A stretch of DNA of 35,282 nucleotides from Syntrophaceae bacterium (lineage in GTDB: Bacteria > Desulfobacterota > Syntrophia > Syntrophales > Smithellaceae): NCBI GenBank assembly GCA_016928765.1, contig JAFGKC010000027.1, forward strand, positions 1 through 35,282, given 5' to 3'. Of the stretch, positions 1-35,282 are shown in pieces. The translations under genes were made by a program, and so were the position numbers. The notes beneath the pieces were generated by a model. The model was not told where the DNA came from. It ran no database searches and saw only the letters and a list, made by a program, of their open reading frames with translations. The number at the start of each line of letters is the position of its first letter. Position 1 is the stretch's first letter.

Positions 1-786
1 GGGCTTCGGCTGAAACCAGACATTCACGTCTTCGAGCATCTCCAAATGAGAAAGCTTATAGAGAATTTCCGGCACAAGTTCTACCCTATCGGTAACAAAT
101 AATTCGACATCACGTATCTTTTTGTTGGGATATAGCCGCATACCCAACTTGGTGATAATACCCGTCGCGCCCAGCCAGCCCAAAAATAACCCCGAAAGGT
201 CGGGCAAAGCGGGCCCCTTGGAAAACCAGTAAGGGCCTAAAGACGGGGAGCCGATCAGGCAAATTTCTCCCGTAGGCAAAACGACTTCCATGCCCGTAAC
301 CATGTCGGAGTTGAAACCATATTGATTGGTCAAGCGCCCTTGCCCGTGTAACGCGACATTGGCGGCAATGGTTGTTGTGGGCGGTGCGTCGGGAATACTG
401 TGACGAAGGTGCGGATAATTTTCCTCCAGATACGCTTTGAGCACGCCCTGCGAAGTTCCTCCCTCCATAACAACGTAACGGGCTTTTTCGTTGACTTCTA
501 AAATCTTGTTCATCCGTTTCATATCCAGGACAATTCCGCCTTTCAGCGGAATAACCAGGCCGGTCAGCGCCATGCCGTTACCCATCGGTACAACGGGAAT
601 TTTCTCCCGGTTAGCAAGCTGGACAATCTTTTGCACCTGTTCGGTAGTTTTTGGCGCAACCACATAATCAGGCTTGTGCGGTTCCAAAACGCCGGGGTCG
701 CGCGAATAGAACCAGAGTTCTTCGGGCGCGTTCGATACGCCTCTTTCTCCGACAATATCGATAAGGGATTTCAGGACATCACTCAT
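1..786 (-). CDS. FAD-binding oxidase (GlcD / FAD-FMN dehydrogenase family), C-terminus cut by window edge
   Basis: Continuous frame on minus strand from ATG at 784-786 to the window edge, not in the ORF track: MSDVLKSLIDIVGERGVSNAPEELWFYSRDPGVLEPHKPDYVVAPKTTEQVQKIVQLANREKIPVVPMGNGMALTGLVIPLKGGIVLDMKRM... typical FAD-binding type 4 pattern. Confidence 0.85.
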   Translation of the reverse strand, partial: MSDVLKSLIDIVGERGVSNAPEELWFYSRDPGVLEPHKPDYVVAPKTTEQVQKIVQLANREKIPVVPMGNGMALTGLVIPLKGGIVLDMKRMNKILEVNEKARYVVMEGGTSQGVLKAYLEENYPHLRHSIPDAPPTTTIAANVALHGQGRLTNQYGFNSDMVTGMEVVLPTGEICLIGSPSLGPYWFSKGPALPDLSGLFLGWLGATGIITKLGMRLYPNKKIRDVELFVTDRVELVPEILYKLSHLEMLEDVNVWFQPKP

Positions 787-1817
787 TAGGCCACCTCCCT
801 TTCTTTTTCCCCAATAGCCATTTTACATAAATCGATTATGTGAATCGGTTTTAATCCTCTTTTACTGACTTTTTCCGAAAGCGCCACCTGGCAAGCGGGA
901 CAATTGAACATGCAGTATTCGGCTCCCGCCTCCAGCATATCGTCAATATTTCGCTTCTGCACGTCATCCGCCAGCTTATAGCCGGAAACAGAGCGGATGA
1001 CTTCGCCGCAACAAAGACAATTTTCATCCTGGTAAACTCTTTTTGGCATTTTCACGCCGATTAAATTCAGTATCTTTTTGACCAACGGAAGCTTATCGGG
1101 AATAAGGCGGTTGGAACACGGACGCTGATACGCAACCTTTATATTAAGCGGTTTTATTTTGCTTTTGAGCTCCTTCATCCTCTCCAGAAGAAAATCCATG
1201 TAATAAACCGGTTTGAAAGGAACTTCCATCCCATAAGCGGAAGCAATCGAAGTAAAAGTTCCGTAGCATTCATCATGCAGGCAGATAACTTCTTTCACGC
1301 CAAGCCTACGGAAATTATCGATGACCACGGGCAAGCGTTCTTTGATTACTGACATTTGCGCGAAGTGCGTGTGCACCGCCGGGCACATAAATTCCGCGCC
1401 GAAGGCGCCGGCGGTAGCGACATCCTTAAAAATTTCTCCCGTGCCTAAAGCTCCCAGTTCGGCAATGTAGCAACAAGAGAGAGCTTTGTCTTTGACATCA
1501 CCCACCAAATATTTACCCTGCATCTCAGTCATATTAATCCACTGATTGGTAATGGGGCGCGCCGCGGTGAGCATGCCCTTTTCTTCGCGCCGCTCAGAAA
1601 TGAGATAAAATGGATGGTTGCCTCTTTTGCAATATTCCTCGCATGCATAACAGGTCACGCATTCGTGCAAGACACGCGAATCCTTGCCGCGGACAATTTT
1701 CATCATTTCCGCGTGCGCTTCCTTATGCCCGCTGAAAGTCATATACTGGCACTTCAAAAGACAATCGCTGGAAGGACATGTCGCGCAGACCTTCTCGTTA
1801 AATTTCAGTTTATACAT
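786..1817 (-). CDS. (Fe-S)-binding protein with CCG domains, heterodisulfide reductase HdrD / glycolate oxidase iron-sulfur subunit-like
   Basis: 343-aa ORF; N-terminal Cys clusters (CATCPSSDC, CVTCYACEEYC), C-terminal CLCCGE and CPACQ CCG-type motifs; overlaps the downstream oxidase start. Confidence 0.85.
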   Translation of the reverse strand: MYKLKFNEKVCATCPSSDCLLKCQYMTFSGHKEAHAEMMKIVRGKDSRVLHECVTCYACEEYCKRGNHPFYLISERREEKGMLTAARPITNQWINMTEMQGKYLVGDVKDKALSCCYIAELGALGTGEIFKDVATAGAFGAEFMCPAVHTHFAQMSVIKERLPVVIDNFRRLGVKEVICLHDECYGTFTSIASAYGMEVPFKPVYYMDFLLERMKELKSKIKPLNIKVAYQRPCSNRLIPDKLPLVKKILNLIGVKMPKRVYQDENCLCCGEVIRSVSGYKLADDVQKRNIDDMLEAGAEYCMFNCPACQVALSEKVSKRGLKPIHIIDLCKMAIGEKEREVA

Positions 1818-1887
1818 TGGAAACCTCCATATTTCTTATAATCCTCTTACATTGACGGCCGTTCGAGTTAAAAATACCATTATTTGA

Positions 1888-2514
1888 TTATTCCTTCATG
1901 CTATCGATGATAATTTCCGCGACAATCCGAGCGCCTATTCCCGGCGCTAAAACACATTTTTCTCGCGCGTTGCTGGAATTGAATTCTTTAAAATTTTCCA
2001 TACTGGCCATGGGATCGAAGTATTTCCCCAGTAACTTTTTTTGAATATCCGGACAATACAAACTGCCGAAAACCTCTTCGTATTTTCTAATGAATATTCG
2101 CGAATACATATAAGCTTTGGTAGCATCATGTTCTGTTGCATTCTTATTGGAAAAAAATAATCCCAGAGCAATCATTCCTCCAGCAACCGGACCGCAAATT
2201 CCGCCGGACATGGCAATACCGGGAAACGGGGACAAACCTCTTATGATTTCCATATTGCCTAATCCGAACTCTTCAAATAAAGCTGTCGCGGCACCTTTGG
2301 CGCAATTTCTGGTAAGATAGCAATACTCTTCCGCCCGGTGTTGCACGCGCTCAAGAATCGTTTCTTTCTCGCGCAACGTTTTTTCCCGGTCGAATGTTTT
2401 TGGGGTAATACCGTTACTGACAAGCTTGCCAAAACGCGCTTCAATTTGAGTTATATCCCATTCACACTGAGATAGTTCTTTTTGACGTTTACTGATATCG
2501 AAAATATAAGGCAT
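1888..2514 (-). CDS. C_GCAxxG_C_C family protein
   Basis: 208 aa; NCAKGAATALFEEFG ... GGICGPVAGGMIALGLFF matches the C_GCAxxG_C_C pattern. Confidence 0.75.
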   Translation of the reverse strand: MPYIFDISKRQKELSQCEWDITQIEARFGKLVSNGITPKTFDREKTLREKETILERVQHRAEEYCYLTRNCAKGAATALFEEFGLGNMEIIRGLSPFPGIAMSGGICGPVAGGMIALGLFFSNKNATEHDATKAYMYSRIFIRKYEEVFGSLYCPDIQKKLLGKYFDPMASMENFKEFNSSNAREKCVLAPGIGARIVAEIIIDSMKE

Positions 2515-2588
2515 GGTTAAAACTCTTTTTTTACAAAATATTTTTGTTAATGATAATCATAAAACGAATGCTAGTTTCTCCGTTACTG

Positions 2589-3443
2589 CTAGGAGGCCAA
2601 ACTTACTTTGTTGTACGGGTCATCGTAAAGAGATGACGGATTATAACCGTAAACCTCCTTAAAAGACGACGAAAAATGGGATAAATTTTCAAAGCCAACT
2701 TCCAGATAAACGTCGGATGGAGTTTTATGTTTTTCTTTGATCAGGTAATGAGCAAACTCCAGGCGTTTTTTCTTAAGCCACCGACTGGGAGACTGATCAA
2801 ATATTTTTTCGAAATCTCTTTTAAATGTCGAAAGGCTTCTGCCCGTCATTTTGGCAAAAGTTTCCAGAGGCACGTTAAACATGAAATTTTTACACATAAA
2901 TTCTTCAAGGTCTATTTTACCGGGTTCGGTAAAGTTAAAAATTAAATGATATAAGGAAGAATCTATCTGCAGCAAAAGTAAGACTGCTTCACTTGTCTTG
3001 ATCTCGCTCAATTCTTTACCCAGCTTCAATCCGGAATCAAAGTAAAGATAAAGCGAATCAAAAAGATTTTTCATCAGCGGCGTGGAAGTTACTCTTTTTA
3101 CATTAACATAATTGCAGCCGTGATTGCCGAGCTTAGTATCAACGCTATTTTCTGCCAGATGATCTTTGAGGAACGGTTTTTTTATAAAAATACTCAGGGA
3201 TTTAAAATTTTCTCCATTGTCATCTGGATACTTAGTAAATTTTGCCAGAGTGTTTCTACGGACAAAAATGGTATCTCCCCGCTTTAAAACATTTCGCGAA
3301 TCAGCCTCAGTGATATCCAGCTTGCCGGAAAGAATGTAAATTAAAGCGTGATCCGGAACATATTGTTCCTTTTCCGTTACTTTATCAGCACGGACAGAAC
3401 AAAAAATACTGTTGCTTTTATAGCTTAGTTCATGGTCTTCCAT
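2589..3443 (-). CDS. AraC-family transcriptional regulator
   Basis: 284 aa; C-terminal AraC HTH (MTGRSLSTFKRDFEKIFDQSPSRWLKKKRLEFAHYLI...SDVYLEVGFENLSHFSSSFKEVYGYNPSSL). Confidence 0.9.
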   Translation of the reverse strand: MEDHELSYKSNSIFCSVRADKVTEKEQYVPDHALIYILSGKLDITEADSRNVLKRGDTIFVRRNTLAKFTKYPDDNGENFKSLSIFIKKPFLKDHLAENSVDTKLGNHGCNYVNVKRVTSTPLMKNLFDSLYLYFDSGLKLGKELSEIKTSEAVLLLLQIDSSLYHLIFNFTEPGKIDLEEFMCKNFMFNVPLETFAKMTGRSLSTFKRDFEKIFDQSPSRWLKKKRLEFAHYLIKEKHKTPSDVYLEVGFENLSHFSSSFKEVYGYNPSSLYDDPYNKVSLAS

Positions 3444-3639
3444 ATTCTCTCTTGCCAGACTTGATACGACTCAAATTTTATTTGAGTACATGAGGAGTAT
3501 CCGCGTCAAGTTAATAAATATTTCCAGCTAATACTTGTTGTTTCCGCTTTCTCTTCGAGTATTTATTTAATGCCTGCTCAGGCAGAACATCTCCACCGTT
3601 TTTATCGCTCATAAATTATGGAACTATTAGCGGTAAACA

Positions 3640-4347
3640 TCAGGTTTTTCTCAGTGACCAAAAGGGTCCGGTTTTGCCGATTTCTTGCATCGTGGTTACC
3701 CACTCCATCATATATTCACGCATATGGGAAAAATAATCAGGATCCAGCCGCCGCCTAAACATCTGTCCCGAAAATAATTTAAGCAAATCCGGAAGAGCGA
3801 ATATGCCCTCTTCCGTACCCGGTTTAAATTGCGCCCAATTACGAAGATGTTCTTCCGACCGGAAGAATGTCATCGTCGATCAGGCGTAACTTATATTTTC
3901 CATCCATCGCGCAAAAGGCACGGCTACATAGCCAATTATTTCCTTAGGATCAACTTTTAAAATCACCCCGTCACGGACTTCCAGATGCATAGATTCGCCG
4001 CAATCCAGACACGGGGTATCTATATTTACTATTTTGCCCGGGAAAAGCCAGCTGACCGCCAGCGATTCAAAAGCTCATTGGCCAAACCATTTTTGTTGTC
4101 TGTCGATGGTGATGCGAAACTGCGTGGGCTGATTATTAAAAGGAGCAAAAGAAGCAATAAAATCCGTGCCGGGCGCCAACCAGCCGGGAATTCCCTTAGA
4201 AAAAAGTTCGCGCAGATTCTGGCGTCCTTCTTCCATGGAAACTTCAAGCTCTTTAGCTATTTCCGTATAGTGAGGAGCTTGGCCAGTGTCTACCATTCGC
4301 TTCATAATAAAATAATGAGTTTTATTCAATGCGGTAAGGTCACTCAT
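3640..4347 (-). CDS. Alkylmercury lyase (MerB)-family protein with two candidate selenocysteines (Sec91 and Sec156; TGA at 4075-4077 and 3880-3882)
   Basis: ORFs 4075..4377 and 3640..3873 are in the same frame; the region between them is open except for TGA. Readthrough: MSDLTALNKTHYFIMKRMV...PTQFRITIDRQQKWFGQ[U]AFESLAVSWLFPGKIVNIDTPCLDCGESMHLEVRDGVILKVDPKEIIGYVAVPFARWMENISYA[U]STMTFFRSEEHLRNWAQF... Aligns with MerB W-C96-A-L-D, S-H-C117, F-C159-C-H-V-H-F-F. SD AGGAGG 8 nt before ATG at 4345-4347. Confidence 0.88.
3850..3867 (-). promoter_or_regulatory. Candidate bacterial SECIS hairpin for Sec156 of the MerB-like gene
   Basis: 12 nt after TGA: UUCUUCC-GGUC-GGAAGAA, perfect 7-bp stem with GGUC loop. 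Confidence 0.85.
4051..4063 (-). promoter_or_regulatory. Candidate bacterial SECIS hairpin for Sec91 of the MerB-like gene (weaker)
   Basis: 11 nt after TGA: GCUG-GCGGU-CAGC, 4-bp stem with GGU in the loop at nt 18-20 after UGA. Confidence 0.6.
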
Positions 4348-4382
4348 GGCATTTACCTCCTGATAATAACATTTCACAGAAG

Positions 4383-4411
4383 ATAATAAATAAACACCCG
4401 AAACGTGTCAA
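4383..4411 (-). promoter_or_regulatory. Putative sigma70-type promoter of the MerB-like gene
   Basis: Minus strand TTGACA (4406-4411), 17-nt spacer, TATTAT (4383-4388), located about 36 nt before the start codon. Confidence 0.6.
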
Positions 4412-4470
4412 GGCAATAAACTTTGGCACGGGAAATAACGCGTAATTCTAAAGGCATTGAAGAAAAAAAG
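4405..4470. repeat. Dispersed ~65-bp intergenic repeat, copy 1
   Basis: gtgtcaaggcaataaactt(tggcacgggaaataacgcgtaattctaaaggcattgaagaaaaaa); first 19 nt identical to 10530-10548, with ungapped similarity beyond. Confidence 0.7.
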
Positions 4471-4589
4471 AAGTATATAATTTTCTGTTAATCTTTGGCT
4501 AATAAATAAAACCTCTCTCTCCTCAAAAAAATTACCATAATTTTTCTTAATAAATCTTTTTGTTTCAATTAGATAGAGGTAAATACACT

Positions 4590-5423
4590 TTAATATTCCA
4601 GGTAGCTGTGGAGGCCAGCGAGTATATAATTAACTCCCAGATAAGTAAAAACAACACAGGCAAAACCTACTATTGAAATCAATGACATCCTAATACCCCT
4701 CCATCCTCTCGCAAGGCGGGCATGAAGAAAGGCACCATATATAAACCACGTTATCAATGACCAGGTTTCCTTAGGATCCCAACCCCAGTATCTTCCCCAC
4801 GCGCGGTCAGCCCAGGCAGCACCCGTTATTATTCCCAGCGTCAGTAATACAAATCCAATTGATATTATCTTATAAGTTATTTCATCCAAAAAGGCTGTGT
4901 CTGGCAACAGGTTGACGATATTGTTATTAATTATTTTTTTCAAAAGATAAAGAATGCTCAAGCCGAACGCGATGGCGAAACATCCATATGCAAGAAAAGA
5001 ACTAATCACATGGCTTATAAGCCAGTTGCTTTGAAGAGCAGGAATCAACGGTTGGATCTGACAATCCAGAGTGTTTGATAAAGATACATACGCAAGTATT
5101 AAAAACGCAAAGAATACAGAAAACATACTTATAAGACTATTCTTATATTGTTTTCTTATGAGCAAGAAAATAAAAACGATTGACCAAGAAAAAAAGACGA
5201 GAGATTCATAAAAATTTGACAACGGGGCATGTCCTATTCCCAACTGATACGAATGTATCCATCGGATAATCAACGCCAGCGAATGGAGCATAAGACCACC
5301 GACGGCAACCACTGTTGCTATCTTTTCCGCATTATCTTTCCGGAAAACAACGGAAACAAGAAAGATAAAGGCCGAGAGAAAATAAAGAAACGTGACTATG
5401 CTGACAATAAAAGTGTCATTCAT
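4590..5423 (-). CDS. ccsB: Cytochrome c biogenesis protein CcsA/CcsB (ResC-like)
   Basis: 277 aa multi-TM protein with WADRAWGRYWGWDPKETWSLITW, the WWD-type haem-handling motif. Confidence 0.92.
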   Translation of the reverse strand: MNDTFIVSIVTFLYFLSAFIFLVSVVFRKDNAEKIATVVAVGGLMLHSLALIIRWIHSYQLGIGHAPLSNFYESLVFFSWSIVFIFLLIRKQYKNSLISMFSVFFAFLILAYVSLSNTLDCQIQPLIPALQSNWLISHVISSFLAYGCFAIAFGLSILYLLKKIINNNIVNLLPDTAFLDEITYKIISIGFVLLTLGIITGAAWADRAWGRYWGWDPKETWSLITWFIYGAFLHARLARGWRGIRMSLISIVGFACVVFTYLGVNYILAGLHSYLEY

Positions 5424-6745
5424 GCTGTTTCGCCTTCCAGATATTCTGTAATCATTCTGTTTATTTTCTCCTTAAAAATATCTTTATTCTTACTAGTACT
5501 CGCCGCGATAGAAATTTCACATCCTTCCTTTTCTGTTGATACGCGAACCCATACTCTTATATGTTCAAAAAAAATACTTGATATAAATCCTACAATAATC
5601 AGGATAAAACCGATCCAGACGAGAATAACACCCGGATCTTTGTTAACCTGTATGCCGGAATAATAAACGATATCAAAATCATTTAACATAAAAACGTAAT
5701 CGCCTCTTTGTATTGGCGAGTTTTTATTCAACCAAAATATATCGTGTTCCTCACCCGGCTTTATTAAAACACCAAGCGCTGCTGGGCCTTGCCCCATATA
5801 ATCGGATTCAAACCTAGCCACGGCAAACGACAAATCATTACCGGAAACGGGGACTTTGTTCATCATATCCAGCGTTAAAAGGTTCTCTTCTTTTGTGGTC
5901 ATATTTATTACTTTAACCCGGAAATTATAGGCGCCGGCAACGCCAAAGGAAGCCTGTGAAAATTTAAAACCTTTATAAGTCAGAGGATGATTTACCCTGA
6001 TCACGCTTTTAAACACTTCTTTATCCTCATTTATTATGGTCAGGACCGTTTTATATTCTTTGGGTATCCCGTTTTTATAATATTTCAAGGAAAAATTATC
6101 GCAAGCAACATAAAAGTCGAGTTTCTTTGTGCCTTCATTCCCGAATAAATATACAGTATCGGATTTTCCGCCTTCGACCAGATTCATCTGACCACCAAAC
6201 CCCCATATGGCGCCGATTAACCCACCTGCAAAAATGAAGAGCACACTGACATGCACCAGAATCATTCCAAACCTGGAAAACTTGCCTTTTTCAATAAAAT
6301 AATAAAAAACGCCGTTGTTACTTACTCGGGTTAAAGAATTTGAAATAGATTTCAGAAACAAGCTCACTCTTTTTTCAATATCCGATTGGGGTTCTTTAAA
6401 GTACAAGGTATTCATGATCTGTGACGACGTAAACAAAGAATCGTCGATTTTCTTTCCTGATTTAATTGTTATTTTGGCGACACGCGGAATTTGCTTTAAG
6501 GTACACGCGATAAGGTTTACCGATAATAAAATTAAAAGAAAAGTGAACCACCAAGAATGATAAAGATCAAAAATGTTGAAAAATTTTAGGACATGAAAAA
6601 ATGTTTCGCCGAATATTTGCCTGTATTTATCTGGCGTTAAACCTTGCTCTATAATCGTACCAAAAATTGAGCTTGCGGCAATTACCAAAAAGAGGGTTAC
6701 AGTAAGTTTTACAGAAGAAAGTAAATCATATATTTTTGTTTTCAT
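5420..6745 (-). CDS. resB: Cytochrome c biogenesis protein ResB
   Basis: 441 aa; ResB-like N-terminal TMs (SVKLTVTLFLVIAASSIFGTIIEQ) and HPLTYKGFKFSQASFG; ATGA overlap with ccsB. Confidence 0.92.
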   Translation of the reverse strand: MKTKIYDLLSSVKLTVTLFLVIAASSIFGTIIEQGLTPDKYRQIFGETFFHVLKFFNIFDLYHSWWFTFLLILLSVNLIACTLKQIPRVAKITIKSGKKIDDSLFTSSQIMNTLYFKEPQSDIEKRVSLFLKSISNSLTRVSNNGVFYYFIEKGKFSRFGMILVHVSVLFIFAGGLIGAIWGFGGQMNLVEGGKSDTVYLFGNEGTKKLDFYVACDNFSLKYYKNGIPKEYKTVLTIINEDKEVFKSVIRVNHPLTYKGFKFSQASFGVAGAYNFRVKVINMTTKEENLLTLDMMNKVPVSGNDLSFAVARFESDYMGQGPAALGVLIKPGEEHDIFWLNKNSPIQRGDYVFMLNDFDIVYYSGIQVNKDPGVILVWIGFILIIVGFISSIFFEHIRVWVRVSTEKEGCEISIAASTSKNKDIFKEKINRMITEYLEGETA

Positions 6746-6930
6746 AATTTTTCCGGGAGCTTTGGATTACTATATATCAGAAAGAACAGTCAAGCACATA
6801 GTGCTTATGAATTGAAAAGAATTTTTGCCAGAATGCATTATATTATTGAAATATTGTTAAATCGCTGTTATAAAAAAATAAGTTAAAACTTGCTCGATTT
6901 TTCGTTAAAATTAAAAATGGGGGGCTTAAT

Positions 6931-8550
6931 ATGATAATTAAAACTAGATCGATCACTCGTGGAAAGACATGCTTTATTATCGGTTGCCTGTCATTCGTTT
7001 TACTGACAAGTATTTGTTGGGCATCCTCGTCTTCTGGCAAATCCGACGTTCAGAAATTATCTACTGTATCAAAACCGACTGCGGACCACGCCAAATTCAT
7101 TATCCTCAATCAGCACATGAAACAAGGGCCCGACGCAACCAAGGCATGTCTTACTTGCCACACCGAGGCAGCAAAACAAGTTCAAAATAATATCCACTGG
7201 ACTTGGGGATTAGACAAGATGGGAAAGGAGGGAATGGGCAAAGCCCGTATTATAAACAACTTCTGAATTTCCCCGCGTACTAACTGGTGCAGGTGCACCA
7301 GCTGCCATGCCGGTTACGGTTGGAAAGATGAAAAATTTGATTTCACGGCTCAACAAAATGTTGACTGTTTAATATGTCATGAACATTCAGGCCAATACAA
7401 GAAATTCCCTACGGATTGCGGACATCCTGCTTATAAGCAGAAGGAATTTGGCGGTAAAGTCTTTAAGCCAGTCAATCTCAATCTAGCGGCAAAGTCCGTA
7501 GGTAAACCTACTTTAAAAAATTGCGGCGCGTGCCATTTCTATGGCGGCGGCGGCGATGGGGTTAAACATGGAGATTTGAATTCTTCAATCCTCTCAGCCA
7601 ATAGAGATCTGGACGTTCACATGTCTAAAGAAGGCGCAAACCTTACATGTACCGACTGTCATACAACGGTTAATCACGAAATGTCAGGCAGGTATTACAC
7701 AAAACGCGCTTTATTAAATCGTCAAGCGACAGCGCTCGGAAGCCATCTTTCGTGCGAATCTTGTCATGGAGCGACACCCCACAAAAACTCGGCTAAACTC
7801 AATGACCACACGGACAAAGTTTCCTGTCAGGCGTGCCACATCCCCGGTTTTGCGCGGAGCTCGGTAAGCACGTTGATGTCGTGGGATTGGTCAACAGCAG
7901 GAAAATTTACAGCTGACAAAAAACCAATAACCAAAAAAGACACTGACGGAAACCCCATTTATAACACGATGAAAGGGGATATGGTCTGGGGAAAAAATGT
8001 CACTCCCATTTATGCCTGGTACAATGGCGCAATGAAATATACAACTATGAAAGACACTCTTCCGGCTAGCCGTCCAGTTGAAATTAATCAACCTCTGGGC
8101 GATTATAATGACCCGGAAGCGAGAATTTTTCCCTTCAAGTATTTCCAGGGCCGCCAGGTTTACGACGCGGAGACTAACCGTTTCGTCATAAGTAAGCTGT
8201 TTGGCCCCAAAGGTAGCGGTGCTTACTGGTCAGATTATAATTGGCAGAAGTCAGTGGAAGTCGGCATGGCTGAATCGGGAGAAAAATTCAGCGGAAAAAT
8301 TGATTTTGTTGATACAGCAATGTATTGGCCTGTTACGCACATGGTCGCGCCGAAAGAGAACTCTTTGCAATGCGCGGCCTGTCACGCTCGTAACGGGCGT
8401 CTTGCCAGCGTTGCGGGTTTCTACCTTCCGGGACGTGATCGGGTTAAATGGCTGGATATTATTGGCTGGTCATTGTTTATTCTCTCAATCATTGGCGTAT
8501 TGGCACATGGTTTTGGACGTTTAATTTTCCGGTTGAAAAGGAGTAAGTAA
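6931..8550 (+). CDS. Octaheme c-type cytochrome, tetrathionate reductase (OTR)-like, with candidate selenocysteine 112 (TGA 7264-7266) and C-terminal TM anchor
   Basis: ORFs 6931..7266 and 7576..8550 are in the same frame and the interval is open except for TGA. Readthrough ...GKARIINNF[U]ISPRTNWCRCTSCHAGYGWKDEKF... Eight CXXCH motifs: CLTCH, CTSCH, CLICH, CGACH, CTDCH, CESCH, CQACH, CAACH; signal peptide; TM near the C-terminus. Confidence 0.9.
7284..7301 (+). promoter_or_regulatory. Candidate bacterial SECIS hairpin of the octaheme cytochrome
   Basis: 17 nt after TGA: CUGGUGC-AGGU-GCACCAG, perfect 7-bp stem with AGGU loop. Confidence 0.8.
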
Positions 8551-8551
8551 A

Positions 8552-9163
8552 ATGAAGCAAGTTATTATGTATCAAGGCACTGAAAGGTTATGGCATTGGT
8601 TACAGGCGGCTTTAATAATTTTTCTTCTGCTAACCGGTTTTGAACTACACGGAACTTACGAAATATTCGGCTATGAAGACGCGTATGAGCTTCACGCATT
8701 TGCCGCTTGGACGATGATAATAACAACCCTTTTCGCTATTGTCTGGCATATATACACTCATGAGTGGAGACAATACATACCAACACTTAAAGATCTCGAT
8801 AAAGTAATCCGCTGCTACCTAATAGGTATATTTTATGATGAACCGCACCCTTTTAAGAAAAAGCCAGAAGCAAAATTAAATCCATTGCAAAGGCTAAGTT
8901 ATCTGTATATTTTATTAATTGTGTTCCCAGTTCTTATAATCAGCGGATTGGTTTGTTTTTTTTACAACGAGCTCCAGGCTATGGGTTTGCCCATATCTTT
9001 TGAAGCATTCGCGATTATTCATACGATCTGCGCATTTTTGATGCTTATCTTTCTGGTGATACATATTTATATGACCACCACAGGCAAAACTCCCTGGGCA
9101 TACACTGTGTCGATGATCACCGGACGTGATGAGATTGAAGAAGAAGATACTAAGCTGGCATAA
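8552..9163 (+). CDS. Cytochrome b561/b6-type membrane protein (formate dehydrogenase gamma-like quinol oxidase subunit)
   Basis: 203 aa; RLWHWLQAALIIFLLLTGFELHG, HAFAAWTMIITTLFAIVWHIYTHEW, HTICAFLMLIFLVIHIYM; His-bearing TMs; 1-nt gap after the octaheme gene. Confidence 0.85.
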   Translation: MKQVIMYQGTERLWHWLQAALIIFLLLTGFELHGTYEIFGYEDAYELHAFAAWTMIITTLFAIVWHIYTHEWRQYIPTLKDLDKVIRCYLIGIFYDEPHPFKKKPEAKLNPLQRLSYLYILLIVFPVLIISGLVCFFYNELQAMGLPISFEAFAIIHTICAFLMLIFLVIHIYMTTTGKTPWAYTVSMITGRDEIEEEDTKLA

Positions 9164-9204
9164 ACGCAAATAAAAAATATTACGCTATATCTCGATTCAG
9201 ATAT

Positions 9205-9600
9205 TCAGTTAAGCGAGTTAACTGCCAAAAATTACGACAAGGCAATGAACATAGGCTCATTAGGTTTTTACAAAGATTTTATAAAAAAGCCATTGGGAAC
9301 ATAGTAATACAATCAGACGATCAAATCTTTGATTTAGGCTGTGGAACCAGCAGAAATGCTTTTCTAATGATTCATTATCCTGGTTCAACGGGCTATATCA
9401 ATGGTTTTGATATATCTCACAATATGGAAAGACAGTTCGTTCTAAGATTAAAACAAGGCCAAAGAATTCAATTCAAGAACCAACGCATTGATATGCCTTT
9501 TAATCTACAAACCATGTATTTAGTACGAATCAGTGTAATTCATAACATGTTGAACCATTTAAACCCAAGCGGGAGTTTTCATATTCTCGATTTTGCTTAA
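9205..9600 (+). pseudogene. Decayed class I SAM-dependent methyltransferase
   Basis: Frameshifted fragments: ...RFYKKAIGNIVIQSDDQIFDLGCGTSRNAFLMIHYPGSTGYINGFDISHNMERQF...RIDMPFN...LNHLNPSGSFHILDFA; no usable start or intact N-terminus. Confidence 0.6.
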
Positions 9601-9743
9601 TTTGATTTAAAAAAAATATGTTTTCTTTATCTTTTTGTCTTTGAAAAAATTGAATACAAATACGCCTTTGATTTCATCGAAAGAAACTGAAAGAAAATAT
9701 TAAAGCAGATACTAGCCACAATTTTATTTGAAATGAGGCATTA

Positions 9744-10382
9744 CTAAATTTCAATAACTTTTCCCGCGCCGCCTTCAATATACTGATCAGGGTAGAGAGA
9801 TTTTATCTCCTGTTTATATTGAGTGCAGTGGGTTGAACAAATCAATCCCAGGCCATTCAACGATTCAGGTCTGTTCCCATGCAAGCCCCCTATAATTCCG
9901 TAAACCTTGCCGAATTCGGAAGCCGAGCTGATTATTTCTTCTATTGGCGGATGCGAACATCCTGCTATAATTACAATACCTCTTTTGGTTTCAACGCAAA
10001 GAGATTGCTCTATTCCCTTTAATTCTCCCGTGGAATAAATTCCATCGTAAAGTTTTTTTGATTTTTGTATTTCAATAACCTCTTTCGCGTTTTTAACTCC
10101 CCGGAAAGAACGCGGAATCCAAACTCTAACATTATTGTTCTGATCCAGAAAAGCAGACAGGCCTCCCGTATGATCAAAATGAGCGTGAGAAATAAAAACA
10201 TCTTCGATTGCTTCAGGATCAATCTCCAGTGTTTTCATGTTTGATAAAAGTATTGACCCACTCGCTCCTGTGTCAAAAAGAATTCTTTTCCCCTTAGCTT
10301 CTACCAGCGCCGAAAAACCCCAGTCAGCCTGAAGATCATTTCGGGAAACGATATTGTCGTAAATTATGGTGGCTTTCATCAT
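9744..10382 (-). CDS. MBL-fold metallo-hydrolase (COG1237-like)
   Basis: 212 aa; FISHAHFDHTGGL, IIAGCSHPP, GGLHG, CSTHCT. Confidence 0.85.
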   Translation of the reverse strand: MMKATIIYDNIVSRNDLQADWGFSALVEAKGKRILFDTGASGSILLSNMKTLEIDPEAIEDVFISHAHFDHTGGLSAFLDQNNNVRVWIPRSFRGVKNAKEVIEIQKSKKLYDGIYSTGELKGIEQSLCVETKRGIVIIAGCSHPPIEEIISSASEFGKVYGIIGGLHGNRPESLNGLGLICSTHCTQYKQEIKSLYPDQYIEGGAGKVIEI

Positions 10383-10507
10383 ATCTTTCCTTTCATGAAT
10401 TTGTCATAATTATTTCAATCTCCTGACATGTATTATTATCCTTTAAACAATTTATGCTTTGTTTATAAATTTAATAAAAAATATTAATATAATAAACAAC
10501 TTAATTA

Positions 10508-10536
10508 ATGATAAGGAAACGTCCATGAGGTGTCAA
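10508..10536 (-). promoter_or_regulatory. Putative sigma70-type promoter upstream of the MBL-fold gene
   Basis: Minus strand TTGACA (10531-10536), 17-nt spacer, TATCAT (10508-10513). Confidence 0.5.
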
Positions 10537-10595
10537 GGCAATAAACTTGTGCGCGGAAAATGACACGTAATTTCAAAAGAATAGGCTAAAAAAGA
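10530..10595. repeat. Dispersed ~65-bp intergenic repeat, copy 2
   Basis: gtgtcaaggcaataaacttgtgcgcggaaaatgacacgtaatttcaaaagaataggctaaaaaag; see copy 1 at 4405-4470. Confidence 0.7.
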
Positions 10596-10721
10596 TTAGC
10601 AAATATCGTTTGACAAAATAAAGGCAAAGTTGTTTTATATTTCCGCCCGATAAACTGCGGAATTTCAAATAGTTCCGGCATAATAAATTGAAATTTTGTA
10701 AGCATTTTAGCTTGGTGCGTT

Positions 10722-11168
10722 ATGCAGGTTAATTCACAAACTACCCCTTCAAAAATAAGAAGCAGTATGCTTTGGGGTATTCTCTTTGTGCTCATTATCT
10801 TAAACGCGTGCACATTAAAAAAGATTGTCCCCTTGCCTGCCGCTCCCCCGGAAGGCGTCTGGACTTATCCGGGCGGCGGCGCGGAACCGATGTCGATAAT
10901 TTTCAATGCGGATGGAACTTTAACATTTGCCGGCGGTTTTTTAAAATTCAACCCGTCAAACTGGCAATACGACAAAAAAACACATAAATTGCAGGTAAAA
11001 GTCCCCGGCAACGAAACATTCGAAACATATTGTGGCGACGATTATGATGAAGAATATTCCTGCCTGCACTTCAACAACATCACCGATACCTTCGAATGCA
11101 AGCTTACCGAAAAAACTAAAAGCATCAACTTTCTGGGATGGAGTTATTTGCGACAGCAAAAAAAATAA
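10722..11168 (+). CDS. Hypothetical lipoprotein
   Basis: 148 aa; N-terminal TM plus lipobox-like LNAC; no recognised family. Confidence 0.6.
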   Translation: MQVNSQTTPSKIRSSMLWGILFVLIILNACTLKKIVPLPAAPPEGVWTYPGGGAEPMSIIFNADGTLTFAGGFLKFNPSNWQYDKKTHKLQVKVPGNETFETYCGDDYDEEYSCLHFNNITDTFECKLTEKTKSINFLGWSYLRQQKK

Positions 11169-11248
11169 GCCGTCCCGAATAGGTATTTTATAAAAATAGT
11201 AATTTTAACCCATCAAATGCTAAGTCTTCATATAAGGAGGCAATTTTT

Positions 11249-11830
11249 ATGAATATGAAATACAAGAAAATAATCGTCGCGGCATTCATCATTATGGGAT
11301 TATTAATTTTTCTAATAACAGGTTACGCGGAAGATCCGAGGCCAAATCCGGGAATGCCCACACCTTCCACAGGTCTTCCAAAAATAAAAGTGCCTTCCCT
11401 ACCCGAGAAACCTGATCTTTTGATACGCATAAGCGGCTCGGGCTTAGGAGGAGCAAATGATCTTTACCCTGATAATCCCGGCATGGGGCCTTCAGCATTC
11501 AGAGTAAGCGGACAGGTTCTGAACGCCAAAAGAGCCGCTGTCCGCGGATGCGAAGTCAATATACTTCTTTCAGCAGACAGAAAAGTATCGCCTGACGACA
11601 GATTGCTAGACAGAATTTTAATTACTGAAACCATTCCGCCTTTTGACGGCGCGAGGTTTGGCTCCGCCACCCTACCCAGAAAAGACTACGGCATTGCCGG
11701 TATTCCGGCAGGCACATACTTTATTTGCGCTAAAGTTGACACTGCAAACAGAATACCCGAAACTAATGAAAACAATAATGAAGATTGCGTCCCGGAGGCA
11801 ATACGCATACACCCGGCAGGATCAAAATAA
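11249..11830 (+). CDS. Secreted protein with CARDB-like domain
   Basis: 193 aa; signal peptide, PDLLIRISGSG..., IPAGTYFICAKVDTANRIPETNENNNEDC is CARDB-like; SD aaggagg. Confidence 0.7.
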   Translation: MNMKYKKIIVAAFIIMGLLIFLITGYAEDPRPNPGMPTPSTGLPKIKVPSLPEKPDLLIRISGSGLGGANDLYPDNPGMGPSAFRVSGQVLNAKRAAVRGCEVNILLSADRKVSPDDRLLDRILITETIPPFDGARFGSATLPRKDYGIAGIPAGTYFICAKVDTANRIPETNENNNEDCVPEAIRIHPAGSK

Positions 11831-12002
11831 TAAGAAGTTTTGCAGTCCAATATAAATTGACATAAATACCTAGATTTTTAGGAGTGGGATTTTTTGCGGA
11901 AGTAAATTTAGCTACAAGCAATTTCATCCATAATCTCTTGTTTAATGCTTTTAAAAGAATATAGTTTTATAGTTAATGATTTAGAAAAGAATAAGATTTA
12001 AA

Positions 12003-12712
12003 ATGTCAAAAAGAATTGTACGTAAAACACAAAACAAAAGTGCGAGTACTATTTTCTTAGCATGTAATTTCACTAACAAACGTGTCAAGAAACATTTTGA
12101 CGGTTTAAAGAAAAAGTTAGAAGAGTTTCTTCCAGTCCGTATATATATTAGCGATCAAGTTCAGGGCGAGGGCGCACGAGATTTATGGAAAGATATTACT
12201 CAAGAAAGTCTTCTCTAGTAATCTGCGACGTAACGTCTTTCCGGCCAAACGTGATTCTTGAGCTTGGGTTTGCATTAGCAAATAAGAAAGCCAAAGAAAT
12301 ATTAATATGCCGCGATCTAACTCCAGATGGGAAAAAAAGAGTAAGACAGAGATGGTTGTTAAGTGACATTTCTCATCTTCATAGAATTGAATATAAAACA
12401 TTTAATATACTCGATGAACATATTCTTAAATATGTTATGGCAATGAGACCTATTAAAAACTTTAATCGCTTTATTGCTTTCATGAAACGGCAAAAAAAAT
12501 TATCTGAAAAAGCATACATTACCGAAGCACTCGAAGTACTGAGAGAGATTCGCGATAGTGGGCCGATTCCACGTCGAGAATTTAAATCGCGCCTTGATAA
12601 TCGAGATGTTGATGCTAAAATTCTCGGAAATCTTTTAAAACGTTTTGAATTAGCCAGACCAGAACCAAGTAAAGATGGTTGTTGGTGGCTATTTGACAAT
12701 ATAACGGGCTAA
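12003..12712 (+). pseudogene. TIR-like / nucleoside-deoxyribosyltransferase-fold protein interrupted by a single frameshift
   Basis: ORF 12003..12218 (…GARDLWKDITQES) continues in another frame within 12185..12712 (SSLVICDVTSFRPNVILELGFALANKK…); joined they give a typical DLWxxI…LVIxDVTxxxPNVxxELGxA pattern. Confidence 0.65.
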
Positions 12713-12784
12713 ATTTATCTTTATTAATTTGACGTAAATATTCTGTTTTTTTGCTTTAAAATTTAAATTATTAAGGAGGCAAAC

Positions 12785-13330
12785 ATGCGCATAATAAAAA
12801 TTATTTTAGTTGTTTTTATGTTCTTAGTATTATCAATCTACGCAGTGGCGGATGTTCAGCAACCGCCTGCCCCGGCAAGCAATGCCGCTACGGATTTCAC
12901 TCTCCCTGATCAGGACGGAAAATTATGGACGCTTAGCGAAGTTTTGAAAAATTACCGCGGTGTAGTGCTTGCCTTTTATCCCAAAGACGATACAGGCCTC
13001 TGAATTAAAGAATTTGTTGAGTTTCAACAAAACATCAAAAAGTACGAAGAACGCAATATCAAAATTCTGGGCTTAAGCCGAGATTCGGCCGAATCGCATC
13101 GCAACTTTATCGCCAAACACAAGCTCAATGACCTGACGCTTTTGGTGGATGAAAAAGGCAAAATCGCCAAGCTCTATGACGCCGACCACTGGCTTTTGCC
13201 GCTTTCCAAGCGTGTTTACATAATTATTGATAAAAAAATGAATATCATTTACAGAAAGGATATGGGCTTTGGCCTTCTGGAAAATCAGACGGAAACGCTG
13301 ATTGGCGAAATCGAGCGTAACATAAAATAA
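12785..13330 (+). CDS. Secreted BCP-type peroxiredoxin with candidate selenocysteine 73 (TGA 13001-13003)
   Basis: ORFs 12785..13003 and 13142..13330 are in the same frame and the interval is open. Readthrough FTLPDQDGKLWTLSEVLKNYRGVVLAFYPKDDTGL[U]IKEFVEFQQNIKKYEERNIKILGLSRDSAESHRNFIAKHKLNDLTLLVDE; TGA at the position of the peroxidatic Cys of FYPKDDTPGC. Confidence 0.92.
13013..13031 (+). promoter_or_regulatory. Candidate bacterial SECIS hairpin of the BCP-type peroxiredoxin
   Basis: 9 nt after TGA: UUUGUUGA-GUU-UCAACAAA, perfect 8-bp stem. Confidence 0.8.
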
Positions 13331-13417
13331 AAGCTCAAAAAACGCATTACTTTTAGCAATTTAATTTCGATAAAGTATATTTAACATTATCATAATGCAG
13401 TTATTGGAGATTTTACT

Positions 13418-13957
13418 ATGCGATTCAAATTGATATCTATAATTGTTTTCTTGATAATCACCGTTATCTTTTCCGGTTGCACTCGTAACTACGTCGTCAA
13501 ACCTTTTAACATCGAACCAGCGCTAGTTCCAAAATTTCAAGCTAACGGTTCGATTAATCTAATTAATGCCCAAATCCCGGGCACGCAGAAAGTATTTCGC
13601 TCCGGTCCGGCTATTAACTGGGTTGGCGATTTATACGAGTGGACCGGCCAGGCAATTGAGCTGCTTGCCTCTGAACTCGAACAAAGAAAAATGAAAGTTT
13701 CCCCCGACTCTGCAAAAACTTTGAAATTATCGGTTACTGAGGGAAAACTTTTGAGAGAGGCGACCGGGGTACGCTGTGTAATTACACTTAAAGTTATCGC
13801 CGGCAACGGCTATTCTAAAGAATTCATTGGAGAAAATATCCACCGCGCCTCGCCGTTTGGTGAAATGGCAAGATACTACGCTGGTGCTAACGCTCTAACC
13901 GAAGCTGTGATTGCCATACTTAATGATAAAGAATTGATACGCTATTTTGAAGAATAG
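13418..13957 (+). CDS. Hypothetical lipoprotein
   Basis: 179 aa; signal peptide with lipobox IFSGC. Confidence 0.65.
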   Translation: MRFKLISIIVFLIITVIFSGCTRNYVVKPFNIEPALVPKFQANGSINLINAQIPGTQKVFRSGPAINWVGDLYEWTGQAIELLASELEQRKMKVSPDSAKTLKLSVTEGKLLREATGVRCVITLKVIAGNGYSKEFIGENIHRASPFGEMARYYAGANALTEAVIAILNDKELIRYFEE

Positions 13958-13958
13958 A

Positions 13959-15377
13959 ATGCAACCGGAACAAAACCGTATCGTATATCTTGATAATATC
14001 AGAAACGTCCTTGTCTTCAAGGTTGTTGTGTACCACGCCATTTTGGCGTTTGCTTATCCTATACTCTTCTGGTGGGCAACGGTAGATAAAGAAGGCTCGG
14101 CCAGGATTTTTGAAACAGCCGTCCGGGTGATGTATATTTACATGATGCCCTGCGTGATCTTTATTGCCGCGCTGTTTATCTTCCCCTCCCTGAAGCAAGT
14201 CGGCGTATTACAATACATCAAAAAAAGATTTCTACGGCTCTATGTGCCGGTAATAGTTTTTGTGTTTTGCATGGGTGATATTTTCCCGTATCTCATGTCC
14301 AGGAAAATGGGCAATTTAAGCCTTACCTATCTGGATACATTCATCGGTTTCTGGCGCTCCTTCATAGACATCCCTCTGATATTTATGACCGATCCGGACA
14401 TCATGATCAATAAAATACACTTTGATTTTTATCACACCTGGTTTTTAACCCTGCTTTTCTTTGTAACAATTATAGTTGTCCTGCTGTATCTGCCATTTAT
14501 AAAAAAATCCGTTAAACCCGCCATGCCGGAGAGCCGGAAAAATATTATCACTGAAACAATTCTTTTTGCTTTGACGCTGAGCATCATTTACGTGATTGTT
14601 TCCTGGATTTACGTTCTGAATGGCATTCTTCTTAACGGATGGACCATGGTGGGCAAGGCAGTGTTTTTTGAAAACATTCAGATCTGGATGCTTATCCCTT
14701 TTTTCGTATTTGGATTATACGTCTATAAAAAAGAATGGCATACTCGCAGCGATATCGGCAGCTGGAAAATGTGGGGTACGCTTACACTTATCTTTCTTGG
14801 ATTATACATAATTTTGATACACTTTGTTTATCTGCCCGGAGTCGAGGGAATGTATAAAATCGTTGAACACAATACTCTGTTTGACGATAAACTGGCTTTA
14901 CCGGATTTTGATACTTATTTATTGATCGGAACCTTACTTATGTGGTTTGTATCACCTTTAAGCTGTGTGTTTATCCTGATGTTTTTGCTTTCTTTTGCCA
15001 AAAGATTTTTTAATAGACCGAACGCTATAACAGCGTTTTGTTCGAAGCATTCCATCAACGTCTACATTCTGCATTACATTCCTGTGCTTCTTTTTCAATA
15101 CGCCCTGCTGGATGTGCCCATCGCATCTATATTTAAAATAATCCTGATGATGATAATCATCATCCCCGCGTGCCTGTGGCTGAGCCATCGCTTGGTTTAT
15201 CCTTACCCCAAAACTGCTATTTTGTTTTTTGTCGCGCTGAAGCTGGCGGCGCTGGCCGCAGGGTTTGAATTTTATTATTGGGCAATACTTGCTATTATTT
15301 TTATTTCCTTCGCCGCCGCTCTTTACGAATTTACAAAATTCATGATTTCCCGCAATGCCATACAGAATACTGCATGA
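13959..15377 (+). CDS. Acyltransferase family 3 membrane protein
   Basis: RIVYLDNIRNVLVFKVVVYHAILAF..., multiple TMs, typical acyltransferase_3 N-terminus; ATG at 13959 preferred to the upstream TTG at 13947. Confidence 0.8.
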   Translation: MQPEQNRIVYLDNIRNVLVFKVVVYHAILAFAYPILFWWATVDKEGSARIFETAVRVMYIYMMPCVIFIAALFIFPSLKQVGVLQYIKKRFLRLYVPVIVFVFCMGDIFPYLMSRKMGNLSLTYLDTFIGFWRSFIDIPLIFMTDPDIMINKIHFDFYHTWFLTLLFFVTIIVVLLYLPFIKKSVKPAMPESRKNIITETILFALTLSIIYVIVSWIYVLNGILLNGWTMVGKAVFFENIQIWMLIPFFVFGLYVYKKEWHTRSDIGSWKMWGTLTLIFLGLYIILIHFVYLPGVEGMYKIVEHNTLFDDKLALPDFDTYLLIGTLLMWFVSPLSCVFILMFLLSFAKRFFNRPNAITAFCSKHSINVYILHYIPVLLFQYALLDVPIASIFKIILMMIIIIPACLWLSHRLVYPYPKTAILFFVALKLAALAAGFEFYYWAILAIIFISFAAALYEFTKFMISRNAIQNTA

Positions 15378-15408
15378 CATCAAAAAATATTAACCGCGTT
15401 TTTTGATG
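15378..15408. terminator. A/T-rich inverted repeat between convergent genes, possible bidirectional terminator
   Basis: catcaaaaaa-tattaaccgcg-ttttttgatg, 10-bp stem immediately after the acyltransferase stop. Confidence 0.4.
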
Positions 15409-15472
15409 AATTATAGAGTCACATCCGGCCAGTAAGCAGGCAGACCGCACATCAAAAAATTTAAAGTGAAAT

Positions 15473-17440
15473 TTACAGCTTTTGTTTTTTGGGCGGCGGC
15501 GCCATGACCACGCGGTTGCGGCCGGTGCGCTTAGCCTCGTAAAGCGCTTTATCCGCCGCTTCCATGAGACTTTCTTTATCTTTAGCAGATTTTGGAAACC
15601 ATCCGGCCACGCCAATGCTTATGCGCAAATTAATACGCTGTTTCCGATGCGTAAAAACAATTTTTTCTACAGCTTCCCGAATGCGCTCGGCGACAATAAG
15701 CGCGCTTTCGCTGGAAGTTGAAGGCAAAACAATGGCAAATTCCTCACCACCGATACGGGCAACTAAATCACCGGTTCTCATTAACTTCTGCCGCAATGTT
15801 TCCGCGATCAGGCAGAGGCATTCATCACCCACCAGATGACCGTAGGTATCGTTAATCTTTTTAAAATGATCTATGTCCGCCATTAACACAGACACGGCCT
15901 GCTCTGTTTTGACGGCGCGATTGATTTCGTTTCCCATAACTTCATCAAAATACCGGCGGTTGTAAAGCCTGGTTAAGGGATCAGTAATGCTTAGGTGCGA
16001 AAGCTCCTTATTAGCCTCTTCCAAATTTTTCATAACATGTTCGAGCTCTTTTGTCCGCTCGGCAACCTGCCCTTGAAGCTCTTCCGTCGCCTTGCGCTGA
16101 ACCTTCAGTACTTCTTCCTGCAGTGATAATTTTTCTTCGTTTTGCTGTACTATTTTTTTACTTAATTCCAGAGATTCTCTCTGCGTCGCTTCTCTTTCCT
16201 TCCGCTCTCTGTTTATCCTGTCGGCCAGCGCCCAAGAAAGAAGAACGAATTGCAGGACGAAACCGATCATTTGCCCGTATTGGGTGAGAAAATTCTGTTC
16301 AATAACACCCATAAGGCCCAGCATGAGGATAATCGTGCCCGCGCTCAGGAAAAAATACGCGATCGTATAATACTTGGCCTGAACATTCCCTTTAAACCAT
16401 AAATAAATACAAGTGACCGTTCCCGCGATCGGAGCTAAAAGCGCCATTAACTGCAACATGCTTAAAAACGGCTTGTTAAACATAAAGAGAAGCAAAATAG
16501 TTGACGGAATCCAATAGGCAAGAAAAATATTATTTAACACAAGAACCCAGCCGCCGTATTGGCGAAGAGACAAAAAGACGCGGATAAAAATTGTCGCGGT
16601 CAAAAAACTCAGCGTGGCAAACAGCATGTAAGCATTTTGCTTCAACCACAGGGAATTACCCCAAAAATAATATCCGCCTATCCCCGTGCCTGCCAATTCA
16701 TACAAAACAACGGCAAAAATATAGGCGGAATAAAAGAAGTAGTTTTTGTCTCTGGTAAAGACATAGAGAGACAGATTGTAAAAAAACATTATAATCAGAA
16801 TTCCAAGAAATAACCCCAGCCACAAGCTTCTTTTCTGATCATGCGCGCGGAAGACGTCTTCCTGCCAAAGCCCCACTGTTATATACATGCCAGCCACAGA
16901 TTCCACGCGCATATAGACAGTATGGCGATCACCGGCGGGCAGAAAAAAAGGAAACAATAACACGTGGTGCTTGGCCGCGCGTTCATCCGGCCTCAGTAAG
17001 TGCCCCAACTGGCCTTCTAAAGACCAGCGGCCTGTTTTCTGATTATAAAAATAGACATCGGCGCGATCAAGGAGATTCTGTCCTATTTCCATTATCCAAT
17101 GTTCACTATCTGATACTTTGTTCACGATATCGAACTTGACCCAAACCGGCTGGTGAAAGTCGCCAAAACCAAAACTATTTTTGCTCATGGGCAGCCAAAG
17201 AGATTTCATATCCTCGCCGGCTACCTGAAGGTGACTCATGGGAGTATCCTCAGTAAGATATTCTATTTTGTCTATGTTCTGATAAACTTTGTCGTCGGTA
17301 AGATAAAATATTTGGTTTTCTGCTTTAGCAATCGCAGGATAAAGAATAAATGCGATTACTAAGAGTAAAAAAAAGAGATGATGCTTTTCCCCGGGGGGGC
17401 GAGGATGAGTTTTTTGTCTGTTGCCGCCAAAAAGATACAT
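15473..17440 (-). CDS. Diguanylate cyclase with 7TMR-DISM sensor region
   Basis: 655 aa; DISM extracellular domain, 7 TM region, coiled coil, GGDEF domain with ARIGGEEFAIVLP and I-site RTGD. Confidence 0.92.
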   Translation of the reverse strand: MYLFGGNRQKTHPRPPGEKHHLFFLLLVIAFILYPAIAKAENQIFYLTDDKVYQNIDKIEYLTEDTPMSHLQVAGEDMKSLWLPMSKNSFGFGDFHQPVWVKFDIVNKVSDSEHWIMEIGQNLLDRADVYFYNQKTGRWSLEGQLGHLLRPDERAAKHHVLLFPFFLPAGDRHTVYMRVESVAGMYITVGLWQEDVFRAHDQKRSLWLGLFLGILIIMFFYNLSLYVFTRDKNYFFYSAYIFAVVLYELAGTGIGGYYFWGNSLWLKQNAYMLFATLSFLTATIFIRVFLSLRQYGGWVLVLNNIFLAYWIPSTILLLFMFNKPFLSMLQLMALLAPIAGTVTCIYLWFKGNVQAKYYTIAYFFLSAGTIILMLGLMGVIEQNFLTQYGQMIGFVLQFVLLSWALADRINRERKEREATQRESLELSKKIVQQNEEKLSLQEEVLKVQRKATEELQGQVAERTKELEHVMKNLEEANKELSHLSITDPLTRLYNRRYFDEVMGNEINRAVKTEQAVSVLMADIDHFKKINDTYGHLVGDECLCLIAETLRQKLMRTGDLVARIGGEEFAIVLPSTSSESALIVAERIREAVEKIVFTHRKQRINLRISIGVAGWFPKSAKDKESLMEAADKALYEAKRTGRNRVVMAPPPKKQKL

Positions 17441-17712
17441 GCTTTACAATCCTTTTAGTTACGCACAACAAGAACGCTAACAAATATTCACTTATTTATT
17501 TTTCAGTTTATAAAACTTAGTTGCGCTAAATCTGTTAAATTACTGTTTTTTTTAATTAGAGTATATTAAGATAAAATTTACGTCAAGATAATATCTTAAT
17601 ATATTTAAGGATACTGGAAGCCTGCATGAACGAACTTCAACCTTTATTACACAATTTTTACTAATCTTCTGCGGTAAAAGACGATTTTTTCTGCCGACAG
17701 CCGAGACACAGA

Positions 17713-18543
17713 TTAAAAGCGATAAACAGTCTTTAACTGCAGGAAATGCCCTTTTGGCGAGTTTTCCGCGTATGCATCGTAAAGATACGTCAGTGTTACA
17801 CTAAACCACGAAAAACGATAATAAAAATCGGCGCCTATGGAAAGCTTTTCTCTGGCGCTGCCACTAACTCTAGAGCCGTCTTGTTGCTTATCTTTGCTAA
17901 TCATCCAGTTGACCGAAGGGCCTAATTTAAATTTGTCCGTCACACTATATCCTAAAAGCGCCTGCAGGTGAAGTTCGTCTCCCGGTAAAACATCGGTGGC
18001 ATTATTTTCTAACCGGAAATAATATTTCACGGCGGCATCAATGCTGAAACTGCCCATTGTCTTGTGAATAAAAACCATGGGCGCAATGTCGTACTGATTT
18101 GAGCCAATATTGGCGGCTTTTGACAAACTGTATTCTCCCGTGGGAAATTTTACAAAGAGCATGGGAAGGATATCAACCTGCTTTACAGGAAGAAAATAAC
18201 CGGCGCCAAGACTGATATCCCCCAAGCCGGAAGAGTCTTGATCCAGCGAACTGATTTTTGTGTAACCAAAAGGAACAACAACGGTCGCGACAAAATCAGG
18301 AGAATAATAACAAAGCCGCAGTATTTCCTGCGCGCTGAAAAGACCAAAGTCTTTGTTTGCTGATTGCCCGCTTTTGTTTGTTGTCTCGTCCGCATAATAA
18401 GCATAGGTATAGGTAAGAAAATAAAACCCCTGCTTAGCGCGCGAGCCATCATAAAAATTTATCGCAAAGGCGTTGCGCGGAAGCAGAACAAACAAAAACA
18501 GCGCAACAGCAAATCGAATATAGCGATGTGACAGCGATGTCAT
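17713..18543 (-). CDS. Outer-membrane beta-barrel transporter (MetA/phenol-degradation-like)
   Basis: 276 aa; signal peptide, GLGDISLGAGYFLP, VKFPTGEYS, terminal aromatic F. Confidence 0.7.
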   Translation of the reverse strand: MTSLSHRYIRFAVALFLFVLLPRNAFAINFYDGSRAKQGFYFLTYTYAYYADETTNKSGQSANKDFGLFSAQEILRLCYYSPDFVATVVVPFGYTKISSLDQDSSGLGDISLGAGYFLPVKQVDILPMLFVKFPTGEYSLSKAANIGSNQYDIAPMVFIHKTMGSFSIDAAVKYYFRLENNATDVLPGDELHLQALLGYSVTDKFKLGPSVNWMISKDKQQDGSRVSGSAREKLSIGADFYYRFSWFSVTLTYLYDAYAENSPKGHFLQLKTVYRF

Positions 18544-18918
18544 ATTACAACTCTCTCGTAAATTTTATGCTACGCTCATACAATAATTTTGCTTGCCTGT
18601 AAAGAAAATAATTAATGTTTCTGTAATGCTATTTTAGATATTTTATCTGTTTCTTTGCAAATCAGGAAAACTTTATCGCTGATGAACAAAAGAGACTGTT
18701 GTTAATAATAAAAATATTCTTCACACGCAAAAAATTCATTACCACTCTTTTTCATGTTTGAATTATGTCAATGAATTTATTTTGAAATAAATGATTATTT
18801 TACTTGAATTATATAAAATTATTTTGTTATACTACATACGGTTAATAAAATAATTTCGCCCCGACAACCGGAAACGAAAAACAAATCTCATTCTACTGGG
18901 CGGCAAGGCGGAAATTTC

Positions 18919-19926
18919 ATGGATGAACTCCGGCACAACTTGCCAGTGCTTCTTTTGCACAACATGAATCCCGAATGGACACCCGAAGAAAAATCGGAAA
19001 GCGGACAAGATGTCGCCACGCTTGGTAACGCGTTGAATGAATTAGGACATCCCATCGAGATTGTAGCTGTTGAAGACGCGCGTCTGGCCGATCGGCTCAT
19101 TTCGTTTGACCCGCGTGATTATATTGTATTCAACTGGTGTGAAGAAATTCCCGGCATTCCGCATAGCGAGCCGGAAGTTGCCGCGGTGATGGAAAAAATG
19201 GGTTTTGTGTTCACCGGTTCTTCTCATGATGTGCTCGCTCTTTCTTACGACAAGCCGCGGGTAAAACGCGTTCTTGACGAAGCAAATATCCCGACACCGC
19301 CATGGGACGTCTTTGATACTCCTGATGTCGGAGGATGGAATATTTATCCCTCCATCGTTAAAGCGGCCAATGAACACTGTAGCATCGGCATTTCTTCTGA
19401 ATCTATTGTTACCTCTCCCGCGGAATTGGAAAATCGAGTAGCTTTCATTCTTGAATCTTACAATCAGCCCGCCCTGGTCGAGAAATTTATCAACGGACGC
19501 GAATTTCTAAGCGCGGTTTGGGGTAACGGAAAAATATCCATGCTTCCCGCCGTGGAAATGGATTACAGCGAGCTTACAGATATCCGAGACCGTCTTTTTA
19601 CTTACGAGGCCAAGTATGTTTCCGGTTCTCGTCTTTATGATAGTATTGATATGTGTGTGCCGGCGGAGTTGGAACCGGCGCCGCTGGCCGAACTGGAAAG
19701 GATAGTCCTTGCCACTTATAAGGCCACCGGCTGCAGAGACTATGGTCGCGTAGATGTCCGATATCTCAACGGGATTTTCTATGTTATTGACGTTAACCCG
19801 AATCCCGATATAAATCCGCAGACTTCCATGACCCATGCCGCGGCTGAAGCGGGATACTCTTATGGTCAAATGGGCAGTCGCATCGTTAATCTTGCCGCAG
19901 CCCGGCATCCGCTTTTCCGTAAATAA
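18919..19926 (+). CDS. D-alanine--D-alanine ligase family ATP-grasp protein
   Basis: 335 aa; GFVFTGSSHDVLALSYDKPRVKRVLDEANIPTPPW, YGRVDVRYLNGIFYVIDVNPNPDI. Confidence 0.88.
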   Translation: MDELRHNLPVLLLHNMNPEWTPEEKSESGQDVATLGNALNELGHPIEIVAVEDARLADRLISFDPRDYIVFNWCEEIPGIPHSEPEVAAVMEKMGFVFTGSSHDVLALSYDKPRVKRVLDEANIPTPPWDVFDTPDVGGWNIYPSIVKAANEHCSIGISSESIVTSPAELENRVAFILESYNQPALVEKFINGREFLSAVWGNGKISMLPAVEMDYSELTDIRDRLFTYEAKYVSGSRLYDSIDMCVPAELEPAPLAELERIVLATYKATGCRDYGRVDVRYLNGIFYVIDVNPNPDINPQTSMTHAAAEAGYSYGQMGSRIVNLAAARHPLFRK

Positions 19927-20209
19927 GTATTATCATCAAAACTTCAACTACCGCCTCCAATAATTTCCTAAAAAATAATTTTTAAAAATGAAACAAAGAA
20001 AAAGATGATAATAAATTTAAAGATGTGGCCAAAAATAAGAAGCAATTCTCTTGTTCAAAAACAATATTTTTTTGATCGCGGACAAATTATATTTTACGCG
20101 AAGTGCAATTACGTTTTTTCCCTTTTAATAACGATTGACGAATTTTAAATATTGTGTAATGTAATGATAAACATATGTATTGCAGTATCTTTAAAATCAC
20201 GAGGAAATC

Positions 20210-21079
20210 ATGACCAGTAAAAATCGCGCGGCGATGACAATATTCGCTATATGTGTAGTTTTGTTCTTTTTAACCGTCTCTACGGGAATTGCAAAAGAAC
20301 TGAATTCTTCCACCCAATCGAGCCATATTCCTAAAATGCCAGTACTGCGTTCCGCCACCGCTTTGGTTGTTGACCAGGACACAGGTGAATTCATCATTCA
20401 GAAAAAAGCTAACACCATAGTGCCTATCGCTTCCATCACCAAACTGATGACTGCCATGGTCGCTCTTGACGCGGATATGGATCTTGAAGAATCAATAACC
20501 ATCGAGAGCGAGGACCTCTTCGGCCTTCGCCGCCGCATTCGCGCTATTCTGCCTGCAGGCACTGAGATTACACGCAGAGAAGCTCTTTTGCTAACACTTA
20601 TGTCTTCAGACAATCGCTGCGCCCGAGCTTTGGGACGCACATATCCGGGGGGCATGGAAGCCTTCGTCAGTGCCATGAACGAAAAAGCTCTATCTTTGGG
20701 ATTAAATGAAACACGTTTTGTAGAACCCACCGGACTTTCCAGTAATAATGTCTCTTCCGCGCGGGATTTAGTCCAATTGGTTGATGCCGCGTATCGATAT
20801 GATCTGATCAGGGAATTTACTACCTGTAAAAAAACTGTTATCGACGCAGGCCAGCACTTAAGAGAATTTTATAACACCAACCGTTTAGTGCAAAATCCCG
20901 GCTGGAATATCGGACTTTCCAAGACCGGTTTTATCAAAGCCTCGGGCCGATGCCTTGTAATGCAGGCGGAAGTGGCACAGCGTTCATTAATTATCATTCT
21001 GCTTGATTCTTACGGCAAGCTCACCCGCATCGGCGACGCTAACCGAATCAGGCAATGGTTGGAGAAAATGTCGCTTTAG
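20210..21079 (+). CDS. D-alanyl-D-alanine carboxypeptidase/endopeptidase, peptidase S11
   Basis: 289 aa; SxxK (SITK), SxN (SDN), KTG motifs. Confidence 0.9.
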   Translation: MTSKNRAAMTIFAICVVLFFLTVSTGIAKELNSSTQSSHIPKMPVLRSATALVVDQDTGEFIIQKKANTIVPIASITKLMTAMVALDADMDLEESITIESEDLFGLRRRIRAILPAGTEITRREALLLTLMSSDNRCARALGRTYPGGMEAFVSAMNEKALSLGLNETRFVEPTGLSSNNVSSARDLVQLVDAAYRYDLIREFTTCKKTVIDAGQHLREFYNTNRLVQNPGWNIGLSKTGFIKASGRCLVMQAEVAQRSLIIILLDSYGKLTRIGDANRIRQWLEKMSL

Positions 21080-21156
21080 GTATTATTCATGCCTACTTTT
21101 CATATATTAATTAAAAAGGCTGCGTGATTTAACTTATCTCATTTATTTAATATACT

Positions 21157-21556
21157 TTAATCAAACGCAGAACTGGTTTTCCATACTTCCCAAACCTTGC
21201 CTACCAGATCGGGGCCGGGTTTGAGCGTTGGCTTACCCGGTTTCCAGCCCAATGGCGTGGCCTCGGTTCCCTTGCTGTTGCGGACATGCTGAAAGGCCTG
21301 CATCTGTCGTAAAGTTTCGCCCACGTTACGTCCTACCGGAGGAGTAAGCACTTCAAAACCCTGGATAATGCCATCGGGATCGATAAGAAATCTGCCGCGC
21401 GCCTCCACGCCCGCATCTTCCAGATAAACGCCAAAAACGGAACCGACTTTATCTCCTTTATGGCTTTTTGTTTTGTGATTTCTTTTTTATTTTCAACTTT
21501 TTCACCAACAGACCTACCTATAGTTCTGGCACATCCAGTATTGTTTTCAGCGGCTA
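21157..21556 (-). pseudogene. Decayed paralogue of the Sec-containing peroxiredoxin (internal deletion)
   Basis: C-terminal part ([42 protein letters not shown]...) near-identical to 26336..27061; N-terminal remnant AAENNTGCARTIGRSVGEKVENKKEITKQKAIKE in a different frame; central part with the Sec codon absent; start codon ATG appears as ATA. Confidence 0.85.
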
Positions 21557-21680
21557 TAAATTATTATATTCTTACTAGTTTAACAATTTCGTTCGCCTAT
21601 TAAAGACTTATCTTCACAATCATTGTTAACAATGTTGGCTTTTCCATTTATACAATTCATAAATACACAAATCCATCCCG

Positions 21681-22985
21681 CTAAAAGTAGTAGCCTATTC
21701 GCAATTCAATGCGATAATCATTTTGTTTTTCTCCGAATTCAGAATCTCCTGCGCCTGTGATAAAACCTGCGCGAAGTCTAAGTTCCAAATTGGTAATGCC
21801 GGTGTAGAGCAACTCTGGTATGATACTGGCACTTAAGTCATCCATATTGATCATGCAGGTGAGCGACGGCGAAAAATAAAGGATGCCGAACGGTTCCTTC
21901 TGGATTAACCGAACGTACAAATAATTACGCATGGCACTGGACCTTGCGTAGCCAGATTCGGCAAGCTGCATCGCCCGGCCAAGTCCCGTCAGATCACCCG
22001 ACGTTTGATAGGCATTGAATCCACTGGAAATGAGACTGTAAAAGTTTTTCATCTCATCACGGCTGAAGCCAGCACTGTTATGATAAAACTCCATGATCGT
22101 AGTTAGATCGAATGAAGTGAGATACCTCAAGCCAACCAAAAAGCTGTGCGCCTCGTCTTCAACCTGTCTTGCCGCGCCGGCTGGGTCCATAACGGTTTTG
22201 CGATGGTTGGTAGTCCATGCGTATTCCCCGTGAATTTCAAAATTTGTGGTAAGGTTGCGGGAAAAATCAAAGCCGTAACGATTTGGACGGCTGCCGCCGG
22301 CCATAAACAACAAATCAATATCCGTATCATAAAAAAGGAAATACAGGCGGCCCGCGATGTTTAGATGGTTCGTGTTACCAAAGTCACTATTAATGTGTTC
22401 GTAAACGGGAAAAAGCACCGGCGTGAAGGAAAGAGTTTTGAGCGGTCCGCCAAAACTGCGAATGAAATCAGCAGTGGCAATAACGTAACCTTCCATCGCC
22501 TGTTCGGGATCATCCGGGTCTTTGGGCCGATCGGCAAAAGCAACGGGGTTCCAAGCGTAACCCTTACCCCATTTCAATGTCTTCTTGCCGACGTCGATTT
22601 TAACGGACGTCAGCGGTTTTGTCGACGCGTAAGCTTCGTAAAATGTGGTCTTTTCCGAACCATTTGTGTGATCGTTATATTGAAGGTCGGTGTTGAGGCG
22701 GGCAAATATCCGTAGAATGCTCTTTTCGTAGCTTCCTTCCAGCCTCACCCTGCCGTTGGCTTCCCCCAGAGTTTGCCGGTGCGAATCGTCATAAAAACGC
22801 AACTTATAAAAAGCGGCATCCGTATCCAGGCCATAAAGAACGGGCCGGGCTTCTACATAACCAGAAAATTGGTAAGGCTTCTTTTCAATTTCGGAAAGAT
22901 CGAAGGTATAATTCTCCTCGGCCAACGCCAAAAAAGGGAATGCCAAAAACAGCAAAGCCAGGAAGATTAACCCAGATCGTTTCAT
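21681..22985 (-). CDS. Outer-membrane beta-barrel protein
   Basis: 434 aa; signal peptide, alternating beta pattern, terminal RIELRIGYYF. Confidence 0.7.
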   Translation of the reverse strand: MKRSGLIFLALLFLAFPFLALAEENYTFDLSEIEKKPYQFSGYVEARPVLYGLDTDAAFYKLRFYDDSHRQTLGEANGRVRLEGSYEKSILRIFARLNTDLQYNDHTNGSEKTTFYEAYASTKPLTSVKIDVGKKTLKWGKGYAWNPVAFADRPKDPDDPEQAMEGYVIATADFIRSFGGPLKTLSFTPVLFPVYEHINSDFGNTNHLNIAGRLYFLFYDTDIDLLFMAGGSRPNRYGFDFSRNLTTNFEIHGEYAWTTNHRKTVMDPAGAARQVEDEAHSFLVGLRYLTSFDLTTIMEFYHNSAGFSRDEMKNFYSLISSGFNAYQTSGDLTGLGRAMQLAESGYARSSAMRNYLYVRLIQKEPFGILYFSPSLTCMINMDDLSASIIPELLYTGITNLELRLRAGFITGAGDSEFGEKQNDYRIELRIGYYF

Positions 22986-23720
22986 CTAGCGCAGCGACTC
23001 CAAATTCGGCATGAAGGTAAGTGTGAATATTTCATCCTTGAACGTCCGCTTTTTTACCTTGGCCATAATCATGACAGATTTGTAACCTTTATAAAGCGGG
23101 CTGTCTGTTTCGGTGACCGCTGGCCGGACGATACCGCCGCCGAAATCCTTCACTTCTTTGAAATAAAGGGTTTTGATCAGCATATTCGCCTCGGTCAAGC
23201 ATTCAATTTTTGTCGGCAGCTTTTTCTTTTTATCCACCCAGATTTTGAGCTGATCATAGGCCACACTTTTGGTTTTGGCTTTAAGATACAGAAGATACTC
23301 GCTACTTTTTTCTTCCACCTTCGCCACATTGTATTCAGCGTTGTAATCCAGTTGCATAATGTCTGCATTATTAAATACCCCGCCCACAACCGATTGCATG
23401 CTGGTTATGCGGATGGGCTTGCCGACATTGGGAATGTTGAGCCACATGTTGTCGCCCAGGCGCAACGTGCTTCTGCCTTTTTCACTGGCCGGCGCCAGAA
23501 AGACGGAGGCCACTTTGTCAGTACCTTTTTTAACAGTAAAAAGGGTAAATTCTTTTTTCTTGCCATTCGGTTCGATATTGATTAGTTTGCGATAAGATTC
23601 GTAAGATTCCGGAGAAAGATTACGATCCACTTCTTTAAGTAAATTTGTGCCGTCCACAGCAAAAGCGTAAACCGGCAAGGCGATAGCCAGGGCAAGAACG
23701 AAATTAATTATTTTAAACAT
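22986..23720 (-). CDS. Outer membrane lipoprotein-sorting protein (LolA-like)
   Basis: 244 aa; signal peptide, GDNMWLNIPNVGKPIRI, LYLKAKTKSVAYDQLKIWVDKKKKLPTKIECL. Confidence 0.82.
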   Translation of the reverse strand: MFKIINFVLALAIALPVYAFAVDGTNLLKEVDRNLSPESYESYRKLINIEPNGKKKEFTLFTVKKGTDKVASVFLAPASEKGRSTLRLGDNMWLNIPNVGKPIRITSMQSVVGGVFNNADIMQLDYNAEYNVAKVEEKSSEYLLYLKAKTKSVAYDQLKIWVDKKKKLPTKIECLTEANMLIKTLYFKEVKDFGGGIVRPAVTETDSPLYKGYKSVMIMAKVKKRTFKDEIFTLTFMPNLESLR

Positions 23721-23732
23721 GATGATTTTCTC

Positions 23733-24119
23733 CTATTGAATTACTTTTTTGACGGCATCGACAACAGTTCCTTTGAATGTAAGACAATTAATGTGCTTTG
23801 CTTCCATCGCTGCAATCATTTTATTGCCGAAATTACTGGCAATAATCATTGTAACACCTTTACTAGACAAGTAATCAACTACCATAATGCTTGCTCCACC
23901 GCCAGCATCCTTGTGAGGATTATTAATTTCTTCAATTAATTTTCTCTTACCGTCAAAAATGAGAAAATAATGACCTCTTGCCGCCACGGGGCTTACAATT
24001 GAAGCTACGGTATTTCCTTCCGATATAACCGCTATCTTCTGCTTATCTGCCCACGCCATGAAGAATGTGACGGTCAAAACAAAAACAACCGCAAATCCTA
24101 ACAAAAGTATTTTTCTCAT
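23733..24119 (-). CDS. NifX/NifB-like (dinitrogenase iron-molybdenum cofactor) domain protein with signal peptide
   Basis: MRKILLLGFAVVFVLTVTFFMAWA signal followed by KIAVISEGNTVASIVSPVAARGHYFLIFD...VVDYLSSKGVTMIIASNFGNKMIAAMEAKHINCL; SD GGAGGAG before ATG at 24117-24119. Confidence 0.7.
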   Translation of the reverse strand: MRKILLLGFAVVFVLTVTFFMAWADKQKIAVISEGNTVASIVSPVAARGHYFLIFDGKRKLIEEINNPHKDAGGGASIMVVDYLSSKGVTMIIASNFGNKMIAAMEAKHINCLTFKGTVVDAVKKVIQ

Positions 24120-24132
24120 AAAAACTCCTCCT

Positions 24133-25371
24133 TTATACATGTCGCAGCGCTTCAATCGGTTCCATCTTGGATGCCTTAATCGCGGGTTGAAGACTTGCCG
24201 CTACGGCAACCACAATAACAATGACCGGCACAAAAAGCAGATCAAAAAAGGACAGTTTTGCAGTCAGTAGCAAACCTTTTTGTTGACCGAAATCAAAACT
24301 AATGCCAATTAAGTTGACAATGCCAATAATTAAAATTCCGATCAAAACGCCGATTATTGCGCCGACCACACCCATGCAAAACCCTTCAATAATAAACATG
24401 GACCTAATTTTTCCCGGCAATGTCCCGATGGCAGCAATTGTTCCGATTTCGCGGATGCGTTCATAGACAGCCATAATCATAACGTTCATAATGCTGATGA
24501 TCACAATGGCAATGAGCATGATGCGAATGAAAAAAGTCATGACATCAATCATCCGGGCAATGTTGAAAAAAGGCGAGAGATCTTCCCACGAATGCACCTC
24601 AAACATCGGCTGTCCCTGCTTGTTGACTTCTTCCATCACTGTTCCTTTGAGTTGCCGTACAACAGCGGCAAGTTGGCTGAAATCTTTCAATCGGACAGCT
24701 ACTTCGCTTACTTCCGTTTCGGTCATGCGCAGAACCTCGGCCGCGTCTTCAATATGAACATAACCGTCTCGTCCGCCCGGGCCGGTAGCGCTCTCTAGAA
24801 TGCCCGAAACGATGAATTGCTTGCCGTTGACCGAACCATCCGCGTTGGTCGCCACTACTACGACTGGATCGCCGGGTTTCACTTTCATTCCCTTGGCCAG
24901 AAGCGCGGGAATCAAAATCTCTCCCCTTGCAAGAGTCGGCTTGCCCTCCATAATACGAGAAGGGAAAAGAGGGGCTGTTTTAAACTCTGCTTCGGGGTCA
25001 ATGCCGTTTAAACGAATGTTGGTTGTCTCGGTAAAGTTGCTGAACATTCCTCCGAACTTAAGACGGGGCGAAAAAGTTTCCACATGCTTATTCGACCTAA
25101 GTATCTGAGCTATTTTTTGATAGGCTGCCTGTTTCATATTCAGGTTCAGCGGCAGGTTGTCGATGGAAGCGACATAGCCTTTGCGATGCAACTGAAGGTG
25201 TCCCATCATGGAATCAGTAATCTGGCCGGTAATCATGGCTTTGAATGATCCGCTGATGGAAACAAAAACCAGCACAAAGACAACTCCAATCGTGATTAGG
25301 GAGGCTGTAAGCAATGTTCGCCGTTTATAGCGGATTAGATTACGTATGGCGATTTTAAAAAGATTACGCAT
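24133..25371 (-). CDS. ABC transporter permease, MacB/LolC-E-like (FtsX domain)
   Basis: 412 aa; MacB periplasmic core plus FtsX TMs (IMNVMIMAVYERIREIGTIAAIGTLPGKIRSMFIIEG). Confidence 0.9.
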   Translation of the reverse strand: MRNLFKIAIRNLIRYKRRTLLTASLITIGVVFVLVFVSISGSFKAMITGQITDSMMGHLQLHRKGYVASIDNLPLNLNMKQAAYQKIAQILRSNKHVETFSPRLKFGGMFSNFTETTNIRLNGIDPEAEFKTAPLFPSRIMEGKPTLARGEILIPALLAKGMKVKPGDPVVVVATNADGSVNGKQFIVSGILESATGPGGRDGYVHIEDAAEVLRMTETEVSEVAVRLKDFSQLAAVVRQLKGTVMEEVNKQGQPMFEVHSWEDLSPFFNIARMIDVMTFFIRIMLIAIVIISIMNVMIMAVYERIREIGTIAAIGTLPGKIRSMFIIEGFCMGVVGAIIGVLIGILIIGIVNLIGISFDFGQQKGLLLTAKLSFFDLLFVPVIVIVVAVAASLQPAIKASKMEPIEALRHV

Positions 25372-26068
25372 GGGCGGAACCTCCTTTCACTTCTTTACCG
25401 GCAAGTTCTCCGTCCACCAACCGGTAGATGACTTCCGCTTCACCGACAATTTTTGTGTCGTGAGTGGAAAAAATGAAGGTGGTTCCTAGCTCGTCACGCA
25501 TTTTCTTCATTAGCCCAATCACGGTGTAGGCTGTCTGAGAATCCAAGTTGGCCGTGGGCTCATCGGCCAAGACCAGCACAGGATTGGTAACCAACGCGCG
25601 GGCAATTGCCACCCGCTGCTTCTGACCACCAGAAATTTGCTGGGGATATTTGTTCCTCTGATCGGCCATCCCGACCGCATCAAGCATTTTCACGATTCTC
25701 TCTCTGCGCTCACTAGGTTCGATATTCTGGACCATGATCAAGGGATATTCAATGTTTTCATAAACAGTCAGGACAGGGATCATATTGAAGTCCTGAAAAA
25801 TGAATCCCAGATTCTTTCCCCGGAAGGCGGCACTTTCTTTTCTAGAAAGCGGCGCTACATCGAACCCCGCGACCGTCAGTTTGCCTGTCGAGGGTTTATC
25901 CAGGCAACCGATCAAATTTAAAAGTGTTGTCTTCCCGCTTCCTGACGGCCCGACAAAAGAAACAAACGAAGCGGGGTCGATTTCAAAATCCAACCCCTGG
26001 AGGGCATGTACTATCACGTCTTCCGTCTGGTAATCCTTGTAAATGTTTACCGCCGTAATTAGTGCCAT
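25364..26068 (-). CDS. ABC transporter ATP-binding protein, LolD/MacB-like
   Basis: 234 aa; Walker A GPSGSGKTT, signature ISGGQKQRVAIARAL, Walker B VLVLADEPT. Confidence 0.93.
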   Translation of the reverse strand: MALITAVNIYKDYQTEDVIVHALQGLDFEIDPASFVSFVGPSGSGKTTLLNLIGCLDKPSTGKLTVAGFDVAPLSRKESAAFRGKNLGFIFQDFNMIPVLTVYENIEYPLIMVQNIEPSERRERIVKMLDAVGMADQRNKYPQQISGGQKQRVAIARALVTNPVLVLADEPTANLDSQTAYTVIGLMKKMRDELGTTFIFSTHDTKIVGEAEVIYRLVDGELAGKEVKGGSAHA

Positions 26069-26283
26069 TTTATTAATTCCTCTGTATATTTATGTTGTGT
26101 TGAGTTCGATTTTTTCGATCATGGTTGATGCCCGATTGGACAGCGTAAAGTTCAGAATCTTCAGTTCAGAGAACGGCTCCTCAGTTTTATATCCGCCCTG
26201 AAATAGGCAAACAAAACGAAAACTATTAGCAAAATAGAAATAGGGAAAATGCGCCGCATGAAAATTCCTGAACAAAAATATTA

Positions 26284-26317
26284 CGGCGGGCAACCTCATA
26301 AAAAAAGCCGCCCGCCG
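26284..26317 (-). terminator. Possible terminator downstream of the Sec-peroxiredoxin
   Basis: 8-bp GC stem CGGCGGGC...GCCCGCCG followed by TAATATTTTTG on the minus strand; long 18-nt loop. Confidence 0.4.
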
Positions 26318-26335
26318 GTTATTTGTTAAAGAAGA

Positions 26336-27061
26336 TCAGTCGTCAAAGGCTGAACTGGTTTTCCAAACTTCCCAAACCTTGCCTACCAGATCGGGGCCTG
26401 GTTTGAGCGTCGGTTTGCCCGGCTTCCAGCCCGATGGCGTGGCCTCGGTTCCCTTGCTGTTGCGCACATGCTGAAAGGCCTGAAGTTGACGTAAAGTTTC
26501 AGCCACGTTACGTCCTACCGGCGGGGTAAGCACTTCAAAGCCCTGGATGATGCCATCGGGATCAATAAGAAATCTGCCGCGCGCTTCCACGCCCGCATCT
26601 TCCAGATATACGCCGAAGACGGAACCAACTTTTCCTCCGCCATCGGAAAGCATCGGGAAAGGAATGCCGCCTTTGACCATTTTAGAAAGTTCATGTTCGT
26701 CCCACATTTTGTGGACAAAAACACTATCCACGCTCATGGATAATACTTCCACTCCAAGTTTCTGGAACTCCGGATATTTTTCGGCGACCGCCGAAATTTC
26801 CGTTGCTCAGACAAAAGTGAAATCGCCAGGATAGAAGCAAAGGCTCACCCATTTGCCAAGATAATCGGAAAGTTTTATATTGATAAATTTACCTTTATGA
26901 TAAGCCGGGGCGGTAAAATCCGGCGCCTTTTTGCCAACGGTTACCATAGTTCTCACCTCCTTGATGGCTTCTTGTTTGGGGGTTTCTTTTTTATTGTCAA
27001 CTTTTTCTCCGACCGGACCGCCCGTAGGCCTGGCGCACCCGGCCTTGATTTCCTCAGCCAT
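26336..27061 (-). CDS. AhpC/Prx-family peroxiredoxin with candidate selenocysteine 85 (TGA 26807-26809)
   Basis: ORFs 26807..27061 and 26336..26752 are in the same frame and the gap is open. Readthrough [13 protein letters not shown][U][40 protein letters not shown] at the peroxidatic Cys of DFTFVCPTE. Confidence 0.94.
26779..26796 (-). promoter_or_regulatory. Candidate bacterial SECIS hairpin of the Prx-type peroxiredoxin
   Basis: 10 nt after TGA: UUUCGGC-GGUC-GCCGAAA, perfect 7-bp stem with GGUC loop. Confidence 0.88.
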
Positions 27062-27133
27062 AAAGAATCCTCCTTTCTTCCCCGAATGTTCTTTTAAATA
27101 CTTTCCTTTCTCCTGTTATAAAACATTTTAATC

Positions 27134-27370
27134 TTAATTCGCCTGATTTCTTTCTGTTATAACATCATTGATCTCCCGCATAAGACTACTCAAATCAAAC
27201 GAATACTTTTGGGAAATTTCTTCAATCGTATCGAATAAACAGTTGCAGCATAGACAAACTCCCGCCAAATCATCATATCGGCGGAATACGGCGTCTGTGG
27301 TCGGCCATTTTGAAACGATATCCAGCAATGTTGCATCGGCTGTGACAGTCGCATTAATGGATGAGTTCAT
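27134..27370 (-). CDS. Small DUF1858-like protein
   Basis: 78 aa; TLLDIVSKWPTTDAVFRRYDDLAGVCLCCNCLFDTIEEISQKY, DUF1858-type with Cys cluster. Confidence 0.65.
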   Translation of the reverse strand: MNSSINATVTADATLLDIVSKWPTTDAVFRRYDDLAGVCLCCNCLFDTIEEISQKYSFDLSSLMREINDVITERNQAN

Positions 27371-29071
27371 TTACTTTTCCCTCTGATACGGCCAGGCCAT
27401 AATACCGCCTTCCATCACTTTAACGTCTTTCCAGCCATTGCCTTCTAAAGCAAGTGCCGCCTCGTAGCCGCGCAGAGAAATTTTGCAATAGCAGATGATT
27501 TCCTTATTTTTATCTTCAGGTAGCTCTTTGAGACGTTTGCGCAGCGCGCCTAGCGGAATCAGTGTTTCGCCGATACCGAGACGTATTTCCTCAAATTCCT
27601 CCGGCCCGCGGACATCAAGAATGAATGGTTTTTCTCCAGCCTGCAATTTATCGTGCACCTCCTTGCAGCTAATGCCCTTCATACGACCTTTTATTTTGTT
27701 CTGCATTATGTGCGCTGTGGAGATGAAGTGATCAATCGCTAGTGAAAAAGGTGGGGCGTATGGAAGATCGGCATTAATTAAATCCTCGACGGTCATTTTC
27801 CCCTGAATGGCCATCGCCCATTGAGCGATTTGTTTGGCGGCATTACCCGGCCCCATACACTGCGCGCCCAGCACCCGGCCTGTTTTGGCATCAGCGGTCA
27901 TTTTGGTAACTAACAATTTTCCCTCCATGAAGCCTGGTTTATCCGGGCTGGCATTGATAACCGTAATGATATCTTTGTATCCTAAACGTTTAGCCGCCGT
28001 CTCCGAAAGCCCTGTAGAACCTGCCGTGTAATCAAAAACCTTGCAGATGCCTGTCTGAATCGTACCGGGAAAGGTAACACAGTTTGTCGAAGCGGCATTT
28101 TCTCCCGCCACGCGTCCCTGCAGATTGGCCAAATCGCCGTAAGGGGCATGCACTTTTTTCCCGGTAATGCGGTTGAGCGTTTCCACGCAATCACCAACAG
28201 CGTAAATATCCGGGTCGGAGGTCTGCATGTATTCGTTGACTTCGATGCCTCCCAGTTCACCGATTTTTAAACCTGCCGCCTGAGCAAGTTTTACATTAGG
28301 CCGCACACCAATTGCTACAACAGCAAGCTCGCACGGTAGCTCTATGCCGTTTTGCAGCTTTACCGCTGTAAGCTTGCCATTCTCACCTAAAAATGCCGCA
28401 ATGCCGTTTTCCGTGATGACATTAGCGCCTTTGCTGCGAACGTGATTTTCCACCAGCTTTGCCAGTTCCCAATCGAGAAAGGTAAGCAGTTGGGGCAAAA
28501 GTTCAATTACCGTTATTTCAATGCCCGCCAGTTGCAGCGCCTCACATGTCTCGATGCCGATGAGTCCACCGCCAATGACAACAGCTTTTTTGATTGTTTT
28601 TTCATCACGGATTTTACGGAGAAAGTCCGCGTCTTTCATGGACTGCAGAGTTGTAATGCCTTTGAGTTCCACGCCGGGCACAGGAGGCATGCGAGGAACA
28701 GCACCGGTAGCGATAACAAGTTTATCATAAGTCAATGTTCCTGCTTGCCCGGATAAACCATTCTTGAAGGAAATAGAACGTTTTTTAGTGTCAATCTCCG
28801 TTACTTCTGTGTTCACTTTCGCCTCAATATCCTTGGCATTTAGATAGAACATCGGACTGCGTACCACACCCGTCGGCGTGCACAAAAGTTGATTGCGGTC
28901 ATCAAAATAACCGCCAACATAGTAAGGATACCCACAGGAGGCCATGGAAAGATCCGCGTCTTTCTGTAAAATAATTACTTCGGCGTTATTATCAATCCGG
29001 CGGGCTTTTGCCGCAGACTTTGGACCGGCGGCAGAGCCGCCAATCACTACAATTCTTTTTCTTTTTGTCAT
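27371..29071 (-). CDS. FAD-dependent CoA-disulfide reductase / NADH oxidase-like protein with C-terminal rhodanese domain
   Basis: 566 aa; VVIGGSAAGPKSAAKARR, MASCGYPYYVGG redox Cys, second dinucleotide fold, C-terminal rhodanese (ILDVRGPEEFEE...IICYCKISLRGYEAA). Confidence 0.92.
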   Translation of the reverse strand: MTKRKRIVVIGGSAAGPKSAAKARRIDNNAEVIILQKDADLSMASCGYPYYVGGYFDDRNQLLCTPTGVVRSPMFYLNAKDIEAKVNTEVTEIDTKKRSISFKNGLSGQAGTLTYDKLVIATGAVPRMPPVPGVELKGITTLQSMKDADFLRKIRDEKTIKKAVVIGGGLIGIETCEALQLAGIEITVIELLPQLLTFLDWELAKLVENHVRSKGANVITENGIAAFLGENGKLTAVKLQNGIELPCELAVVAIGVRPNVKLAQAAGLKIGELGGIEVNEYMQTSDPDIYAVGDCVETLNRITGKKVHAPYGDLANLQGRVAGENAASTNCVTFPGTIQTGICKVFDYTAGSTGLSETAAKRLGYKDIITVINASPDKPGFMEGKLLVTKMTADAKTGRVLGAQCMGPGNAAKQIAQWAMAIQGKMTVEDLINADLPYAPPFSLAIDHFISTAHIMQNKIKGRMKGISCKEVHDKLQAGEKPFILDVRGPEEFEEIRLGIGETLIPLGALRKRLKELPEDKNKEIICYCKISLRGYEAALALEGNGWKDVKVMEGGIMAWPYQREK

Positions 29072-29210
29072 AAGTTTCTCCTATCTTTAAATGTATTTTA
29101 AATTTATTAAAGAATACAATAAGCTATATCGTTAAGAAATAACTTTAATTTACACTTTCACAATATCATTAATTGATTTAATAGTAAATTATATCTTGAA
29201 TTTTTAAAAA

Positions 29211-29693
29211 TCATCTTTTATTCGCGGCTAGTAAATGTTCAGGAACCTGAACAGCGACTACTTCGCCTGTCGCGCAGACCTTACCATTCGCGATAAGACG
29301 TGATTCCACCACGACCCTGCGCCCCTTGATTGCTTTCACTTTACCGCGAACCTCCAAGGAACAATCAAGCGGCGTGGGTAGCAAGTAATTTACATTCAGC
29401 GATGCGGTAACAAAACGCAGGGGCGGCAACGTATCCATCGCGCGGTTTTCCGCTTTGTATTTGGCCGCGGCTGCCGTTCCGGTGGAATGGCAATCAATTA
29501 TCGAAGCGATAAGACCGCCATAAACTATACCAGGAATTGCGGTGTGATAAGGCCTGGGAGTATAGACACAGACTGATTCCTCTCCGTCCCAGTAACTCTT
29601 TATTTGCAGACCATGAGCGTTAAGCGTACCGCAACCATAGCAGTGACTCAAATCGTCCGGATAGTATTCCTGAAAGGCTTTTTCCTCCATCAA
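29211..29693 (-). CDS. PaaI-like hotdog-fold thioesterase
   Basis: 160 aa; CYGCGTLNAHGLQIKSYWDG...GIVYGGLIASIIDCHSTGTA. Confidence 0.85.
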   Translation of the reverse strand: MMEEKAFQEYYPDDLSHCYGCGTLNAHGLQIKSYWDGEESVCVYTPRPYHTAIPGIVYGGLIASIIDCHSTGTAAAAKYKAENRAMDTLPPLRFVTASLNVNYLLPTPLDCSLEVRGKVKAIKGRRVVVESRLIANGKVCATGEVVAVQVPEHLLAANKR

Positions 29694-29756
29694 TAATCCT
29701 TTAGTTGATTTGCATATTTCTTCTCTAAAAGAGAAAGAGATCGTAGTTCTAGACCT

Positions 29757-30716
29757 TTAACCTTTAGCAAAAGTCAGCTTTGTGCCGGCCATGTTTAAAA
29801 TGAATTTATCTGGCATTTTTTTTTCCATCGCCATAATCGCCTTACGCCCAGTGCAGTGCATGGGAATTACATAATCCGGATTCATTTTTTTCAGCTCTTC
29901 TGTTGTACGATCGATAATTCCTTCAAACAATGGACCGGAAAGATGAAAACCGCCCATAACGACATGAACTTTATTAATACCTGTTACGTCTATCGCATGC
30001 ATTACAGTATTTATAATCCCCGCGTGTGCGCAGCCGGAAATAATCACCAATCCCTTATCTTTAAGATTCATGACAACGGAGGTATCGTCTTCGATGGCAT
30101 CCCATAGTTCTTTTCCGTCTTTTTGCCAGTACGCGACAGGAAACCCTTTTTCAAAGTCCGTCCGGCGGGGAATTTCGCCCAGAAAAAGAATGGTATCATC
30201 CAAAAGATAATATGGCCTGCCACTTTCGACTACGGAAAACCCGGCGGATTCAACCATCTGATGTGTCAGTTTTGGAAAATTAATTTTCAGATCCTCGGAG
30301 TATTTAATATAACGCGGCGACTTAAAAGCGGACGGGTGCACAACAAAAGGGATATTCTTTTTGCCGATTAAGGCGGCAAGTTTCGAAAGACCTCCGGTGT
30401 GGTCGCTGTGGCCATGCGAAAGAGCAGCAGCTTCGACCTCGGCCATATTAACACCAAGTGTCTTGGCGTTTTGCGCCGCTCCTTCTTCGGAAAAGCCAAA
30501 ATCAAAAAGCAGCGTGTGCGCTTTGCCTTTGGCCGTGGTTTTAATCAACGCCGAAAAACCGTGCTCCGCCACAATGGACGCCCGTATCTCTCCTTCCTTA
30601 AGAGGCACGGCACGCGAGATAACCGCGCTGTTGTCCATCGCCGTCATCTCTATATAGTTGTCCTGTAAGGTCAGAATTTCAATTTTGTCCGCAGCATTCA
30701 ATTGTGCCGAAGCCAT
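29757..30716 (-). CDS. MBL-fold metallo-hydrolase (COG1237-like)
   Basis: 319 aa; ALSHGHSDHTGGLSKL, VIISGCAHAGIINT, GGFHLSG, PMHCTGR. Confidence 0.88.
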   Translation of the reverse strand: MASAQLNAADKIEILTLQDNYIEMTAMDNSAVISRAVPLKEGEIRASIVAEHGFSALIKTTAKGKAHTLLFDFGFSEEGAAQNAKTLGVNMAEVEAAALSHGHSDHTGGLSKLAALIGKKNIPFVVHPSAFKSPRYIKYSEDLKINFPKLTHQMVESAGFSVVESGRPYYLLDDTILFLGEIPRRTDFEKGFPVAYWQKDGKELWDAIEDDTSVVMNLKDKGLVIISGCAHAGIINTVMHAIDVTGINKVHVVMGGFHLSGPLFEGIIDRTTEELKKMNPDYVIPMHCTGRKAIMAMEKKMPDKFILNMAGTKLTFAKG

Positions 30717-30732
30717 AAATCATATCCTCCTT

Positions 30733-31071
30733 TCAGTGATCGCAGATGTTATCTCCGACCTGAAGTGTTCCGGCAAGAAAATTATTTACTATATTTTCCG
30801 GTGTGTCGCATGGGGCACCAATGACTACTTGGATTCCTTGCTGAACAAATAATTGTTGAGCGCGCTGTCCCATGCCACCCGCGATAATTACAGTGGCGCC
30901 GCGTTCGGCCAACCATGGAGGCAGAAGGCCAGGTTGATGAGGTGGCGCATCAAGTTCCTTGCGACCAACAATCTTTTTTGTCTGAGCATCCACCTCAATC
31001 AAAGCAAAGCTCGCGCAATGCCCAAAATGCAGGCTTAGTTTTCCTTCCGCTAAGGGTATCGCTATTTTCAT
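30733..31071 (-). CDS. NifX/NifB-family iron-molybdenum cluster-binding protein
   Basis: 112 aa; KIAIPLAEGKLSLHFGHCASFALIEVD...GGMGQRAQQLFVQQGIQVVIGA. Confidence 0.9.
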   Translation of the reverse strand: MKIAIPLAEGKLSLHFGHCASFALIEVDAQTKKIVGRKELDAPPHQPGLLPPWLAERGATVIIAGGMGQRAQQLFVQQGIQVVIGAPCDTPENIVNNFLAGTLQVGDNICDH

Positions 31072-31089
31072 TTTAATCTCCTTATTAAT

Positions 31090-31974
31090 TTAGTTTTTTG
31101 TTTTATTGGCATCAGTAATCTGATCAATTATATTCTGCATAATTTTTGCCGTAGGACTTTTAGCTTCATGGTAAATAAAAACCTTCCCGGAATCACCGGA
31201 GCGGGAAACAGCCGGGTCCATGGGAATAGCTCCTAAAAAAGGCACGTTCATGTCAGAGGCTATCTTCTTGCCACCACCTTCAGGAAGAATCTGCGTTACC
31301 TCGCCGCATTTTGGGCAAACAAAACCACTCATATTTTCCACAACGCCTAAAACCGTTACATCGAGCCTGCGGCAAAAGCTGATGGATTTGCGCACATCAA
31401 CAGCCGCCACTTTCTGGGGCGTGGTTACAATCACCGCGCCGTCGAGCGGTTGAATCAATTGGCAAATTGATAAAGGTTCATCACCCGTGCCGGGCGGCAC
31501 ATCAACAACAAGATAATCCAAATCACCCCATTGCACATCAGTCAAAAACTGTTTAATAACGCCCATTTTCATCGGCCCACGCCAGATAACCGCGTCGTCA
31601 GGATTTTGCAAAAGAAACCCCAAAGACATTACTTTCAACCCGCCAAATTCTACAGGCAAAAGACCGCCTGGATTGCCTTGCAGATGTTCATTTTCTAAAC
31701 CTAGCATTGTAGGAACGCTGGGTCCATGAATATCAACGTCAAGCAAACCCACGCTCAGGCCGTTAAGCGCCAGCGCTGTGGCCAAGTTGACCGCAACGGT
31801 ACTTTTGCCGACGCCGCCTTTTCCGGAAAGAACGATAATTTTATGCTTGATACGGCACAGCGTCGCCTGCAATTTGCGACGATCCGCGTATTCTTCAGGA
31901 CTTTCATCTTTATTTTGTTTTTTCGCTGAGCAACCGTTATCCCCGCATGTGTCGCATGTTTTTTTCTCTTCCAT
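31090..31974 (-). CDS. Mrp/NBP35-family P-loop ATPase (Fe-S carrier)
   Basis: 294 aa; IIVLSGKGGVGKSTVAVNLA, DVPPGTGDEPL, N-terminal Cys cluster. Confidence 0.93.
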   Translation of the reverse strand: MEEKKTCDTCGDNGCSAKKQNKDESPEEYADRRKLQATLCRIKHKIIVLSGKGGVGKSTVAVNLATALALNGLSVGLLDVDIHGPSVPTMLGLENEHLQGNPGGLLPVEFGGLKVMSLGFLLQNPDDAVIWRGPMKMGVIKQFLTDVQWGDLDYLVVDVPPGTGDEPLSICQLIQPLDGAVIVTTPQKVAAVDVRKSISFCRRLDVTVLGVVENMSGFVCPKCGEVTQILPEGGGKKIASDMNVPFLGAIPMDPAVSRSGDSGKVFIYHEAKSPTAKIMQNIIDQITDANKTKN

Positions 31975-32226
31975 TCACTTTTATATCCTTTCTTTCTTTT
32001 TTTCTTTCGATATAACCCCCGTAGGTAGTTTTCAGTATATCTAACATCAAAAGAACGCAATACTGATATTTTTTAGACAAGCCATCCTTAGTATCAAGAA
32101 TTTTTTTGACCGATGAAATTTACCTCGCTAATCGCTTTTCTCTGTGCCAAATAAAAAATCTTGGATCATTGACGTTTTCAATTGCGGGTAAATAAAACTC
32201 GGCCAAATTAACTATTTTCATATAAC

Positions 32227-33111
32227 TTAACTTTCCTGCAAATTAAGATCGTTCCAAATTCGCGTAATATCCTCAGCGCATACCGCTTGTATTTCAACAA
32301 CAGCTTTTTGTTCAATCTGCGCGCGAGTTACGGCGCTGTCGTATCTGATTCGCCCGGCGATTTTTGCGCCCGAAGCGGAAGCTTTTACTTCAATTTTTTC
32401 GGTCATCTCCGGATTGATATCCCACTTATTGACACAAACAGCCGCGGGAATTTGGAAATGCCGGGTAAGAGAAAGCACTCTTTCCAGATCGTGTTCTCCC
32501 GAAACCGTCGGTTCCGTAACCACCAAAACCTGCGACGCGCCGGTGAGCGAAGCGATTACCGGACAGCCGATACCGGGCGGACCATCCACAATTACCAGGT
32601 TATGATTATGGTCTTCGGCCAACTGACGGGCTTCACGGCGCACAGTGGACACAAGTTTGCCGGAATTTTCCGCGGCCACTCCTAAACGCGCGTGCACCAT
32701 CGGGCCGCAGCGCGTCTCAGAAATAAACCATTTTCCGCACATCCGCTCGGGAAAATCAATTGCTTTTTCCGGGCAGAAATGCACACAAACACCGCACCCC
32801 TCACACGAAACGGGGTCGATGGAAAACAGAATATTTCCGTTGCCGGCTTGCTTAGTCTTTACCGCGTCAAAACGGCATACATCCTGACAAATTCTGCAAC
32901 CGATACAGTCATCCTGGCGGATTACCGCTTCATGACCGCTTAAAAATTCATGTTCTTCAATAATTTTTGGCGCCAGCACCAAATGCAAATCAGCCGCGTC
33001 CACATCGCAGTCGCAAATAACCGGCCGCTCGGCCAGCGCGGCGAATGAAGCCGTGACGCTGGTCTTACCTGTTCCGCCCTTCCCGCTGATAATAACAAGT
33101 TCGTTCATCAA
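32227..33111 (-). CDS. MinD-superfamily P-loop ATPase with inserted 2[4Fe-4S] ferredoxin domain
   Basis: 294 aa; IISGKGGTGKTSVTASFA, CIGCRICQDVC and CEGCGVCVHFCP. Confidence 0.93.
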   Translation of the reverse strand: MMNELVIISGKGGTGKTSVTASFAALAERPVICDCDVDAADLHLVLAPKIIEEHEFLSGHEAVIRQDDCIGCRICQDVCRFDAVKTKQAGNGNILFSIDPVSCEGCGVCVHFCPEKAIDFPERMCGKWFISETRCGPMVHARLGVAAENSGKLVSTVRREARQLAEDHNHNLVIVDGPPGIGCPVIASLTGASQVLVVTEPTVSGEHDLERVLSLTRHFQIPAAVCVNKWDINPEMTEKIEVKASASGAKIAGRIRYDSAVTRAQIEQKAVVEIQAVCAEDITRIWNDLNLQES

Positions 33112-33128
33112 ACCCTCTCTTTTTGCCT

Positions 33129-33467
33129 TTAAATATCTTTTTTTTCAGTTATTTTTTTCTTTTTATTTTTTTCCGCGGGAGTCTCTGCAGGATAATAATT
33201 ACCCCATATCGGATCGTTTCCGTACTGCCGCCACCACCATCGGTTATAGTCTTCCCATATATCGAGAACTCCAAATTCTTCTTTCATAAGCAAGGCATAA
33301 GCCTTGTTCAGTGCCTGCATTTTATCATGCGCTTCTTGGTTTTTATTAACATCGGGATGCCATATTTTGGCCAATTCCCGATATTTTTTCTTGGCATCTT
33401 CTGCCGTGTCTTTTTTAGTTATTCCCAACAAACGCCTCGCGCTGTCCACCTCATGATTTCTATTCAT
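33129..33467 (-). CDS. J-domain (DnaJ-like) protein
   Basis: 112 aa; ARRLLGITKKDTAEDAKKKYRELAKIWHPDVNKNQEAHDKMQALNKAYALL with HPD. Confidence 0.9.
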   Translation of the reverse strand: MNRNHEVDSARRLLGITKKDTAEDAKKKYRELAKIWHPDVNKNQEAHDKMQALNKAYALLMKEEFGVLDIWEDYNRWWWRQYGNDPIWGNYYPAETPAEKNKKKKITEKKDI

Positions 33468-33473
33468 TTTTTA

Positions 33474-34103
33474 CTATCTTTTTCCCCCAAAAATAACGTA
33501 TAGAGCCGCTTCATCCGGGGATTTGCTCACAAATATCTTTTCGTCTTTAACCCCTAGAATATACTCCGTTTTTATATCAAAAAGCTTTCCTGCGGCATCT
33601 TCTATCTCACGCAAGTTAGTATGCCTGATAAGGTTTACGTACGAATCAGGCTCCAGACGTCTTTGCTTAAAAAAATCAGACTTAGGATTAAGCAGCATAA
33701 CTATAATCCTGCCTTCAGGCCTTAAAACTTTAAACGATTGTTGCAACGCTTTTCGGTAATCCTCGATGAATTGCAGCGAGGCAACATAAATTACAGCATC
33801 AAAAGAAGATTCCGCAAACGGCATTTCCTCAGCGCGCCCCGCGAATTTTCTGACACTGTCCGGCGCGCATTTTAGCGCTTCGGCGGAAACATCCAGACCG
33901 GTCACATTAAAACCGTACTCGCTCAATTTTCCTTCTATAGCTGCGGGACCGCACCCTACACTTAAAACATCGTGACAATTCTCCAGACTCGAAACAAGGT
34001 ATTCGGCCTCGAAACGGAAAATATTCTGCCAAAATGTTTCCTGGCATGTTTCTATGTATTTTTTCACATCTTCACTTGTATCCATACCGCTGTTTCCAAT
34101 CAA
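33474..34103 (-). CDS. Class I SAM-dependent methyltransferase
   Basis: 209 aa; VLSVGCGPAAIEGKLSEYGFNVTGLDVS. Confidence 0.88.
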   Translation of the reverse strand: MIGNSGMDTSEDVKKYIETCQETFWQNIFRFEAEYLVSSLENCHDVLSVGCGPAAIEGKLSEYGFNVTGLDVSAEALKCAPDSVRKFAGRAEEMPFAESSFDAVIYVASLQFIEDYRKALQQSFKVLRPEGRIIVMLLNPKSDFFKQRRLEPDSYVNLIRHTNLREIEDAAGKLFDIKTEYILGVKDEKIFVSKSPDEAALYVIFGGKR

Positions 34104-34153
34104 TTCAGCAAATATTTACATTGCGCATAAGCCTGGCTAAGTGTTTTGTTGCA

Positions 34154-34765
34154 TTATGCCGATGCGCTGGAAGCCACAATGACATACTGCATTTCGCTGC
34201 TGTACTCTTTCATCATAAACCCGCGCTCGGTCAATTTTATTCTGGCTTCATCTATTGTGCCTGCCACTTCATGCTTCCTGCCATCTCGTGCATGAATCTC
34301 ATCAAGCAAATCAAATCCTCTGTCGTTAAAATCGCTCAGTATTATCTTGCCTTGTGGAGATAAGACTCTGATAAATTCATCAAAAACCTTTCGTACAGAA
34401 GAAACGTGATGAATCATATTGACCGCAAATATACTGTTAAAAGAATCGTCGCTATAGGGCAAACATTCCGCATCAGCTATGTCGAAACGCACCCGATCCT
34501 CCAAACCATGATACATCAGGTTGAGCCGAGCATATTTCTGCTCTTCGTCAGAAATATCAAAGGAGGTGAAAGTAAAACCTTCCCGCGCCAGCGCCAATGT
34601 AAAATATCCTTTACCGGTACCGGCTTCCAGAATTGCCCCGGATACAGGGCGAGCCTTTTCGATGATGAAAAACCTTTCTTTTTCAATGTCATATCCATAT
34701 TCCTTGTACAAAGCTACGCGTTCTAGAAAGCGGTTATGGTTTTCGATTATTTCTTTTTCCATCAT
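34154..34765 (-). CDS. Class I SAM-dependent methyltransferase
   Basis: 203 aa; ILEAGTGKGYFTLALAREGFTFTSFDIS...FAVNMIHHVSSVRKVFDEFIRVLSPQGKIILSDF. Confidence 0.88.
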   Translation of the reverse strand: MMEKEIIENHNRFLERVALYKEYGYDIEKERFFIIEKARPVSGAILEAGTGKGYFTLALAREGFTFTSFDISDEEQKYARLNLMYHGLEDRVRFDIADAECLPYSDDSFNSIFAVNMIHHVSSVRKVFDEFIRVLSPQGKIILSDFNDRGFDLLDEIHARDGRKHEVAGTIDEARIKLTERGFMMKEYSSEMQYVIVASSASA

Positions 34766-34786
34766 TTTCTCATCAGGGTTTTCCGT

Positions 34787-35282
34787 TTATTTCCCGATCG
34801 GCATATAAAACAAATCATGGTCGGCACGTATTGTTGTTATTGATTTTCCTTCAAGAAGACGCTGAAGCCTTTTGGCCGCGTCATGGGGGTGCAATCCCAA
34901 TCCGGCGCAAATACCGGAAAGCGTGCTTGGTCTTCTGGTTAGCAGACTTAATATATCCGCGTCTGCCGTATCCCGAAACATTTCTTCAGGAATATTAGCG
35001 CTTTGCGCTCCGCCGATAATTTCCACCGTTCCCGAAAATAATCCGGCTAGTTTTTCCATCTGTTTTTTTTCCACGGCGCAGGCAAAATCTTCCACCGCCG
35101 GGCGGTCCACCGTATTTAGCTGAATCTTCTCTGCGCCGATTATTTTTGCCCATGCGGCAATTTTTTTCGCCTCCGCCGCCATACCCGTAACGCCTGAAAT
35201 TAAAAGAATTTCCAACCATACCTGGCCGGAAAATTGCCGGGTAAAATCAATCAGGCCATTGACCATCAAATCAAAAGAAATA
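34787..35282 (-). CDS. Radical SAM protein (COG0731-like), N-terminus beyond window
   Basis: Frame open to the window edge: ISFDLMVNGLIDFTRQFSGQVWLEILLISGVTG...KIQLNTVDRP; C-terminal winged-helix-like region; radical SAM CxxxCxxC not visible because truncated. Confidence 0.65.
   Translation of the reverse strand, partial: ISFDLMVNGLIDFTRQFSGQVWLEILLISGVTGMAAEAKKIAAWAKIIGAEKIQLNTVDRPAVEDFACAVEKKQMEKLAGLFSGTVEIIGGAQSANIPEEMFRDTADADILSLLTRRPSTLSGICAGLGLHPHDAAKRLQRLLEGKSITTIRADHDLFYMPIGK

Follow-up and report, generated by a model that had tools for sequence, protein, structure and literature searches.

The window analysed here, a stretch of 35,282 nucleotides from a Syntrophaceae bacterium, carries a gene for an octaheme cytochrome c of the octaheme tetrathionate reductase (OTR) family in which an in-frame UGA occupies the place of a cysteine codon, and this gene is a well-supported further case of a kind of protein that is already known. 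Judging from the comparison of sequences, the replacement of this cysteine by selenocysteine (Sec) in OTR is real and widespread in the phylum. In the source organism Sec is almost certainly inserted at this codon, as the codon and hairpin evidence presented below suggests, and a reading of the product as a Sec enzyme, with its exact substrate left aside, is in our opinion very probable.

The octaheme gene and the site of its internal UGA

When the TGA is read as Sec, the gene (Table 1) encodes a protein of 539 amino acids with a single in-frame TGA, at residue 112, and the preliminary description of this DNA was right in calling the frame open except for that codon; under table 11 the gene is split, its first part being 6931-7266 and its second beginning at an internal start further on. 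The OTR-like layout with eight CXXCH motifs proposed in the same description also holds. The read-through product does carry eight such motifs, the haem count of the OTR family, and it matches the TIGR04315 model with 595.8 bits (curated cut-off, 375 bits; E 5.5e-179) over model positions 1-440 of 440, as well as the solved Shewanella OTR 1SP3 (E 9.4e-113), with homology along the chain. Its N-terminus contains a signal-like helix and its C-terminus a membrane helix. An AlphaFold model built from 32 sequences reached a mean pLDDT of 70, with low values around Sec112 and Lys212.

Table 1. Coordinates of the features discussed in the text, as positions in the window.
Feature	Position	Strand	Evidence or remark
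CcsA-like and ResB-like cytochrome c assembly proteins (4590-5423, 5420-6745)	4590..6745	-	divergent, upstream of octaheme gene
Predicted Sec octaheme cytochrome c gene, OTR family, membrane-anchored	6931..8550	+	TIGR04315, 1SP3, dN/dS
Haem-1 motif CLTCH	7147..7161	+	
Predicted Sec codon UGA (residue 112), at the column of Cys64 in S. oneidensis OTR	7264..7266	+	alignment
Predicted SECIS hairpin: stem 7284-7290 / 7295-7301 (7 bp), loop AGGU 7291-7294	7284..7301	+	conservation, bSECIS model
Extra Cys120 (NW-C-RCTSCH)	7288..7290	+	shared by all Sec proteins having the AACTGGTGC hairpin, absent from Cys proteins
Haem-2 motif CTSCH, whose first codons supply the 3' arm of the predicted SECIS	7294..7308	+	
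Haem-3 motif CLICH	7366..7380	+	
Haem-4 motif CGACH	7522..7536	+	
Lys212, equivalent to OTR Lys153	7564..7566	+	Lys in 120/120 aligned sequences
Haem-5 motif CTDCH	7648..7662	+	
Haem-6 motif CESCH	7753..7767	+	
Haem-7 motif CQACH	7825..7839	+	
Haem-8 motif CAACH	8371..8385	+	
C-terminal membrane helix, anchored subfamily (GFYLPGRD...GWSLFILSIIGVLAHGFGR)	8446..8547	+	helix 506-538 in AlphaFold model
Cytochrome b561-type membrane protein (PF01292)	8552..9163	+	adjacent in anchored loci
PrxU-type peroxiredoxin, second selenoprotein gene of the window	26336-27061	-	NF040737, 420 bits, cut-off 270

The UGA aligns with the Cys of the INNFC motif, which is residue 64 of 1SP3. In an alignment of 120 family members, drawn from 1SP3, whole-genome searches and contigs of named genomes, this column holds Cys in 96 sequences, Sec (in-frame TGA) in 23, a gap in one row, which is a fragment, and no other residue. 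The earlier expectation that homologues would carry a Cys here was hence borne out, with the column being Cys or Sec in every sequence covering the site; inspection of this very column had been set beforehand as a test, and it yielded no residue other than these two, while independent assemblies also show the TGA, with no sense codon or frameshift in its place. This equivalence of Cys and Sec at the Cys64 column, along with the conserved hairpin described below, upholds the proposal of a Sec-containing OTR. The haem-2 motif begins ten residues past Sec112. Cys64 and Lys153 are reportedly both located at the haem-2 active site of OTR, as described by Mowat et al. in 2004, and Lys153, which we take to be a haem-2 ligand, aligns with Lys212 of the window protein; a paper on OTR Cys64 or Lys153 was looked for in the open literature and not found. 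The catalytic haem of OTR has been named as haem II (PMC4484225), and a location of Sec112 near this haem would follow from its position in the sequence and its conservation.

A hairpin overlapping the haem-2 codons

A perfect hairpin starting 17 nt after the UGA had been reported in the preliminary description, and it is indeed present (CTGGTGC-AGGT-GCACCAG), with 24 nt separating the UGA from the loop. Its AGGU loop, 7-bp stem and 24-nt spacing agree with the bacterial SECIS model given in a review of May 2026 (PMC13188914). The folding energy is -17.9 kcal/mol and local folding is not unusual (z = -0.42), and by its energy alone a single hairpin proves little. Its conservation across relatives, however, goes beyond chance. 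The hairpin is kept at equal distance in 36 of 36 relatives belonging to two clades, and the only changes seen among them are a G-C pair turned into G-U, a single compensated exchange of C-G for U-A, and a loop that reads AGUU instead of AGGU. In the window's clade, the 32 Sec members have 163 conserved, degenerate codon columns with a median synonymous entropy of 1.0 bit, and the only ones devoid of synonymous variation are codons 118, 120, 121 and 123, all of which are inside the hairpin; Arg121, for example, is AGG in all 32, compared to about 2 bits of synonymous entropy in other conserved Arg columns. All seven stem pairs are intact in each of the 22 representative sequences, where one pair is compensated once (C-G to U-A, which makes Ser124 a Lys in L171) and another varies between G-C and G-U. 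Because the hairpin hardly varies, covariation is thin, and the weight is carried by the codon evidence. The window's stem is shared by four paralogues (L169-L172), with an AGUU loop in three of them. A scan of the window against Rfam at the gathering threshold gave no match.

A second type of hairpin, GCAACGA-GGC-TCGTTGC (7 bp), was found in three Sec relatives (L131, L132 and L159). In a loose SECIS geometry, hairpins with stems of 7 bp or more are present in 7 of 55 Cys relatives as well. In two Cys-type OTRs from the window's own order (L022 and L023), near-SECIS 7-bp hairpins occupy the site of the second SECIS type, and the one in L022, GCAACGA-GCC-TCGTTGC, is a near copy of it; these hairpins could either be left over from a Sec state or have arisen by coincidence from the coding sequence.

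The extra cysteine at position 120 goes with the first hairpin. In the first alignment, all 21 Sec proteins with that hairpin have it, and the 96 Cys proteins and the two proteins with the other hairpin all lack it. In the stem, its TGC codon pairs with the TGC ACC codons of the haem-2 motif. The outer CTGG/CCAG pairing already exists in 12 of 55 Cys genes, which suggests a short path from the coding of NWPRCTSCH to a full SECIS. A role for Cys120 as selenylsulfide partner was considered, but the three Sec proteins with the second type of hairpin lack this residue, and the stem needs the TGC codon. For these same reasons we prefer an RNA cause, and Cys120 is probably a by-product imposed by the RNA stem, beside which a role in the protein may also exist.

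Distribution, decoding machinery and alternative readings of the UGA

In a phylum-level sample, OTR scored over the cut-off in 69 of 396 genomes, and 30 of these 69 have an OTR with an internal TGA, which lies at the Cys64 column in all internal-TGA loci that were fetched from the sample. A class-level search for relatives repeated the order-level outcome. Among named relatives, the closest is a Syntrophaceae genome from Zodletone (L045, Thermodesulfobacteriota). Once relatives were added, there were 39 distinct Sec sequences, and these were placed in a tree with 56 Cys sequences. On this quick tree, from which the site's own columns were left out, at least four changes between Sec and Cys could be counted, irrespective of the direction of gain or loss. 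A single clade of all Sec OTRs was rejected (AU p 1.2e-72, on the same quick tree), and the window protein's clade consists of 32 rows, all Sec (SH-aLRT 99). A broader scenario, which we put forward tentatively and to which we attach somewhat less than even confidence, is that Sec and Cys were exchanged several times at this site, that SECIS hairpins were carved from haem-2 motif codons, the commonest form having forced the extra Cys120, and that the Sec enzyme would form with cytochrome b561 a membrane complex differing from the Cys enzymes in rate or substrate. In a large share of OTR-bearing Thermodesulfobacteriota, OTR genes are likely to be split or mis-called where the UGA is not decoded, and surveys of tetrathionate reduction may consequently undercount OTR.

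Three divergent OTR-like octaheme cytochromes (L039, L173 and L174; about 200 bits) have a common in-frame TGA in (S/T)Y-U-APPNTV.GHNWIGIL, apparently at the same active-site position; the insert that precedes their next haem motif is longer, and no SECIS could be clearly assigned to them. In a Cys-type OTR of Candidatus Parabeggiatoa (L086), an in-frame TGA is located in the C-terminal membrane helix, away from the Cys64 site.

The window's genome contains selA, selB, selC and selD. SelB (345 bits) and tRNA-Sec (58.8 bits) were both recovered, SelA is represented by its C-terminal half only, as selA is cut by the contig end, and SelD has itself an in-frame UGA at the active-site position (GAG-U-ACK; L155:1029-1958, contig C129). 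A further 24 Sec-OTR genomes were tested for SelB, and each of them had it over the cut-off. The peroxiredoxin gene of the window (Table 1) has its in-frame TGA at residue 85 (FTFV-U-A), with a downstream hairpin whose loop is GGUC. On the minus strand, at 1888-2514, there is also a gene for a protein of the C-GCAxxG-C-C family (TIGR01909) without an in-frame TGA; this family includes selenoproteins.

Other readings of the UGA were weighed against these data. Read with the standard bacterial code, the frame stops at 7266, and the UGA could in principle be the true stop of a decayed or truncated cytochrome gene. The dN/dS ratio in comparison to L045, however, is 0.055 before the UGA and 0.057 over the 388 codons after it, which means that purifying selection is equally strong on either side; in addition, among 39 distinct relatives the stop-type codon at this single column is always TGA and never TAA or TAG, and the hairpin is conserved, all of which leaves a true stop with next to no probability. 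An error in sequencing or assembly could have made a TGA out of a Cys codon, as the genome is a draft assembly in 222 contigs and TGA is one base away from TGT or TGC, and yet this explanation is refuted by independent assemblies and its probability is negligible: the same TGA occurs in genomes of other genera and families, and the TGA genomes carry a hairpin that most Cys homologues lack. Frame analysis taken alone would likewise be compatible with decoding of the UGA as an amino acid other than Sec, through a reassigned code or general readthrough, to which we assign a very small probability. TGA is, in fact, the normal stop in 4 of the 30 listed ORFs of the window, where readthrough would add only 7 to 17 codons; homologues have Cys at the site and never Trp or Gly; and the Sec machinery is present in the genome.

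Predicted function and relation to known systems

A cytochrome b561 gene adjoins the octaheme gene at every anchored locus examined, be it of the Sec type (35 of 35) or the Cys type (42 of 42), and at no locus of a soluble form. This cytochrome is likely the quinone-linked electron partner, and a quinone-linked periplasmic reductase is the function that fits best. According to the mechanism that we propose, the octaheme cytochrome would be exported and anchored in the membrane, and decoding of the internal UGA as selenocysteine would depend on the hairpin 17 nt downstream, which would recruit SelB and Sec-tRNA. Sec112 would then stand in for the invariant Cys64 of the active-site region, ten residues ahead of the haem-2 motif, and its selenolate would be the nucleophile that opens the S-S bond of tetrathionate, or of a related polythionate or polysulfide. 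Such opening would form a Sec-thiosulfonate intermediate, to be reduced by electrons travelling from the quinone pool to the adjacent cytochrome b561 and along the haem chain. The intermediate is suggested by the precedent of TsdA, in which tetrathionate is attacked by a Cys next to the haem to give a thiosulfonate (PMC5146829). Catalytic use of the selenol seems probable, and for a tetrathionate-type substrate handled in the reductive direction we consider the case evenly balanced.

Alternatively, Sec might well be inserted and the enzyme turn over a different substrate or work oxidatively (oxidation of thiosulfate or other sulfur compounds, reduction of nitrite or hydroxylamine), or Sec might tune or protect the haem, and we regard this as a serious possibility, if a little short of even. 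Anchored Cys forms are found in lineages named Thiobacillus, Sulfuricella and Thiodiazotropha, which are sulfur oxidizers. Purified OTR, moreover, also reduces nitrite and hydroxylamine in vitro (PMC4484225). The absolute conservation of Cys or Sec at the site nevertheless argues for a chemical role, and tolerance of these two residues only points to selenol or thiol chemistry beside the catalytic haem.

The preliminary description had considered Sec in a multihaem c-type cytochrome unusual; it is no longer without precedent, as the TIGR04315 octaheme cytochrome and the multihaem cytochrome ExtKL were both already listed as Sec-containing families (PMC13188914). In that review, the TIGR04315 entry is one table row, GenBank-annotated and without a motif, which records one Sec and gives WP_331457571.1 as the example. 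We found no other paper on TIGR04315 in the open literature. Nor did we find there any account of where the Sec lies and how it is distributed, of SECIS hairpins of two unrelated kinds built from haem-2 codons, of a minimum of four switches between Sec and Cys, or of cytochrome b561 being strictly paired with the anchored form. With these data, a one-line database annotation becomes a testable case.

WP_331457571.1 and the window protein belong to the same family model and have one Sec each, a likeness drawn from the table row and not from a comparison of Sec positions. The OTR of Shewanella oneidensis (1SP3) shares with the window protein the eight haem motifs and the positions of Lys153 and Cys64; it has, however, Cys in place of Sec and groups in the tree with soluble forms, whereas the window protein belongs to the anchored subfamily that is paired with cytochrome b561. 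ExtKL (NF040886) is similarly a multihaem c-type cytochrome listed as containing Sec, but it represents another family, and the window protein had no NF040886 match in the profile scan. TsdA, a thiosulfate dehydrogenase / tetrathionate reductase, resembles the window protein in the proposed chemistry of a haem-adjacent Cys, as a mechanistic analogy only, and differs in being a two-haem cytochrome, compared to the eight motifs seen here, with no TsdA model among the matches.
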